DNA from: Anaerolineae bacterium
GTDB lineage: Bacteria > Chloroflexota > Anaerolineae > 4572-78 > J111
Length of the DNA stretch: 61,727 nt
Direction of reading: 5' to 3'
Assembly (NCBI GenBank): GCA_016931895.1
Contig: JAFGDY010000099.1
Coordinates: 1 to 61,727 of the forward strand
The notes under the pieces are model-generated. The model did no database searches. It saw only the letters and a list, made by a program, of their open reading frames with translations, and had not been told where the DNA came from. Positions within the stretch are counted from its first letter, which is position 1; each line of letters begins with the position of its first letter. This document shows, piece after piece, positions 1 to 61,727 of this stretch. The position numbers and the translations under genes were made by a program.

Positions 1-105
1 CGATGACTTAAAAAAACGGCTGGAGGCTCTTCATAATTTTATGACAATTTAGCTTCACCCTAAAAACTTTTGAAATGAAGGTCTAGGGTGATAACCAGGC
101 CGAAG

Positions 106-654
106 TTACAAATGCCCCACTTCAAGTTTAGCCCCGTCTGTGCCGGCCTGTTCAAAAAAATACCTGTAGAATTCCGGCCTTGACAAACCCGAACGGTCGC
201 GCAAAGCGTACAATTCTTCCCGCGATTTGATCTTTTGCCGGGGACGCACGTTAAAGGACCAGGCCACCCCGTTACCCACCCCGTTGAAAACATCCGCTAT
301 CGGCTGCCGGTGCCACCAGAGCATATCCTCCGGCAAAGCGTCGGGCGAAAAATACCCTAACTCAAGCACTTCACCCACCTGGGGTTTCAGTACGCCCCCT
401 ACCGGACTGGCCGCAAACAGGGCCAGATGCACATCAACACCGCTGCCTGTCCGCGAATAGACCCCCACCAGCCGCTCTAAAACAACCTCCAGGCCGGTTT
501 CCTCTTGCGCTTCGCGGATGGCCGCTTGAGCCAGCGACTCCTCCGGGTCAACTTGCCCGCCGGGGATGCACCACACTTCAAAATCTTCTCGTTTGGTCAG
601 CAAAATTTTACCGGCCTCAACAATAATGGCCACATTAACCCCAAGAACCAACAT
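106..654 (-). CDS. Nudix hydrolase family protein
   Basis: A 182-residue protein with a complete Nudix box at residues 33-55 (G-x5-E-x7-R-E-A-Q-E-E-T-G-L), which binds the divalent metal and cleaves a nucleoside diphosphate linked to another moiety. The N-terminal part (LGVNVAIIVEAGKILLTKR) is the usual first beta strands. The region after about residue 100 (WWHRQPIADVFNG) is less conserved, so the substrate cannot be read. The start is supported by CGGAG eight bases upstream. It is divergent from the next gene. Cytoplasmic housecleaning or cofactor hydrolysis is the family-level expectation; the specific role is unknown. Confidence 0.9.
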   Translation of the reverse strand: MLVLGVNVAIIVEAGKILLTKREDFEVWCIPGGQVDPEESLAQAAIREAQEETGLEVVLERLVGVYSRTGSGVDVHLALFAASPVGGVLKPQVGEVLELGYFSPDALPEDMLWWHRQPIADVFNGVGNGVAWSFNVRPRQKIKSREELYALRDRSGLSRPEFYRYFFEQAGTDGAKLEVGHL

Positions 655-772
655 CGGCGCTACTCCGTATTTTCCAAATATTCGCCGAGTTTTTGGGCAT
701 ACAAGGACAACGATAATTGGCTGGAGCGTGGTTAAACATGGGCCATCCTTTCTTTATAACCGGCGTGGACGT

Positions 773-800
773 ATTATACCAAGCCGGCCGGATTGCACAA
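773..800 (-). promoter_or_regulatory. Possible promoter for the Nudix gene
   Basis: On the minus strand TATAAT (778-773) lies 16 bases downstream of TTGTGC (800-795). The -10 is perfect and the -35 is weak. It would give a leader of about 110 bases before the Nudix start. Read from sequence only. Confidence 0.35.
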
Positions 801-875
801 TATTTAACCACAGCGGCGCTCTTCCGTTTTTCTCCTGGCCCAAGTGATGGTATGATGAGAGAGAGGAGAGACATA

Positions 876-1613
876 ATGACCACCCATCAAAAACTATTAT
901 GGGGGGGAGCAGGTTTTTTGGTAATCATTGCCTGCGGCATAGGCCTGATTTTGGGCATCATCCTGGTCCGGCGAGACACAATCGCACCACCCCAACCTAT
1001 CGCCTCGCCGGAGATCATTTTTGTGCCGGAGCCGGCCACGCCCACGCCTTTGGTCATTATTGTGCCCACCACCACGCCCCTCCCCACCCTGCCACCCACC
1101 GCCGTGCCCACCCTACCGCCGGCCACCCCACCTGCCCCCGCAGAAACCGTCACCAATTTTGACGATATGGCCCAATACGCCGCCGCCATCAAACCTATCT
1201 TGGAAGAAGGGCTGGCCGCTGCCGAGCGAGACAACGATGTCCTCAAAACAGCCGAACAGAATCCGGCGGCTATTTGCGGCGCGGGTCTCACCCCCCATCC
1301 TACCCTGGTGGCCGATGCCGCTTTGATGGAAAACCTGGCCAATCGCCTGGACAGCCTCACTCCCCCGGCTGAAGCCGCCGACTCGGTGCATAAGCCGCTG
1401 GTGGAGAGCATGCGCCTGTGGAGCGACGCCCTGAATAATCTCAACCTCTCTTGCCAAACCGACGACCCGACCGGTCAGGGACTGCTGCGGCTGGGCGCAA
1501 TGCTGCAACTGGGCGGCTCGTTGCTCAATTTTCAAACTGCTGCCGCCAATTTTTGGAAATTGGCCATCACCAAAGGACTGGAAGAGGTGGTGGGGCCGCT
1601 GCCACGTCAATGA
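876..1613 (+). CDS. Membrane-anchored protein with Pro/Thr-rich linker, unknown function
   Basis: A 245-residue protein starting at the ATG preceded by GAGAGGAGAG; a longer upstream reading is unlikely. Residues 8-30 form one hydrophobic helix ending in VRR, an N-terminal membrane anchor with the rest outside. Residues 40-90 are a Pro/Thr-rich linker. From about residue 95 a helical, Ala/Leu-rich domain with two Cys (in ICGAG and LSCQT) follows, which could form a disulfide. I do not recognise the domain. It is probably monocistronic or loosely linked to the following cupin gene. Confidence 0.75.
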
Positions 1614-1653
1614 AGTTCGGCTTATGAGTGAAAGATGTAAGGAGACAAGCACA

Positions 1654-2016
1654 ATGAACCAAACCGTTATCAACCTCAAAGAAAAATTGGCCACATTCAC
1701 CGACCAGTGGTCACCAAAGATTATAGCGCAGATGAACGATTATCATTTTAAGATCGCCAGGTTGCAAGGAGAGTTTGTGTGGCACAGCCACGCCGATACG
1801 GATGAGACGTTCATCGTTCTTGAGGGCGAGTTGGGTATTGACTTTAGAGACGGCCCGGTGACGTTGAAAAAAGGGGAGATGATCGTTATCCCCAAAGGTG
1901 TTGAGCATAAACCTTTTGCCCAAGAGGAATGTCAGGTGATGTTGGTAGAGCCTGCCGGAACCCCCAACACGGGCGACGCGGGCGGCGACAGGACGGTAGA
2001 GCCGGAGTGGATTTGA
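1654..2016 (+). CDS. Small cupin-domain protein
   Basis: A 120-residue single-domain cupin. The metal-binding pattern is visible: H44-x-H46-x4-E51 in the first motif and H85 in the second (PKGVEHKPF), a typical mannose-6-phosphate-isomerase-like small cupin. The start was placed at the ATG of MNQTVINLK because TAAGGAG sits nine bases upstream; an ATG 30 bases earlier lacks this. The ligand is unknown. Proteins of this kind often bind small metabolites or act as dioxygenases, but nothing here decides. It is followed by a perfect hairpin. Confidence 0.88.
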
Positions 2017-2024
2017 TTTTCACA

Positions 2025-2057
2025 CGGTGACAGTCACTTACAAAGTGACTGTCACCG
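2025..2057. repeat. Perfect 15-bp-stem hairpin, possible terminator
   Basis: CGGTGACAGTCACTT and its exact reverse complement are separated by ACA, just after the cupin stop codon. There is no clear T-run, so it may act as a bidirectional or protein-dependent terminator. A degenerate copy of the same GGTgaCAGTCA/TGACTGtcACC hairpin occurs at about 45162-45188, which suggests a dispersed repeat family. Confidence 0.7.
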
Positions 2058-2078
2058 GAACGCGCGTAAATCCTAATT

Positions 2079-2107
2079 TTGACAAAATGAGTGGCTTATA
2101 TTATATT
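2079..2107 (+). promoter_or_regulatory. Strong sigma-70-type promoter of the TetR gene
   Basis: TTGACA (2079-2084), a 17-base spacer and TATATT (2102-2107). Transcription would start at about 2114, on the operator. This decides the TetR start: the GTG at 2091 lies inside the promoter, so the TTG at 2160 is the likely initiation codon. Confidence 0.7.
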
Positions 2108-2113
2108 CCCCAC

Positions 2114-2135
2114 ACATACCAATCGTTCAGTATGT
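2114..2135. promoter_or_regulatory. TetR operator 1 (autoregulation)
   Basis: Inverted repeat ACATAC-N10-GTATGT with a central TCGTTCAGTA, immediately downstream of the -10 box. It matches the site at 2785-2806 in 18 of 22 positions. TetR-family proteins usually bind such 15-22 bp palindromes next to their own promoter; binding here is inferred. Confidence 0.65.
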
Positions 2136-2159
2136 AATTTTTTCAATAGAGTTGTTCCC

Positions 2160-2768
2160 TTGACTAAAACCCAAAAACAAATTCAAAGCGAACAAACCCA
2201 ACAAAAGATCATCGAAGCCGCCACCCAGCTTTTTGTGCGCAAAGGCTTCTATGGCACTTCGATATCCGATCTGGCCCAGGCCACCAGCTTGACCAAGGGC
2301 GCGCTCTACCATCATTTTGAAAACAAAAACGCCATCTTTTTTGCCGTCATCCAAACCGTGCGTAACACCTGGCACAATGAAGTAGCCCGCGATGTCTTAA
2401 AAGCCAAAACCGCCCCCTCTCGACTGACGGCCCTATTGGACAACCATGCCCGCCTGCACAAAAATAACGAAACCATCTGTCTTGTTCTGAATGGTTTGAT
2501 GATGGAAATGGAGGGCATGAACCCTGAATTTATGCTGGCCTTGCAAGAAATTTATAATGAACTGGCTCAGTTTATTGAACATATTATCCAAAAAGGGCAG
2601 CAAGCGGGGGAAATAAAACCTGATTTGGATTCCCGCCTGGTCTCGCTCAACATTGTAGGGATATTGAGAGCCATCGGCTGTTCCGGGATATTCAACCACA
2701 TGGATGTGGAATATGAAGCAATGACGGAAACATTGAAGCAAATGCTTTTGGACGGTCTGCGACCGTAG
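2160..2768 (+). CDS. TetR/AcrR family transcriptional regulator
   Basis: About 202 residues from the TTG start. The N-terminal helix-turn-helix is clear (KIIEAATQLFVRKGFYGTS, then SDLAQA..LTKGALYHHFENK), followed by a helical ligand-binding domain of normal length with no recognisable ligand signature (NGLMMEMEGM region). The start is set downstream of the promoter and operator. It lies upstream of and co-directional with the redox membrane protein, whose promoter carries the same operator, so it is inferred to repress both itself and that gene. The inducer is unknown. Confidence 0.9.
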   Translation: MTKTQKQIQSEQTQQKIIEAATQLFVRKGFYGTSISDLAQATSLTKGALYHHFENKNAIFFAVIQTVRNTWHNEVARDVLKAKTAPSRLTALLDNHARLHKNNETICLVLNGLMMEMEGMNPEFMLALQEIYNELAQFIEHIIQKGQQAGEIKPDLDSRLVSLNIVGILRAIGCSGIFNHMDVEYEAMTETLKQMLLDGLRP

Positions 2769-2781
2769 TTTTTTCGCTTAG

Positions 2782-2810
2782 TTCACATACCGGTCGTTCA
2801 GTACTTATAA
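2782..2810 (+). promoter_or_regulatory. Promoter with TetR operator 2 before the thioredoxin/CcdA gene
   Basis: TTCACA (2782-2787), 17 bases, TTATAA (2805-2810). The operator-like sequence 2785-2806 (ACATACC..TCGTTCAGTA..T) fills the spacer, the classic position for steric repression. Promoter strength is moderate. Confidence 0.55.
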
Positions 2811-2871
2811 GTTTTGGCTGTTCCCAAAATCAAGGAGTCGCTACAAAAAACAGGATAAGGTGAAGCCATAG

Positions 2872-4476
2872 ATGAAATACAGAAACTTTTTAAGCATCGC
2901 CACCTTCATTTGGCTTTTTATCGTCGCCGGGATATTACCTGTCCCGGCAGCGGCGCAATCTTCAGAGGAGCCGGTGGTGCAAGCTGTTCTTTTTTACTCC
3001 AATAACTGCTATCATTGCCATCAGGTAATATCCCAACTCCTGATCCCGATGCAAGATAAATACGGCGAGCAACTTCAGATTTTGGGCCTGGAAACCTCGG
3101 AACCCAGCACAGGAGAACTTTTCCAGGCGGCCATTGCCTATTACCAAATTCCGCCCGAATACCAGGGCGTGCCCTTTTTAATCATCGGCGACACCGTGCT
3201 GGTCGGCAGCCAACAAATTCCCCAACAACTCCCGGCCATCGTCGAAGCGGCCCTGGCAGCCGACGGGATTGGCTGGCCCAATTTTCCCGGTTTCGCCCAA
3301 GTTTTGGCCGCAACTGGGCCTGCCCCGGAACCTTCGCCCTCGCCGCAGCCCACCGACACCCCCACCCCGGCGGCCGTAGTAGCTCTGGCCGGGGCGGTTG
3401 AGCCGGTTTATTTGGCCTATTTTTACGATCCCTCTTGTCTGGAATGTGCCCGCGTCAGCAGGGAATTGGCCGAAATTCAGGCCGGCTACCCCCAGGTAGT
3501 TATCCGCAAATTCAACGTGCAGGAGGAGGCCCCCCTCAACGAAACCATTTGCGACCAATACGATGTGCCCGATGAATATCGCCTGGCTTCGCCCATGATC
3601 TTCATTGGACAAGAATATCTGGGGCCTGGCGAAATCACCCTGGAGCGTTTAAAAAACCTCGTTGAAGCGCCTGCCGCGGCCAAAGCGTCGCCGCCCTGGG
3701 AATCAATCAAAACAAACCAGGCCGAAGTCACCGCCCGAATTACGGAACGGTTCAAACACTTTGGCGTGTTGGCCGTGGCCGGAGCGGGTTTATTGGATGG
3801 CGTCAACCCTTGCGCCTTCACCACCATCATCTTCTTTGTTTCCTACCTGGCCCTGGTGGGGCGCAAAGGGCGCGAAATTTTGCTGGTTGGCGCAGCCTTT
3901 ACCCTGGCCGTATTTCTCACCTACTTGATGATGGGCCTGGGCCTGGCCGAAGTATTGCGCCGGCTCAAGTCGCTAACCCTGATCGGCCAGATCATTTACG
4001 GCGTAACGGCTCTCATCTGCCTGGTTCTGGCCTTTATCAGCATTTCAGATTATCTAAAGATCCGCCGGGGCCAACTGGCCGAGATTTCACTACAATTACC
4101 CAAGGCGCTCAAAAAACGCATCCATGGGACAATTCGCACCCACAGCCGGATGCGGGGCTATATTGGAGCTGCCTTTGTCGCCGGCGTACTGGTCAGCGTG
4201 TTTGAGTTGGCCTGTACGGGGCAAGTGTATTTACCCACCATTATCTTTGTTACCGGCGTGGCCGACCTGCGCGTTACGGCTATTGCTTACCTGGCGCTTT
4301 ACAACCTGATGTTTGTGGTGCCCTTGATGGCCGTTTTTATGATCACCTATCTGGGGACCGGCAGCCGCCAACTCACTACCCTGTTCCAGACTCACGCTGG
4401 CACAGTAAAACTTCTCACGGCGGTTTTATTTGGCGTGCTGGGGGTATGGGTGGGATATATGGTTTTAACGGTTTAA
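2872..4476 (+). CDS. Double thioredoxin-like / CcdA (DsbD-type) transmembrane redox protein
   Basis: A 534-residue protein: signal peptide (1-28, ending PAAAQ), a first thioredoxin-like domain with C46-Y-H-C49, a Pro-rich linker (150-165), a second thioredoxin-like domain with C189-L-E-C192, then a polytopic CcdA/DsbD-like membrane domain from about residue 295 with the conserved NPCAF and ACTGQVYLP motifs. In DsbD/CcdA proteins this pair of membrane cysteines moves electrons from cytoplasmic thioredoxin to outside substrates. Here two external thiol domains are fused to the channel. It likely supplies reductant to exported proteins or cytochrome c maturation; the target is unknown. It is probably controlled by the adjacent TetR. 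Confidence 0.88.
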   Translation: MKYRNFLSIATFIWLFIVAGILPVPAAAQSSEEPVVQAVLFYSNNCYHCHQVISQLLIPMQDKYGEQLQILGLETSEPSTGELFQAAIAYYQIPPEYQGVPFLIIGDTVLVGSQQIPQQLPAIVEAALAADGIGWPNFPGFAQVLAATGPAPEPSPSPQPTDTPTPAAVVALAGAVEPVYLAYFYDPSCLECARVSRELAEIQAGYPQVVIRKFNVQEEAPLNETICDQYDVPDEYRLASPMIFIGQEYLGPGEITLERLKNLVEAPAAAKASPPWESIKTNQAEVTARITERFKHFGVLAVAGAGLLDGVNPCAFTTIIFFVSYLALVGRKGREILLVGAAFTLAVFLTYLMMGLGLAEVLRRLKSLTLIGQIIYGVTALICLVLAFISISDYLKIRRGQLAEISLQLPKALKKRIHGTIRTHSRMRGYIGAAFVAGVLVSVFELACTGQVYLPTIIFVTGVADLRVTAIAYLALYNLMFVVPLMAVFMITYLGTGSRQLTTLFQTHAGTVKLLTAVLFGVLGVWVGYMVLTV

Positions 4477-4504
4477 GCTAAAGAGAAAAGGTAACTGTTC
4501 ACCC

Positions 4505-4535
4505 ATGTCATTTCGACCAAAGGGAGAAATCCCCA
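4505..4535. repeat. Half copy of the 84-bp palindromic element
   Basis: ATGTCATTTCGACC followed by AAAGGGAGAAATCCCCA. It equals one arm of the full elements at 51874-51957 and 61642-61725, and differs in one base from the half copy at 55800-55830. An apparent reading frame over it (4505-4798) is not a gene. Confidence 0.7.
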
Positions 4536-4543
4536 ATATGAGC

Positions 4544-4641
4544 AGACCTGACAGATTTTGTTGTGGATTTAACGAAAAAACGAGTGTTCCACCAAATATT
4601 TGCAGGCCAAATAGCTTCAAAAGTGAAAACCTGTCAGGTCT
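4544..4641. repeat. Inverted repeat AGACCTGACAG / CTGTCAGGTCT
   Basis: Two perfect 11-base arms (4544-4554 and 4631-4641) flank a 76-base AT-rich segment in the gap before ilvD. It could be a relic of a small repeat element. No coding function is seen. Confidence 0.5.
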
Positions 4642-4683
4642 TTATTCTAAAATGAGATATTGCTGGTTCCAAACTGCAAACTA

Positions 4684-4712
4684 TTGTCAGCCCGAGTTGG
4701 TTGTGTTACAAT
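4684..4712 (+). promoter_or_regulatory. ilvD: Promoter of ilvD
   Basis: TTGTCA (4684-4689), 17-base spacer, TACAAT (4707-4712). The leader is about 65 bases and ends in AAGGAG eight bases before the ATG at 4780. No leader peptide or T-box was recognised. Confidence 0.6.
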
Positions 4713-4779
4713 GTCTCAATTCCCCAGGAGAGGGAATCATTCCAAATTGCTTTTTTCATATCTTTAAGGAGAGTTTGTT

Positions 4780-6444
4780 ATGCGTAGCGACACTGTAAAA
4801 AAAGGATTTGAACGAGCGCCCAACCGCAGCCTGCTCAAGGCCAGCGGTTACACCGACGACGACATTAGAAAGCCCTTCATCGGCATTGCCAACAGTTATA
4901 CCGATGTGGTGCCCGGCCACGTCCACCTGAACGAGTTTGGCGAAATTGTGCGGCAGGCCGTGCGCCAGGCCGGCGGCGCGCCCTTTATGTTCCACACCAT
5001 TGCCGTGGACGACGGGGTGGCCATGGGCCACGCCGGGATGAAGTTTTCGCTGCCCAGCCGGGAGCTGATTGCGGACTCGGTGGAAACCATGGTCTCGGCG
5101 CACTGTTTCGACGCCCTGGTCTGCATCCCCAACTGCGACAAAATCATCCCCGGCATGCTGATGGCGGCTATGCGGCTCAATATCCCTACCATTTTTGTCA
5201 GCGGCGGGCCGATGCGGGCCGGGGTGACGCCGGATGGCAAAACAATAGATTTGATTTCGGTTTTTCAGGGCGTGGGCGCGTACCGGGCCGGAAAAATCTC
5301 TGCAGAAGAACTCAAAATTTTGGAGGATTACGGCTGTCCCGGCTGCGGTTCCTGTTCCGGCCTGTTCACGGCCAACTCCATGAACGCCATCTCGGAGGTG
5401 TTGGGGTTAGCCCTGCCGGGTAACGGCACTTACCTGGCCAAAACGCCGGAACGGGAAGCGCTGGCGCGTCAGGCCGGGGCGCAGATCATGAAGCTGATTG
5501 AGTGGGATTTGAAACCGCGCGACATTGTGACCCAGGACGTGATTGACAACGCCTTTGCCCTGGATATGGCCATGGGCGGCAGCACCAACACCGTGCTGCA
5601 CACCATTGCCATTGCCCACGAAGCCGGGCTGGATTACTCGCTGGAACGGCTCAACGACATTTCGGCCAAAGTGCCCAACCTGTGCAAGGTCAGCCCTTCC
5701 TCTGCGTATCACGTTGAGGATGTTGACGCGGCGGGCGGCATCAGCGCCATTCTGTGGGAGTTGAGCAAAAAGCCCGGCGCGCTCAAACTGGACACCCAAA
5801 CCGTCACCGGCAAAACCCTGGGCGAGAATATTCAGGGCTGCGACAGCAAAAATACGGACTGCATCCGCACCCTGCAAAATCCCTACAGCCAGACCGGCGG
5901 CTTGACCATGCTCTTTGGCAACCTGGCCCCCAACGGCGCGGTGGTCAAAACCGCCGGGGTGCTACCCGAAATGATGAAACACTCCGGCCCGGCCCGCGTG
6001 TACAACTCCCACGACGAGGCCAACGCCGGGATTTTGAGCGGCGACGTGCAGCCGGGCGAAGTGGTGGTCATCCGTTACGAAGGCCCCAAGGGCGGGCCGG
6101 GCATGCAAGAAATGCTGGCCCCCACCAGCAACATCACCGGCATGGGGCTGGAAAGCTGCGTAGCCCTCATCACCGACGGCCGTTTTTCCGGCGGTACGCG
6201 CGGCGCGTGTATTGGCCACATCTCGCCCGAAGCGGCCGAGGGCGGGCCGATTGGCCTGCTGGAAACAGGCGACATCATTGAAATTGACATTACTAAAGGC
6301 ACGTTGAACGTGGCCCTTTCAGATGAGGAACTGGCCAAACGGCGAGTCAATTGGCAGCCGCCCAAGCTGACGCTGACCGGCTGGCTGGCTCGTTATGCTA
6401 AATTAGCCACCAGCGCGGATAAAGGGGCGATTTTGCAATTTTAA
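4780..6444 (+). CDS. ilvD: Dihydroxy-acid dehydratase
   Basis: A 554-residue enzyme of valine/isoleucine (and pantothenate precursor) biosynthesis. It dehydrates 2,3-dihydroxy-3-methylbutanoate or -pentanoate to the 2-oxo acid in the cytoplasm. Iron-sulfur and metal motifs are plain: NCDKIIPGM (C119), [11 protein letters not shown] (C192) and the MGGSTNT and GRFSGGTRG segments. At the position where [2Fe-2S] enzymes carry a third Cys (PCN) this one has PGH, as in the E. coli-type oxygen-sensitive [4Fe-4S] enzyme; cluster type is inferred from that. The start is supported by AAGGAG. It stands alone, with no ilvBCN neighbours in the window. Confidence 0.97.
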
Positions 6445-6534
6445 AGCTTTCTTCAATCGCCTGACCACGCCTAGCAGAAACAAATCAAGTAACGGTAAAC
6501 TTTGCGGGTTATATCATCAAAGAGAGGCAAACCT

Positions 6535-6870
6535 ATGAACATTGTTGACGTTATTCGCAGTTTAACAGTGCTGGTGTGGTTGGTGGCCATTGGCCTGTTA
6601 GTCCTGTTTGTCATCCGGGCTACGCGAGGGCAGGGGGGCGGCTTCAAGGGGATGATCGGCTTGCTGGGCATTATCTTGCTGGCCGCCATTGCTTTGACCA
6701 CCGTGAGCGCCGGCCTGGTTTTCATCCAACCAGAGGAGCGCGGCGTGGTCATCTCCGCTATTTCGCCCACGGGCTACCGCACCCAGGCTCTTGAACCCGG
6801 CCTGCGCTGGATTATCCCCTTTGCCGAGTCGGTCATCACTTACCCCATTTCCAAACAAACCTACACGATG
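6535..6870 (+). pseudogene. Truncated SPFH/Band 7 (prohibitin-like) gene
   Basis: The frame starts MNIVDVIRSL, has two hydrophobic helices (about 5-25 and 35-58), then the start of a Band 7 domain (FIQPEERGVVI..GLRWIIPFAES..YPISKQTYTM). Homology stops there, about 110 residues in, where intact family members continue for another 150 or more residues. The frame then runs on through unrelated sequence (to about 7026) overlapping the HicB promoter and gene. The 3' part is not found downstream. It is most simply read as a gene cut by arrival of the HicBA module with loss of the remainder. A short expressed fragment cannot be excluded. Confidence 0.75.
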
Positions 6871-6904
6871 CTCCACCGCCCTCATCACCGAAATAAGGCG
6901 CTTT

Positions 6905-6914
6905 GTGGTATAAT
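6905..6914 (+). promoter_or_regulatory. Extended -10 promoter of hicBA
   Basis: TGTGGTATAAT-type extended -10 (TATAAT at 6909-6914) 22 bases before the hicB ATG. No good -35 is seen, as is common for extended -10 promoters. AAAAGGA lies between it and the start. Confidence 0.55.
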
Positions 6915-6935
6915 TAAGGGAAAAGGAAACAGACT

Positions 6936-7184
6936 ATGCAAATGTACAAAATCAGGCTTAACCTTGAACTCAATCCCGGAACGGATCAAGTATACACCAT
7001 TACCAGTCCAGATGTGCCGGGGTTGATCACAGAAGGCAGCACACCCGAAGATATACAACGTAATGTTCAGGAAGCATTAGAGGGTCTTATAATGGCCTGG
7101 AAAGAGCTAGGCAAAGAACCACCTCCCGCTTTGCAACCACTTGATGAAACACTCTTTACCTCCGAAGCCCTGGTTATCGCCTGA
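6936..7184 (+). CDS. hicB: HicB-family antitoxin
   Basis: An 82-residue small protein with the HicB partial RNase H-like fold signature: YKIRLNLEL, a TSPDVPGLITEG core and an amphipathic helix (DIQRNVQEALEGLIMAWKE). The C-terminal DNA-binding extension seen in longer HicB proteins is missing, so autoregulation may be weak or use the complex. The stop codon shares its A with the ATG of hicA, indicating translational coupling. The antitoxin gene comes first, the reverse of the classic hicA-hicB order but common in this subfamily. A second ATG two codons in is an equally possible start. Confidence 0.85.
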   Translation: MQMYKIRLNLELNPGTDQVYTITSPDVPGLITEGSTPEDIQRNVQEALEGLIMAWKELGKEPPPALQPLDETLFTSEALVIA

Positions 7185-7396
7185 TGCGCTATCGTGAGTT
7201 GAGTAAACGACTGGAAAAGTTGGGCTGCTATCAACTCCGGACCGCTAAAGGCAGTCATCGTTACTGGTATAACCCTACTACTGATAAAGTAGTCGCTGTG
7301 CCTGATTGGGGCCAAAAAGATCTCAAACCCGGAACCGTTCGTGGTATTTTAAGAAACCTGGGTATCAGTCGCAAAGACTTTGGGCCTATCAAGTAA
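7184..7396 (+). CDS. hicA: HicA-family mRNA interferase toxin
   Basis: A 70-residue dsRBD-like toxin. The catalytic His lies in KGSHRYWYNP, and the family-typical LKPGTVRGILRNLGIS helix ends the protein. HicA proteins cleave mRNA and tmRNA and are neutralised by HicB. The pair is directly followed by a good terminator, so the module is self-contained. All key residues appear present, so the toxin is predicted to be active. Confidence 0.87.
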   Translation: MRYRELSKRLEKLGCYQLRTAKGSHRYWYNPTTDKVVAVPDWGQKDLKPGTVRGILRNLGISRKDFGPIK

Positions 7397-7420
7397 GAAC
7401 TATTTTGTCTTCTAAAAATC

Positions 7421-7453
7421 AAAACGCCAGCCATACAGGATGGTTGGCGTTTT
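7421..7453 (+). terminator. Intrinsic terminator after hicA
   Basis: AAAACGCCAGCCAT pairs with ATGGTTGGCGTTTT (one G-U pair) across a 5-base loop, followed by TGTATTTGG. The A-rich 5' flank means it may also serve the convergent gene that ends at 7496. Confidence 0.75.
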
Positions 7454-7495
7454 GTATTTGGTTGGTTAAAACAACGCCTCTCAACTTTGGCTACT

Positions 7496-9205
7496 TTAGC
7501 CCTCAACCCCGCGCCTTGTATCCTGCAAAATAGAACCGCCGATGAACTCGCGCAGCAGGGAATTGTCGGGCACCAATTCGTCGGAGCAGGGTTCAAACCA
7601 TTGTAAAAAAGAGAGCAGGCGTTTGGCTTCAACGTGTTCCGGTTTGCCCGGCTCAATCTGCAACAGCAGCGGCTCGGCAATGGGTTTGATGACGGCCAAC
7701 TCGTAGACCAGGGCAGAGTTGAACATTACGTTAGCGTGTTCCTGGTAGGGAAAAATCCAGGTGTGTTCGCCCCGGCGCACTTTGGGCCAGCGGTTGATAG
7801 TTTCTCGGGCCGGGTAACCTCGCTGGCGGGCATCGCGGATAATGCGCCGCAGCAAACGCGAGTCGGTGGTTGCCACGCGATTATGCCGGTCCAGATTGAG
7901 CTGGGTTAAGGCCGACACGTAAATCCGGTAAATCTTATCCGGGGGGATGTGCGGCACCAATTCCGGATTCAACCCGTGAATGCCCTCAACAATGATCAAG
8001 TGTTGGTCGCTAATAGAGGCCGCGTCGCCCCACTCCCGCCGGCCGGTGAAAAAGTTGTAGTGCGGCAGGATGACCTCCTCTCCCTGCATCAGCCGCAGAA
8101 GCGTTTTGTTAAAAAGTTCTAAATCAAGCGCCTGGATATGCTCATAGTCGTACCCCCCCCCTTCATCAAGCGGCGTCTGCTCCCGGTCAACAAAAAAATC
8201 GTCCAGCCCCAACGCCAGGGGCTGAATTCCGTGCGCCATCAACTGAATGGCCAGGCGTTTGCTGAAGGTGGTTTTGCCCGACGAAGACGGGCCGGAAATA
8301 AGCACCAGCCGCACCTGGTCCTGCAAATCGGCTAACCTGGTGGCAATTTGGGCAATTCGCTGCTCCTGCAACGCTTCCGAAACCAGAATTGTTTCCAGCA
8401 GGTCTTTGCTAACCACCCGCAGATTCAAGGCCCCCACATCCCTGATGCCCAACTTGGCCATCCAGTCGCCATACTCATTGAAAACCGTAACCAGCTTGGG
8501 GTATTCAACGCAGGGCTGTAATTGGTCGGGCTGATGAGCGCGAGGATAGCGCAGCACAAAACCATCCGAATAGGTGTCAACGGCAAAATATTGTAAATAG
8601 CCGGTAGAGGGCACCATGTAACCGTGCATATAATCACGGTATTTACCCAACGTATAAACGGTGAGGTAAGGTTTACGCCGGGCGGCGAGCAGGCGCAGTT
8701 TGTCGTCGGCGTTCCGCGTTTGAAAAAGTTTCTCTGCTTCCGCCAAGGGGATCCGCTCCTTAAGAATGGACAGGTTGGCCTTGACCAATTCCCGCATCCG
8801 GGCTTCAATCTGCTTCAACTCGGCTTCGGTAAAAGGAGGACGCCCTTCCACCTCGCAGTAGAACGCGCCAAAGTTGAGGCCATAGTCAATGATGATTTGC
8901 GCAGTGGGAAAAAGCTCGTGGGCTACGGCAATGAGCAAAAAGGCCAGGGAGCGGCGATAAACGCGCATGCCGTCGCTATCGGCCAGAGTGAGCACGTGGA
9001 CCTCAAGGTCCCGGTCGGCGTGATAGGTTAGCTCGCGCAGTTGGCCGTTGACCAGGCAGGCCATAGGCAGCGGCTCTGCCGGAAAATGGCCGGCCTTGAT
9101 AAAATGTTCTATGGTGGTATTCAGCGGCCCTTCCAACACCTGGCCATCGCTGAATTTGATTTGGGCGGTAACGCGAGGCTGCGTGGGCCAGATATTATGG
9201 CTCAT
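7496..9205 (-). CDS. TGS/ThrRS-like domain fused to uridine kinase-like ATPase
   Basis: A 569-residue protein. Residues 1-75 resemble a TGS domain, 80-200 a threonyl-tRNA-synthetase second-additional-domain-like region, and 280-500 a phosphoribulokinase/uridine kinase domain with Walker A GPSSSGKTTFSKR, DDFFVDRE and a Walker B-like LIIVEGIHGLNPEL. This architecture is a known bacterial nucleoside kinase family (named uridine kinase or phosphoribulokinase-like in databases); its substrate is not settled. The ATG at 9205 was chosen because GGAG sits five bases before it; a GTG at 9211 overlaps that site. It begins just after the M42 gene stop, forming an operon. Confidence 0.88.
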   Translation of the reverse strand: MSHNIWPTQPRVTAQIKFSDGQVLEGPLNTTIEHFIKAGHFPAEPLPMACLVNGQLRELTYHADRDLEVHVLTLADSDGMRVYRRSLAFLLIAVAHELFPTAQIIIDYGLNFGAFYCEVEGRPPFTEAELKQIEARMRELVKANLSILKERIPLAEAEKLFQTRNADDKLRLLAARRKPYLTVYTLGKYRDYMHGYMVPSTGYLQYFAVDTYSDGFVLRYPRAHQPDQLQPCVEYPKLVTVFNEYGDWMAKLGIRDVGALNLRVVSKDLLETILVSEALQEQRIAQIATRLADLQDQVRLVLISGPSSSGKTTFSKRLAIQLMAHGIQPLALGLDDFFVDREQTPLDEGGGYDYEHIQALDLELFNKTLLRLMQGEEVILPHYNFFTGRREWGDAASISDQHLIIVEGIHGLNPELVPHIPPDKIYRIYVSALTQLNLDRHNRVATTDSRLLRRIIRDARQRGYPARETINRWPKVRRGEHTWIFPYQEHANVMFNSALVYELAVIKPIAEPLLLQIEPGKPEHVEAKRLLSFLQWFEPCSDELVPDNSLLREFIGGSILQDTRRGVEG

Positions 9206-9207
9206 GG

Positions 9208-10206
9208 TCACTCCAATTTAGCCGGGCCGGCGAGCATGGCCAGCAAGAGTTTGACCGCATTTTGCACATCGCTGTAGCTGACCATTTCCGAGGGGGTATG
9301 GACATGGCGGCAGGGAATGGATATGGCCCCGGCGGCGCTGCCTTCGTGGGCCAACTGCATGGCCCTGGCGTCGGTGCTGCCCAGGGTGAGAATTTCCATT
9401 TGATAGGGGATTTTATTCTTGGTGGCCGTCTCAACCATCCATTTTTTCAGGCCGGGATGGGCCAGCATGCCTTTATCCATTATTTTGATGGCCGGGCCGT
9501 GGCCCATTTTAACCTCAAAATGTTTGCGTTCGGGCACGTCGCCGCTGTCGGTCACATCCAGGGCAATAGAAACATCGGGATGAACCTTATAAGCGGCGGT
9601 GGTTGCGCCACGCACGCCCACCTCTTCTTGCACGGTAAAAACAAAGTGGACAGCGTGGGGCGTTTGTTGGAGCTGCCGCAAGGTTTCAACCAAAATGGCG
9701 CAGCCAATCCGGTTATCCATACTTTTGGCTACCAGAGCGTCGCCCAGGTCCACAAAGGGACGCTGAAAAGCCGCCACGTCGCCTACCCGCACCGGCAGTT
9801 CTTTTTTATTTTTGACGCCAAAGTCAAGATACAGGCTCCGCTGCGAGTGGTCCGGGGCGTCCGGGTGGGGCCACTTTTCCACGTTGATGACGCCCATAGC
9901 CCCGTTGGTAAAAATGGCCCGATTGCCCACCATGGTGGCCGGGTGGACAAAACCCAGCGAGGTGAAGCGGGCAAAACCCTTATCGTCAACGTGAGATACC
10001 ATCAGGCCGATTTCGTCCATGTGGGCGGCCAGCATGATCTTGACTCCCTGGCCGTTCCCTTTTTTAACAGCATGCAAGTTGCCCAGGGGATCAACTTCAA
10101 CGCTGTCGGCGTGAGGGGTAACGTGCTGCCGGATGAGGTCGCGGACAGCCTGTTCGTAGCCCGGCGGACCGTAGGCTTCGGTGAGTTGTTTGATGAGATC
10201 TTTCAT
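9208..10206 (-). CDS. M42 family metallo-aminopeptidase (glutamyl aminopeptidase/endoglucanase-like)
   Basis: A 332-residue cytoplasmic dodecameric-type aminopeptidase. Metal and catalytic motifs are visible: AAHMDEIG (His and Asp metal ligands), the bridging Asp in SMDNRIGCA, FTVQEEVGVRG (catalytic Glu pair), ALDVTDSGD and a C-terminal IPCRHVHTPSE with the last His ligand. M42 enzymes trim N-terminal residues from short peptides. It ends at the start of the kinase-like gene. A second M42 gene lies about 0.9 kb upstream, separated by an MNT-HEPN pair. Confidence 0.93.
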   Translation of the reverse strand: MKDLIKQLTEAYGPPGYEQAVRDLIRQHVTPHADSVEVDPLGNLHAVKKGNGQGVKIMLAAHMDEIGLMVSHVDDKGFARFTSLGFVHPATMVGNRAIFTNGAMGVINVEKWPHPDAPDHSQRSLYLDFGVKNKKELPVRVGDVAAFQRPFVDLGDALVAKSMDNRIGCAILVETLRQLQQTPHAVHFVFTVQEEVGVRGATTAAYKVHPDVSIALDVTDSGDVPERKHFEVKMGHGPAIKIMDKGMLAHPGLKKWMVETATKNKIPYQMEILTLGSTDARAMQLAHEGSAAGAISIPCRHVHTPSEMVSYSDVQNAVKLLLAMLAGPAKLE

Positions 10207-10323
10207 GTATTTTCTCCGTTAAGGATTACTGCGCCCTGGGCCGCAAACGCTCTGGCCGTGGCCGCGCCAATGCCATGATTGGCGACTGAATTAAGACCAC
10301 TTTACCGGCAAGTTGGGGATTTA

Positions 10324-10713
10324 TCATATTTTGTCCATTCCCAATTTTGACCGGATAAAGACACGCACGGTTTCCACAGTTTCAACAGCGCCTGCGGCCT
10401 CTTCAATTGTGGCAAAACGGCCTGGATAGCGAGTTTCAATACTGTAGCTATTGAGGGCTTGCATTTCCAACGCAATGGTGGAGAAAGAATTATCCCGTTC
10501 CTCGCACAGCAACAATAGTTGAGATAAATTATGAGTGCGTGGAAATTCAACTGATTGATAATGAAGATAGGCTTTGGCATATTTTTCGGCACATTGTTGG
10601 CAGTGAAAACAGATGGCATCAGCCATAGTCTCCAGTTTCAGCTTCAATAACGCTGCTGCCGCAACAAAATCATTTTCCGCCTTTTGAACCCACTCTAGCG
10701 TCAGTTCGTTCAT
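10324..10713 (-). CDS. HEPN-domain protein (putative toxin of MNT-HEPN pair)
   Basis: 129 residues from the ATG of MNELTLEWVQKA. The PF05168-type HEPN pattern is clear: AENDFVAAAALLK, FHCQQCAEKYAKAYL, FPRTHNLSQLL and RYPGRF. I see no convincing R-x4-6-H RNase motif, so it may act through its partner or lack nuclease activity. The gene overlaps the 3' end of the nucleotidyltransferase gene by 44 bases, a sign of tight coupling. In the related HepT-MntA systems the nucleotidyltransferase inactivates the HEPN toxin by adding AMP; that role is inferred here. Confidence 0.82.
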   Translation of the reverse strand: MNELTLEWVQKAENDFVAAAALLKLKLETMADAICFHCQQCAEKYAKAYLHYQSVEFPRTHNLSQLLLLCEERDNSFSTIALEMQALNSYSIETRYPGRFATIEEAAGAVETVETVRVFIRSKLGMDKI

Positions 10714-11059
10714 GAAGAACTTTACCCTTGGTAACAATCTCGCGTAAGAAAAAATCATTTAATGAAATGCGATTCTCTATTTCTTGTGGAGTACGCACCA
10801 AAATATCTAACCCTATCGGGTCTCGAAAGGAAACACTAATATCTCTTTGCAATTTTTTGGGGTCTTCTGTCTCCGTAACCACCAATAAATCCACATCACT
10901 CCAGGGTTTGGGCTGGCCGTAGGCATACGAGCCAAAGAGAATTATTTTCTCCGGGGCAAAGGTTTGGGCAATATGCTCGACAACCGCCTGGATAGCGTCC
11001 AGCGGCACTCGCTCACGCTCATTGATATTGGGCACATGGATATTTAAATCTTTTAACAA
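10670..11059 (-). CDS. MNT-type minimal nucleotidyltransferase (putative antitoxin)
   Basis: 129 residues starting at TTG, three bases after the M42 stop, with AGGAG ten bases upstream inside that gene. The Pol-beta superfamily motif is intact: ILFGSYAYGQPKPWSDVDLLVV (shown in part: GSYAYG then SDVDLLV), and GLDILV supplies the third Asp. The usual GSYARG Arg is Tyr here. It pairs with the overlapping HEPN gene. The expected role is nucleotidylation of the HEPN partner, from family knowledge. Confidence 0.85.
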   Translation of the reverse strand: MLKDLNIHVPNINERERVPLDAIQAVVEHIAQTFAPEKIILFGSYAYGQPKPWSDVDLLVVTETEDPKKLQRDISVSFRDPIGLDILVRTPQEIENRISLNDFFLREIVTKGKVLHERTDARVGSKGGK

Positions 11060-11062
11060 ATT

Positions 11063-12124
11063 TTACCACTCCTGTTTTGGCAATTGTTTCAACACCGCTT
11101 GCATCAGTTTGACGGTGTTCCAGAAATCGGCCAAATCCAAAACGGCCGCAGGAGAGTGAATGTATCGCGCCGCCATGCTCACCGCCACCGAAGGCACGCC
11201 CTCGCGGGCCAGGTGGATGGCCCCACCGTCCGTGCCGCCAACGCCGGGCCGTTTGAATTGATAGGGCAACCCTTCCGCCTCAGCCGTAGCCACCAGCAAG
11301 TCAACCAAACGACGGTCGGCCATAAAAGAACGATCCATGACCGTGATGGCCGGGCCCTGGCCCAAACAAGGAAATCCATCCAGGGCGCTTTCATCCAGGG
11401 GCGGCAGGTCATCCGCCGCCGTACATTCTACAACAAAGGCCAGGTTGGGATTGGCCGTGTATGAGGCCACTCGCGCGCCGCGCGCCCCCACTTCCTCTTG
11501 CACCGTAAATACGGCCATCAGGTCTACGGGATAATCGCCTTTGAGAAGTTCCAACAGAACCGCGCAGCCGGCCCGGTTATCAAGGGCCTTGCCCCTGACC
11601 AAACCCCGGTTCTGGCGCGGGCGAGCCTGCCCCCCCAGGCGGCCAAATTTGGTGGCAAAGGTGGCAAAATCGCCCACTTTAACCTTGCCGTTGGCTTCGC
11701 TATCGGTGGCGCCAATATCAATATACAGCGAAGCGATACCGGGCACTTTTTGTTCCTCATCGCCGGAGAGAAGATGGATTGGCTTGAGGCCAATCACGCC
11801 GGGAATACGTTCCCGGCCTACCACCACCGCTTTGCCCAGCAGCACGGCCGGATTGAAACTGCCTACCGGCTCAAATTTTAACAAGCCTTTGTCGGTGATT
11901 TTGGAGATGATGAAGCCCACTTCGTCCATGTGGGCGGTGACCATCACGCGCAGAGAGCTGGCTGCTCCACTACACCGTTGGCGCGTGACAAACAGGTTGC
12001 CCATAGTGTCCACGCGCCACTCATCGGCGTGCGGCCTGGCCGCTTCGATAATAATTTTTCTGACTTCATCTTCGGCGCTGGAAACGCCAAAGGCATTGGA
12101 GAGTTGTTCAAGATACATAGGCAC
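11063..12124 (-). CDS. Second M42 family metallo-aminopeptidase
   Basis: A 353-residue paralogue of the gene at 9208-10206. It has TAHMDEVGFI, KALDNRAGCAVLL, FTVQEEVGARG and VSMAARYIHSPAA, so the dinuclear metal site and catalytic Glu are complete. The N-terminal region carries an insertion around residues 40-60. With its paralogue it may form mixed or substrate-specialised peptide-trimming complexes. The MNT gene starts three bases after its stop codon, so the toxin-antitoxin pair is probably transcribed from this operon. Confidence 0.93.
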   Translation of the reverse strand: MPMYLEQLSNAFGVSSAEDEVRKIIIEAARPHADEWRVDTMGNLFVTRQRCSGAASSLRVMVTAHMDEVGFIISKITDKGLLKFEPVGSFNPAVLLGKAVVVGRERIPGVIGLKPIHLLSGDEEQKVPGIASLYIDIGATDSEANGKVKVGDFATFATKFGRLGGQARPRQNRGLVRGKALDNRAGCAVLLELLKGDYPVDLMAVFTVQEEVGARGARVASYTANPNLAFVVECTAADDLPPLDESALDGFPCLGQGPAITVMDRSFMADRRLVDLLVATAEAEGLPYQFKRPGVGGTDGGAIHLAREGVPSVAVSMAARYIHSPAAVLDLADFWNTVKLMQAVLKQLPKQEW

Positions 12125-12144
12125 GTTGAGTTTTACCTTGCCAA

Positions 12145-12606
12145 TCAGGGATGCGCTTTTTCCACCGCCACTTCAAATTTAAAACAGACATCGCCAATCT
12201 CAATAATATCGCCATTCGTTAAAGGCGCAGGTTGGGTCAAAAACGCATGATTGAGCTTGGTGGTGTCCTCGCCGCCCAGGTTTTCCAGCCACCAAACGCC
12301 CCTTTGATGGCGCAAACGAGCCTGTTGGGTCAAGGCATCGGCCTCGCTCACAATAATTGTGTTTTCAGGGCCATAACCTAACAGGGTGGTTGATTGCAGC
12401 GGAAAAGTTTGGCCCACTACCAGCGCCTGGCCTTCAGCCGCCGCAACGATGCGCAATTGGTCGGACAATTGAGGAGCGGCGGTGGAGCGAGACTCGGCGC
12501 GTTTTAGATCACGCCAGATAAGGTAAAAGGCCAGCCCCAGAAAGGTGTACAGGATAACGGTGGCTAACACCCGCAGGCCAAACAAAATCCAATCCAGGCT
12601 CACCAT
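12145..12606 (-). CDS. Membrane-anchored FHA-domain protein
   Basis: 153 residues. One transmembrane helix (about 8-30) is followed by a short charged linker and a forkhead-associated domain (LLGYGPENTIIV, LRHQRGVWWLENLGG, TKLNHAFLTQPAPLTNGDIIEIGDVCFKFE). FHA domains bind phosphothreonine peptides; the usual GR-S-H residues are partly changed (GYG, LRHQ), so affinity is uncertain. It overlaps the DUF3662 gene by seven bases. This resembles the FhaA/FhaB arrangement of Actinobacteria and Chloroflexota, but no Ser/Thr kinase or cell-division genes are beside it. Confidence 0.82.
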   Translation of the reverse strand: MVSLDWILFGLRVLATVILYTFLGLAFYLIWRDLKRAESRSTAAPQLSDQLRIVAAAEGQALVVGQTFPLQSTTLLGYGPENTIIVSEADALTQQARLRHQRGVWWLENLGGEDTTKLNHAFLTQPAPLTNGDIIEIGDVCFKFEVAVEKAHP

Positions 12607-12992
12607 GCTTCCCCGGAATTATGCCCCGTATGCCCGGTCCTTACTTCAACCCGTCCGGGTGGAACAGACTCGCTCTGCACCAACGATACCTGGAGCGACC
12701 CTTGAAATTGGCAATTCCCTTCGGCGGCCAGGCCGGTCAAATGATTAACCAGATCGGCCATAATGGCCCGGTCGCCGGCGCCATCAACCAGGGCCGGGTA
12801 ATCAAGGGGGTTGATGATAATTTGGTAGTGATTTGGGATAAGGCGAGAGTCAGCCCCATCCCGACATGCCGCCACCACCATGGTCAAATGGTCGGCCAGG
12901 TCAGCCGGATGCAAGCGGGTCTGAAAGAGACGCTGAAATGGCTTTTCTATCAAACGTTGGGCCAGCCGTTCAAGGCGGTCTAATTGATTCAT
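12600..12992 (-). CDS. DUF3662 (FhaA N-terminal-like) protein
   Basis: 130 residues starting MNQLDRLERLAQRLIEKPFQRLFQ, the typical start of FhaA-type proteins, with LHPADLADHLTMVV and HYQIIINPLDYPAL in the expected order. In Actinobacteria this domain is joined to FHA in one protein; here FHA is a separate, overlapping gene with its own membrane anchor, so the two products probably work together. It is the first gene of the small FHA operon. Confidence 0.8.
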   Translation of the reverse strand: MNQLDRLERLAQRLIEKPFQRLFQTRLHPADLADHLTMVVAACRDGADSRLIPNHYQIIINPLDYPALVDGAGDRAIMADLVNHLTGLAAEGNCQFQGSLQVSLVQSESVPPGRVEVRTGHTGHNSGEAW

Positions 12993-13078
12993 ATCTTCAT
13001 TATAACGCAGGCCGGGGGAATAGAAAATTTGGCAAAGGTTTTCTTAAGGGCGCTGTTTTGAATTTAGAAGAGTCGAAT

Positions 13079-14332
13079 TCAGATGGCGGCTTTTGCAAAC
13101 TGCCGGCGTTGCATCAGCGATACCGAAGCAGCCATGTAAATCCACACCAACCCCAAACAGACGGCCACCAGGAACAGGAAGGCCGTCATCCCCAATAAAC
13201 CGGGCACCAGCAGCGGCGCCCCCAAAATGGAGATAAGCTGCCCGGCCACCATTGAGGCCTGATAATAGCCGGAAATTGTGCCCAGGATGGCGGGCGGGGA
13301 AAGCGTTTGCAATAATGTGCCAAGTTGCACCAGCAAAAAGCCAACTCCCACCCCGCCGATAAAAGAACTCACCAGGGCGATCCCCTTGGTGAACAGGGAC
13401 GGCTCAAAAAAACTGGCCGAAACCAGCAGGCCGGGCAAAAACATGAGCAAAAACAGGCCCAGTTTGAGGTCCTGCCAGGGGTTAACGGTTTTTTGGCGCA
13501 GCAGCAAATAAAAACCACTGAGCACCGTGCCCAAGCCCACCGCGCCAATCAACAAGCCAAACATACTTTCGTCGCCTTGCAAAATGTCCCTGGTATAGAT
13601 GGCGCCCAGAATGTCAAAGGCCATCACGCTAATGATCATCAAAAAACTGGTGACAAACAACAGGCGCAAGGCCGGCGTGCGCCAGATTACGGCCAGGGGT
13701 TTGAGGCCGGGTTGAGCCTGACCGGCCGCAACCGCGTCCTCAGCCGCGCCGGGATTGGTCCGGCCGGCTTTGAGATTGGGCAGGAAGAACAGGATACCCG
13801 CCCCCAGGATAAACGAGAGCACGTCAAACAACATTGCGTTATAAGGGCCAAGCCAGGTGATGAGCAACCCGGCCAGCATCGGCGCTCCAATTTTGATGAA
13901 GCTGGCCAACTGCTGCAAAAAGGCGTTGGCCCGCGTCAACTCGTCGGGGTGCGAGACCAGCGCGGGCACCAACGCCTGCCGGGCCGGGCCCATCACCGAC
14001 CCCAACGCCGCTTGCAGGGCGATCAAAACGTAAATCAAGGCCGGGTTCTGGGTTAAAAAGATGGCCAAAATGACCGCCGCGCTTAACAATTCGCTGGCCA
14101 TCATCAGGTATTTTTTGCTGAAACGGTCGGCCAATTTTCCGGCCAGCGGGCTAAAGATTAATAACGGCAGCAGCCCGGCCAACATAATGCCGCTGCTTTG
14201 CCACACGTTGCCGCCGCCCTTAAAAATCAGGATAGAAAAGACGGCCATCATGGTGATCCAACTGCCCATGCCGCTGATGGTTTCGGCCAGGCCCAGGGTG
14301 ATTAAGTGTTTGTTTTTCAGGATGGTTTTCAC
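13079..14332 (-). CDS. MFS transporter, drug/macrolide-efflux-like
   Basis: 417 residues from the GTG with GGAG seven bases upstream. Twelve hydrophobic helices can be traced. The MFS signature between helices 2 and 3 is visible as GKLADRFSKKYLM, and an Arg-rich loop precedes helix 5 (ALGSVMGPARQALVPALV). The central cytoplasmic loop is charged and Pro/Gly-rich (KAGRTNPGAAEDAVAAG). Such proteins (MFS_3/MacA-like exporters) use proton motive force to expel small molecules. The substrate is unknown. It follows the DUF2089 cluster with a 28-base gap. Confidence 0.88.
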   Translation of the reverse strand: MKTILKNKHLITLGLAETISGMGSWITMMAVFSILIFKGGGNVWQSSGIMLAGLLPLLIFSPLAGKLADRFSKKYLMMASELLSAAVILAIFLTQNPALIYVLIALQAALGSVMGPARQALVPALVSHPDELTRANAFLQQLASFIKIGAPMLAGLLITWLGPYNAMLFDVLSFILGAGILFFLPNLKAGRTNPGAAEDAVAAGQAQPGLKPLAVIWRTPALRLLFVTSFLMIISVMAFDILGAIYTRDILQGDESMFGLLIGAVGLGTVLSGFYLLLRQKTVNPWQDLKLGLFLLMFLPGLLVSASFFEPSLFTKGIALVSSFIGGVGVGFLLVQLGTLLQTLSPPAILGTISGYYQASMVAGQLISILGAPLLVPGLLGMTAFLFLVAVCLGLVWIYMAASVSLMQRRQFAKAAI

Positions 14333-14360
14333 GGTGATGCTCCAAAGGGCTATCCGCGCT

Positions 14361-14753
14361 CTATTCCACAAAAACCTCTACCCGCTCGCCGCCTTCATCG
14401 TCTTCAACATCTACAATTTTGCCGTGCGCGCCGCTTTTGATGGCCTCGATGGCGGCCATCACCTGCTCAGAGTCCATCTGCTCCAGCTCGGGCACAAAAC
14501 CGGCCCCTATTTTTAAGGCCACGTTCACCAGGCTCACCGGCACGTTTACCGTAACTTTTGGCTTGCCCGTTTGTTGATTGGTCACCCGAACGCGCAGCCA
14601 TTTAGCCTTGTCCACGGTGCTAGGCGGTAAAGCCGTTCTTTCTTTGGCCGTGCCGGTTTCCAGGGCGGCCAGCAGTTGGGCGGCTTCATCTACCGTAATA
14701 ATGTCTTGTTCCAACATTTTAAGAATTTGCATACGTTCTTCATTCAGGGTCAT
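14361..14753 (-). CDS. SHOCT-like domain protein
   Basis: About 130 residues from the ATG of MTLNEERMQ. The N-terminal helical pair (RMQILKMLEQDIITVDEAAQLLAAL) matches motifs in both neighbouring genes. The rest (WLRVRVTNQQTGKPKVTVNVPVSLV, then MAAIEAIKSGAHGKIVDVED) is the DUF family usually found next to DUF4097/DUF2089 proteins. No catalytic residues are evident. It is probably a soluble cytoplasmic partner or regulator. It is the third gene of an apparent three-gene operon. Confidence 0.75.
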   Translation of the reverse strand: MTLNEERMQILKMLEQDIITVDEAAQLLAALETGTAKERTALPPSTVDKAKWLRVRVTNQQTGKPKVTVNVPVSLVNVALKIGAGFVPELEQMDSEQVMAAIEAIKSGAHGKIVDVEDDEGGERVEVFVE

Positions 14754-14796
14754 GATCTTCACTCTCTTTCCTTAAAATTCAGGTATGCGCTCCGGT

Positions 14797-15384
14797 TCAA
14801 CCGTAATAAACCTGCACATACTCTTTGTCTTCATCAACTTCTACGTGAAAAATACCTTCGGCTGAGGCGTCAACCAGCGCGTCCAGGGCATCATCGGTCA
14901 CCATTGCCAGCCGAGGCTCAAAAAAGCGGGCTATTTTAAAGCCCCCCACCAGCCAACTCAAGGGCAGGGGCAGGTTAAAGCCAAAGTTAACGTCCTCGGT
15001 TTTAACCCGCAAATGCAGCCAGCGGTTGTGCTCACTCCACCAGGCCAACAGCAGCAGACACACGCCCACCAGCATCACGGGCAAAATTAACAGCAGCCAC
15101 CACGCGCCAAGAGGGCCGCCAAACACCAAAAAAATAGCGCCCAGCCCAATGATAACCAGCGTGCCGCCCGGCACCAGCAGCGCCGCCTGGTACCTGGCCC
15201 AGACCGGCCGGGGTGGGAAATCAAACGGCGCCGACCGAGTTTCTATCCTGGCCGGGCCGGGGGAGATCGATTCCCCGGCCCAGGTTCCGGCCGTGTTCAA
15301 CACGGCCAACAGGCGCTCCCCTTCCTCGGCCGAGATAGCGCCGGCGGCCACCAGTTGCAGCACTTTGTATTGGACCTGGTCCAT
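14797..15384 (-). CDS. SHOCT-like domain membrane protein
   Basis: About 195 residues from the ATG immediately after the DUF2089 stop. The N-terminal helical pair (LQLVAAGAISAEEGERLLAVL) is followed by a Pro-rich linker, two transmembrane helices (about 68-112) and a C-terminal domain (WLHLRVKTEDVNFGFNLPLPLSWL, then DALDALVDASAEGIFHVEVDEDKEYVQV) that resembles the C-terminal part of the next gene product. Function is unknown. It is likely a membrane-bound homologue or partner of the downstream soluble protein. Confidence 0.78.
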   Translation of the reverse strand: MDQVQYKVLQLVAAGAISAEEGERLLAVLNTAGTWAGESISPGPARIETRSAPFDFPPRPVWARYQAALLVPGGTLVIIGLGAIFLVFGGPLGAWWLLLILPVMLVGVCLLLLAWWSEHNRWLHLRVKTEDVNFGFNLPLPLSWLVGGFKIARFFEPRLAMVTDDALDALVDASAEGIFHVEVDEDKEYVQVYYG

Positions 15385-15386
15385 GG

Positions 15387-15764
15387 TCAACCGCCCCTTA
15401 ATTTCTGCGCGGCTTCTTCCGCCGTAATTGCGCCGGCGGCCAACTGGTCTAAAATGGCCTTTCGATCCACTCCTTTGGCCGGGCTTGCTTCTTCTTCTTT
15501 TACTTCATACCCCATCGCCCGGATGAGATCGTGCAGCCGGGCGCGCACGGTAGGATAGGAGATGTTCAACTCCTCGCCCACCCGGTTGATCTTGCCTTCG
15601 CAGCGAATAAAGGTTTCCACAAAATTGATCTGCTCCGGCGACAGGCTGTGAAACCGTCCCAGGGCAAAGTGTCCCTCCAGGCCGGTGTCGCAATTGCGGC
15701 AGTAAAGTTTGGTCACCACCAGGGATTCTTTACAAATGGGACATTCATTGATCACAGGATACAT
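15387..15764 (-). CDS. DUF2089 zinc-ribbon / helix-turn-helix regulator
   Basis: 125 residues: an N-terminal zinc ribbon (CPIC and CRNC), a helix-turn-helix-like segment (EGKINRVGEELNISYPTVRARLHDLIRAMGY) and a C-terminal helical pair (AILDQLAAGAITAEEAAQKLRGG) shared with the next two gene products. DUF2089 proteins are regarded as likely transcription factors. The start has AAAGGAG upstream. As the first gene of the cluster it probably autoregulates the cluster. The heptamer array at 15785-15868 lies just upstream. Confidence 0.85.
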   Translation of the reverse strand: MYPVINECPICKESLVVTKLYCRNCDTGLEGHFALGRFHSLSPEQINFVETFIRCEGKINRVGEELNISYPTVRARLHDLIRAMGYEVKEEEASPAKGVDRKAILDQLAAGAITAEEAAQKLRGG

Positions 15765-15784
15765 TTTGCCACTCCTTTCTCTAA

Positions 15785-15868
15785 GACGATGGACAAACGA
15801 CGATGGACGAAATTTGGTCGTTCGTCGTTGGTCGTTCGTCGTTGGTCATTGGTCGTTGACCGTTCGTC
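15785..15868. repeat. Inverted heptamer-repeat array 1
   Basis: Left arm of four GACGATG/GACAAAC/GACGAAA-type heptamers, an AAATTTG core, then a longer right arm of the reverse complement (GTTCGTC, GTTGGTC, ATTGGTC). It belongs to the five-member family described in the findings. Confidence 0.85.
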
Positions 15869-16171
15869 AAAAGGTATAATATCACCTTTTCCCCAACGTT
15901 ACCTATTCATTGGCTATTCGCCAACTATCAAAACGTTATCCAATATTATTGATATAATAGTGGATAAAATTAAAGTTGTCAAAATAAAAATTAAATAAAA
16001 TCAATATCATTATTAATTTTTATCATTACGCCCATTGGGGGCGGTGGGCAGCTAAACAACAGTGAAATGCCCCCAAGCTTATTTTGACCATTTCCCGCTT
16101 ACTATGGTAACATTGTACACCCGCCAGGATTTACAGCGGGTCACGACCCATGCTGAAAGTGAATAATCGCC
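15869..16171. other. AT-rich intergenic stretch, divergent promoters likely
   Basis: About 300 bases with no gene. 15930-16030 is strongly AT-rich (ATTATTGATATAAT and similar) and likely holds the promoter(s) for the leftward DUF2089 gene. 16084-16112 has TTGACC but no convincing -10 for the rightward gene. No RNA gene was recognised. Confidence 0.4.
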
Positions 16172-18646
16172 TTGCCGCGTTTATCTCTGCTTACGCCATC
16201 AAAAATTCCGGGCCTGCTGCTGGCCTTGTTGATGCTGGCCTACGCCGGATACTTCTCCTGGTACAGCCTGCACCGCCACGCCACGCTCAACTCCTACGCC
16301 GCAGACCTGTCGCTGATTGACCAGCCCATGTGGAACACGGCGCGGGGGCCGGGCGCTTTTATGGAATTGACCTGGGGCCAACGCCAGCAACCGCGCCTGG
16401 CCGAGCATTTTGAACCCATCCTGCTGCCCCTGGCCCTGCTCTTTTTTGTTTGGGACGACGTGCGCCTGCTGCTCATTGTCCAATCCCTGGCCCTGGCTCT
16501 GGGCGCCCTGCCCGTTTATTGGATAGCCCGGGACCAACTCAGGCTTGACCATTCACCATTCACCATTCACCATTCACAATTCACCAACTGGGCCGCCCTG
16601 GCCTTTGCCCTGGTTTACCTGCTCTTTCCCCACCTGCAAGCGGCTAACGTGGCCGATTTTCACGCCGACCCCCTGGTGGTCGCGCCGCTCCTTTTTGCCT
16701 TTTGGTACGCCGGCCAAAAACGCTGGCCCTGGATGTGGGTTTGGGCTGTGGTGGCCATGGCCGCCAAAGAAACCCTACCCACCCTGACCGCCATGTTGGG
16801 CCTGTTCCTGCTGCTTCACTCCTACCCGGCCAAAAACAAATCACAAATGGCCAATTACAAATCGCCGCTGGCGCATGGCCTGTTGCTCATTGTGCTCAGC
16901 GTCGTCTGGTTTTTAGGGGCCACTTTTTTGATTGTGGCCCCGCTGGCCCGCCAATACTTTGGCACAAACGGGCCAATCTATTTTGCCCATCGTTACCCCG
17001 GCGGGCCGGCCGGGTTGGCCTCGTTGCTTCAGGACCCGGCCCGGTGGCAATATTTGCTGGGCCTTTTTGCCGCCGCCGGTTTTTTGCCGCTGCTGGCGCC
17101 GGAGTTGCTGCTGCTGGGCCTGCCCGTGCTGGCGGCCAACCTGTTAAGCAACTTCCCCGGCCAATACTCCGGCGAGCAGCACTACTCCGCCCCCCTGGTG
17201 GTCGCTTTTGTGCTGGCCGCTATCTACGGCGCGCGCCGCCTGGTAAACCACACCTCCCCCGGCCAAACCAACCGGCAATCCCACCAAACCACCATGCTTA
17301 GCGGCGTGGTGTTGTGGCTGCTGGTATGGTCGTTGAGCTACCACGCCCTGCACGGCTGGACGCCGCTCTCAATCCGTACCGAACATTATGCCAAACGCCC
17401 GGCCGCCACCCGCCTGCCCGATTTTATCCGGCCCATCCCCCCCCAGGCCGTTGTCTCGGCCAGCGCCGCCGTTCATCCCCACCTGGCCCACCGGCGCGTC
17501 ATTTACGTTTTTCCCACCGGCCGGCAAACAGCAGACTACATGCTGGTGGACGTCACCGACATTCCCGGCGTCCATCCCGCCGACGCCCACGTCCAAATCA
17601 TGGAACTGCTCTCCGGGCCGTGGCAGCTTCTGCAAGCCGACCAGGGCCTCATCCTGGCCCAAAACTCTCTCGCCACTGCCCCTCTCCTACCTCCTGCCCC
17701 TGGCCTTACTTCGCCTTGTTCGCCTATCCTGCCCCTACCCTGCTCTTTTTATGACTTTGCCCGCGCCAGAACGGAGCCTGCTCACCCCGTCTCGCTTGCT
17801 TTTGGCGACGGCCGCTTGCAATTGGTAGGCTACGAGGCACACGACGATCCGGACGACGGCGTAACTTTTGACTTTTACTGGCAAACTTCCGGCGCGCTGC
17901 CAACCGACCTCCGGCTGTGGCCCCTGGTCTACGACGACAACGGCCAACTCCTGAGCGACCCCGCCCAGGTGCCCATGATCGCCCCGCTCTGGTATCCGCC
18001 CGCCGCCTGGCAGCCCAACGAAATCATCGTCACCGCCACCCTGCCCCAGCTTTTGCCCGACACTTTTCACCTGGGCCTGGCCGCAGGGCCGCCGGATAGT
18101 TTCAGTAACTTTACCCAACGCCTGCCCCTGAGCAGCAGTTCAGAAAACGTCCGTTTACAGCCCGGCCGCTGGGCGCAACTGGTCACGTTTCATCGCCAGG
18201 GGCCATTTTTAGAACGCCACGCCCCGGTTCCCACCTGGCAGCCTCTCACCCAAATCGAGGCCCGGTTTGGGGCCGATATTCGGTTAACGGGCTACCGGCT
18301 TAAGGCCGGCAGCCTGCGCCCTGGTTCAAACCTGTCGCTGCTGCTGAACTGGCAGGCCACGCAACCGCCCCCCGCCGATTACACCGTCTTTGTCCACCTC
18401 CTGGCCCCCGGCGATGTTCTGGCCGCCCAACACGACGCCTATCCTACCTGGCTCACGCCGCAGCCCACCTCGCAGTGGCCGCTCCGGCAGCCCATCCTTG
18501 ACCGCCACGTGCTTAACCTGCCCCCCGACCTGCCGCCCGGTGTTTATACCCTAAACGTTGGCCTCTACAACGCGCAAACAATGGCTCGGCTGGCCCTGCC
18601 CGACGGCGGCAACGCCTACCTATTGGCCCAAATTGAGATCAAGTAG
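16172..18646 (+). CDS. DUF2079 family large membrane protein with C-terminal beta modules
   Basis: 824 residues from a TTG start (no better in-frame start seen). The first 400 residues hold about nine to ten transmembrane helices and the DUF2079 signature (SLIDQPMWNTARG, LAEHFEPILLPLALLF, VADFHADPLVVAPLLFAFWYA). The second half is soluble and ends in an Ig-like beta module (RLTGYRLKAG, YTVFVHLLAPG, LPPGVYTLNVGLYN) shared with the two GT39-like proteins in this window. DUF2079 proteins are distant GT-C-type membrane proteins with no proven reaction. Two short tandem-repeat arrays lie in frame in loops (DHSPFTIHHSQFTN; NKSQMANYKS). Confidence 0.85.
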   Translation: MPRLSLLTPSKIPGLLLALLMLAYAGYFSWYSLHRHATLNSYAADLSLIDQPMWNTARGPGAFMELTWGQRQQPRLAEHFEPILLPLALLFFVWDDVRLLLIVQSLALALGALPVYWIARDQLRLDHSPFTIHHSQFTNWAALAFALVYLLFPHLQAANVADFHADPLVVAPLLFAFWYAGQKRWPWMWVWAVVAMAAKETLPTLTAMLGLFLLLHSYPAKNKSQMANYKSPLAHGLLLIVLSVVWFLGATFLIVAPLARQYFGTNGPIYFAHRYPGGPAGLASLLQDPARWQYLLGLFAAAGFLPLLAPELLLLGLPVLAANLLSNFPGQYSGEQHYSAPLVVAFVLAAIYGARRLVNHTSPGQTNRQSHQTTMLSGVVLWLLVWSLSYHALHGWTPLSIRTEHYAKRPAATRLPDFIRPIPPQAVVSASAAVHPHLAHRRVIYVFPTGRQTADYMLVDVTDIPGVHPADAHVQIMELLSGPWQLLQADQGLILAQNSLATAPLLPPAPGLTSPCSPILPLPCSFYDFARARTEPAHPVSLAFGDGRLQLVGYEAHDDPDDGVTFDFYWQTSGALPTDLRLWPLVYDDNGQLLSDPAQVPMIAPLWYPPAAWQPNEIIVTATLPQLLPDTFHLGLAAGPPDSFSNFTQRLPLSSSSENVRLQPGRWAQLVTFHRQGPFLERHAPVPTWQPLTQIEARFGADIRLTGYRLKAGSLRPGSNLSLLLNWQATQPPPADYTVFVHLLAPGDVLAAQHDAYPTWLTPQPTSQWPLRQPILDRHVLNLPPDLPPGVYTLNVGLYNAQTMARLALPDGGNAYLLAQIEIK
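16551..16585. repeat. In-frame heptamer array inside DUF2079 gene
   Basis: Five exact-register units of ATTCACC (the fourth is ATTCACA), translated as a SPFTIHHSQFT-type loop between membrane helices. A second, more degenerate heptamer run (AAATCAC, AAATGGC, CAATTAC, AAATCGC) is at 16838-16865 in the same gene. Confidence 0.85.
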
Positions 18647-18657
18647 AGGGCATTTTT

Positions 18658-18727
18658 GACGAACGACCAACGACCAAGGACAAAGGACCACCGACGAAAG
18701 ACCAACGACGAAGGACGAACCACTAAA
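18658..18727. repeat. Heptamer-repeat array 2
   Basis: Nine consecutive heptamers of GACSAAS type (GACGAAC, GACCAAC, GACCAAG, GACAAAG and so on) starting eleven bases after the DUF2079 stop, then CACTAAATTTGG. It has the left arm and AAATTT core but no right arm; the 14-mer array follows instead. Confidence 0.85.
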
Positions 18728-18738
18728 TTTGGCCGCAA

Positions 18739-18805
18739 GCTACCGGCTAACTGCTACCGGCTAACTGCTACCGGCTAACTGCTACCGGCTAACTGCTACC
18801 GGCTA
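18739..18805. repeat. 14-bp tandem array
   Basis: Four perfect copies of GCTACCGGCTAACT and a fifth of 11 bases. The unit is two heptamers long (CTACCGG and CTAACTG), which ties it to the heptamer arrays. There are no spacers, so it is not CRISPR. Confidence 0.9.
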
Positions 18806-18875
18806 TTTTCAAACCAGATTCCGCCGCCGCTTTCTTTGCTTCTCCTCCTACAGCGTGGTAGCATGTTGGGCCATA

Positions 18876-21782
18876 ATGAACAAACGTTTCCCGTTATTAG
18901 CCATCATCTTATGGATCGCTCTGGGCCTGGGCCTGCGCCTGGCCTGGTTGGGCCAACAAAGCCTGTGGTACGACGAAGGCGTCACCTGGCTGCTGGCTGA
19001 AATGGGCCTGCCGGAGCTGGTCCAATGGACCGCCGCCGACATCCAACCTCCCCTTTATTACCTGCTCGCCTGGCTTGCCGTCCGCGCCTACGGCGACAGC
19101 GAATGGGCTTTACGTTTTCCCTCTGTCCTTTTTAATATTTTGACCCTCCCCGCGCTTCACACATTGGCCCGCCGGCTTTTTCAGGTTCAACCTCCTGGCA
19201 AAAAAACTGGCCTGTTAACTACTACCTATTACCTGCTCCCGGCCATCCTCTTCACCTGCTCCCCCCTCATGGTCTACTACAGCCAGGAAGCCCGCATGTA
19301 CACCCTGTTGGTTGGCGAAGCCACCCTCGCCGGCTATCTACTCCTAAAAATCCTGGCGCCTCGCCCCGCCGCCCGCCTCCTCCCTGCTTACGCTCTTCTC
19401 GCTGCCGCTGCCCTCTACACCCATTACTTTGCCGCCTTTTTACTCATCGCGCACGCCCTGTACGCAGTCTTTATACTCTGGCAGCGGGGCTGGCCCAAAG
19501 CCCTGGTCAAACCATTGCTGCTGACGGCCGGCCTGATCGCCCTGCTTTACCTGCCCTGGTGTTCCATCCTGCTTTCCCGCCTGGGCGACGACCCCAGCTA
19601 TTGGCCCGGCGCTCTCAAACTCAACGAAGCCCTGCGCAAAATCCTGATCAGCTTCAGCGCCGGCGAAACCGTTTTTGAGCAAACCGGCCGGCGATTGGCC
19701 TTGGGCTACCTGGCTATCCTGGCCGGCGGCGGGGTATGGGCCATAATCAACCGGCAAGTCCCCCAATCAGCCGGTCAACAAACACCAAATAACCGACCTT
19801 CGCCCTTTATTTCATTCACCGCTCACCGATCATTATTTTTGCTGCTCTGGCTGCTCATTCCGCCCGCTCTCATCCTGCTCCTATCATCCCAATCACCCAA
19901 ATTCAACCCCCGCTACACTATGCTTTCCTATCCCGCCTTCGTCCTCATTCTCACCGTGGCCCTGACCCAATTTCTAAAAACCCCAGGTTCCAGCCGTTTG
20001 GCCTCTTCCATGTCACATTTTATATTATTTTATGCCTCCCGCTTCCTCCTCACGCTCTGCCTTCTTTTCATCTGCTCAACCTCCTTTTTCAGCCTGTGCA
20101 ACTGGTTCACCGACCCCCGCTTTGCCAAAGATGATTTTAAGGCCCTGGCCCAATTTGTCCGCGAGCGGCAAACCCCTGACGAAACCGTGCTGCTCAGTTC
20201 CGGCCACGTGTTCCCGGTGTGGGCCTATTATTACGGCTGGCAAAACTGGACGCCCCTGCCCCAAATGGAGCGTCTGAACGTAAGACGAGTAACCGATCTC
20301 AGCATCGCCGCGGAAATAGCGGCGGCGATCAAGGGCAAAGGGGGGGTATGGCTGGTCCGTTGGCAGGACGAAGTGATTGACCCCAACGGGGTGGTGCCTT
20401 TCTGGCTCAACCGCATTGGCCGGCGTCCGCTTGACGCGGGGGATTTTTGGGGCGTGGGCCTGGAACACTGGCGGCTTGAGGCTAACAAAACCAACTTGCT
20501 CTCCCAAAGTCCCATTGAGCAGCCCGCGCCAAACCAGGGATACAACTTTGCCAACCGGGTTGACCTGTTGGGCCTGACCCAACTGAACGACAACGAAATC
20601 GCCCTGTTTTGGGTGCCCCGCCAGCCTCTTCCCCAAGACCTTCTGCTCACGCTCAACCTGACCGACGAGGCCGGTTTTGGCTGGGCTGAAGAAACAGCCG
20701 TGGGCCGGCCGGGCGCGTATGAGTATCCCCCCTCTCGCTGGCCCGCGGGCCAGGTGGTGCTAACCCGGCATCAATTGGCCTGGCGCCCCGGCACGCCGCC
20801 CGGCTCCTACCTGATTGAAGTGGGCCTGGGGCAAGTTAACCCGCCCGGCCAAAACTTTGAGGGCTGGGACATTCTGGATGAGCAAGGCCGCCCCCAACGG
20901 CGGACGGCCCGGCTTGGCCCCATCCGGTTGAGCCACCCGGTCCCGGTCCAAGATATTGACCCGGCAACCGAGCCATTGGTTGACTTCCGGCCCGTTGTCG
21001 CCATTCGCCGCATAACACTGTCCGCCCCAACCGCCGAACCCGGCGACCGCCTCTTGCTGACCCTGCTCTGGCAGGCCGGAACGGCCAATCAGACCGATCC
21101 GGCGATTGCTTTTGAGCTACTTGACGCGGCCAACCAGACGTTTGACCTCGCTTTTTGCCCAACCTCCGGCTGCAACTTCAACCTGTCTCGCCGGCAGCCC
21201 GGCGAAATGGTGCTGGGCCAATATTGGCTGGACACTCCGCCCAACGCCGCGCCCGGCCCGGCCACGTTGCGTCTTCACTTCAGCCATAACGCCGTTCAAA
21301 ACCGGGTTTTTCCACTTGGCCACCTGGAAATCCTGGCCACCGAACGCCATTTTACGCCGCCGGATAACGTCAACATGCCCCTCCAGGCCGACTTCTCCGG
21401 CCAAACCACGTTGCTTGGCGCTAACTGCTCCACCTGGACCGGCGCCGGCTGCCGGGCCGCGCCGGGCCAGTCAATCACCCTCACCCTTTACTGGCGCGCC
21501 GACGCCCTCCTGGGCCAAAACTACACCATCTTTACCCACCTGCTCGGCCCGGCGGAAACGGTTATCGTTAATGCCGACCACGCGCCGACCAAACCAACCC
21601 AGGGCTGGGTTACGGGCGAAATCATCACCGATCCCATCACCCTAGTTGTTCCGGCTACTCTTTCCCCCGGCCAGTACTCCCTTGAAGTCGGCCTGTACGA
21701 TGCCGCCGAGCCGACCCGGCGATTACGGCTTACCAACGGCGACAGCCGGGTTATTTTGCCGCAGCCGTTGACGGTCAAGTGA
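18876..21782 (+). CDS. GT39/PMT_2-like membrane glycosyltransferase with C-terminal beta modules
   Basis: 968 residues from the ATG of MNKRFPLLA. The N-terminal GT-C part has the acidic loop motif SLWYDEGVTWLLAEM followed by DIQPPLYYLLAWL, as in ArnT/PMT_2 proteins that move a sugar from a polyprenyl phosphate carrier to an external acceptor. About ten helices run to residue 410. The remaining 550 residues are extracellular beta modules (FWVPRQPLPQDLLLTLNL; LTLYWRADALLGQNYTIFTHLLGP; LSPGQYSLEVGLYD). Sugar and acceptor are unknown. It shares its C-terminal module with the genes at 16172 and 38787. Confidence 0.85.
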   Translation: MNKRFPLLAIILWIALGLGLRLAWLGQQSLWYDEGVTWLLAEMGLPELVQWTAADIQPPLYYLLAWLAVRAYGDSEWALRFPSVLFNILTLPALHTLARRLFQVQPPGKKTGLLTTTYYLLPAILFTCSPLMVYYSQEARMYTLLVGEATLAGYLLLKILAPRPAARLLPAYALLAAAALYTHYFAAFLLIAHALYAVFILWQRGWPKALVKPLLLTAGLIALLYLPWCSILLSRLGDDPSYWPGALKLNEALRKILISFSAGETVFEQTGRRLALGYLAILAGGGVWAIINRQVPQSAGQQTPNNRPSPFISFTAHRSLFLLLWLLIPPALILLLSSQSPKFNPRYTMLSYPAFVLILTVALTQFLKTPGSSRLASSMSHFILFYASRFLLTLCLLFICSTSFFSLCNWFTDPRFAKDDFKALAQFVRERQTPDETVLLSSGHVFPVWAYYYGWQNWTPLPQMERLNVRRVTDLSIAAEIAAAIKGKGGVWLVRWQDEVIDPNGVVPFWLNRIGRRPLDAGDFWGVGLEHWRLEANKTNLLSQSPIEQPAPNQGYNFANRVDLLGLTQLNDNEIALFWVPRQPLPQDLLLTLNLTDEAGFGWAEETAVGRPGAYEYPPSRWPAGQVVLTRHQLAWRPGTPPGSYLIEVGLGQVNPPGQNFEGWDILDEQGRPQRRTARLGPIRLSHPVPVQDIDPATEPLVDFRPVVAIRRITLSAPTAEPGDRLLLTLLWQAGTANQTDPAIAFELLDAANQTFDLAFCPTSGCNFNLSRRQPGEMVLGQYWLDTPPNAAPGPATLRLHFSHNAVQNRVFPLGHLEILATERHFTPPDNVNMPLQADFSGQTTLLGANCSTWTGAGCRAAPGQSITLTLYWRADALLGQNYTIFTHLLGPAETVIVNADHAPTKPTQGWVTGEIITDPITLVVPATLSPGQYSLEVGLYDAAEPTRRLRLTNGDSRVILPQPLTVK

Positions 21783-21805
21783 CAAAGGGCCTGCCAAAAA
21801 AATCC

Positions 21806-22255
21806 TCACTTTCGATACCGCTCATCTATGACCTTAAGCTTCTCCACTTTGGCCGCCGAACGCCCTCCGGCAAATTCAGCTTGCAGCCAGATGTCCAGCA
21901 ATGATTTGGCCACCATCGGGCCAATAACTTGGGCGCCCATGGTGATGATTTGGGCATCATTGCTCTTGCGCGCTCGTTCAGCGGAATAAGGATCATGGCA
22001 GCAAGCCGCCCGCACGCCAGGGACTTTGTTGGCCGCAATGGCCATGCCAATGCCCGTCCCACAAACCAATACGCCCCGTTCATAGTTACCGGCGGCAATT
22101 TCTTGGGCCAGCGCTTCCGCCACATCGGGATAATCAACCGGCGTATCATCAAACGCGCCCAGGTCCACCACCTCGTAGCCCTGGGTTTTAAGATGCGCCT
22201 TCAAGTCATCTTTTAAGGCTCGCGCAAAATGGTCGCTGCCGATGATGATTTTCAT
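21806..22255 (-). CDS. rpiB: Ribose-5-phosphate isomerase B
   Basis: 149 residues. It interconverts ribose-5-phosphate and ribulose-5-phosphate in the pentose phosphate pathway (the LacAB/RpiB family). D8-H9 near the N-terminus, the catalytic Cys in VLVCGTGIGMAIAANK (C65) and the RAACCHDPYSAERARKSNDAQI segment are all present. GGAGG precedes the ATG. A gene for the unrelated RpiA is not in the window. It stands alone between convergent and co-directional neighbours. Confidence 0.94.
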   Translation of the reverse strand: MKIIIGSDHFARALKDDLKAHLKTQGYEVVDLGAFDDTPVDYPDVAEALAQEIAAGNYERGVLVCGTGIGMAIAANKVPGVRAACCHDPYSAERARKSNDAQIITMGAQVIGPMVAKSLLDIWLQAEFAGGRSAAKVEKLKVIDERYRK

Positions 22256-22299
22256 AAGTTTGCCTCCACTTTTTTGAGCTGACGACTAAAAAACAAAAA

Positions 22300-22321
22300 G
22301 CCCAACCGCAGGGGGTGGGCT
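22300..22321 (-). terminator. Intrinsic terminator after the response regulator
   Basis: Read on the minus strand: AGCCCACCC, a short loop, GGTTGGGCT, then TTTTGTTTTTTAG. The T-run is on the minus strand, so it ends the response regulator transcript (and shields rpiB). Confidence 0.75.
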
Positions 22322-22365
22322 TAGGGCTAAATCCTTAGCAAGATGCTTATGGCCAAAGCAAGGGG

Positions 22366-22809
22366 TCAGCGCCGGCCAGAGGTTTTGACCGCGTTTTCAA
22401 TGGTTTCGATAAGTTTGTTCAAATCGGGCGGTTTCACAAAAAAGCCATCGGCCCCGGAAATTTTGGCCTGAGTTCGTTCTTTTTTGCCGCTCCAGGCCGA
22501 AATGACAAAAACCGGAATATGTTTGGTCTGCGGATTCGCCTTTATTTGTTCCAGGGCCTTAAAGCCGTCCATCACCGGCATCCGTAAATCCATCAATACC
22601 ACGTCGGGGTTCCAACGGCTGGCCATGGCCACACCTTCCTGGCCGTTTTTGGCATAGGCCACTTTGTAGCCGTTCAACTCCAGCAATCTGGCAATTGTAT
22701 CCCGGATGACCTCGGCGTCTTCAACGTAAAGCACCCGGATGGCATCGTTTGGCTCTAACAGGCGAGATGATAATTTTTTCAACTTTTTTTTGGGTTCTTG
22801 CGCCGTCAT
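22366..22809 (-). CDS. Single-domain response regulator
   Basis: 147 residues: a basic N-terminal tail (KKKLKKLSS), then one receiver domain with the acidic pocket E30-D31, phosphoacceptor D74 (VVLMDLRMPVMDG), a Ser in FVISAWSG and the conserved Lys in SGKK. There is no output domain, so it acts through protein contacts, like CheY or Spo0F. Two overlapping TATAAT boxes (22850-22845 and 22842-22837, minus strand) lie just upstream, so it may be transcribed apart from nuo. Its kinase is not identified; the GAF kinase at 53557 is a distant candidate only. Confidence 0.92.
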   Translation of the reverse strand: MTAQEPKKKLKKLSSRLLEPNDAIRVLYVEDAEVIRDTIARLLELNGYKVAYAKNGQEGVAMASRWNPDVVLMDLRMPVMDGFKALEQIKANPQTKHIPVFVISAWSGKKERTQAKISGADGFFVKPPDLNKLIETIENAVKTSGRR

Positions 22810-22871
22810 TGGAATCTCCCATAGACAATCTTCTTCATTATAACATTATACCGCCATTAACCACAAAGTTG

Positions 22872-22891
22872 TACCCCAAAGATTTGGGGTA
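22872..22891 (-). terminator. Hairpin after nuoN, possible end of the nuo operon
   Basis: TACCCCAAA and TTTGGGGTA are perfect complements separated by two bases, six bases beyond the nuoN stop. The T-run is weak, so termination may be partial. Confidence 0.5.
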
Positions 22892-22896
22892 AAAGG

Positions 22897-24369
22897 TCAA
22901 CCAAAAACGCCAAATAAAATCAAACGCCAGAGAGGGGCCGGCCAAAGACCCAACAGCAGGGTCGCCGTGCCGGCCACGGCCAGCGTCACCGTTACCGGCC
23001 AACTTAAGTTGAGCGGGGGGGCTTCGGCTTCAGCCGCCTCTTCCGGCGAACGCGGCGAATGCATGTACATTTGCACCACCACCGCCACGTAATAAAAAGC
23101 GGAGACGGCGCTATTGAGCACGCCCACTACCACCAGCCAACTTAAACCGGCGGCCACCGCCGCGCCAAACACGTACAATTTACCCCAAAACCCAATAAAG
23201 GGCGGCAGGCCGGTCAACGAAAACATAAAAAAGGCCATCACCAGGGCCACTAACGGCCGGCGCGCGGCCAGCCCGGCATAGTCGGTGATAACGGAGCCAA
23301 TGGCGTGGCGACGTTCAAGGACCGCGATAACGGCAAAAGCGCCCAGGTTCATAAAAGCATAAGCCATCAAATAAAATAAAACGCCATACACCCCGGTCAT
23401 TGTGGCCGAGGCCACCCCCACCAAAATATAACCGGCGTGAGCAATGCTGGAGTAGGCCAACATGCGTTTGACATCTTTTTGCGCCAGCGCAGCCATATTT
23501 CCCCCGGTCATGGTGACGACCGCCAGCCCGGCCACGGCTAATTGCCAATCGGGCGCAAAGGCCTGGCCAAAAGAACTCATCAACAGCCGGATGAGGGCCG
23601 CAAAACCGGCCGCCTTGGCCCCCACCGACATAAAGGCCGTCACCGAGGTTGGCGCGCCGTGATACACGTCGGGCGTCCACCATTGAAAGGGTACGGCTGC
23701 GATTTTGAAGGCAAAGCCGACCAACAACAAGCCCAACCCAACCAAAGCCATCGGATCGCTCAGGCCGGCGGGATTTTGGGTAAACCACCGGCCGATCAGG
23801 TGTAAATTTGTGGAGCCGGTGGCGCCATAAATCAAAGCCACGCCATACAAAAAAAAGGCCGAAGCATAAGCGCCTAACACAAAATATTTCAATCCGGCTT
23901 CACCGGAAGCCATCTGACGACGATTGAACGCGGCCAAAATGTAGAGGGCAATAGACATAATTTCCAGCCCCAGGAAAACAATGATCAAATCGGTGGCCGC
24001 GCCCATCAGCATCATGCCGCTAACGGCAAAAAGCAGCAGGGTGTAATATTCGCCGCGCTGCATGCCCTGGCCCGTAAGATAGCTCATGGCCACCAACACC
24101 GACAGCGCCGCGGTGACAATAAAAATCAGGTTGAGGATCAGCGAGTAACCATCACTGACCGCCATATTCTGAAAAGCAGGCGCAGGCGACGCGCCCAGGA
24201 GCATCAAACAGGCAATAGCCGCCACGGTTAAACCCAACAGGCTCAAATGGCCCAGCCCCCGTTTGGGGCTGATGAACAGGTCAAACAACATCACCAGCAG
24301 GGCGGTGATAATGACAATTATTTCTGGAAGTAAAGCCGTAACATCAATGGTCGGGAAGTCTATGGGCAT
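22897..24369 (-). CDS. nuoN: NADH-quinone oxidoreductase subunit N
   Basis: 490 residues with 14 predicted helices, an antiporter-like proton-pumping subunit of complex I. The Mrp-type core is present: the conserved Lys/Glu helices around MSIALYILAAFNRRQMASGEAGLKYFVLGAYASAFFLYG (quoted in part: SGEAGLKYFVLGAYASA) and AALAQKDVKRMLAYSSIAHAGYILVG. It is the last gene of the operon. The order after nuoM is the usual one. Its C-terminal tail has an acidic loop (RSPEEAAEAEAPP). Confidence 0.96.
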   Translation of the reverse strand: MPIDFPTIDVTALLPEIIVIITALLVMLFDLFISPKRGLGHLSLLGLTVAAIACLMLLGASPAPAFQNMAVSDGYSLILNLIFIVTAALSVLVAMSYLTGQGMQRGEYYTLLLFAVSGMMLMGAATDLIIVFLGLEIMSIALYILAAFNRRQMASGEAGLKYFVLGAYASAFFLYGVALIYGATGSTNLHLIGRWFTQNPAGLSDPMALVGLGLLLVGFAFKIAAVPFQWWTPDVYHGAPTSVTAFMSVGAKAAGFAALIRLLMSSFGQAFAPDWQLAVAGLAVVTMTGGNMAALAQKDVKRMLAYSSIAHAGYILVGVASATMTGVYGVLFYLMAYAFMNLGAFAVIAVLERRHAIGSVITDYAGLAARRPLVALVMAFFMFSLTGLPPFIGFWGKLYVFGAAVAAGLSWLVVVGVLNSAVSAFYYVAVVVQMYMHSPRSPEEAAEAEAPPLNLSWPVTVTLAVAGTATLLLGLWPAPLWRLILFGVFG

Positions 24370-24438
24370 TGGTTCTCCATAACAGAGGGAGATGAGAGAA
24401 TTGGAGTATTACGTCAATCTCTAATTTTTATTCCAACT

Positions 24439-25923
24439 TCACCATCCGGCTAAAGTTGAAGCAGCCTTGAGCAAAGTGTCTAACCGGGCTGTGGCCGGGT
24501 TGATTTTGCCAAAGAAAATATGCGGGAACAAGCCAATCACAAAGAAAAAAACCACCAGGGAGACCGCAATGAGCATCTCCCGCCCGTTCATATCTCTCAA
24601 GCCGTCATTGGCCGGGTTAAACGGGCCGTACAACAATTTGCGGGCCGCAGTGAGCAAATACCAGGCGGCCAGCACAATGCCAAAGGTGCCAAACGCCGCC
24701 GCCACCCAATTTACCTTGAACGTGCCCAGCAAAATCACAAACTCGCCCACAAAACCATTTAGCCCCGGCAATCCCACCGACGAGAAAACGGCCAGCAAAA
24801 AGAAAACGCCAAACACCGGCACTTTAACCCATATTCCACCATAATCCTTAAACAAACGGGTGTGGCGCTGCTCGTACAATACCCCAATCATAAAAAACAG
24901 CATGCCGGTGCTGAGGCCGTGGTTGACCATCTGCAAAACCGCACCGCTCAAACCTTGTTGGCCTCCGCTAAAAATACCCAAAACAATAAAGCCCATGTGG
25001 GCCACCGAGGAATAAGCCACCAAGCTTTTGGCGTCCTCTTGGGCCAGGGCCACCATGGCCCCATACAAAATACTAATGACGGCCAGCGTGGCCAGCCATG
25101 GCGTCCAGAAAGGCACGGCAGCGGGGAAGAGGGGGATGGCAAAACGCATAAAGCCATACGCGCCCATCTTAAGCAAAACCCCGGCCAGAATGATCGAACC
25201 GGCGGTGGGCGCTTCAACGTGTGCTGCCGGAAGCCAGGTATGAAAGGGAAACAGCGGCACTTTTACGGCAAAGGCCAGGGCAAAGGTAAAAAAGAGCCAC
25301 ACCTGCCAGGATTCCGGTAAATTTAAGCCTGCTACCAAGGCCGGTAAATCTGAAGTGCCTTCCCGGAAATAAAGCACCAGGGCCGCCGCCAGCATCAAAG
25401 CGCTGCCGGACATAGTATAGATAATGAACTTGACCGAGGCATATATCCGGCGCTGCCCGCCCCAAATCCCCACCAGCAAGGCCATGGGGATAAGACTGGC
25501 TTCCCAAAAAATATAGAACAGGAATAAATCCAACGAAACAAAAACGCCCAGCATGGCCGTTTCCAGCAACAACATCAGGGCATAATACTCTTTGACCCGC
25601 TCGGCGATGGCCGTCCACGAACTGAGAATAGCCACCGCCGACAGAAAGGTGGTCAACAGAACCAGAAACAGGCTAAGTCCATCCAGGCCCACGTGGTAAT
25701 TGATATTGAGGGCCGGGATCCAGGGCAGCACGTGCTCAAACTGATAACCAACCACGTTATCGGCAAAGTTAAAATAAAGCGGCCAGGAAACAGCCAGGGC
25801 CAACAGAGTAATGACCAGGGCCAACCACTTTATCAAATCTTGGCGATGGCGCGGCGTGAGCATTACCAAAATTGCGCCAAGCGCCGGGATAAAGATTAAA
25901 ACAGACAGTAAATAGGCTTGCAT
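24439..25923 (-). CDS. nuoM: NADH-quinone oxidoreductase subunit M
   Basis: 494 residues, antiporter-like membrane subunit. Typical segments are visible: NINYHVGLDGLSLFLVLLTTFL, LLETAMLGVFVSLDLFLFYIFWEASLIPM (conserved Glu), PFHTWLPAAHVEAPTAGSIILAG, and LVAYSSVAHMGFIVLGIFS. It contributes one proton path. It sits between nuoL and nuoN in the standard order. Confidence 0.97.
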   Translation of the reverse strand: MQAYLLSVLIFIPALGAILVMLTPRHRQDLIKWLALVITLLALAVSWPLYFNFADNVVGYQFEHVLPWIPALNINYHVGLDGLSLFLVLLTTFLSAVAILSSWTAIAERVKEYYALMLLLETAMLGVFVSLDLFLFYIFWEASLIPMALLVGIWGGQRRIYASVKFIIYTMSGSALMLAAALVLYFREGTSDLPALVAGLNLPESWQVWLFFTFALAFAVKVPLFPFHTWLPAAHVEAPTAGSIILAGVLLKMGAYGFMRFAIPLFPAAVPFWTPWLATLAVISILYGAMVALAQEDAKSLVAYSSVAHMGFIVLGIFSGGQQGLSGAVLQMVNHGLSTGMLFFMIGVLYEQRHTRLFKDYGGIWVKVPVFGVFFLLAVFSSVGLPGLNGFVGEFVILLGTFKVNWVAAAFGTFGIVLAAWYLLTAARKLLYGPFNPANDGLRDMNGREMLIAVSLVVFFFVIGLFPHIFFGKINPATARLDTLLKAASTLAGW

Positions 25924-25939
25924 GCGCTGCTCCGCAAAA

Positions 25940-27961
25940 CTACCTTAAAAAGAAGTAACTCACCACTGCCAACACCCCCACAAACGTAGCCAAAACATAA
26001 TGGCGCAAATAACCGCTTTGCAGATAACTCAACCACCGCCCCCCCCGGCCAATAACTTTGGCCGTACCATCCACCAGGAGGCGATCAAGCAAAAGAACGT
26101 CCACTCCTTTGGCCATGGCTTCGGCCAATTTAAGGCCGGGTTTGACCACAAAGGGCGTGTAAATCTTTTCGTCAACGTAATATTTATTGGCCAGCAAAAC
26201 AAAAATGGGGCGCAGATTCCGGGCCAGGGTTTGGGGAATAGTAGGCCGCACGCGATAAAAAATCCAGGCCACAAACATTCCCCCAATGGCCACAGTGGCC
26301 GAAATCAAAAACAGGCTGAGTTCCACCATGAACGGTAAATGATGTCCCGGTTCGGCGGCAGTATGTTCAGCCGCAAGGTAAACCGGCTCCAGCCAATTGG
26401 CTATAAAGTGGGGCGCGTCCAGGCCAAAGCCGTGCAACAATTCTGCCGGTAATCCCAGAATGCCGCCGGCCAGGGCCAAAATGGCCAGCATAACCAGGGC
26501 CGCGGTGATCGGCCAGCGACTTTCGTGGGCGTGGTCATAAAGATATTGATCGCGGGGCCGGCCGTAAAAAACAATAAACACCGCCCGAAAGGTGTAAAAG
26601 GCGGTTAAACCGGCCGTAAGAACCCCAATCAGCCACAGAGCGGTTGAAGCTTGATAAGTTTTGGCCAAAATCTCATCTTTAGAGAAAAAGCCGGAAATAA
26701 ACGGGAACCCGGCCAGGGCCAGGCCCCCGGCCAAAAACGTTAGCCAGGTCAGCTTCATTTTGTTTTTTAACCCACCCATGCGGCGAATATCAATCACGTC
26801 GTGCAGGGCGTGCATCACCGAACCCGCGCCCAAAAAGAGCAGGGCTTTAAAAAAGGCGTGCGTGGTCAGGTGGAACATGGCCGAGGTGTACGCGCCCACG
26901 CCGGCGGCCAGAAACATGTAACCAAGCTGGCTGACCGTGGAGTAGGCCAGGATCCGTTTTAAGTCAACCTGCACCAGGGCGATGGTGGCCGCAAACAGGG
27001 CCGTGGCTGCGCCAATGAAGGCCACCAGCATAGAAACGCCCGGCGATAAGGTATACAACACGTGGCTGCGCGCAATCATATACACCCCGGCCGTAACCAT
27101 TGTGGCCGCGTGAATAAGAGCCGAAACAGGGGTTGGCCCGGCCATCGCATCGGGCAGCCACACATACAGCGGAATCTGCGCGCTCTTGCCCACCGCCCCA
27201 ATAAAGAGCAGCAGGGCAATCCAGGTGATGGCGGCGGGCATGGTTTGGGCAACTCGCGGCGCTTCGGCAAAAATCGGGGCAAACTGCAAGGTGCCAAAGG
27301 TTGTCCAGAGCAAAAAGACGCCCAGGGCAAAGCCTACATCGCCAATCCGGTTGACGATAAAGGCTTTCAGGCCCGATGCGGCCGGGGAGAGCAAAGGGAA
27401 CAGCTTGACCGGCGGCCGGCCGGGGCCGAGGTCAATGGGGTCTTGTTCCTGGGCCGGCCGATCAAACCAAAACCCAATGAGCAAATAAGAACATAAACCC
27501 ACCAGCTCCCAGCCCACGTACATCAGCAGATAATTATCGCCCAGCACCAGCACCAGCATGGAGGCAATGAAAAGATTGAGAAACGTGAAGAAGCGGGCAT
27601 AATCGCGGTCGGGGTGAGCGGGGCCATTTTCAGCGCGATGCACCATATAATCGGTGGCGTAAACGTGGATGAGAAAACCAACGCCGGTGACCACCAGCAC
27701 CATCAGCAAAGAGAGGGGATCAACCAGCAAGCTGACCGAAACGTTAAAGTCACCAATTGCGGCCCAGGTCCACAGGGGCACAACCACCGCCCCGGTCTGC
27801 CCCAGTTGGAAAGCAGCGATCACGCCCACCATAAAAGCGCCAAGCACGGCCAGGGAGGCTACCGCCCCCACCACCTGGTATCCCAGGCGGCGGCCCCAGA
27901 TGCCGTTTAAAACCACCCCTACAATTGGCAAAAAAATGGTCAGCCAGATTAGTTGGATCAT
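25940..27961 (-). CDS. nuoL: NADH-quinone oxidoreductase subunit L
   Basis: 673 residues from MIQLIWLTIFLPI (an earlier GTG adds five residues). The antiporter-like core and the long C-terminal lateral helix that braces the membrane arm are both present at full length. Landmarks: FTFLNLFIASMLVLVLGDNYLLMYVGWELVGLCSYLLIGFW, YVWLPDAMAGPTPVSALIHAATMVTAG, and LAYSTVSQLGYMFLA (given in part: HAATMVTAGVYM; STVSQLGYM). Distal pump of complex I. Confidence 0.97.
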   Translation of the reverse strand: MIQLIWLTIFLPIVGVVLNGIWGRRLGYQVVGAVASLAVLGAFMVGVIAAFQLGQTGAVVVPLWTWAAIGDFNVSVSLLVDPLSLLMVLVVTGVGFLIHVYATDYMVHRAENGPAHPDRDYARFFTFLNLFIASMLVLVLGDNYLLMYVGWELVGLCSYLLIGFWFDRPAQEQDPIDLGPGRPPVKLFPLLSPAASGLKAFIVNRIGDVGFALGVFLLWTTFGTLQFAPIFAEAPRVAQTMPAAITWIALLLFIGAVGKSAQIPLYVWLPDAMAGPTPVSALIHAATMVTAGVYMIARSHVLYTLSPGVSMLVAFIGAATALFAATIALVQVDLKRILAYSTVSQLGYMFLAAGVGAYTSAMFHLTTHAFFKALLFLGAGSVMHALHDVIDIRRMGGLKNKMKLTWLTFLAGGLALAGFPFISGFFSKDEILAKTYQASTALWLIGVLTAGLTAFYTFRAVFIVFYGRPRDQYLYDHAHESRWPITAALVMLAILALAGGILGLPAELLHGFGLDAPHFIANWLEPVYLAAEHTAAEPGHHLPFMVELSLFLISATVAIGGMFVAWIFYRVRPTIPQTLARNLRPIFVLLANKYYVDEKIYTPFVVKPGLKLAEAMAKGVDVLLLDRLLVDGTAKVIGRGGRWLSYLQSGYLRHYVLATFVGVLAVVSYFFLR

Positions 27962-28030
27962 TGACAATACACCCACAGAAACCTATAGATATTCAGAATG
28001 AGCTACCATCTACTCCTTACGGTATCTTTT

Positions 28031-28342
28031 TCACCCTTTTAAGGAGTTCATTTCATCGGTGTTGACAGTTTGTTTATGGCGATTCAGTTCAACCAACAGG
28101 GCCAGCCCCACAGCCACTTCCACCGCAGCCACCGCCATAATCATAAACACAAAAATTTGCCCGGCGGCAGAGTCAAGATAACGCGAAAAAGCCACAAAAG
28201 AAAGGTTGACGGCGTTCATCATCATCTCAATGCACATTAACACAACAATGGCATTGCGCCGGATAAGCACGCCGCCTGCGCCTATGGCAAACAAAATGGC
28301 GCTGAGCAGCAAATAATAGGAAACGGGGACGTCGTTGATCAT
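28031..28342 (-). CDS. nuoK: NADH-quinone oxidoreductase subunit K
   Basis: 103 residues, three helices, the MrpC-like subunit. The conserved membrane Glu residues are in [12 protein letters not shown] and [11 protein letters not shown]. The start at ATG 28342 has GGAGG upstream and overlaps the nuoJ stop as ATGA, so an upstream extension of 16 codons is rejected. Confidence 0.96.
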
Positions 28343-28887
28343 TGATTTTCCTCCGGCCCGGCGCGTTCTTGGGGTTGGCGGGCCAACCAAACCACGCCCA
28401 CAATGCCCACCAGCAACAACACCGAGGCCAGTTCAAAGGCCAAAAGATAATCGGTAAATAGGGCGCGGCTGATCATTTGCGTTTGCCCATATTGCTGCAC
28501 GGCGGCAGTGGTGAGATCGCCGGTTTTGCCGGCAGTTTGAAAAACATGATTATTTTCAAAAACAGCCGTGCCAATAATGGTCAACAAAACCAGGCCCAGG
28601 GCCGCTAAAAAAGCATTGCGCACGGTCAGCCAGGTTGACACCTTTTCGCCCAACTCCGCGCCCAGAAGCATAACCACAAACAAAAACAGCACCACAATAG
28701 CGCCCGCATACACCAGTATTTGCACAATGGCCAAAAATTGCGCGTTGAGCATAAAGTAAAAAACGGCCAGAGCGCAAAAATTTACCAGCAGAGAGAGGGC
28801 GCTGTGCACCACGTTTTTATTAAAAATAACCCCAAAGGCAGCCACCACGGCCATGGCCGCCAGGATAAAAAAGAATATTAGGCCCAT
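28339..28887 (-). CDS. nuoJ: NADH-quinone oxidoreductase subunit J
   Basis: 182 residues with five helices and the conserved [20 protein letters not shown] and [19 protein letters not shown] segments (the latter holds the pi-bulge helix involved in coupling). It ends in a charged tail that overlaps nuoK by four bases. Confidence 0.96.
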
Positions 28888-28894
28888 TCTATCA

Positions 28895-29437
28895 TCACGT
28901 TCCGGCTTTTGCTTTAATTTTTCCCCACGTTGGCCCGCTCAAATAAACCTCATCATCACGAACAACAATGTGCGGCGGGTGGTGGGGTTCCAGGAGTCTC
29001 TCTTTGGTGTAAACGGCAGCCCAGCGGTCATATTCGGCCAGAGCAAAATCGTGTTCCAGCACAATGGCTTCGGTGGGACAGGCTTCGGCGCAGTAGCCGC
29101 AAAAGATGCAGCGCAGCATGTTGATTTCATATACTTTGGCGTACCGCTCGCCCGGCGAGTAGCGCTCTTCATCGGTATTCTCAGCAGACTCTACATAAAT
29201 ACAATCGGTGGGACAGGCCGCCGCGCACAACGAGCAGCCAATACATCGCTCCAGGCCGTTAGCGTAGCGTTTTAAAACGTGGCGCCCCCGGAAACGGGGG
29301 TAAACGGCTACCGGCTCGCTGGGAAATTCATTGGTGACCGGCCTGGTGAAAAAATATTTCAGGGTCACGCCCATGGCCCGGACAATTTCTACTGCGCCGG
29401 TAAAAATATTTTTGACGCCTTTAAAAATTGGCTTCAT
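28895..29437 (-). CDS. nuoI: NADH-quinone oxidoreductase subunit I
   Basis: 180 residues carrying two ferredoxin-type [4Fe-4S] clusters (N6a, N6b): CIGCSLCAAACP and CIFCGYCAEACP. An amphipathic N-terminal helix (IVRAMGVTLKYFFTRP) docks it to the membrane arm. It passes electrons from NuoG to NuoB. The preceding GRHVLKRYANGLERC and following KVYEINMLRC match the family. Confidence 0.97.
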   Translation of the reverse strand: MKPIFKGVKNIFTGAVEIVRAMGVTLKYFFTRPVTNEFPSEPVAVYPRFRGRHVLKRYANGLERCIGCSLCAAACPTDCIYVESAENTDEERYSPGERYAKVYEINMLRCIFCGYCAEACPTEAIVLEHDFALAEYDRWAAVYTKERLLEPHHPPHIVVRDDEVYLSGPTWGKIKAKAGT

Positions 29438-29470
29438 CTATCTCTCTTTCTAAACAACCCGGCTACTATA

Positions 29471-30535
29471 CTACCAATGCCCCAAGATAGAATTGTACAC
29501 AGCCACGCCTATGGCCGTGACAATCAAATTCAAAATCCCTAACGGCAACAGGAATTTCCAGCAAAACTGCATCATCTTGTCAAAACGCACGCGCGGCACG
29601 CTGGCCCGAATCCACAAGATCAAAAAAATCACCAACGTGACCTTGATGAGCAGATAAATCACGCCCAAAAAGGGGTAGGCGTTCACCCCCGGCCCTTGCC
29701 AACCGCCCAAAAAGATGGTGGAGGCAATGAAACTTAACACCACAGCATGAACATATTCGGCCCCAAAAAATAGACCAAACTTCATGCCCCCGTATTCGGT
29801 GACAAAACCGCCGATCAATTCGTTTTCCGTTTCCGGCAGGTCAAAGGGGGAACGCCCGGCTTCGGCCAGGGCGCTGATAAAAAACACAATAAAAGCCACC
29901 GGCTGAATAAAAATGAACCACCCTAACCCGCCCCACAAACCTTGCAACTGCACCAGCTCATTTAACCGCAGCGTGCCGGCCATCAGCGTTACACTCAGTA
30001 GAGCCGCCCCCATTGGCAATTCATAACTGAGCATCTGGGCGCCGGTCCGCAGGCCGCCTAACAACGAATATTTGTTGTTGCTCGACCAACCGGCCAGGAT
30101 CACACCATACGTGCCCAAGCTGCCGACGGCCAGGATGTAGAGCAGGCCCACGTTAACGTCGGCCACCCAGGGGGTAATCTCAATAGACGCGCCAAAAAGC
30201 CGCTGACTAAAGGGCAGCACAAAGGGTTGGCTGGCCAGGGGCACCACGGCAAACCCAATCAAGGCCGGCACCAACGCCAAAGCCGGCGCAATCAGGTAAA
30301 CGAGCCGGTCCACGTGGGTAGGGATGACCTCTTCTTTAAAGAACATCTTGAACATATCGGCAATGGGCTGCAACAGGCCAAACTTCCCGGCCCGGTTGGG
30401 GCCGTAACGCAGCGTAAAACGAGCCAGCGCTTTTCGCTCAATGAGCGTCATTGCGGCAAAACTCAACATAAGAGCCGTCCCAATGATGAGAATTTTGATG
30501 ATTTCGACAATGGTGGTGATAATTGTTGGATCCAT
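29471..30535 (-). CDS. nuoH: NADH-quinone oxidoreductase subunit H
   Basis: 354 residues, eight-helix subunit that forms the quinone tunnel. Recognised segments: ERKALARFTLRYGPNRAGKFGLLQPIADMFKMF (in part: LRYGPNRAGKFGLLQPIAD), ALAEAGRSPFDLPETENELIGGF, and EYGGMKFGLFFGAEYVHA. Charged residues of loop 3 are intact. Confidence 0.97.
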   Translation of the reverse strand: MDPTIITTIVEIIKILIIGTALMLSFAAMTLIERKALARFTLRYGPNRAGKFGLLQPIADMFKMFFKEEVIPTHVDRLVYLIAPALALVPALIGFAVVPLASQPFVLPFSQRLFGASIEITPWVADVNVGLLYILAVGSLGTYGVILAGWSSNNKYSLLGGLRTGAQMLSYELPMGAALLSVTLMAGTLRLNELVQLQGLWGGLGWFIFIQPVAFIVFFISALAEAGRSPFDLPETENELIGGFVTEYGGMKFGLFFGAEYVHAVVLSFIASTIFLGGWQGPGVNAYPFLGVIYLLIKVTLVIFLILWIRASVPRVRFDKMMQFCWKFLLPLGILNLIVTAIGVAVYNSILGHW

Positions 30536-30588
30536 AAGTCAATTGTCACTGCAAATAGGGATTAGGGGTTAAAAAGTTCGACTCCTTC

Positions 30589-33258
30589 CTACTTCTTTTC
30601 TACCTTTACGCGGGCATATAAACCACCGGGGCCAACCAGCTTTTCTGCCGGATAGCCGGCCAGGTTACGCGGCAAGATGGCTATACCCTCGGCCAACACC
30701 CGGTTGACCTGCACCGGCAGGTCCACCGATACCCCCTTACGCGATACGGTAACCGGATCGCCGCAACTCAGTTTTAACCTGTCGGCGTCGGGGCGGGAAA
30801 GGACCAATCTTGGTTGAACAAGATGCGCCTTAACCACCTCGGCTTCGGCCAGCAAACGGCCTCCATCATACAATACGCGGGGGGCCACCAGGGTTAGATC
30901 GCCCTCCGCCGGAGACGGGCCGGCGGGCGCAATGAAACGCAAGGGCAATTTGGTCTCGCCTTCGGCCAGGGTAGGCCATTGTAAACCCTCGCGCACGTCG
31001 GCGGTGAAACTCATGCCCTGGTAGATGTAATGGGCGGTCTTACGCGCCAGGGAAACCGGCGCGGTCAAATTGGCAAATTCCATCCCGGCGTAAAGGGGCA
31101 CGGCCCGCGTAATTTCGGCCATTACCCCATCGGCCGAAGCATAGGCCCAATCCGCGCCCATTTGCCCGGCCAGGGCGGTCAGGATCAACCAATCGGGCCT
31201 GGCCCGGCCCGGCGCGGGCGCGCCCGGATCAAAAACCTGCACCCGGCGTTCCAAATTGGTAAAACTGCCGTCCCGTTCGGCCACGCCGCAGGCGGGCAGC
31301 ACCACGTGGGCCAGTTGAGCCGTTTCGGTTAAGAATAAATCCTGAACCGCCAAAAAGTCAAGCCGGCCAAGCGCGGCCCGGTAAGATTCGCTCTCTGCCG
31401 CCGGGTCCGCGCCGGCAATGAGCATGGCCTTGACCGGGGATTTTTTGGGCGTTTGGCCCAGCATTTCCAGGGCCGATAAACCCGGCTCTCCCTCAAGCGG
31501 CACATAGCCCGGCAGGCGGTCGGGCGCAAGCCCCATATCTGCCGCGCCCCGGCTGTTGGCGTGGGGCAACACGGCCAGCAAACCGTTGTTGGGTTTGCCC
31601 GCGTGGCCCGTCACCAGGGCCAAGGCTTCCAAAGCAGCTCGGAGGGCCGGATCGTTGCCCGCTTCCAACCCAAAAATAATGATACCGTTATCCGCCCGGG
31701 CAAAAGCCGCGGCGGCCGCTTCAATCTCAACGGCGGGAACGCCGGTAATATCCGCTACTTTGTTGAGCGGATAATCTGCCAGCGCCTTTTTTAACCCGGC
31801 CAAGCCAACGGCCCGGGTGTCAACAAAGGCCTGATCCAGCAGTCCCTGCCCTACTACCGAGGCCAGCAGGCCCAAGGCCAGGTGCGCCGCCGTGCCATAA
31901 CGATACCGCAGCCGGGTTTGGGCCTGGGCGTCGAGTTTGGTCCGCCTGCCGCCGGCATTGATCACCTGCGCCCCGCGCCGGGCGGCCGCGCCCGCCACCC
32001 GCAGGTAAAGAATGGGGGCTTCCTGGTCCAAATCCGAGCCAATAACCAGAAGGGTTGTTCCCCGGCCAACCCGCCCTAAATCCGTGCCTGCGCCCACGCC
32101 AACGGTAAAAGCCGTTTCATCGGCCAGGGCCGCATTCAGGCCCACTCGATGATCAAGGTTGTGCGTGCCAATAATCTCCCGAAAAAACTTCTGGAACAGG
32201 TAGAGGTCTTCATTAGGCAAACGCGCCCCGGCAATCCCGCCCAGGGCATTGGGGCCGTAGGTCTCTTTAACGGCCGTAAACTTTTCGGCCACCAGCCGCA
32301 GGGCTTCGCGCCAATCGGTTTCAACCAGTTGGCCCTGGCGGCGAACCAGCGGCATGGTCAGCCGGCGCGGGCTGCCGTTGAAATGATGCCCAAACCGGCC
32401 CTTGTCGCAAAGCCAAATCTCATTGACCGCTTCATTTTGCCGCGGCATCACCCGGCGAATCGTGCCGGCGCGCGTGCCCAAAACCGTGTTGCAGCCTACC
32501 CCGCAATGATTACAAATGCTGGGCACGTTGGTCAATTCCCAGGGTCGCGCCCCAAAACGAAAATCGCGGGTGGTCAGCGCCCCCACCGGGCAGATGTCGG
32601 TGGTATTGCCGGAGTAGTGGCTGTTAAAAGGCGGGTTAGAGTAGCTGACAATGTGGGCGTAGCGGCCCCGTTCTTCAAGGGCCAAAACCGGGTCGTGGGC
32701 AATTTCATCTTGAAAACGCACGCAGCGGGCACAGATGATGCAGCGCTCCATGTCCAGTACAATCAAATCGCCCAGGGGATATTTTTTGGGAAAGTGCTGC
32801 TTGTCCTCGTAATCAAAGCGGCTCAAGCCCGGGCCGTGGCGGAGGGTTAAATCTTGCAGGGGGCACTCCCCGCCTTTATCGCACACGGGGCAATCCAGCG
32901 GGTGGCTGGTCAGCAAAAATTCCAGCACTGCTTTACGGTCGGCCAGGGCCGCCTCTGAATCAATGTTAACCACCATGCCCGGGGAGACCGGCGTGGTGCA
33001 GGCCGTCACCGGTTTGGGGGAAAAGCGGATGACGGGCTGATCGTGCTCGTCCAGAACCGGCTCGCCCGTATCCCGGTTGATAACCGGCGCGCCCACTTCC
33101 ACCAAACACATCCGGCACATGCCCACCGGCTCCATTTTGGCGTGATAACAAAACACCGGGATTTCTTTGCCTATTTTTTTGGCTGCCTCGACGATGAGCG
33201 TTCCCGGGGGAACGGTAACTGTAAAGCCGTCAATGGTTAGCGTAATTTGCTGGGTCAT
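30589..33258 (-). CDS. nuoG: NADH-quinone oxidoreductase subunit G
   Basis: 889 residues. In order: [2Fe-2S] N1b (VFCYHAKMEPVGMCRMCLVEVG), the His/Cys [4Fe-4S] N5 (HPLDCPVCDKGGECPLQD), N4 (CIICARCVRF with a later Cys in TDICPVGAL), and a molybdopterin-oxidoreductase-like region starting with CNHCGVGC plus a fourth Cys 27 residues on (IWLCDKG). That spacing, C-x2-C-x3-C-x27-C, is the N7 cluster motif found only in some bacteria. It carries electrons from NuoF to NuoI. The gene follows the caspase-like gene instead of nuoF directly. No strong ribosome site is seen. Confidence 0.97.
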   Translation of the reverse strand: MTQQITLTIDGFTVTVPPGTLIVEAAKKIGKEIPVFCYHAKMEPVGMCRMCLVEVGAPVINRDTGEPVLDEHDQPVIRFSPKPVTACTTPVSPGMVVNIDSEAALADRKAVLEFLLTSHPLDCPVCDKGGECPLQDLTLRHGPGLSRFDYEDKQHFPKKYPLGDLIVLDMERCIICARCVRFQDEIAHDPVLALEERGRYAHIVSYSNPPFNSHYSGNTTDICPVGALTTRDFRFGARPWELTNVPSICNHCGVGCNTVLGTRAGTIRRVMPRQNEAVNEIWLCDKGRFGHHFNGSPRRLTMPLVRRQGQLVETDWREALRLVAEKFTAVKETYGPNALGGIAGARLPNEDLYLFQKFFREIIGTHNLDHRVGLNAALADETAFTVGVGAGTDLGRVGRGTTLLVIGSDLDQEAPILYLRVAGAAARRGAQVINAGGRRTKLDAQAQTRLRYRYGTAAHLALGLLASVVGQGLLDQAFVDTRAVGLAGLKKALADYPLNKVADITGVPAVEIEAAAAAFARADNGIIIFGLEAGNDPALRAALEALALVTGHAGKPNNGLLAVLPHANSRGAADMGLAPDRLPGYVPLEGEPGLSALEMLGQTPKKSPVKAMLIAGADPAAESESYRAALGRLDFLAVQDLFLTETAQLAHVVLPACGVAERDGSFTNLERRVQVFDPGAPAPGRARPDWLILTALAGQMGADWAYASADGVMAEITRAVPLYAGMEFANLTAPVSLARKTAHYIYQGMSFTADVREGLQWPTLAEGETKLPLRFIAPAGPSPAEGDLTLVAPRVLYDGGRLLAEAEVVKAHLVQPRLVLSRPDADRLKLSCGDPVTVSRKGVSVDLPVQVNRVLAEGIAILPRNLAGYPAEKLVGPGGLYARVKVEKK

Positions 33259-33276
33259 TTTTTGATCTGCATTAAC

Positions 33277-34995
33277 TCAATCTTGTTTAAAAACTACCGG
33301 CAGAAAAACATCAGCTCGATCCAGGCCCAGGGTAAAATCGCCCAGATACATAGTTGTAACGCTTAATTCCTGGCCTACGTATTTACACTGATCTACCTGG
33401 CAGAGATCAAGCCATTGTTGCCGGTCTTCTTGCCACCGCCAGAGATGTATCTTTTCAATTGGGGTAAGCAAGGTAGGAATCCGCAAGGTGAAGGTTATGG
33501 GTGAAGCCAGTTGGGAAATGGCCGTACCCGCAGGAATATTTGTCGCCGTCAACCTAAAATCGTAACCTGATGGGTGTGGGAAACGGGGGTCCACAGGGAC
33601 CATCGGCCCACTCAATTCTGAAAAGGTGAAGGCAGTGGTTTGGGTGAGAATACCCGTTGTCATGGCCAGCCAAGTGGTGGGCGTCCAAATTCCGCTACTG
33701 TTCAGTTGCGTATGCGTAATGGCCAGAACTCGGTTTATTACGGTGGTAGCGGTTGAGCCAACTGCATCAACCTCGGTTCCATAAACAGAGGTATAGCGGG
33801 CCAAACCATGATTCCATAACACCATTCCACTGTAAGTGCGGGTAGCAGTGACCATCAGGCTAAATGAAATGGTTTCTCCTGGATCAATGTTTAGATTACT
33901 CCAGGTGGCCGAACCGTTATGGTCACATCCTGATGAACAAGCCCCAAAATTGAGAAAGGGATAGAGTTGATCTTTTACAAGGAACCCTTTGGCCACACTA
34001 AAGCCGGTGTTGGTCACGGAGAGGGTATAGGTGAGCATTTGTCCAGACTCAACCACCGCTGGCGTGACAATTTTGGTCAGTTGTAAGTGGGGGCCCATTG
34101 CTTCTTGGAGATCCACCTCCGGTTTACCCACAAAGGCATTGTTATACTGCCAGCGTTCACTCCAATAGTCTTTATCAAGCCACATAACGTAAGCGGCATT
34201 ATGGGGATAGGTTGAACGATCTACTGTAGCGGCATTAAAGTCAAAGTACGACTCGTAAGCTTTGCCCAGGGTTTGCCCGGCAAACAGATAACGCACATAC
34301 ATTTGAAATGCATTACCAAACCAATTAGCATAATAACCGGAGATGTTTAAATCTACAAAGGGATGGGCATACATGCCAACCCGTCGTTTGGCCTCAGTAA
34401 TATCAATTTGACCTTCACCCGCGGCGCTTGATGAGCCAGCCGTAAAACAACCGTAAAGCATTACAATAGCATTGGGAGCCAAATTTAAATCGTTGCGAAT
34501 ATCATCCGAAGAAACAAATTTATCTTTGAGCGCAAATCCTCCCACCCAAGTGGGCGGCATGTCGCCAGAATAAACGCCATGTCCCCGATAAAAAAGAAAG
34601 TGGGCGCCATTGGCAGCGGTTTTTATTTGTTCCCAATTGTTGTTGGGGGTATAGAATTTGTATACTGTTACGCCATGAGCCTGCAACTCTGCGGCGGCCA
34701 GATCCATATTTTGTTTTTCTTCTGTTGTCCAACTCCCGCCATCGCCATCTATTGGCCCCACCAACAACACGGCTTTGAGCGGCGGCAGGTTTTGAGCAAC
34801 ACCCACCTTTTCTGCGTTTTGGGCAAATTGCGGCGCAGAAACACCATCAGGGGGTCGGGGCGGATAGGGCGGGTGTTGAGGGGTAGGGGGAGGAGAAGCT
34901 GCGCCGGTGGGCGGATGCATGCTCAAGATCAAGATGAAACCAACCAGCCAGGCCCCAGCCATGGACAGGCAAAACCGTGCTATCTGTTTAAACAT
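33277..34995 (-). CDS. Secreted caspase-like (C25/CHAT-type fold) protein with DUF11 domain
   Basis: 572 residues. Signal anchor (1-32), Pro-rich linker, then a caspase-like alpha/beta domain (about 70-260): KAVLLVGPIDGDGG, AHFLFYRGHGVYSGD with candidate His139, and NAIVMLYGCFTAGSS with candidate Cys183, the His/Cys dyad pattern of clan CD peptidases. A DUF11-like repeat follows (LQLTKIVTPAVVESGQMLTYTLSVTNTG, shown in part). The C-terminus is DVFLPVVFKQD. The start has GGGGGAT upstream and lies inside the 3' end of nuoF (16-base overlap). Its place between nuoF and nuoG is unusual. Activity and substrate are unknown. Confidence 0.78.
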   Translation of the reverse strand: MFKQIARFCLSMAGAWLVGFILILSMHPPTGAASPPPTPQHPPYPPRPPDGVSAPQFAQNAEKVGVAQNLPPLKAVLLVGPIDGDGGSWTTEEKQNMDLAAAELQAHGVTVYKFYTPNNNWEQIKTAANGAHFLFYRGHGVYSGDMPPTWVGGFALKDKFVSSDDIRNDLNLAPNAIVMLYGCFTAGSSSAAGEGQIDITEAKRRVGMYAHPFVDLNISGYYANWFGNAFQMYVRYLFAGQTLGKAYESYFDFNAATVDRSTYPHNAAYVMWLDKDYWSERWQYNNAFVGKPEVDLQEAMGPHLQLTKIVTPAVVESGQMLTYTLSVTNTGFSVAKGFLVKDQLYPFLNFGACSSGCDHNGSATWSNLNIDPGETISFSLMVTATRTYSGMVLWNHGLARYTSVYGTEVDAVGSTATTVINRVLAITHTQLNSSGIWTPTTWLAMTTGILTQTTAFTFSELSGPMVPVDPRFPHPSGYDFRLTATNIPAGTAISQLASPITFTLRIPTLLTPIEKIHLWRWQEDRQQWLDLCQVDQCKYVGQELSVTTMYLGDFTLGLDRADVFLPVVFKQD

Positions 34996-36365
34996 AAAAA
35001 TATCCCCCTATCAAATTGGATAACAAAATCAGAGTCATCGCCATTATCTTCAATACACATGCATACATGCATCAAATCCGGCGCGGTTTTCCCTGTTTCA
35101 ACTTTTTCACGGGCCAACGCCTCGTACTCATCCGCAAACAATTCAAGGCTCGTGCGCACGCCGGGCACCACAAACTCTCCCAGCAAACAAAAGCAATTGC
35201 CTTCCATCTGGCTGATAATGGTTTCTAGCAACGCAATATCCTGTTTTGTGCCGTCTCCCTCGCGCAGTTTACGGTAGACGGCCGCCAGCCAGTGCGTTCC
35301 TTCGCGGCAGGGGCTGCACTTACCGCAGCTTTCGTGCTTAAAAAATTTGATGTTTTTTTCGGCGGCCCACACCGCGTTTACAGTTTCATCCAAAATGATA
35401 AACGAGGCCGAGCCAAGCATCGAGCCGGCGGCGGCCATAGACTCGTAGTCCATGGGCGTGTCCAGCTTATCCGCGCCCATAATGGCCGAGGACGCGCCGG
35501 CGGGCAAAATACCCTTAACCGCTTTGCCCTCAATCACGCCGCCGCCACATTCTTCAATAAGATAGCGGATCGGGGTTCCCAGCGGCAGTTCATAATTACC
35601 CGGCCGGTTGACCCGCCCGCTCAGACAAAAGATTTTAGTGCCGGGGCTTTTTTCGGGGCCAAACTGGCGATACCAATCGGCCCCATTGGCGATGATGGGC
35701 GGGACGTTGGCCAGGGTTTCAACATTGTTAATGACGGTCGGTTTGGCGTATAATCCCGCCACGGCCGGAAACGGGGGGCGGCTGCGGGGCTGGCCCAACA
35801 CGCCTTCCAGGCTATTAAGCAGGGCGGTCTCCTCGCCGCAGATGTAGGCCCCGGCCCCCAGGTGCAGGTACAGGTTCAGAGAAAAATTGCTACCCAAAAT
35901 GTTCCGGCCCAAAAAGCCCTGGGCGTAGGCTTCGTCCACCGCCTGCCGGAGGGTGGTAGTAAAAAGGGTTTTAAATTCGCCGCGCCCGTAGATGTAGGCC
36001 GTTTCCGCGCCCACGGCATAGGCGCACAAGGCGATGCCCTCAAGCAATTGGTGAGGGTTGGCTTCCATAATTTCCCGGTCTTTAAAAGTGCCCGGCTCGC
36101 TCTCATCGGCATTAACCACCACGTACTTGGGGAAAACGTCTTTGGGGATAAAGCCCCACTTGACCCCCGCCGGAAAACCGGCCCCGCCGCGCCCGCGCAG
36201 CCCCGCCGTTCTCACCTCGTTGATCACTGCCTCCGGCAGCATGGCGGCCAGGGCGTGTTTGAGGGCCTGGTAACCGCCGTGAGCCAGATAAGTATCAATC
36301 TGGTGGATATTGGCCACATCTCGATGTCGCAGCAAAACGTGTTGTGCCAGTAATTTATTGACCAT
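34980..36365 (-). CDS. nuoF: NADH-quinone oxidoreductase subunit F
   Basis: 461 residues, the NADH-oxidising flavoprotein. FMN/NADH loops: GLRGRGGAGFPAGVKWGF and GAGAYICGEETALLNSLEG. Cluster N3: SCGKCSPCREGTHWL plus a late Cys in GNCFCLLGE. The final 35 or so residues (after DEYEALAREK) go beyond the usual end and run into the start of the caspase-like gene, so this tail may be a by-product of that insertion. It is separated from nuoE by two non-nuo genes. Confidence 0.96.
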   Translation of the reverse strand: MVNKLLAQHVLLRHRDVANIHQIDTYLAHGGYQALKHALAAMLPEAVINEVRTAGLRGRGGAGFPAGVKWGFIPKDVFPKYVVVNADESEPGTFKDREIMEANPHQLLEGIALCAYAVGAETAYIYGRGEFKTLFTTTLRQAVDEAYAQGFLGRNILGSNFSLNLYLHLGAGAYICGEETALLNSLEGVLGQPRSRPPFPAVAGLYAKPTVINNVETLANVPPIIANGADWYRQFGPEKSPGTKIFCLSGRVNRPGNYELPLGTPIRYLIEECGGGVIEGKAVKGILPAGASSAIMGADKLDTPMDYESMAAAGSMLGSASFIILDETVNAVWAAEKNIKFFKHESCGKCSPCREGTHWLAAVYRKLREGDGTKQDIALLETIISQMEGNCFCLLGEFVVPGVRTSLELFADEYEALAREKVETGKTAPDLMHVCMCIEDNGDDSDFVIQFDRGIFLCLNR

Positions 36366-36389
36366 AATTTAAACGTCCGTGGTTATTAT

Positions 36390-36500
36390 GACGACCAACG
36401 ACCAATGACCAACGACCAATGACCAGCGATCAAATTTCGTCGTTCGTCGTCCCTCGTCCTTTCTTCGTCGCCCCTTGTCCTTCGTCCTTCGTCGTCCTTT
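36390..36500. repeat. Inverted heptamer-repeat array 3
   Basis: Left arm GACCAAC/GACCAAT repeated, core CAAATTT, right arm GTTCGTC, GTCCTTC and variants, all in seven-base register. It lies between the stop of the PHP gene and nuoF, inside the nuo transcript, and could form a hairpin in the mRNA. Confidence 0.85.
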
Positions 36501-38654
36501 CTACTCTTTTGCAACCACCGGCAAATAATATTTTTTCCAGTTGGTCAAAACCGGAACGCTACCCAGCGCCGATACACCCTGGGCGCAGGAAACCCGGTAG
36601 GCCACGTTAGCGATACTGCCCGTTGTGGTCACCTCAAAATTTACCTCGGTGACGCCCCCGTTGGCGGCCAAACTGGGCACCGTCCAGGAGACAATGTTGC
36701 CGGGCATTAACGTCCCACCGCTAACATAGTTTGCCCCCACCGGGATCGCATCGGTGATGACCACGCCGGTGGCGGGGGTAATCCCGCTGTTGGTGACGGT
36801 CAACGTGTAAGCGATGAGTTCGCCGGGGTTGGCCGTTTCCGGGCCGCGTTTGGTGAGGGTCAGGATGGGCAGGTCGGTGATGGTGACCGAGGTGGTATCC
36901 TCGTCGCTCAAGCTGCCGGTATCCGTGGCCCTTACCCGAAACACGGCCTCGCCTAACGTTCCGGGCGCTACAAAAGTAACCTGGGCTGCGTGATGCTGGC
37001 TCAAACTCACCGGCGGGCCGCTTTCCTGAACCCACTCGTAAACCAGCGCATCGCCATCGGCGTCCCAACTGCCGCCGGCGTTTAAGCTTACAGTTGCGCC
37101 GGGCGGCACAGTTTGGGCTGAGCCGGCCCGGGCTACGGGCGAACGTTCCACCCAAACCGGGCTGCTGTAGGCCGGATAGGTCCAGCCATCGTAATAAGCC
37201 TCGGCGTAATAATAATGGCCCAGGTAGGCCGGCAGGCTTGGCGTCCAGGTGTATAACGATGTGCCGGGATACGTGGGCAGCGAGGCGCCAACCAAACGCA
37301 CCCCATTATCGTACACGGCCAGCCGGAGTGGTTCTCCTGCCGCCTGGGGGTCGTACACGTAAACCGTAAAATTAAGCGTAGCCGGGTCCGGCACCGCCGA
37401 CCCCATCCAATAACCATTGGCTTGCATTACCAGGGCCATACTTTGGCCGTGCGGCGATACGTAAAACGTGCGCCTGGCCCGCGCGGCTTCCAGGATGGCC
37501 GCTTCGGTCAAACTCGACGCCAGCAGGCCCATAAATTTTTGCGACCCCCAATCGGCCACATGCGTATCGGAATTGAGCAAGTTGCCCACGTGCCAGCCCT
37601 GGTTAAGGCTCAACAAACTCTGGTCGGCGCGCAGTATTTCGCGCAGGGTTATCTGGTGGTCAACCACGCCATCGTAGGCAAAGTTGTAAAAATTAAAATC
37701 GGGCAGAGGATGATTGAATTGACCGATCGCGGCCGGTTGGGCCGCCAACCAGGCGTAAAAATCCACCAACTCCCGATAACGTTCGTCGGTCCAAACCACA
37801 AACGTGTCGGTGTTCAGCACGTTCAGGTGTCCGGCGGAATGGGTAAACTCAAATCCCCGCAGCCCAATAAACGCCCCGGCAACGGTAGCGGCATTAGCCC
37901 GGGTAAGAATTTCCTGCCACCGGGTCTGGTTAAGGTGCGTGTCGTGGCCGGTCAGGGCCATAAATTCCAGGCCGTTGGCCCGGCCCACCACAAAAGCCTG
38001 GGCCGGGGTGCCCGGCAAATAGTTATCGTCCACATAACCGGAATGGGTATGCAGGTCGCCAAAGTAAATCGTCATCCCGCCCAGGGGGATATTGGCCGCG
38101 CCTAAATCCTGGCCAAAAACAACCGGGCCGGAAAAGGTGGTAAACGTCCACGAAAAGTCATCAGGTAGAGCGTATCCCGTCGCATCTCGCGCGCCCGCGG
38201 TCACGGTGGCCGTATAGGTGGTATGGGGCAGCAACGGCGCGCCAGGATAAAAGATGACCATGTTGTTCACCGAAATGTAGTCTACCCGGCCCCGCACCCG
38301 AGTATGGCCCTGCTCAACGTAAAAGGTATCGGCTTTGAGCGTATCCGCCGCCATAGGCCCGGCAAAAGTGGCCGACACCAGGGTATAGGTAGGCACGTCC
38401 CGCACGCCCACCAGCGGGTTGGTTTGTTTGATAAAGGCGTTCAACGCGCCCGCGGTCACATCGTCGGGGCGGGCAAACTCACAATCCGCGCCAAGTTCCA
38501 GGCGACAGCGCGGCGCAGTGGCCTGGCCGGGCGCGGGCGTTGGCGTCGGCCCGTTAGCCATCGCCATCCCGGCCGGAAAAACCAGCGGCCATAGGGCCAA
38601 CAACGCTGCCCCTATCACAACAAAAGTGATGGCCGGTTTAAAAACTACGCGCAT
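36501..38654 (-). CDS. Secreted PHP-domain (CehA/McbA-like) protein with Ig and DUF11 domains
   Basis: 717 residues. Signal peptide 1-33, then a Big_5-like Ig domain (about 85-172), then a PHP phosphoesterase domain with its metal ligands: GDLHTHSG (H202, H204), LTGHDTH (H237-D238), FTHSAGHLNV, FNHPLPD (H315) and LNSDTHV. After that come a PKD/REJ-like domain (AGGSWDADGDALVYEW) and a DUF11 domain (LTLTKRGPETANPGE). It ends KKYYLPVVAKE, matching the tail of the caspase-like protein. Likely an exported, cell-surface metal-dependent phosphoesterase; the substrate is unknown. It sits in the gap between nuoE and nuoF, after the GT39-like gene. Confidence 0.8.
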   Translation of the reverse strand: MRVVFKPAITFVVIGAALLALWPLVFPAGMAMANGPTPTPAPGQATAPRCRLELGADCEFARPDDVTAGALNAFIKQTNPLVGVRDVPTYTLVSATFAGPMAADTLKADTFYVEQGHTRVRGRVDYISVNNMVIFYPGAPLLPHTTYTATVTAGARDATGYALPDDFSWTFTTFSGPVVFGQDLGAANIPLGGMTIYFGDLHTHSGYVDDNYLPGTPAQAFVVGRANGLEFMALTGHDTHLNQTRWQEILTRANAATVAGAFIGLRGFEFTHSAGHLNVLNTDTFVVWTDERYRELVDFYAWLAAQPAAIGQFNHPLPDFNFYNFAYDGVVDHQITLREILRADQSLLSLNQGWHVGNLLNSDTHVADWGSQKFMGLLASSLTEAAILEAARARRTFYVSPHGQSMALVMQANGYWMGSAVPDPATLNFTVYVYDPQAAGEPLRLAVYDNGVRLVGASLPTYPGTSLYTWTPSLPAYLGHYYYAEAYYDGWTYPAYSSPVWVERSPVARAGSAQTVPPGATVSLNAGGSWDADGDALVYEWVQESGPPVSLSQHHAAQVTFVAPGTLGEAVFRVRATDTGSLSDEDTTSVTITDLPILTLTKRGPETANPGELIAYTLTVTNSGITPATGVVITDAIPVGANYVSGGTLMPGNIVSWTVPSLAANGGVTEVNFEVTTTGSIANVAYRVSCAQGVSALGSVPVLTNWKKYYLPVVAKE

Positions 38655-38786
38655 TTATGTTTTTCCGCTCTTCTAACTGCTCAGGCATGTCACTCCTTTC
38701 AACCACCATATCCAGGAGATTCCTCGCTATCACTCGGAGCAACATGGAGGCTGAACAGTTACCCGCTCTTACTCAGGCTAGGCCGG

Positions 38787-41711
38787 TTAAGGCAGCCTGA
38801 TCTTTTCAACCAATACTACCTGGTTATCTTGACCCGCCCTTAAGCGCGCGCCGGTTTTTTCATTATAAAGACCCGCTACCAGCCGGTACGATCCTGCCGG
38901 GAGTTCCGGCGGCACCGCCAACTGCAACTCATCTTCAATAATCTCGCCGGCCAGCCAGCCGGTGGTTGGCGCTGCGCCCTGTTGGGGCAGCGTATCCACC
39001 TGGCTAACTATTTGACCCGCCGGGTCGGTCAGATGCGCAAATATTTTGTACGATTCCGGTATCGGGCGCAAAGCCTGCCACTGTAATTTTAAAAGAACGG
39101 TTTGGTCCGGCGAAAACAGGTCAAACTCAAACCCCCGCAGCCGAATTGCGTTTTCAAAATCAACGTTCAACTCATTGGCCAGGGCCGGCGCGTCAAAAAC
39201 ATGGGGCCTCGCCTCAATGGACACCGGCAGCAAGAGCTGCTCGGCCAGCGGCTCCAGGGTGTCCAGGTTGAACAGGCGCATGGCCAGGGCGTACTCGCCG
39301 CCGGCCGTCTGGGCCGGGATGAGGGCCTGGTAGTTGGCCCGATAAACAGACCCCGCCGGCCACGTTGAGGTAGGATAACCGGCCAGCAACGGCTGCGGCG
39401 CGTCAAACAAAAGCGTGGGCCGGCCATCGGGAACGGCCAGGGCCAGCATCAGCCCAATATTTTGGGCCAAAACCTCATCCGCTTGCCACCACACCGCCAC
39501 TGCCAACTTATCGCCGGGACGGGCGGACGCGGCAGAAGGCTGCACGCCAATAAGCCTTAATCCGCCCGGAATTTGCGTGTCAAAAATTTGAGCCACAGGC
39601 AAGGCGGCGGGGTCTACGGGCAAAGGATTGGGCCGCACTTCTATCTCCGCCAGGCGCAGCGACAGGTCTGTTTCTCCCCCCGCCGGCGGCAAGGGCGCGC
39701 CGGTGGCCGCGTTATAGGCCACCACCCGCACCGTGTACGGGTCGGGCGGGGCGTCGGGCGGGATGGTCAGGGCGTAGTATCCATTCGACTCCGTGCCGGG
39801 CGGCCAGTGACGGGTGGTCAAATAATCTTCCGCACCGAGCAGCGGCTTGTCCACTTTGGCCCACTCGTAGCCCAGGCTGTCGTACAGGGCCAGGGCGGCG
39901 TTGTAATCGGCTTCCGCCGGTGTTTGTTTGAGCCAGCGCAGGGCCGCGCCCAGGGTTTGCCCGGCGGCCAATGCGCCGGGTTGAAGCCGGTAGCCGGTTA
40001 AACGCAATACCCCGCCAAAGTCAAACTCCGCCGGGCTTAGGGCCGTTTCAAAGGTTTCTCCCGGCCGCAAATGATAAGTAGTGACCCGGTAATCCGGCTG
40101 CTGCTCTCGGCTGGCCACCGCGCCCAACGACCCCAGGGCGTACTCAAAATAACCTTTGGGATCAACCTCTATCCGGCTGTGTTGCATCAATTTGACCACC
40201 GCCGGTTGAGCCGCCAGCAAATTGGCCCACTCCGGGCCGATTGTGGTTTCATCCAACACGGGAAAGGCGGTTTGGGCGGGGCCGTCATACAAATAACGCA
40301 CCGTAAACAACTCCGGGCGGGTGGTGGGGCTGACGTTGGGCCGCACAGGAAAAACGTAGAGCAGATCGGGCCGGCTTTCGGCTTCCATCCACTCAACCAG
40401 CCGCACCGGGGCCTCGGCAAAGAGGGCCGTCATTACGCCGCTATTGGCCCATTGGTTGAAGTAGAGCCAGTAGCTCAGGCCGGCGGAGATGATGACCATC
40501 AAGAGAACGGGGAACAGGTAGACATTTGGGTGGTTGAGTGGTTGGATGGTTGGACGGTTGGCGTTTTCAGTAGCTCGGACCTTAAACCGCTCAAAGCGAT
40601 TCAAGATTTCCCCAACAGCCAGGGCAGGAAAAATGAACGAAACCGGCTGCGCGCCAACTCCCCTGCGCCAAACCTCAAAAATGAAACCTTGACTGGCCGA
40701 ACGGGATAAAATCGCCGGCGCAATCATGACCCCCCACCAGATCAACAAAAACAGGTAAGCCGGTTGGGGCCAGCGCCACAACGCCAGCAGCAGGCCGATG
40801 ACAAATAAAATTGTGACCAGCGGGTCAAAGGCCAAATACTGAAAATGCCCCTGTACCAGCCAATTTGGATACAGGCCAAAGGTTGATAGAAAATCTACCC
40901 CGCTCTGCCACCAGGAACCCGGCGCAGACAATTCATTGGTATCCGCCAGTTGGAGAGGACGCTGCAAGGTGGCCTGGGGGTTGAGGGCAAAGAAGCTGAG
41001 AATAGGGGCGGCAACGAGCAAGGCCACCAGGAAAGGCAGGAGGAGGTGGAAGACCGGCGGATTGGGTACGCTTTCCGTATCCCGTATCCCGTAAAAACCA
41101 CGAATGAGCCAGGTCAGGGTCAAAAACAGGGCCAGTACCAACGGGACAAAATAGCCGGGCAGGTAGCCGTAAAAAAGCAGGCCCATCGCCAGGCCGGCAG
41201 CCAAAAAATAACCACGCCGCCCGGTATTCAAACCAAGCCAGAACAGGTAAAAAACCAAGGTGGCCAGCAAAGGCGTCAAACTCCAATTAGGCGTGGCCAT
41301 CCGGCCCAGGCCCAACAGCCAGGTGGATACGACAAAGAGCAGGGCGGCGGTTACAGCAATAGCGCGTTGAGGGATAAATGGAAGTTGGCCAACCAGCAGA
41401 TACAACAAAACGGCGGAAATCAGGTTGACCAGGCCGTTGAGTACCCGTAAGCCCACCAGATTCCGGCCAAACAGGGCCATCCAGCCGGCCTCTAGCCAAA
41501 CGGCCAACGAGCCTCCGGCCAGTTGGCCGGGATAAAAAAGCTGCGGGCCGCTGTTGAGCGTGGCCACGGCGTCGGCGGCAATTTCGCTCTCATCAGACCA
41601 GGGATATGGTGGCGGTATTTCGCCAATTTTAAAGAACAAAGCCAGCGAACCGGCGATAAGGATGCCCAAAATAAAAATTAAATCAAGGCGGTGTTTGGCG
41701 AGCCAGGCCAT
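38787..41711 (-). CDS. GT39-like membrane protein with C-terminal beta modules, inside nuo operon
   Basis: 974 residues from MAWLAKHRLDLIF. The N-terminal half has about eleven helices and an acidic loop motif (YPWSDESEIAADAV, then LFYPGQLAGGSLAVW), like GT-C enzymes. The C-terminal half has two or three beta modules (RLTGYRLQPGAL; LRGFEFDLFSPDQTVLLKLQW; YKIFAHLTDPAG; LPAGSYRLVAGLYN) shared with the genes at 16172 and 18876. The start overlaps the 3' end of nuoE by 29 bases. Short tandem repeats are in frame (40531-40562 and 41077-41093). Sugar and acceptor are unknown. Confidence 0.82.
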   Translation of the reverse strand: MAWLAKHRLDLIFILGILIAGSLALFFKIGEIPPPYPWSDESEIAADAVATLNSGPQLFYPGQLAGGSLAVWLEAGWMALFGRNLVGLRVLNGLVNLISAVLLYLLVGQLPFIPQRAIAVTAALLFVVSTWLLGLGRMATPNWSLTPLLATLVFYLFWLGLNTGRRGYFLAAGLAMGLLFYGYLPGYFVPLVLALFLTLTWLIRGFYGIRDTESVPNPPVFHLLLPFLVALLVAAPILSFFALNPQATLQRPLQLADTNELSAPGSWWQSGVDFLSTFGLYPNWLVQGHFQYLAFDPLVTILFVIGLLLALWRWPQPAYLFLLIWWGVMIAPAILSRSASQGFIFEVWRRGVGAQPVSFIFPALAVGEILNRFERFKVRATENANRPTIQPLNHPNVYLFPVLLMVIISAGLSYWLYFNQWANSGVMTALFAEAPVRLVEWMEAESRPDLLYVFPVRPNVSPTTRPELFTVRYLYDGPAQTAFPVLDETTIGPEWANLLAAQPAVVKLMQHSRIEVDPKGYFEYALGSLGAVASREQQPDYRVTTYHLRPGETFETALSPAEFDFGGVLRLTGYRLQPGALAAGQTLGAALRWLKQTPAEADYNAALALYDSLGYEWAKVDKPLLGAEDYLTTRHWPPGTESNGYYALTIPPDAPPDPYTVRVVAYNAATGAPLPPAGGETDLSLRLAEIEVRPNPLPVDPAALPVAQIFDTQIPGGLRLIGVQPSAASARPGDKLAVAVWWQADEVLAQNIGLMLALAVPDGRPTLLFDAPQPLLAGYPTSTWPAGSVYRANYQALIPAQTAGGEYALAMRLFNLDTLEPLAEQLLLPVSIEARPHVFDAPALANELNVDFENAIRLRGFEFDLFSPDQTVLLKLQWQALRPIPESYKIFAHLTDPAGQIVSQVDTLPQQGAAPTTGWLAGEIIEDELQLAVPPELPAGSYRLVAGLYNEKTGARLRAGQDNQVVLVEKIRLP
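40531..40562. repeat. In-frame octamer array inside the GT39-like gene
   Basis: Four units: TGGTTGAG, TGGTTGGA, TGGTTGGA, CGGTTGGC. On the coding strand it encodes a NRPTIQPLNHPN-type loop between helices. A second array, GTATCCC twice then GTA, is at 41077-41093 in the same gene. Confidence 0.85.
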
Positions 41712-42198
41712 CGCTACTCTGCTCCGCCTCCTTTCGCAGCCCGGCGATAACCTGGTCAATCTGCTCGTCGGTTAAATTCTGGTAATACTCCAGGTTAATT
41801 TGCAGGCAGGGCGCTTTATCGCAGGCGGCCAGACAAACCACTTCTTCAACCGTGAACAGGCCGTCGGCCGTGGTGCCGCCGTTTGGCCCCAGCCCCAAAC
41901 GCGCGCACAGGCGTTTGTAAAAATCTTCCGCGCCGCGCAGGGCGCAGGGCAGGTCGGTGCAAACCTGGATCATGTATTTGCCCACCGGCTGTTTGCGGAA
42001 CAGGGTATAAAAGCCAATGATGGAATGAACGTGGGTCACGCTCACGTCCAACGCTTCGGCCACGGCGGCAATATCGGCCTGGTCCAGCCAATTTTTTTCG
42101 CGTTGGGCCAGGTAAAGCGCCGGCAAAATGGCCGAGCGTTTATCGGGATATTTTTTGAGGATTTCGGCCAGCTCCAGTTGTTCTTTTTCTGACCACAT
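41683..42198 (-). CDS. nuoE: NADH-quinone oxidoreductase subunit E
   Basis: 171 residues, thioredoxin-like [2Fe-2S] (N1a) subunit. Cluster ligands: QVCTDLPC and EVVCLAACDKAPC. N-terminal helical part ILKKYPDKRSAILPALYLAQRE is typical. The last dozen residues (EQSSDGLARQTPP) overlap the start of the GT39-like gene. Confidence 0.96.
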   Translation of the reverse strand: MWSEKEQLELAEILKKYPDKRSAILPALYLAQREKNWLDQADIAAVAEALDVSVTHVHSIIGFYTLFRKQPVGKYMIQVCTDLPCALRGAEDFYKRLCARLGLGPNGGTTADGLFTVEEVVCLAACDKAPCLQINLEYYQNLTDEQIDQVIAGLRKEAEQSSDGLARQTPP

Positions 42199-43970
42199 TA
42201 CCTATCCACCTCACCCAACACAATATCTATTGAACCGATGATGGCCACCAGGTCCGACACCAATCCCCCCCTGGCCATTATATCAGTAGCCTGAAGATTG
42301 ACAAAGGAAGGCCCGCGCACGCGCAGGCGATACGGCATGGCCGTGCCGTCGCTAATGAGGCCAAAACCCAACCAGCCCTTGGGATTTTCCGCCGCCAGGT
42401 AAACCTGTCCCTCCGGCGGGCGGTAACCCTCGGTGACCAGTTTAAAATGGTGGATGAGGGCTTCCATGCTGGTGGAGATTTCCTCTCGCGGCGGCAGGGC
42501 CACTTTGCGGTCGCCGGTACGGTATGGGCCGGGTTTAAGTTTGTCCAGTCCCTGCTCCACAATACGCATGCTCTGGCGCATTTCCAGGATACGCACCACG
42601 TAACGGGCGTAACAATCGGCCTCGGTGGCGGTGGGCACGTCAAAATCAAATTGATCGTAGCCGGAATAGGGCCGGATTTTGCGCAGGTCAAGCGGCACAC
42701 CCGCCGCCCGCAGCAGCGGCCCGGTGACGCCCAGGGCAATGGCTTCTTTGGCCGGCAAATAGCCAATGCCTTTGGTGCGGCTCAACCAGATAGGGTGTTT
42801 GGTCAGCATGGCTTCCATATCTTCAATTACGGCGGAAAAATCCCGTAAAAAAGCCTTGACCGCCTCTTTGAACGCGCCGGGCAGGGGCCAGCGCAAACCG
42901 CCCACGCTAAAGTAGCTGGTGGTCATGCGCGCGCCGCAGACCATTTCAAAAATATCCAAAATCCGCTCGCGCATGGTAAAGGCATACATTAATAACGAAT
43001 GCATGGTGCCGCTGACGTCCATGGCGTGGGTGGCCCACCAGGCCAGGTGGCTGCCAATGCGCTGCAATTCGTTGAGGATGACCCGCGCAAATTGCGCGTA
43101 TTCGGGCAGGTCTACGGCCAGCAATTTTTCCACCGCCAACACGTAGGCCAGGTTGTTGCTCATGGGGGCCAGGTAATCCAGCCGGTCGCAGTAGGGAATG
43201 AATTTTTCGTAACGTTTGTTTTCGCCGGTTTTTTCAAAGCCGGAATGGAGATAGCCCACTTCCGGGTTAACCTTAATCACGGTTTCGCCATCCAACTCTA
43301 CGGCCAAACGCAACACGCCGTGCGTGGCCGGATGCTGCGGCCCCATGTTGACCACCATGTGGGTTTCAGCGTCCATATCGGCGGGCAATTCGGTGAGAAA
43401 AGAAGGGCCGACCATGATTTGCCGGCCCAGGTGAGCAAATCGAGGATTATCCCGGTGGTGGCTAAAATTAACCGGCTCGCCGCCCAGGGCGTAATCTTTA
43501 CGCAGGGGATGGCCCACCCAATTATCGGGCATCATCATCCGGCGCAGCCAGGGGTGCCCGCCGAACTCAATCCCCATCAAATCGTAAGTTTCCCGTTCCA
43601 GCCAGTTGGCCGTGGGCCACACATCGGAAACGCTGGGCAGGACGGGCAAATCGTTTGTGCCGTTGCCGGGGGTGGGATCGGGCGCGGGCACAATGACGCG
43701 CAAGAATCTGTTTTTGGGGATAGAGTAAAGCTCGTAATTTGCGGCAAAACGGGCCGCCTGGTCCGCCGGCCGGCTCAGCTTAAGGCGGTCCGTGCCGTAA
43801 ACGTCAACCAGCAGGTCAAACTGTAACGCCTCGTCATCGCGCAGAAAAAGGGCCACGTCGTGGAACTGCTCGGCGGCCACGTAAACCGTGGTTCCCCCAC
43901 AAAATTCGGTATCGGTTTTTAGCCCATAGGGAAAAATATTTTTTAGTTTCTCAACAACGGCGTCGGTCAT
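42198..43970 (-). CDS. nuoCD: Fused NADH-quinone oxidoreductase subunits C and D
   Basis: 590 residues. Residues 1-180 are NuoC (LFLRDDEALQFDLLVDVYGTD, then WLERETYDLMGIEFGGHPWLRR, given in part); from about 200 comes NuoD, the NiFe-hydrogenase-like large subunit that lines the quinone site (MGPQHPATHGVLRLAVELDGE, shown in part: GPQHPATHGVLRL; GYLHSGFEKTGENKRYEKF; SMEALIHHFKLVTEG). The quinone-binding His (HPATH) is present. The fusion is also known in some Proteobacteria; here it reduces the nuo set to 13 genes. Confidence 0.96.
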   Translation of the reverse strand: MTDAVVEKLKNIFPYGLKTDTEFCGGTTVYVAAEQFHDVALFLRDDEALQFDLLVDVYGTDRLKLSRPADQAARFAANYELYSIPKNRFLRVIVPAPDPTPGNGTNDLPVLPSVSDVWPTANWLERETYDLMGIEFGGHPWLRRMMMPDNWVGHPLRKDYALGGEPVNFSHHRDNPRFAHLGRQIMVGPSFLTELPADMDAETHMVVNMGPQHPATHGVLRLAVELDGETVIKVNPEVGYLHSGFEKTGENKRYEKFIPYCDRLDYLAPMSNNLAYVLAVEKLLAVDLPEYAQFARVILNELQRIGSHLAWWATHAMDVSGTMHSLLMYAFTMRERILDIFEMVCGARMTTSYFSVGGLRWPLPGAFKEAVKAFLRDFSAVIEDMEAMLTKHPIWLSRTKGIGYLPAKEAIALGVTGPLLRAAGVPLDLRKIRPYSGYDQFDFDVPTATEADCYARYVVRILEMRQSMRIVEQGLDKLKPGPYRTGDRKVALPPREEISTSMEALIHHFKLVTEGYRPPEGQVYLAAENPKGWLGFGLISDGTAMPYRLRVRGPSFVNLQATDIMARGGLVSDLVAIIGSIDIVLGEVDR

Positions 43971-43996
43971 TTTGGTGTATTCGTTTAAGGCTCAAA

Positions 43997-44524
43997 CTAT
44001 TCTTCGCGGTTGCCCAATTTTTCTTGGGCCTTGATTTTTTCTTGTAACATTCTCAGGGCGTAAAAGAGAGCTTCGGGGCGGGGGGGACAACCGGGCACGT
44101 AGACGTCAACGGGCAAAATTTTATCAACACCCTGGATGATGGCATAATTATTAAACGGGCCGCCGCAAGAAGCGCAATCGCCCATGGCAATCACCCACTT
44201 GGGTTCCGACATTTGGTCGTACAGCCGTTTGATGACCGGGACCATTTTATTGGACACCCGGCCGGAAACGATCAACAAATCGGCCTGGCGGGGCGAAGCC
44301 CGGAACACCTCGGAGCCAAAGCGGGCAATATCAAAGCGGGACATTCCGGCGCTGATTTGTTCGATGGCGCAGCAGGCCAAACCAAAAAGCAGCGGCCAGA
44401 TGGAATAAGAGCGGCCCCAGTTGACTAGGTCTTCCAGCCGGGCCACGGCCACGCCCACCGCGCCGGTTTTATCTTGGGCCGGGTCGGTTTTAAGGGGCGG
44501 CGGGGGCGGGAGTTTTACTTCCAT
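43997..44524 (-). CDS. nuoB: NADH-quinone oxidoreductase subunit B
   Basis: 175 residues carrying the terminal [4Fe-4S] cluster N2. Ligands: the tandem Cys in [19 protein letters not shown] and [11 protein letters not shown]. It overlaps nuoA by 10 bases. N-terminal Pro-rich segment ([11 protein letters not shown]) is a variable extension. Confidence 0.97.
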
Positions 44525-44871
44525 TCCAAGGCACCCTTTTTCCAGATGTACACGTAGCCAATGATCAACAACGCGGCAAAAATGCCCATCTCAACCAAAC
44601 CAAACCATTTTAAATCCCAAAACAGCACCGCCCAGGGATAAAAGAACAGCACTTCGATGTCGAACAAAATAAAGAGCATGGCGATCATGTAATACTGAAT
44701 GGGCACGCGGCGGCGGGCGCTGCCATAACTCAGCTTGCCCGACTCAATGACATCTAACTTGACCTTATTGGGCCGATGCGGGCCTAAATAGTGGGGCAGA
44801 ATCAAGGCAAAGGCGGCAATAAAGGCAGCCACCAGCACAAAGATTAGAATGGGCAAATAGTCGCCGGGCAT
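44515..44871 (-). CDS. nuoA: NADH-quinone oxidoreductase subunit A
   Basis: 118 residues, three helices, small membrane subunit next to the quinone site. Family marks: [33 protein letters not shown] (in part: [19 protein letters not shown]). AGGAG lies seven bases upstream. It is the first gene of the operon. A possible promoter has TATTAT at 44925-44920 on the minus strand but no clear -35. Confidence 0.97.
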
Positions 44872-45006
44872 CTATGGGCTTCTCCTGGCGTGGACGAGGT
44901 AAACCTGACCGGGTGGAAGATAATACGTTAAATTCTATCACATAAAGCAGTAATCACAAAACAAAAAGCGGGGCTTTGGGAATTTCCGTGCCAAATCGTA
45001 TATCGG

Positions 45007-45054
45007 GTAGGGGCGTCCGGCCAGACGCCCCTACGGGTAAGGCCCCGGCCTTAC
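45007..45054. repeat. Twin hairpins in the nuoA / RM intergenic region
   Basis: Two perfect stem-loops in tandem: GTAGGGGCGTC-N6-GACGCCCCTAC (45007-45034) and GTAAGGCC-CC-GGCCTTAC (45037-45054). They sit in the 337-base gap upstream of nuoA. They are repeat-like; a transcriptional role is unproven. Confidence 0.75.
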
Positions 45055-45114
45055 GGAACCCTCGCAGTGACATCTCGCCCCCAAATTGAATCACACCCCA
45101 ATTAAGGCCAATCA

Positions 45115-45144
45115 TTGCCAGCAAGTTAAAAGTTATGCTACAAT
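45115..45144 (+). promoter_or_regulatory. Promoter of the restriction-modification gene
   Basis: TTGCCA (45115-45120), 18-base spacer, extended -10 TGCTACAAT (TACAAT at 45139-45144). It is followed at 45162-45188 by a hairpin (CAGTCA / TGACTG) related to the one at 2025-2057. Confidence 0.6.
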
Positions 45145-45208
45145 AGACTCTACCGGAAATAGGTCAGTCATTTTCAGTGACTGTCACCCTAAATCCAAGC
45201 GAGCAGCC

Positions 45209-48200
45209 ATGCCAGACAATCTTAAAGAATATCTCAAAAGCATTGAGAAATTATACCAAACCGCCCAGGCCACCGAACACAGTTACCGGGCCGCCCTGCA
45301 AACCCTGTTACAAAATCAGCAACCCGGTTTAACCGTGATTAACGAGCCAAAACGGGTTGAGTGTGGCGCGCCCGATTTAACCATTCTCAGAGATGATTTT
45401 ACCATCGGTTATCTTGAGGCCAAAGACATTGGCCGGTCACTGGATGAAGCCGACAAAACCGAGCAACTCAAACGCTATAAAAGCTCACTGGATAACCTGA
45501 TTTTAACCGACTATCTTGAGTTTAGATGGTATCTCAAAGGTGAACTGCATTACACGGCCAAATTGGGCGCGGCCACGGGTCAGAAAATAAAAAGAGCCGC
45601 CGACCTGACCGACGCGGAAAACCTGCTCACTCAATTTTTGGCCCAGAGCTTGGTCAAGCTCACCTCTTCCCAAGAAGTGGCTCAACGGATGGCGAAACTT
45701 ACCCACCTGATTCGCACCATTGTTATCCAAACCATTGAACAAAATCACGCCTCTAACCTGTTGAAAGATTTGCGCCGGGCATTGGCTCAAACCCTGCTCC
45801 CCGGCCTGGACGAGCCGGGCCGCGTGGCCGAGTTTGCCGACATTTACGCCCAAACCATTGCCTATGGCCTTTTTGCCGCCCGATGTAACCACCAGGGCCA
45901 TACCCCCTTTACCCGCGCTACCGCCGCCGCCGAAATTCCCAAAACCAACCCCTTTTTGCGCCGCCTCTTTACCGAGATCTCCGGCCCGGACTTGGCCGAC
46001 GAACCCTATATCGGTTTTGTCAAAGATTTGGTACAATTGCTGGCTAATGCCGATATGGAGGCCATTCTCACCGATTTTGGCCGGCGCACCCGGCAAGAAG
46101 ACCCTATTGTTCACTTTTACGAAACTTTTTTAGCCACCTATGACCCCCGCTTAAGAGAATTGCGCGGGGTATACTACACCCCCGCGCCGGTTGTCTCTTA
46201 CCTTGTCCGGTCGGTTGACCACCTGCTTAAAACCCGCTTTAACCTGCCCGATGGCCTGGCCGATATTACCACCTTTACCCACAACCACCAGCAATTGCCC
46301 AAAATGTTATTGCTTGACCCCGCCGCCGGAACAGGCACTTTTTTGTATGGGGTCATTGACCATATCCGCAACCGATTCAGACAACAAGGCAACGTGGGCA
46401 TGTGGAGCAGTTACGTTAAAGACCACCTGCTCAACAAACTCTATGGCTTTGAACTGTTGATGGTCCCCTACGCCGTAGCCCATTTTAAGCTGGCCATGCA
46501 ATTGGCCGGGCAGGATTTGGACGAAGCGGAACGGGCCAACTGGGCTTATGATTTTGGCAGTGAGGAACGCCTAAAGATTTTCCTGACCAACACCCTGGAA
46601 GAAATAGAGCAAGAAACCCAAACCCTGTTTGGCCTGTTGCGCATTATTACCGAAGAAGCCAAAGCCGCCGCCGCAGTCAAGCGCGATTTACCTATTTTGG
46701 TGGTAATGGGCAACCCGCCCTACTCCGGCCATTCCGCCAACCGCAGTTGGACGGTTGACGCCACCGGCAAACGAACCCCCACTTTTATTGGCGAATTGAT
46801 CCAGGACTATTACCGGGTTGACGGCCAGCCGTTGGGCGAGCGCAACCCCAAGTGGTTACAGGACGATTACGTTAAATTTATCCGGTGGGGGCAGTGGCGC
46901 ATCGAGCAGACCGGGGCCGGCATTTTGGCCTTTATCACCAATCACGGTTATCTGGACAACCCCACTTTTAGAGGCATGCGTCAAAATCTGATGCATACCT
47001 TTACCGACATTTACCTGCTAAACCTGCATGGCAATGCCAAAAAGAAAGAAACCGCGCCCGATGGCGGCAAGGATGAAAATGTCTTTGACATCCAGCAAGG
47101 CGTAGCCATTGGCCTGTTTATTAAAGAGCCGGGCAAAACCGGCCCGGCCAACGTGTACCACGCCGATTTATGGGGAGAACGTGCTACCAAGTATGAATCG
47201 TTGGCCGGTCAAGATATAGCCTCAACTGAATGGATTGAATTTGAACCAAAGAAACCTTTTTATTTATTTGCGCCTCAAAATGTTAATTTGTTTGGCGAGT
47301 ATCAACAAGGGTGGGGTATAACGGAAATCTTTGTAAACAATAATATGGGGATTACAACGGGCCGGGATGCTTTTGTTACTGATTACTCATCAGAAGAACT
47401 AAAAAACAGGCTTTCAACTTTGAAGGGGCCAGCAACCGACCAAGAAATACGTGAAACCTATAATCTTCACGACTCCTCATCTTTTTCGCTTAAAGAGGCT
47501 CGACTATGGTCAAAAAATGTAGATGCAAAGGATTGTATTATCCCCTTTGGTTATCGTTGTTTTGACCAAAGATACATCATTTATTCTTCTGCTTTATTAG
47601 CCCGTTCCCGTGAAGATATTTCTCAGCACTTCATCAAAAAAGAAAATTTAGCGCTTATTACTTTTAGAGCAATTAGGGAGTTGCCCTGGTTACATATTTT
47701 TGTATCAGATCAAATTGTCGCTAAAGAATTTATCAGCAGTTTGGACAATTGCTTTATTTTCCCCCTCTATCTCTATCCCCCACCCCGCCACCAAGAGAAG
47801 CAAACCAAAGGCGGCAAAGTGGTTTTGATGTCATTATTTGAGTCTGAAGCCGGATATACCGCCCGTCGGCCCAACCTAAACCCTAAATTTGTGCAAGATG
47901 TTGAGCAGCGGTTGGGCCTGGCCTTTACCCCGGAAGGGCAAGGGGATTTACAAACAAACTTTGGCCCGGAAGATATTTTTGATTACATTTACGCCGTGTT
48001 TCACAGCCCCACTTACCGCAGCCGTTACGCCGAATTTTTGAAAATAGATTTTCCCCGCGTCCCCCTCACCCAAAACCGGGAGTTATTCGCCGCCCTGGTC
48101 AAGTTGGGGCAGGAGTTGGTCAAGCTACACCTGCTGGAGCAAGTCCCCCCCTGGCCGGTCAGTTATCCCGTAAAAGGGGATGATACCATCGCCAGAGCAT

Positions 48201-48454
48201 ACCCCAAGTATAACGAGGCCGCCCAACGGGTTTACCTCAACAAAACCCAATATTTTGAGGGTATCGCCCCGGACGTGTGGGATTTTCACATTGGCGGGTA
48301 TCAAGTGTTAGAAAAATGGCTCAAAGACCGGCAAGGACGCAAACTGTCTTATCAGGATTTGAGTCACTATCAAAAAGTTGTGGCCGCCCTCAAACAAACC
48401 ATAGCCCTAATGGTGGAAATAGACAACACCATCCCCGCCTGGCCAATTCAATAG
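45209..48454 (+). CDS. Single-chain type IIG/ISP-like restriction-modification enzyme
   Basis: 1,081 residues from the ATG of MPDNLKEYLK. N-terminal PD-(D/E)xK nuclease: D56 in GAPDLTI and E70-A-K72 in GYLEAKDIG. A helical connector (about 170-320) leads to an N6-adenine methylase with SAM motif LLDPAAGTGTF and catalytic VMGNPPYSGH. The C-terminal target recognition region is roughly residues 670-860 and is followed by a conserved tail (FGPEDIFDYIYAVFHSPTYR, DIFDYI part; ending IDNTIPAW). It cuts unmethylated DNA and protects its own by adenine methylation. No separate specificity or helicase gene is present. The recognition site is unknown. Confidence 0.88.
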   Translation: MPDNLKEYLKSIEKLYQTAQATEHSYRAALQTLLQNQQPGLTVINEPKRVECGAPDLTILRDDFTIGYLEAKDIGRSLDEADKTEQLKRYKSSLDNLILTDYLEFRWYLKGELHYTAKLGAATGQKIKRAADLTDAENLLTQFLAQSLVKLTSSQEVAQRMAKLTHLIRTIVIQTIEQNHASNLLKDLRRALAQTLLPGLDEPGRVAEFADIYAQTIAYGLFAARCNHQGHTPFTRATAAAEIPKTNPFLRRLFTEISGPDLADEPYIGFVKDLVQLLANADMEAILTDFGRRTRQEDPIVHFYETFLATYDPRLRELRGVYYTPAPVVSYLVRSVDHLLKTRFNLPDGLADITTFTHNHQQLPKMLLLDPAAGTGTFLYGVIDHIRNRFRQQGNVGMWSSYVKDHLLNKLYGFELLMVPYAVAHFKLAMQLAGQDLDEAERANWAYDFGSEERLKIFLTNTLEEIEQETQTLFGLLRIITEEAKAAAAVKRDLPILVVMGNPPYSGHSANRSWTVDATGKRTPTFIGELIQDYYRVDGQPLGERNPKWLQDDYVKFIRWGQWRIEQTGAGILAFITNHGYLDNPTFRGMRQNLMHTFTDIYLLNLHGNAKKKETAPDGGKDENVFDIQQGVAIGLFIKEPGKTGPANVYHADLWGERATKYESLAGQDIASTEWIEFEPKKPFYLFAPQNVNLFGEYQQGWGITEIFVNNNMGITTGRDAFVTDYSSEELKNRLSTLKGPATDQEIRETYNLHDSSSFSLKEARLWSKNVDAKDCIIPFGYRCFDQRYIIYSSALLARSREDISQHFIKKENLALITFRAIRELPWLHIFVSDQIVAKEFISSLDNCFIFPLYLYPPPRHQEKQTKGGKVVLMSLFESEAGYTARRPNLNPKFVQDVEQRLGLAFTPEGQGDLQTNFGPEDIFDYIYAVFHSPTYRSRYAEFLKIDFPRVPLTQNRELFAALVKLGQELVKLHLLEQVPPWPVSYPVKGDDTIARAYPKYNEAAQRVYLNKTQYFEGIAPDVWDFHIGGYQVLEKWLKDRQGRKLSYQDLSHYQKVVAALKQTIALMVEIDNTIPAWPIQ

Positions 48455-48464
48455 TGGTTACCGC

Positions 48465-49982
48465 ATGGTGAATTACCTGAACCGACTTTGTTATTCATTT
48501 GCCCTGCCGGGCTTGCTGTTTGCCGCCTGCCTGCTCCCGGCCTGCGCTCTCAGCCCTTCCTCCGCGCTGGTTGACCTGGGCCTCATCACGCCCACCCCCA
48601 CCCCCGACCCCTTCTTGCACTACCGCGCGGCCCTCCAGCCGGGGGCGCAAGGCGATATTGAAACTGCCGGGCCGCTGCCGCGTTATCACGTTAGCGCCCA
48701 ATTGAACCCGGACGGTACGGCGCTGCACGGCGTGGCCCGGCTGGACCTGTCCCCGCCCGGGCCGGAGCTGGTTTTCCGGCTCTATCCCAACCTGGCCAAC
48801 TACGGCGGCAAAATGCGCGTCACCGCAGCCCAGGTCAACGACACGCCGGTTAAAACGATGTCCCTGGCCAACGATACCGCCCTTCGTTTGGCCATACCGC
48901 CCTCGGCCGGCAATACCCGGCCAACTTTGGTCACGGTCAAGCTGGCCTTTGAAACAGAGCTGAACAGCCAACCCCATCTTGATTCATCAGATTACACCCT
49001 TTTTGGCTGGGATGGCCCGGTCCTCAGCCTGCCCGGTTTTTATCCTACCCTGGCCGTGCCGCAGGGCCAAGAATGGGCGCTCGATCAGCCTCCCGCTCAC
49101 GGCGACGTGCTGTTCAACGAGGCGGCCCTCTACCAGGTTGATCTAACCCTGCCCCGCGAGTTGGTAGTGGCCGCCGGCGGCGTCACTTTGAACCTGATTG
49201 ATCATCCCGGCGAAAATACGCGCACCTGGCAAATTGCCGGCGGGCCGCTGCGCGACCTCACCCTTATTGCCGGGCCGTTTCAGGCCATCAGCGAAGAGGC
49301 CGCGGGCGCTACGGTCACTTCGTATTATTTGCCCGGCCATGCCGCCGCCGGGCAGGCTGTTTTGGCCCACGCCGCCGCCTCGTTGCGGCTTTACAGCGAT
49401 ACCTACGGCCCCTATCCCTACACCGAACTGGACGTGGTAGAAGCGCCGCTGAACGTGCGCGGCATGGAATACAGCGGCCTGATTTTAATTGGCGAAGATT
49501 TGTACCAGGAACAACGCGAATACCTAACCTTTCTGGTGGCGCACGAAGTAGGCCATCAATGGTGGTACGCCGTGGTGGGCAACAATCCCTACCGCCATCC
49601 CTGGCTGGACGAGGGCCTGACCGAGTACGGCGCCTTTGACTATTACCGGGGCGTTTTTGGCCAGGCCGAAGCCGAACAACTGCTGACCGGCCGCTGGCAA
49701 ATCCCCTTTGCCGTTGCCGCCGGCGGCGGCGTAGACGGCGCCGTGGACCGGCCGGCCGGCGATTTTGACCCAACGAGTTATGAATTACTTGTCTATGCGA
49801 AAGCTGCCCTATTTTTTAATGCCCTGCGCGAGCAACTGGGCGAGGAGACGTACCGGCAAGTGCTGCAAACCTACTACGCCGAAAATCGTTATCGCCTGGC
49901 CACTCCCCAAATCTTCCTGGCCACAGCAGAGCGCGTCTCGGGGCAAAATTTGAATCCGCTGGCCGAAGAATGGCTCAAATAG
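48465..49982 (+). CDS. M1 family metallopeptidase lipoprotein (copy 1)
   Basis: 505 residues. N-terminal hydrophobic stretch with a possible lipobox (LLPAC), then a Pro/Thr linker (TPTPTPDPF). Gluzincin core: HEVGH (H360, H364) and the downstream Glu in PWLDEGLTEY, with EAPLNVRGMEYSGLI as the GAMEN-like exopeptidase loop. It likely removes N-terminal residues from external peptides. It starts 11 bases after the RM gene, without a clear ribosome site. It is about 40-50 percent similar by eye to the next gene. Confidence 0.86.
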   Translation: MVNYLNRLCYSFALPGLLFAACLLPACALSPSSALVDLGLITPTPTPDPFLHYRAALQPGAQGDIETAGPLPRYHVSAQLNPDGTALHGVARLDLSPPGPELVFRLYPNLANYGGKMRVTAAQVNDTPVKTMSLANDTALRLAIPPSAGNTRPTLVTVKLAFETELNSQPHLDSSDYTLFGWDGPVLSLPGFYPTLAVPQGQEWALDQPPAHGDVLFNEAALYQVDLTLPRELVVAAGGVTLNLIDHPGENTRTWQIAGGPLRDLTLIAGPFQAISEEAAGATVTSYYLPGHAAAGQAVLAHAAASLRLYSDTYGPYPYTELDVVEAPLNVRGMEYSGLILIGEDLYQEQREYLTFLVAHEVGHQWWYAVVGNNPYRHPWLDEGLTEYGAFDYYRGVFGQAEAEQLLTGRWQIPFAVAAGGGVDGAVDRPAGDFDPTSYELLVYAKAALFFNALREQLGEETYRQVLQTYYAENRYRLATPQIFLATAERVSGQNLNPLAEEWLK

Positions 49983-50045
49983 CCAATTAGTCCCATTTAG
50001 GCCAAAATTCTCCTTTTAACATTTTGATAATTGGCCTATAATAAG

Positions 50046-50110
50046 GACGACGAACGACCAACGACGAAGGACGAACGACGAAATTGGTCATTGGTCGTTG
50101 GTCGTTCGTC
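50046..50110. repeat. Inverted heptamer-repeat array 4
   Basis: GACGAAC, GACCAAC, GACGAAG, GACGAAC, GACGAAATT core, then ATTGGTC, GTTGGTC, GTTCGTC. It is located between the two M1 genes; a perfect-register inverted array. Confidence 0.85.
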
Positions 50111-50144
50111 GCTTTTGCCAAAATACGCTTAGAGAGCCATTACC

Positions 50145-51824
50145 ATGCCTCACAAGTTAACTAAACGCATCCTTTTAATTTGTCTGTTCCTACTTTTTAT
50201 CCTGGCCTGCAACCCGGCAAATACTACTCCTGTTTCCCCTGACCCGCCTGCCGCCGCCGTCTCACCAACGCCATCACCCCCGCCGACGTCCTCCCCTGCG
50301 CCAACGCCTATCCCTTCTCCTGCACCCACCACTGCCGCCCCCATCGTTCCGGCCGATATCATCCCCCCGCCAAAATTCAATTTTGACGACCTGGCTCCCT
50401 ACCGGCAGGCTATGCGGCCCAACTTTGCCGCCGATGTAGAGACTGTGGCCAGGGCCGGGGCCACCCGGTATTACCTTGAGGTCAGCCTGGACCCGGCCGG
50501 TTTTGCCGATGAAACCGGCCTCACCTTGAACGGGGTCGCCCAAATCTACTATACCAACACCGAAAACAAAACCCTTTCCGAAATCTATTTCCGGCTATAC
50601 CCTAACCTGCCGGCCTATGGCGGCCAGATGGCGGTAGACGCCATTGCCGTGAACGGGCAAAGCGTGACCCCGACCCTGAAAGCCGAAAATTCCGCCCTGG
50701 TTGTTCCTTTGGCCCAACCGCTGCCCCCCGGCGAAACCATCACCATTAACCTGACCTACCAGGCTATGGTCCCCACCCAGCCCATGTTTGGCTACAACAT
50801 TTTTATCTACAACGAGCACACTGTGACCCTGGCCGGTTTTTATCCGGCGCTGGCCGTATACGACGAAACAGGTTGGGACGTGGCCGTCCCTCCCCCTTAC
50901 GGCGACGCCACTTACCTGGATGTCTCCCTTTATCAAGTAAAATTGAACGTGCCCCAAGAGATGGTGGTGGCCGCCTCCGGCAGCCTGCTCAACGCCCAAA
51001 ACAACCCCGATGGGAGCAAAACCCTTACCCTGGTTTCCGGCCCAATGCGCGATTTTTACATTGCCATGCGCGATGATTATGAAATTGTTAGCAAAACGGT
51101 TGACGGGATCACGGTCAACAGCTACTACCCGCCCCAGTTGGAAAACGGCGGCCAGTCGGCCCTGCGTTACGCCGCCAACTCCCTGCGGGTATTCAACGAG
51201 CGTTTTGGCCCCTACCCTTACGCCGAGTTTGACATTGTGGCCACGCCCACCACCGCCGGGGGGGTAGAATATCCCGGGATTGTGGTGATCAACCAGCAGC
51301 TTTACGAATTTGAAGGCCCGTTTTTCCGGCAGGCCGTTTCGCACGAGGTAGCGCATCAATGGTGGTATGGGTTGGTGGGCAATGATCAAATTGAAGAACC
51401 CTGGCTCGACGAGGCGCTCACCAATTACAGCACGGTTTTTTACTGGCAAGAAGTTGAGGGCGAAAAAATGGCCGAGCGCGTCATCGAAGGCTATTTTCTG
51501 ACCCCCTACGAAACAGCCGTAGAGATGGGCGAAGACAGAGCAGTGCTTGGCCCGGTTGGCGACTTTTCGGAAAGGGATTACGGCATTTTTGTGTACGGCA
51601 AAGGCCCGCTCTTTTTTCATGCCTTGCGCCGGGAAGTTGGCGACGACGTTTATCTCAAGATTATGCAAACTTATTGTACTAACTATAAATACAAAATTGC
51701 CCAGGCCAACGATCTGCTGGCCACCATTGAACAAGTTTCCGGCCAAAACATAGATTCTCTTTTTGAAACATGGCTGCAAAAAAGCAAAAACCAGCCCAAT
51801 CGGTCTGCTACGGCCAATAGGTGA
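50145..51824 (+). CDS. M1 family metallopeptidase lipoprotein (copy 2)
   Basis: 559 residues with a clear lipobox (LLFILAC), a long Pro/Ser/Thr linker (PSPPPTSSPAPTPIPSP) and an N-terminal M1 beta domain (YLEVSLDPAGFADETGLTLNG, in part). Zinc site HEVAH (H400, H404) and PWLDEALTNY; exopeptidase loop TTAGGVEYPGIVV. The metal set is complete. It is a tandem paralogue of the previous gene and is probably also an external peptide-trimming enzyme. Confidence 0.88.
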   Translation: MPHKLTKRILLICLFLLFILACNPANTTPVSPDPPAAAVSPTPSPPPTSSPAPTPIPSPAPTTAAPIVPADIIPPPKFNFDDLAPYRQAMRPNFAADVETVARAGATRYYLEVSLDPAGFADETGLTLNGVAQIYYTNTENKTLSEIYFRLYPNLPAYGGQMAVDAIAVNGQSVTPTLKAENSALVVPLAQPLPPGETITINLTYQAMVPTQPMFGYNIFIYNEHTVTLAGFYPALAVYDETGWDVAVPPPYGDATYLDVSLYQVKLNVPQEMVVAASGSLLNAQNNPDGSKTLTLVSGPMRDFYIAMRDDYEIVSKTVDGITVNSYYPPQLENGGQSALRYAANSLRVFNERFGPYPYAEFDIVATPTTAGGVEYPGIVVINQQLYEFEGPFFRQAVSHEVAHQWWYGLVGNDQIEEPWLDEALTNYSTVFYWQEVEGEKMAERVIEGYFLTPYETAVEMGEDRAVLGPVGDFSERDYGIFVYGKGPLFFHALRREVGDDVYLKIMQTYCTNYKYKIAQANDLLATIEQVSGQNIDSLFETWLQKSKNQPNRSATANR

Positions 51825-51873
51825 CTATGCGTAAGCAGGATGAGGCCGACACTTTTGTGGAGCGACAATCTGA

Positions 51874-51957
51874 ATGTCATTTCGAGGCCATAGGCCGAAA
51901 AATCTCCTTCTAAAGGTACGATTTTAAGAAGATTTCTCCCTTCGGTCGAAATGACAT
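51874..51957. repeat. 84-bp palindromic element, full copy A
   Basis: Terminal inverted arms ATGTCATTTCGA and TCGAAATGACAT, with an inner pairing GATTTCTCCC / GGCCGAAAAATC-type. It has the same 84-base length and about 90 percent identity to copy B at 61642-61725 (8 differences counted). It contains no gene. Confidence 0.85.
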
Positions 51958-52018
51958 AATATTACGCCTGCGCTCCAAAAATAGTACTTTAAGCTACTAT
52001 TTTCCCCCCCCAGGACAT

Positions 52019-52057
52019 GATATAATAAACAAGTCCAATATCTTATTCCTCAAGGAG
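52019..52057 (+). promoter_or_regulatory. Promoter and ribosome site of the CpaF-like gene
   Basis: Extended -10 TGATATAAT (TATAAT at 52021-52026) with no good -35, then AAGGAG (52052-52057) nine bases before the ATG at 52067. Confidence 0.55.
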
Positions 52058-52066
52058 TGACTCTCA

Positions 52067-53506
52067 ATGCCAGCACCGAGCCTGAAACGGATAGGTGAAA
52101 CTCCCAGCCCAGAAAAAACTGCCGCCCCCGGCCCCACTCCAACCCCGGCTGGCGCACCCAAAATAGGCTTGCCCCTTGAACCCGACGATCCCACCGCCCC
52201 GCCCCAACGAGGCTCTATCAGCCGCCAGCGGGCCGAACAACTGCGGCTGCAACTGTGGCTGGCCGACAAGCTGCGCCAATCCATTGCCCCGGAACAACCC
52301 CTTGACGTGCCCCTGGAACGCACGCCCGAACGAGAGCAATTGGTGCAGCAGCGTTACCAACAGGCCAAACAAAGGGCCAATATCACCATCCCGCCCGGCG
52401 TTTCCGAACAGACGTTTTTCAACAATATCCTTGACGAAATTTTTGGCTTTGGCCCGCTTGAGGTTCTCTTTAGAGAAGACAGCATTTCAGAAGTTATGGT
52501 CAACGGCCCTTACATCATCTACATTGAACAAAAAGGCAAAATCAGCGAGTCTGGCCTTAAATTTTTAGACGACGACCACGTAGAACGCATCATCAAACGC
52601 ATTGTCAAACCGCTGGGCCGGGTGGTTGACGAGAACTTTCCCCTGGTTGACGCCCGCCTGCCCGACGGGTCGCGGGTAAACGCCGTCATTCGGCCCTGCG
52701 CCATTGACGGCCCCAGCATTACCGTGCGTAAATTCTCTAAAGAAAGATTGACCATTGAAAACCTGATCAACTTTGGCTCCATCACGCCCGACATGGCCGA
52801 ATTTCTCCGCGCCTGTGTGGTTTCCCGGCTCAATATTGTGGTTTCCGGCGGCACCGGCTCCGGCAAAACCACTTTGCTGAACATCCTCTCCAGCTTTATT
52901 CCCGAAGATGAGCGGATTGTTACCATTGAAGATGCGGCGGAATTACAATTACAACAGCGGCACGTGGTCCGCCTGGAAACCAAAAAATCCACCCCGGTCA
53001 ACCCCAATGAGATTTCCATCAGAGACCTGGTGGTCAACTCGCTGCGCATGCGGCCGGAACGGGTGGTCATTGGCGAGTGCCGCAGCGGCGAGGCTTTGGA
53101 CATGCTCCAGGCCATGAACACCGGCCACGACGGCAGCCTGACCACCATTCACGCCAACTCGCCCCGCGATTGCATTTCTCGCCTGGAGACCCTGGTGCTG
53201 ATGGCCGGGGTTGATTTGCCGCTCCAAGTGGTGCGCCGGCAAATTGCTTCCGCCGTCCACCTGATTGTGCAAGCCAGCCGCCTGCGCGACGGCTCCCGCA
53301 AAGTGGTTTACATTACCGAAATCCAGGGCATTGAGGGCGATACGGTGGTGCTGCAAGATATTTTCAAATTCATTGAACAGGGCGAACAAGAGGGCAAAGT
53401 GGTCGGCGAGATGGAAGCCGGCGGGCTGCGCCCCAAGTGCGAGCCAAAATTAAAGCAGCACGGTTTTAATTTGCCGGCCTCAATGTTTATGAAAGGCGGC
53501 GCTTGA
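52067..53506 (+). CDS. CpaF/TadA-type secretion ATPase (orphan)
   Basis: 479 residues. A Pro-rich N-terminus is followed by the helical CpaF N-domain (EILFRED-like segment FGPLEVLFREDSISEVMVNGP, in part) and the ATPase: Walker A SGGTGSGKTT near residue 261, the Asp box VTIEDAAELQL, Walker B and His box RPERVVIGECRSGE and SLTTIHANSP. It normally powers Tad pilus assembly or type II/IV secretion with TadB/TadC. None of those lies beside it here; a sensor kinase follows. Function without partners nearby is uncertain; they may be elsewhere in the genome. Confidence 0.9.
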   Translation: MPAPSLKRIGETPSPEKTAAPGPTPTPAGAPKIGLPLEPDDPTAPPQRGSISRQRAEQLRLQLWLADKLRQSIAPEQPLDVPLERTPEREQLVQQRYQQAKQRANITIPPGVSEQTFFNNILDEIFGFGPLEVLFREDSISEVMVNGPYIIYIEQKGKISESGLKFLDDDHVERIIKRIVKPLGRVVDENFPLVDARLPDGSRVNAVIRPCAIDGPSITVRKFSKERLTIENLINFGSITPDMAEFLRACVVSRLNIVVSGGTGSGKTTLLNILSSFIPEDERIVTIEDAAELQLQQRHVVRLETKKSTPVNPNEISIRDLVVNSLRMRPERVVIGECRSGEALDMLQAMNTGHDGSLTTIHANSPRDCISRLETLVLMAGVDLPLQVVRRQIASAVHLIVQASRLRDGSRKVVYITEIQGIEGDTVVLQDIFKFIEQGEQEGKVVGEMEAGGLRPKCEPKLKQHGFNLPASMFMKGGA

Positions 53507-53556
53507 CGACTGCTGAGAGCTAAGTTGCGGCGCTGCCGCATGCTCTGGACAAAACC

Positions 53557-55659
53557 ATGTTACTGTTACCAGACACACCTGATGTTCGGTCACGTTTAGA
53601 TCTTTTATATTTAGTTACCCGCGAGTTCAACGCCGGTCTGGATATTGACCAGGTGTTAAATCGAGTTTTGGCCGCCACCGTCGCCTCGGTAGGCGCGGCC
53701 GACGCCAGCCTCTTTTTGTTTGACGACAACGGCGAACTGGAAAACTTTTTTCTGATCAGCGGCTTTCAGATGCAAGAACGCAGCCGGGCCACCATGGAAG
53801 CCATTCACCAAAAAGGATTAATTGCCTGGGTTAAAGAACACCGCCAGGAAGCCATTGTTAAAGACACCGCCACCGATAAACGCTGGTACAAAGACAAAAA
53901 CAACCTTGAACTGAGCAAAGTAGGCAGCGCCGTTTCCGTGCCCATTCAATTGCCCGACCAATTGCTGGGCGTGATCACCATTACCGCCACCGAGCCAAAC
54001 TACTTTGACGAAAGTAACCTGGCCATGCTGTCCATCATTGCCGACCAGGCCGCTTTTGCCATTGCCAACGCCCGGCTTTTTAAGGCCGAACAACATCGCC
54101 GCCGCCTGGCCGACACCCTGGCCTCAATTGCCCACACCATTAATTCCACCCTTGATCTTAACAAAGTACTCAAACTTATCCTGGAGCAACTGGCCCTGGT
54201 TATTGAGTATGATAGCTGCTCCATCTTTCTGTACGATGAAGAGGGCGACCGTCTGGTGGCCCGCGCGGCCCATGGCTTTGATAAAACGGTGCTGGCCGAC
54301 GCCCTGGGTACGGTATTGCCAATGACCGAAAGTTTGCCCAACTACCGGGTTTTTAAGCGGAAAAAGGCCGTGGTAATTCCAGACGTTGGCGCCGAACCCG
54401 GCTGGTTGAAAACGCCTTCCTCGGCCAAAATCCAAAGTTGGATAGGGGTTCCCCTGATAACGCGCAATAAAGTGCTGGGCATGCTCACCATTGACAGCCA
54501 CCAGGTGAACAAATACAGCGAAGACAATATCAAAGACGTGGTGGCCTTTGCCGAGCAGGCCACCACGGCCGTGACCAACGCCCAGGTTTTTACCCTGCTG
54601 CAAAATGCCGAAGCCAGTTACACCGCCCTTTTTGAAGATAACACGGATATGATTATCATTTCTAACTACCAGGGCGTCATCCTTAACGTTAACCGTAAAG
54701 CCCGCCAGATGTTATGGCGGGCCAAAGAAGAATTTCTGGGCAACCAGGTTTCGCTCATTGATCCCAGCTTAAAAGATTACCTGGTGGAAAAGAAGCGGCG
54801 GTTGAAAGCCTGGCAAGAGGTGTCGTTTGAGGTGGAGGTGGTCAATGCCCACCAGCAGACCATCCCTTTAGAGTTTAAAGCTCGCCAGGTGCACTACGAT
54901 GGGAAAGATTGTGTGCAATGGGTAGGCCGGGATATTTCCACCCGCAAAGAAGCCGAAAGATTGCGGCAAGACCTGGTTAAAATGCTGGTGCATGATTTGC
55001 GCGGCCCCCTGGGTAATCTGATTAGTACCATTGATTTACTGCCCCGCCTCATTGGCTCAACCACCGATAATCCCTCACTTGACCAGGTTTTAAGGATGGC
55101 CCGGCGTAACAGCCAGGAACTCAAAGACCTGATCGACTCGATGCTGGATGTGAGCCGGCACGAGCAGGGCCAGGTGCCCCTGCAACGCAAAGAAGTTAAG
55201 TTAGAAAAGATCATCCAAACGGTCAAAGACCAAGTTACGCCGCGAGCGGCCACCAAAGATATGGACCTTATCTTCACCCCCCTGCCCGACCTGCCGCCGT
55301 TGTGGGTGGATGAAAACATGATCCGGCGGGTGCTGGTCAACCTTATTGACAATGCCATCAAGTACACGCCCAATAAGGGCCAAATAACCATAACCGCTAC
55401 TCACGAAAACAAGGCCGCCCACATTGCCATCTCCGATAACGGGCCGGGCATTCGCCCGGAAGACCAGGGCCGTATTTTTGAAAAGTTTTCCAGAGTGGAC
55501 CATTCCGCCAACGCGCCCGCCGGGGTGGGCCTGGGCCTGGCCTTCTGTAAGCTGGCCGTTGACGCTCACGGCGGCGCCATCTCCATCCAAAGCGAAGGCG
55601 TGGCCGGTAAAGGCAGCACGTTTCACGTTCTGCTTCCCATTACCACAAACCCCCAATAG
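53557..55659 (+). CDS. GAF-GAF-PAS hybrid-less sensor histidine kinase
   Basis: 700 residues, no membrane segment, so cytoplasmic. Two GAF domains (about 15-165 and 180-350), one PAS domain (ALFEDNTDMIIISNYQGVILNVN, given in part: DNTDMIIISNYQGVIL), then a HisKA dimerisation helix with H479 (LVHDLRGPLGNLISTID) and a HATPase_c domain (N-box LVNLIDNAIKY, G1 ISDNGPGI, GVGLGLAFCKLAV). All catalytic boxes are intact. The ligand is unknown. No response regulator is adjacent. Confidence 0.92.
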   Translation: MLLLPDTPDVRSRLDLLYLVTREFNAGLDIDQVLNRVLAATVASVGAADASLFLFDDNGELENFFLISGFQMQERSRATMEAIHQKGLIAWVKEHRQEAIVKDTATDKRWYKDKNNLELSKVGSAVSVPIQLPDQLLGVITITATEPNYFDESNLAMLSIIADQAAFAIANARLFKAEQHRRRLADTLASIAHTINSTLDLNKVLKLILEQLALVIEYDSCSIFLYDEEGDRLVARAAHGFDKTVLADALGTVLPMTESLPNYRVFKRKKAVVIPDVGAEPGWLKTPSSAKIQSWIGVPLITRNKVLGMLTIDSHQVNKYSEDNIKDVVAFAEQATTAVTNAQVFTLLQNAEASYTALFEDNTDMIIISNYQGVILNVNRKARQMLWRAKEEFLGNQVSLIDPSLKDYLVEKKRRLKAWQEVSFEVEVVNAHQQTIPLEFKARQVHYDGKDCVQWVGRDISTRKEAERLRQDLVKMLVHDLRGPLGNLISTIDLLPRLIGSTTDNPSLDQVLRMARRNSQELKDLIDSMLDVSRHEQGQVPLQRKEVKLEKIIQTVKDQVTPRAATKDMDLIFTPLPDLPPLWVDENMIRRVLVNLIDNAIKYTPNKGQITITATHENKAAHIAISDNGPGIRPEDQGRIFEKFSRVDHSANAPAGVGLGLAFCKLAVDAHGGAISIQSEGVAGKGSTFHVLLPITTNPQ

Positions 55660-55774
55660 CCCGCGCGGAGCCGACGCTTCCATCGGCAGATTGCCCTTTT
55701 GCGGTGACATCCCTTTAAGTTAATTTGCGCTTTGATCTGGAAAAAATATACTCAGTAGAGTCAGATCTGTCGTA

Positions 55775-55796
55775 GGGCGGCATCCCTATGCCGCCC
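55775..55796. repeat. GGGCGGCAT hairpin next to a half palindromic element
   Basis: GGGCGGCAT-CCCT-ATGCCGCCC, a perfect 9-base stem, four bases before the half element at 55800. Both are in the leader of the methyltransferase gene. Confidence 0.7.
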
Positions 55797-55799
55797 ACT

Positions 55800-55830
55800 A
55801 TGTCATTTCGACCGAAGGGAGAAATCCCCA
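55800..55830. repeat. Half copy of the 84-bp palindromic element
   Basis: ATGTCATTTCGACCGAAGGG then AGAAATCCCCA, one base different from the half copy at 4505-4535, and equal to one arm of the full copies. Confidence 0.75.
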
Positions 55831-55861
55831 CAATGCTGCTTTTACTAAAAATTTGGCCGGT

Positions 55862-56641
55862 ATGAGCCTCGATTTAATTGCCCAATATTACGATTTAATC
55901 CATAACAATTTTAACGACGATGGGCCAATGTGGGAAACGCTGGCCCGGCAGGCCAACGGCCCTATTTTGGAAATAGGCTGCGGCACGGGCCGATTGCTGC
56001 TGCCGCTGGCGCAACAAGGGCACACCCTGGCCGGTATTGATTTATCCGCAGTGGCTTTGCGTGCGGCCCAAACCAAAATCAAGTCCGCCGGATTATCTGA
56101 GCGGATAACCCTGCACCGGGCAGATATGCGCCATTTTGACCTGCCCCAAAAAGATTTTGCCCTGGCCCTGCTGGCCCTCAACACCTTTATGCACTGCCTT
56201 ACTCTTGACGAGCAACTGGCTACGCTGCAAGCCATTTATGGCCATCTGCGCGCTACTGCTCCCGGCGCTCCGGCAGGCCAACTCATCATTGACCTGTTCT
56301 ACCCCGACCCCACCCTGCTGGCCGAAGCCGACGGGCGGCTCTACTTTGAAGACGAAACTATCAACGAACTGACCGGCCACACCGTGCAATGGTACTGGCG
56401 ACACGAAATTGACCTGGAACATCAACTGCGCCACCTGGTTTACATTTTGGATGAGCTGGATGAAGCGGGCGTGGTGCGCCGCGCCCAAATCCCCTTCTCG
56501 CTGCGCTTTGTCTATCGTTACGAGATGGAGTTGTTGCTACAGGCCAGCGGGTTTGCCCTGGAAACTATCTACGGCAATTACCAACTTGAGCCGTTCCACG
56601 GCCACAGCCCCAGGATGATTTTTGTAGCCCGGAAAGTGTAG
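55862..56641 (+). CDS. Class I SAM-dependent methyltransferase
   Basis: 259 residues from ATG (a TTG three codons earlier is also possible). Motif I ILEIGCGTGRLLLPLA, acidic end of strand 2 LAGIDLS, and motif post-I LHRADMRHFDLP are clear; the C-terminal half (WYWRHEIDLEHQLRHLVYIL, then LLLQASGFALETIYGNY) resembles small-molecule methyltransferases. The acceptor is unknown. It is convergent with the following gene. Confidence 0.9.
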   Translation: MSLDLIAQYYDLIHNNFNDDGPMWETLARQANGPILEIGCGTGRLLLPLAQQGHTLAGIDLSAVALRAAQTKIKSAGLSERITLHRADMRHFDLPQKDFALALLALNTFMHCLTLDEQLATLQAIYGHLRATAPGAPAGQLIIDLFYPDPTLLAEADGRLYFEDETINELTGHTVQWYWRHEIDLEHQLRHLVYILDELDEAGVVRRAQIPFSLRFVYRYEMELLLQASGFALETIYGNYQLEPFHGHSPRMIFVARKV

Positions 56642-56647
56642 GGTCAT

Positions 56648-57751
56648 TCAGGAGATCAAAATGGGGACGCCTTGCGCCGGGGTGGGCGTGGGGGTAGGTG
56701 TAGGCGTTGGCGTGGGGACCGGGGTGAAAGTTGGCGTGGTCGAGGGAACCACAGCCGGGTCGGGAGGCCGGTGTTCCAGCTTGGTGACCAAATGCCACAA
56801 TAAATGAAGCTGATCATCCAAAATGGCCTGCAAAGTGGGGTCATCATCACCTTGACGTTTCAACAATTCTGGCGTTTGGTTGAAGATGGTTGGACCTTTG
56901 GCGGCCAACTGCGGCTGCCTTGCCGCAAAGTCTGCCCGACGCATTTTCAGGCTGACCTGCGCCCCCGGCAGCAGGCGGAGCGGTTTCATTGGATCGGCGG
57001 TCTGCACCGGATGAACCCGCAGCAAAAATTCATAATGGTCGTAAAAAACTAACACCTGCGCCAACAAATAATAGGTTTCATTGTTTTGCGTGACCACCTG
57101 CATAGGTTGGAGCCGATTCAATAACACCCCTTCTCGCCGGGCGGCAAACTCTTCTGCCAGAGCATCTGGGGTAATCATAAACTTCTCGGTGGTGTGGTGG
57201 GCGGCAAAATTGGTCGCTAACGGGGACAAATCAATGACGGCCCGGCTGTTATCGTTAAAGGTTACCCAAACGGCTACATGCTCAACCAAATCACCCAAAT
57301 CAGCCACCGGCGCGCTCAAGTCAAAACTGCCCAAGGCCGCCCAACGAACTTGCGGGGAATCCATCAAAGCATTACGCACGGCGTAGGCCAGCACAAAACT
57401 ATCTACGGCCGGCCAGTCAGCCGGATCGGCCGCTTGGCGGGGATAGGCCAGTTTGGCCACTTCACCATCGGGTTGAGTTTCAATTGTTACGCGCGTTTCG
57501 TTTAACAGCAGCAATGGAGCCAGGCCAAACTCCATTTCACCTAACTTGGCCTGGGTGGCATTTAAAGCCGCCACATTTTCATCAACCGCCCGATTGATCG
57601 GTCTGGTTGGCATTAAGGTGGGAGTTGAGTTTCTCATAGAGTTAGCGTTACAGGCCAACAAGAGGGCCATCATCAGCAAAAGAGCGATAATATTGCCCCC
57701 TCTTCTCAAAAACGCGCGGCTGCCCAAACGGCAATATTTTGTTTGCGCCAT
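56648..57751 (-). CDS. Lipoprotein with C-terminal Pro-Thr repeat, unknown domain
   Basis: 367 residues from the ATG with GGGGGA nine bases upstream; an upstream extension is possible but lacks a signal. Lipobox ALLLAC (about residue 38), then a central mixed domain (VDSFVLAYAVRNALMDSPQVRWAALGSFDLS, in part) rich in beta strands, and a C-terminus of alternating Pro-Thr (TPTPTPTPTPTP). I do not recognise the central domain. It is exported, anchored to the membrane; function is unknown. It is divergent from the HipA-like gene. Confidence 0.75.
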   Translation of the reverse strand: MAQTKYCRLGSRAFLRRGGNIIALLLMMALLLACNANSMRNSTPTLMPTRPINRAVDENVAALNATQAKLGEMEFGLAPLLLLNETRVTIETQPDGEVAKLAYPRQAADPADWPAVDSFVLAYAVRNALMDSPQVRWAALGSFDLSAPVADLGDLVEHVAVWVTFNDNSRAVIDLSPLATNFAAHHTTEKFMITPDALAEEFAARREGVLLNRLQPMQVVTQNNETYYLLAQVLVFYDHYEFLLRVHPVQTADPMKPLRLLPGAQVSLKMRRADFAARQPQLAAKGPTIFNQTPELLKRQGDDDPTLQAILDDQLHLLWHLVTKLEHRPPDPAVVPSTTPTFTPVPTPTPTPTPTPTPAQGVPILIS

Positions 57752-57920
57752 CAGCATATTTCCCCCACTTTGGCCTACCCCAGAAATTATAGCTTCACTG
57801 TCACCCAAGGTCAACGCCTGATAAGAAGGCATTTTCATTTGTCTCCCAAAATTGACTTGCAGCCGTTCCGAGTCTACCATGAAGGGCAAATGTGCCAGTA
57901 ACTGCAACTAAAGGTTAATA

Positions 57921-58706
57921 ATGATCAAAACTGTTTCTGCCGTCCGGTATATTACCCCCTTACGCGAGGGAGGCTCGCTCCCGGCTGTGGTTGAAGCCAA
58001 TGACGGAAAAATGTACGTAATGAAATTTGTGGGGGCGGGCCAGGGGTCAAAAGCCCTGATTGCCGAATTGGTGGCCGGAGAAATTGGCCGCGCCCTGGGC
58101 TTGCACGTGCCGGAGCTTGTTTTACTGGAGTTGGACTCCCGGCTGGGCCGCTCCGAGCCAAATCCCGAAATCCAGGATTTGCTGCAACGCAGCGCCAACC
58201 GGCTGAATTTGGGCCTGCGCTACCTGCCCAATGCCTTTGAGTTTAACATTCTCCTGAAACCACCGCCCGACCCCCGCCTGGCCTCAACTATTGTTTGGTT
58301 CGACGCCTATATCACCAATGTTGACCGCACCGCGCGGAATGTGAATATGCTGCTGTGGCAAAAGAATCTATGGCTCATTGACCATGGCGCTGCCCTTTAC
58401 TTTCATCACGATTGGCACAATTATCTGGACCGCAGTAAAAGCCCTTTTAATCAAATCAAAAACCACACCCTCATCTCTTTGGCCAGCGCCCTGCGCGAAA
58501 CCGACCGGACCCTGTCTCCTCGCCTCACCCCGGCGGTCATTCGCCAGATCATTGCGCTTATCCCCGACGAGTGGCTGGCTCAGGAAACCAGCTTTGCCAA
58601 CCTGGCCGCACATCGCCAGGCTTATGTGGACTATCTGCTCAGTAGATTAGCGGCGTCAGCCATTTTTGTTGAGGAAGCGATCCATGCCCACCACCAGCTC
58701 GTATGA
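57921..58706 (+). CDS. HipA-like kinase (HipA_2 type)
   Basis: 261 residues. Kinase-like features: a Lys in GKMYVMKF, catalytic-loop-like YITNVDRTARNVNML and a metal-binding IDHGAAL. This small HipA_2 family is usually encoded beside a DUF3037 gene, as here (23-base overlap). Full-length HipA kinases phosphorylate glutamyl-tRNA synthetase in persistence; whether this short form has a similar target is not known. AAGG precedes the ATG. Confidence 0.82.
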   Translation: MIKTVSAVRYITPLREGGSLPAVVEANDGKMYVMKFVGAGQGSKALIAELVAGEIGRALGLHVPELVLLELDSRLGRSEPNPEIQDLLQRSANRLNLGLRYLPNAFEFNILLKPPPDPRLASTIVWFDAYITNVDRTARNVNMLLWQKNLWLIDHGAALYFHHDWHNYLDRSKSPFNQIKNHTLISLASALRETDRTLSPRLTPAVIRQIIALIPDEWLAQETSFANLAAHRQAYVDYLLSRLAASAIFVEEAIHAHHQLV

Positions 58707-59100
58707 TTATGCCATTGTGCGGGTTGTGCCTTACGTTGAGCGGGAGGAATTTATCAATGTCGGGGTTATTCTCTTTTGCCGGGAGCAGAATTTTTTGGCC
58801 GCGCGGGTTGAGTTAAACCGGGACCGTTTAGCCGCCCTGGCCCCGGACCTTGATGAGCATAAGGTGGATGAGATTGAAACGCTCCTGAAGCTGATTCCAG
58901 GCCTGTGCGCCGGTAACCAGAGTCCTGTTGGCCGGTTGAGTCAAACAGAACGATTTCATTGGCTGGTCAACCCCCGCAGCACTTCCATTCAAATTTCGCC
59001 GGTGCATCCAGGGGTGTGCGCCGACCCAAGCGCAATGCTGGATCATCTGATGGAGACAATGGTTTTACAAAAAAACTCCCCAAGGTTTGGCAAACCTTGA
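58684..59100 (+). CDS. DUF3037 protein, partner of HipA-like kinase
   Basis: 138 residues from the ATG of MPTTSSYDYA. Typical DUF3037 start YDYAIVRVVPYVEREEFINVGVILFC is clear (shown in part: YAIVRVVPYVEREEFINVGV). Role unknown; the constant link to the kinase suggests a substrate or regulator. The last residues (NSPRFGKP) are encoded by a hairpin, see below. Confidence 0.82.
   Translation: MPTTSSYDYAIVRVVPYVEREEFINVGVILFCREQNFLAARVELNRDRLAALAPDLDEHKVDEIETLLKLIPGLCAGNQSPVGRLSQTERFHWLVNPRSTSIQISPVHPGVCADPSAMLDHLMETMVLQKNSPRFGKP
59081..59099 (+). terminator. Hairpin overlapping the DUF3037 stop codon
   Basis: CAAGGTTTG / CAAACCTTG, perfect 9-base complement around one base, bordered by CTCC and GAGG that lengthen the stem. 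It covers the last codons of DUF3037. No T-run follows. It may mark the shared end of two convergent genes. Confidence 0.5.
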
Positions 59101-59105
59101 GGGTC

Positions 59106-60275
59106 TCATCCATCCCGGCAACAACCAAGGCCAAAAATCAAAGCAGCAAAAAAAGATACCAAGGCGGCCATAAAAAATACAGCGTAGCCATTGAAGTTGT
59201 CCCACAAATAGCCGGCCATCACAGAGCCTAAACTCCAACCAAACCCGGACATAGCCGCGCCCACCAAAGTTTGGGCGGTGGCGCTTAAACCCGGCGGGGC
59301 CAACTCGCTCACATAACCCACCGCCGCTACCCAATAGATACCAAAGCAAATACCCGAGCCAAATACCACCATAATCACCTGCCCTGGCGTTTTGCTCAAC
59401 CCAACGCAAGCCCAAACCAGAACAAAGCCAACCAACGCCACCAGGATCAGGCGACGGTAACTATAACGGGCAAACCAGCGCACCCCAAAATACATAATCG
59501 GTATCTCTAATAGAGCATTGCAGGCCCAGGCCAGGCCCACCTGTTGTTCGTTTCCGCCCAGGGCCAAAATCTGTAAAGCCAAAAAATTAATATAACCGGC
59601 CATACCCATGCCAAACAGGATGACGGCGATCAAAAAGGAAACATAATGCCGCTGCCCCATTAATACCCGGATACCTTGCCCAATACTAACCCTTTGGTCC
59701 ACGCTTTGCACCGGCAATAAAAAACTTAGGGCCACACAGCCAATGCCCAAAAGCACTGCGTGCAACCAAAAAACCAGCGATAAATTATGGACAGACAAGA
59801 ACTGCCCCAACCCAAAAGAAACCAGCACAAAGCCAACGGTACCCCATAACCGCTGGCGGCCATAACTGCCCCCCACTTGCTTAACCAGGTCCATCACCGT
59901 ACTATCCACAATGGCTCCAATGGGTGTGCGGAAAAAAGTGAGCGCCATCACCAAACCCACAAACAGCCAAAAACCATCTAACCACAAAAAAAACAGCACC
60001 ACGGTCCCGGCCATGAGCGCGCACAAGGCCAAAACCTGGCGATGAATTTGCCAGCGGTCCGCAATAGCGCCCCAAATGGGGTTAGCGATCAGGGCCATTA
60101 CCGGCGCAATGCTGCCCAGCCAGCCAATCTGAGAGCCGCTCAAGCCTTTCTGCTGCAAAAAAACGTTAAAGAAGGGCGCCATGCAACCAACCCCCCCAAA
60201 AAAGAGAAGATAGTAGAGTTTGGCCACCCATAAACCCTGTTTAACCGAACGCGCTCCGATAGCAGGGTTGACCAT
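59106..60275 (-). CDS. MFS transporter, LacY/nucleoside-symporter-like
   Basis: About 389 residues from MVNPAIGARSV (start uncertain: there is no strong ribosome site, and an ATG 27 codons earlier could also serve). Twelve helices; loop 2-3 motif WGAIADRWQIHRQVL matches the MFS_1_like/LacY subgroup. In that group the cargo is a sugar or nucleoside moved with protons, but key residues cannot be assigned by eye. It is convergent with DUF3037 and divergent from the betaine-binding gene. Confidence 0.85.
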   Translation of the reverse strand: MVNPAIGARSVKQGLWVAKLYYLLFFGGVGCMAPFFNVFLQQKGLSGSQIGWLGSIAPVMALIANPIWGAIADRWQIHRQVLALCALMAGTVVLFFLWLDGFWLFVGLVMALTFFRTPIGAIVDSTVMDLVKQVGGSYGRQRLWGTVGFVLVSFGLGQFLSVHNLSLVFWLHAVLLGIGCVALSFLLPVQSVDQRVSIGQGIRVLMGQRHYVSFLIAVILFGMGMAGYINFLALQILALGGNEQQVGLAWACNALLEIPIMYFGVRWFARYSYRRLILVALVGFVLVWACVGLSKTPGQVIMVVFGSGICFGIYWVAAVGYVSELAPPGLSATAQTLVGAAMSGFGWSLGSVMAGYLWDNFNGYAVFFMAALVSFFAALIFGLGCCRDG

Positions 60276-60403
60276 CGGCACGGTACGTGGTTGGCGATAA
60301 ATGATTGGGGTTCCTTTGCGCGTAAATTTTCCAAAACAAAAAAGGACAAACTCCATGTTTGGCCCAAAACATAAATTAACACATAAGCGCAGAGTTGGCA
60401 ATA

Positions 60404-60433
60404 TTGACAGGGTGGGGGGGAAAGTGTTATACT
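60404..60433 (+). promoter_or_regulatory. Promoter of the betaine-binding protein gene
   Basis: TTGACA (60404-60409), 18-base spacer containing a G-run, TATACT (60428-60433) with an extended TG. AAGGAG follows at 60475-60480. Confidence 0.65.
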
Positions 60434-60487
60434 CGCCCAAAACCGGGGAACGGATGTGTTCCAAATAACTCAAAAAGGAGAAGAATG

Positions 60488-61483
60488 ATGATGAAAAAAA
60501 ATTATCTCAGTAACCGGCTGCCGTTTTTGATGTTGGCCCTGGGCCTGGCTTTGGTTATTGCGGCCTGCGGCGGCCAACCGTCAACCTCAGCCCCGCCAGA
60601 ACAAGCGCCGGCCCAAGCAGAAAAACCAACCATCAAGTTAGCCGAGAACCCCTGGTCAGGCTCGCAGGTGAATGTGGCCGTGGCCAAGATTCTCATTGAA
60701 GAAAAATTGGGCTACCCGGTAGAGATCGTCACCATTGACGAAAACGCCCAATGGCCGGCCCTGGCCAATGGCGACCTGCACGCCAGCCTGGAAGTATGGC
60801 CGTCGGGTCACGCCGAAAATGTGGCGCAATACATTGACGAGCAAAAGGTGGTAGAAAACATTGGGCTGCTTGGCCCGGTTGGCGAAATTGGCTGGTTTAT
60901 GCCCGCCTACATGCTGGAAGATCATCCTGAATTGGCCACCTGGGAAGGCTTTAAAGACCCGACCAACGCCAAACTCTTTAGCACCGCCGAAACCGGCGAC
61001 AAGGGCCAATTTTTGGCCGGCGATCCCAGTTGGGTGCAATACGACGCCGATATTATCAAAAATTTGGGCCTGAACTTTCAGGTGGTCACCGCCGGCTCGG
61101 AGGAAGCAATTTTGGCCGCTTTAGACTCGGCCAATAGCCGCCAAGAACCTATCCTCTTCTACTTCTGGACGCCCCACTCCGTCCATGCCCAGTACGACCT
61201 GGTGCAGGTAGAACTCCCGCCCTACAGCGATGAATGTTACGCCAAGATAGAGTCCGGGGGGGTTGACTGCGCCTATCCGGCGGATGAGTTGTTCAAGATT
61301 GCGGCCGCCAGCCTCAAAACCGATGCGCCGGACGTTTACCAATTCCTCAAAAACTTCAATTACACTACCAAAGACCAAATCTCAATGATTGCCGCCGTGG
61401 AATTGGAGAACAAGAGTCCCGCCGAAGCGGCCCGCGCCTGGCTTGAGGCAAACGAAGCAACATGGCAAGCCTGGTTGCCCTGA
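60488..61483 (+). CDS. Glycine-betaine/proline-betaine-type ABC substrate-binding lipoprotein (OpuAC-like)
   Basis: About 331 residues. Lipobox VIAAC then a Pro-rich linker, then an OpuAC domain (LAENPWSGSQVNVAVAKILI, in part; VEIVTIDENAQWPALANGDLHASLEVW, in part). It would deliver compatible solutes or choline-like compounds to an ABC permease. No permease or ATPase gene is adjacent, and a strong terminator follows, so it is an orphan binding protein in this window. The three consecutive ATGs leave the exact start open by one to two codons; the middle one was chosen for spacing to AAGGAG. Confidence 0.9.
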   Translation: MMKKNYLSNRLPFLMLALGLALVIAACGGQPSTSAPPEQAPAQAEKPTIKLAENPWSGSQVNVAVAKILIEEKLGYPVEIVTIDENAQWPALANGDLHASLEVWPSGHAENVAQYIDEQKVVENIGLLGPVGEIGWFMPAYMLEDHPELATWEGFKDPTNAKLFSTAETGDKGQFLAGDPSWVQYDADIIKNLGLNFQVVTAGSEEAILAALDSANSRQEPILFYFWTPHSVHAQYDLVQVELPPYSDECYAKIESGGVDCAYPADELFKIAAASLKTDAPDVYQFLKNFNYTTKDQISMIAAVELENKSPAEAARAWLEANEATWQAWLP

Positions 61484-61488
61484 TTTCT

Positions 61489-61547
61489 GACCAACGACGG
61501 ACGACCAACGACCAATGACCAACGACCAATTTCGTCGTTCGTCGTCA
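61489..61547. repeat. Inverted heptamer-repeat array 5
   Basis: GACCAAC, GACGGAC, GACCAAC, GACCAAT, GACCAAC, then GACCAATTTCGTC core and GTTCGTC, GTC. It is located between the betaine-binding gene stop and its terminator. Confidence 0.85.
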
Positions 61548-61580
61548 TCCGCTGGATGTGACAGACATTGTTAGAAAGTA

Positions 61581-61617
61581 AAAAAAACAGGCTCCCCGTT
61601 TGAGAGCCTGTTTTTTT
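61581..61617 (+). terminator. Strong intrinsic terminator
   Basis: AAAAAAACAGGCTC pairs with GAGCCTGTTTTTTT around a nine-base loop. It ends the betaine-binding transcript; the T-run is on the plus strand, while the A-run makes it bidirectional. Confidence 0.9.
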
Positions 61618-61641
61618 ATTTACATGGTTATACTCAGCCTC

Positions 61642-61725
61642 ATGTCATTTCGAGGCCGTAGGCCGAGAAATCTCCTTTTCAAGGGACGACTTCAAGGAGA
61701 TTTCTCCCTTCGGTCGAAATGACAT
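61642..61725. repeat. 84-bp palindromic element, full copy B
   Basis: Same length and ends as copy A at 51874-51957. Inner arms GAGAAATCTCC and GGAGATTTCTC pair almost fully, so the whole element folds into one long hairpin. It lies at the window edge. Confidence 0.85.
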
Positions 61726-61727
61726 GC

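Follow-up and report, generated by a model that had tools for sequence, protein, structure and literature searches.

The locus studied here raises the question of which genes are controlled by a TetR-family regulator of an Anaerolineae bacterium (GCA_016931895.1, contig JAFGDY010000099.1), through which DNA sites, and whether the neighbouring gene betrays the signal to which the regulator responds. The region analysed (2079-2810) lies in a window, by which we mean the whole stretch of 61,727 nt; positions refer to the window unless another locus is named. An initial annotation had proposed that a pair of matching operators links the TetR gene to a gene for a redox membrane protein, that TetR represses both genes, and that it answers to a thiol or oxidant-related ligand.

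Two matching sites around the TetR gene

The two 22-bp sites (Table 1) agree in 18 of 22 positions, as had been claimed for them, and none of 3000 dinucleotide shuffles of the two intergenic stretches reached this value (best, 17). The identity alone is weak evidence and was rejected as a measure of significance, since 1295 pairs of 22-mers with at least 18 matches occur in the whole window, a count that takes in overlapping and low-complexity pairs. Elsewhere in the window, 22-mers agreed with site A in at most 14 and with site B in at most 15 of the 22 positions. Site A is self-complementary in 16 of its 22 positions and site B, the poorer inverted repeat, in 12.

Searched with a loosely defined palindromic pattern at no more than two mismatches, the 6.06-Mb genome yielded both sites and one place inside groEL; because the reversed control gave an equal total number of hits, only low-mismatch matches were counted. 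For a pattern fitted to the site pair, 0.01 matches are expected. With a pattern made of six sites (two each from the window and from the orthologous loci L024 and L026 described below) and up to three mismatches, both sites were recovered from their own genome at zero mismatches and five other places at three. A wider regulon was rejected, as the reversed control gave 4 and 10 places. Sites A and B are the sole close matches in the genome.

Table 1. Features of the TetR locus, with positions in the window
Feature	Position	Strand	Description
Promoter A of TetR gene	2079..2107	+	TTGACA-N17-TATATT; promoter scan 11/12; sigma-70-like
Operator A	2114..2135	.	Predicted site, ACATACCAATCGTTCAGTATGT; inverted repeat with ATAC-N10-GTAT core; over expected TetR transcription start
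TetR-family repressor gene	2160..2768	+	202 aa; TTG start, placed by two-orthologue alignment; PF00440
Weak terminator-like hairpin and T run	2752..2776	+	Over TetR stop codon; z -1.4, not significant
Promoter B	2782..2811	+	TTCACA (2782-2787), N18, TATAAG (2806-2811); 10/12, by eye
Operator B	2785..2806	.	Predicted site, ACATACCGGTCGTTCAGTACTT; ATAC-N10-GTAC; in promoter B spacer
DsbD/CcdA-like thiol-disulphide membrane protein gene	2872..4476	+	534 aa; signal peptide-like start, two thioredoxin-like domains, membrane domain

The initial annotation had let the first site overlap the start of a TTGACA-N17-TATATT promoter. The promoter was recovered by the scan, whereas site A is clear of both hexamers and begins 6 nt past the -10 box. 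The other site had been placed in the spacer of the next promoter and does fill it, since promoter B was read by eye as spanning 2782-2811; the promoter scan, which demands a final T, lists no promoter there. The open frame of TetR begins at a GTG (2091) inside promoter A, and in the alignment the TTG at 2160 falls on the start codons of two orthologues, ATG and GTG, which supports the start already proposed at that position.

Between TetR and the next gene, a strong terminator was considered and rejected, as folding z values were -1.4, -0.6 and 0.0 across the three orthologous loci; the T run is kept in all three, and the hairpin is poor in L024 and L026. Just 5' of promoter A, at 2026-2056, stands a perfect 31-bp hairpin, GGTGACAGTCACTT-N4-AGTGACTGTCACC, with strong folding (z -6.9). 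It is a dispersed repeat with 29 places in the genome and none in the reversed control, which rules out a regulatory role specific to this locus.

Conservation of the sites with TetR genes

Among 396 genomes of the class, one TetR orthologue was found at E up to 1e-30 (G015, 64%), and among 400 genomes of the phylum none at E up to 1e-32 except that of the window itself. Scanning 84,980 species genomes with a pattern recovered the 64% orthologue again (L025), together with a second at 51% (L026); the match that followed stood at 37%. Only three loci, the window included, carry the orthologue, and in L024, which holds the 64% TetR, the downstream gene is cut off. Using a pattern built from the window alone, operators A and B were located at 1453 and 2123 in L024 and at 3969 and 4644 in L026, so that the search for both sites at orthologous loci, which the initial annotation had advised, found them flanking the TetR gene in each. 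Counterparts of promoter A precede them (TTGACA-N17-TATATT at 1422-1450 in L024; TTGACA-N17-TATCAT at 3930-3958 in L026). The order of promoter and operators is identical in the three loci, with site A lying 2 to 10 nt past the -10 box and site B following the TetR stop codon and preceding an A+T-rich, -10-like stretch; for promoter B, no clear -35 box was seen in L026. The aligned TetR starts of the three loci are TTG, GTG and ATG. When 25 genomes of the order were compared, mismatch-free matches appeared solely in the two that carry this TetR gene. The operator pair is real and conserved.

The same sequence accompanies other TetR genes. At up to one mismatch, the six-site pattern matched in 10 of the 396 class genomes, two of which are sources of the pattern; in seven of the remaining eight the site abuts a gene hit by the TetR profile, and the eighth match (L149, 2253 bases) shows no TetR gene. 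The TetR proteins of these seven genomes share 23-38% identity with that of the window over the aligned stretch. Because the site flanks the orthologous genes and abuts TetR genes in seven of eight further genomes, the pair is best read as a TetR operator, and because of the latter matches the sequence is predicted to serve several TetR proteins of the class as an operator type. Outside this class, ATACC-N8-GGTAT with up to one mismatch occurred upstream in 8 and downstream in 6 of 80 TetR loci (L025 and L026 among them), for mononucleotide-shuffle expectations of 0.6 and 0.4, respectively. In a member of the Flavobacteriales (L050) copies of the site flank the TetR gene, which a hydrolase-like gene follows; those of Marinomonas (L052) precede a large transporter-like gene, both as judged by reading the translations, with no family search.

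At their start, the seven further TetR genes of the class (L145, L146, L147, L148, L150, L151 and L152) carry palindromes that are almost perfect and belong to the types ACATACCGACCGGTCGGTATAT and ACATACCGAACGTTCGGTATGT. A dehydrogenase/epimerase-like gene, again by reading translations, adjoins TetR in L145, L147 and L148.

The regulator, its relatives and the exchange of its target

The protein matches the N-terminal helix-turn-helix of TetR regulators (PF00440; E 1.8e-15, 56.8 bits over a cut-off of 24), and its structure model (pLDDT 91) has nine helices in the all-helical two-domain TetR fold, with 3qbm, FadR and many others as fold matches. Like other members of the family, it has an inverted-repeat operator at its own promoter, and this is kept in the orthologues. 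PDB 3vpr, also a match, is presumably PfmR. The best NCBIfam match is ScbR (NF041196), at 88.8 bits below the cut-off of 150; the Bacillus-type FadR model (NF053878) scored 2.3e-23 and 83 bits under a cut-off of 200, and FadR proteins that bind acyl-CoA are found with the best matches in both sequence and fold. The alignment shows two cysteines, C107 and C174, shared by the three orthologues, C174 being aligned in L026 only through a gap, and C107 stands one column before the cysteine common to the GCPLNNL group. As read from these alignments, the two cysteines neither prove nor exclude redox sensing by TetR.

The closest parallel is offered by MbdR of Azoarcus sp. CIB (PDB 4uds), which in pairwise matching resembles TetR in fold (Z 19.0, rmsd 3.4, 185 residues aligned, 20% identity) and in sequence (E 6.4e-12). 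According to excerpts of its description, the MbdR operator is ATACN10GTAT, matched exactly by five of the six sites and missed by one base in site B of the window, and it lies over the +1 position at one promoter and over the -35/-10 region at another (PMC4424350). MbdR represses itself and its targets, as is proposed here for TetR. The pathway under its control degrades 3-methylbenzoate, and its release is brought about by 3-methylbenzoyl-CoA (PMC4424350, in the part available); unlike in that system, no genes for 3-methylbenzoate degradation were seen adjoining TetR. The published site of PfmR (TTHB023), a TetR-family protein of Thermus thermophilus, TACCGACCGNTNGGTN, resembles the operators in the register TACC...GT, although the targets given in the accessible text are fatty-acid genes (PMC7022988). 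For the ScbR/AvaR autoregulator receptors of Streptomyces, the ARE-like motif AWWCCRBBHDDNMSGTWT fits site A in 16 of 18 positions by manual count. AltR, NemR and DitR, in partial accounts, are TetR repressors of thiol-stress targets that are released through cysteines; the likeness to them is one of description. Autorepression via inverted repeats, as proposed for TetR, applies to AltR and NemR, but the AltR box CAATCTAC-N6-GTAGATTG differs from the operators described here. Further sources are PMC13178969, PMC9342713, PMC5744401 and PMC5597230.

The gene behind site B encodes a protein with C46-C49 and C189-C192 in its thioredoxin-like domains and C314 and C448 in its membrane domain, that is, with CxxC motifs and a membrane cysteine pair, all six cysteines being invariant in 17 sequences. 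Its structure model contains thioredoxin folds, along with a weak thioredoxin Pfam match. This protein itself had no match to DsbD_TM (PF02683) at E 1, and a homologue (L105) reached 21.9 bits, below the cut-off of 27.1. The membrane domain was modelled at pTM 0.51 with a thioredoxin-type best Foldseek match (E about 1e-3), and a sequence profile against the PDB found no relative of this domain. The protein probably moves electrons to disulphide bonds and, judging by its sequence, would seem to work in the manner of DsbD/CcdA carriers; we do not file it as a member, because DsbD_TM was not reached and is weak in a homologue.

Matches to this protein are common (87 of 396 class genomes, E up to 1e-40, some covering one domain only). 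The loci examined from this set comprise L105-L133 (29 loci), that of the window itself, L013 in the same-genus genome G012 and L014 in G001, a genome of another family; the other 55 of the 87 genomes lie outside this reading. Across 40 DsbD-like loci (L105-L133 and L013-L023, one of them a paralogue from the same genome), the fetched flanks held neither a TetR gene nor a site at up to two mismatches, and in L129 one match with three mismatches fell inside the DsbD-like gene. The same-genus homologue (43%) is among those lacking both. The G001 locus (G001:C222:1-453) codes for a C-terminal piece that shares 79% identity with the DsbD-like protein; that it is far closer than the homologue of the same genus may point to gene transfer or to an error in binning, and its upstream region is unreadable because the piece sits at a contig end.

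In L026, site B is followed by a gene (4690-5424) for a DUF4386 membrane protein of 245 aa (E 1.2e-06, above the cut-off), and therefore the sites go with TetR and not with the DsbD-like gene. In L024 only 116 bp of contig remain beyond site B, and from the last readable start codon there is no recognisable DsbD-like protein in a stretch too short to judge. Among the loci seen, no second genome had both the TetR orthologue and the DsbD-like gene. As read from these loci, the TetR gene and its two predicted operators travel as a cassette, the downstream target of which changed between relatives. The literature searches found no work on DUF4386 together with TetR and none treating a system of TetR, operator and DsbD in Chloroflexi, and searches with the DNA strings of related operators gave unrelated matches only.

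Elsewhere in the window (6936-7396), two small overlapping ORFs stand at the close of an open frame that has a band-7/SPFH-like start and breaks off. By motif, they resemble HicB and HicA.

Repression and the nature of the ligand

From the sites, their exclusivity, their conservation and their association with TetR genes, all observed, we infer binding, repression and induction as follows. A TetR homodimer would bind the two ATAC-N10-GTAT-type operators; at 2114-2135 it would cover the start of its own transcript and so repress itself, and at 2785-2806, between the -35 and -10 boxes, it would block the DsbD-like gene, until a small molecule releases it and both genes switch on together. Such a scheme would follow the standard TetR model, and MbdR does both with the same operator skeleton. 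We give this reading, including a cassette with a changing target, a probability of roughly 88%, and repression of both genes, which the initial annotation had proposed, is very likely: it is strongly supported by the retention of both sites and promoter A in two diverged orthologues, by the exclusivity in the genome and by the adjacency to TetR genes in seven of eight cases. Against it stand the poorer symmetry of site B, which has no scan-grade promoter, and the small number of orthologous loci, three, one with a cut-off downstream gene; TetR may also activate at site B instead of repressing. In a survey of TetR regulators, as far as its accessible part goes, neighbours within less than 200 bp are usually targets and the kind of product matters little (PMC3511530); it applies here only by analogy, because it concerned divergent neighbours. 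That the sites bind another regulator, or are alike by chance, would fit the abundance of similar 22-mer pairs in the window, yet it is highly improbable given that they are conserved with TetR in two diverged loci, are absent where TetR is absent and lie beside other TetR genes.

As to the ligand of the proposed repressor, the thiol or oxidant-related compound suggested earlier was derived from the downstream DsbD-like gene alone. This claim is unproven and has been weakened, since L026 keeps both sites before a DUF4386 gene, and since neither a TetR gene nor the site accompanies the other DsbD-like genes that were read, one of them from the same genus. As a tentative alternative, the ligand could be lipophilic or of the acyl-CoA type, like those of FadR and MbdR, with no redox sensing: FadR proteins rank high in sequence and fold, the operator skeleton is shared with MbdR, whose effector is an acyl-CoA (PMC4424350, excerpts), and both known downstream genes encode membrane proteins; the FadR cut-off, however, was missed, and fold matches are common to many TetR proteins with other ligands, the comparison being one of fold and sequence and not of pockets. 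It is rather doubtful that TetR acts as a one-component sensor of thiols or electrophiles, released by oxidation or alkylation of C107 and/or C174, such that disulphide stress induces a DsbD-like reductant pump. The retention of both cysteines, a thiol-disulphide target with six invariant cysteines and the precedent of NemR, AltR and DitR (in partial accounts) would agree with it, but L026 keeps sites and cysteines with a DUF4386 gene behind site B, C174 is aligned there only through a gap, and C107 is one column off the GCPLNNL-group cysteine, NemR, AltR and DitR being likened by description and not by sequence. Less likely still is the fuller version, by which TetR would be a direct thiol-redox sensor (C107/C174) and a one-target switch for a DsbD-like pump with two built-in thioredoxin domains, on only when extracytoplasmic disulphides need reduction, and rewired to the DUF4386 protein in a relative; if true, the DUF4386 family would gain a redox role.

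The regulator and its operator pair are an ordinary case of a familiar type of switch, one that supplies an uncharacterised TetR protein with a firm operator and a clean regulon of two sites. The regulator and both operators are kept while the target gene changes, which is a warning that the ligand of a TetR protein should not be guessed from one neighbouring gene. The conserved operator also constitutes a handle on DUF4386, a membrane protein family of unknown function.
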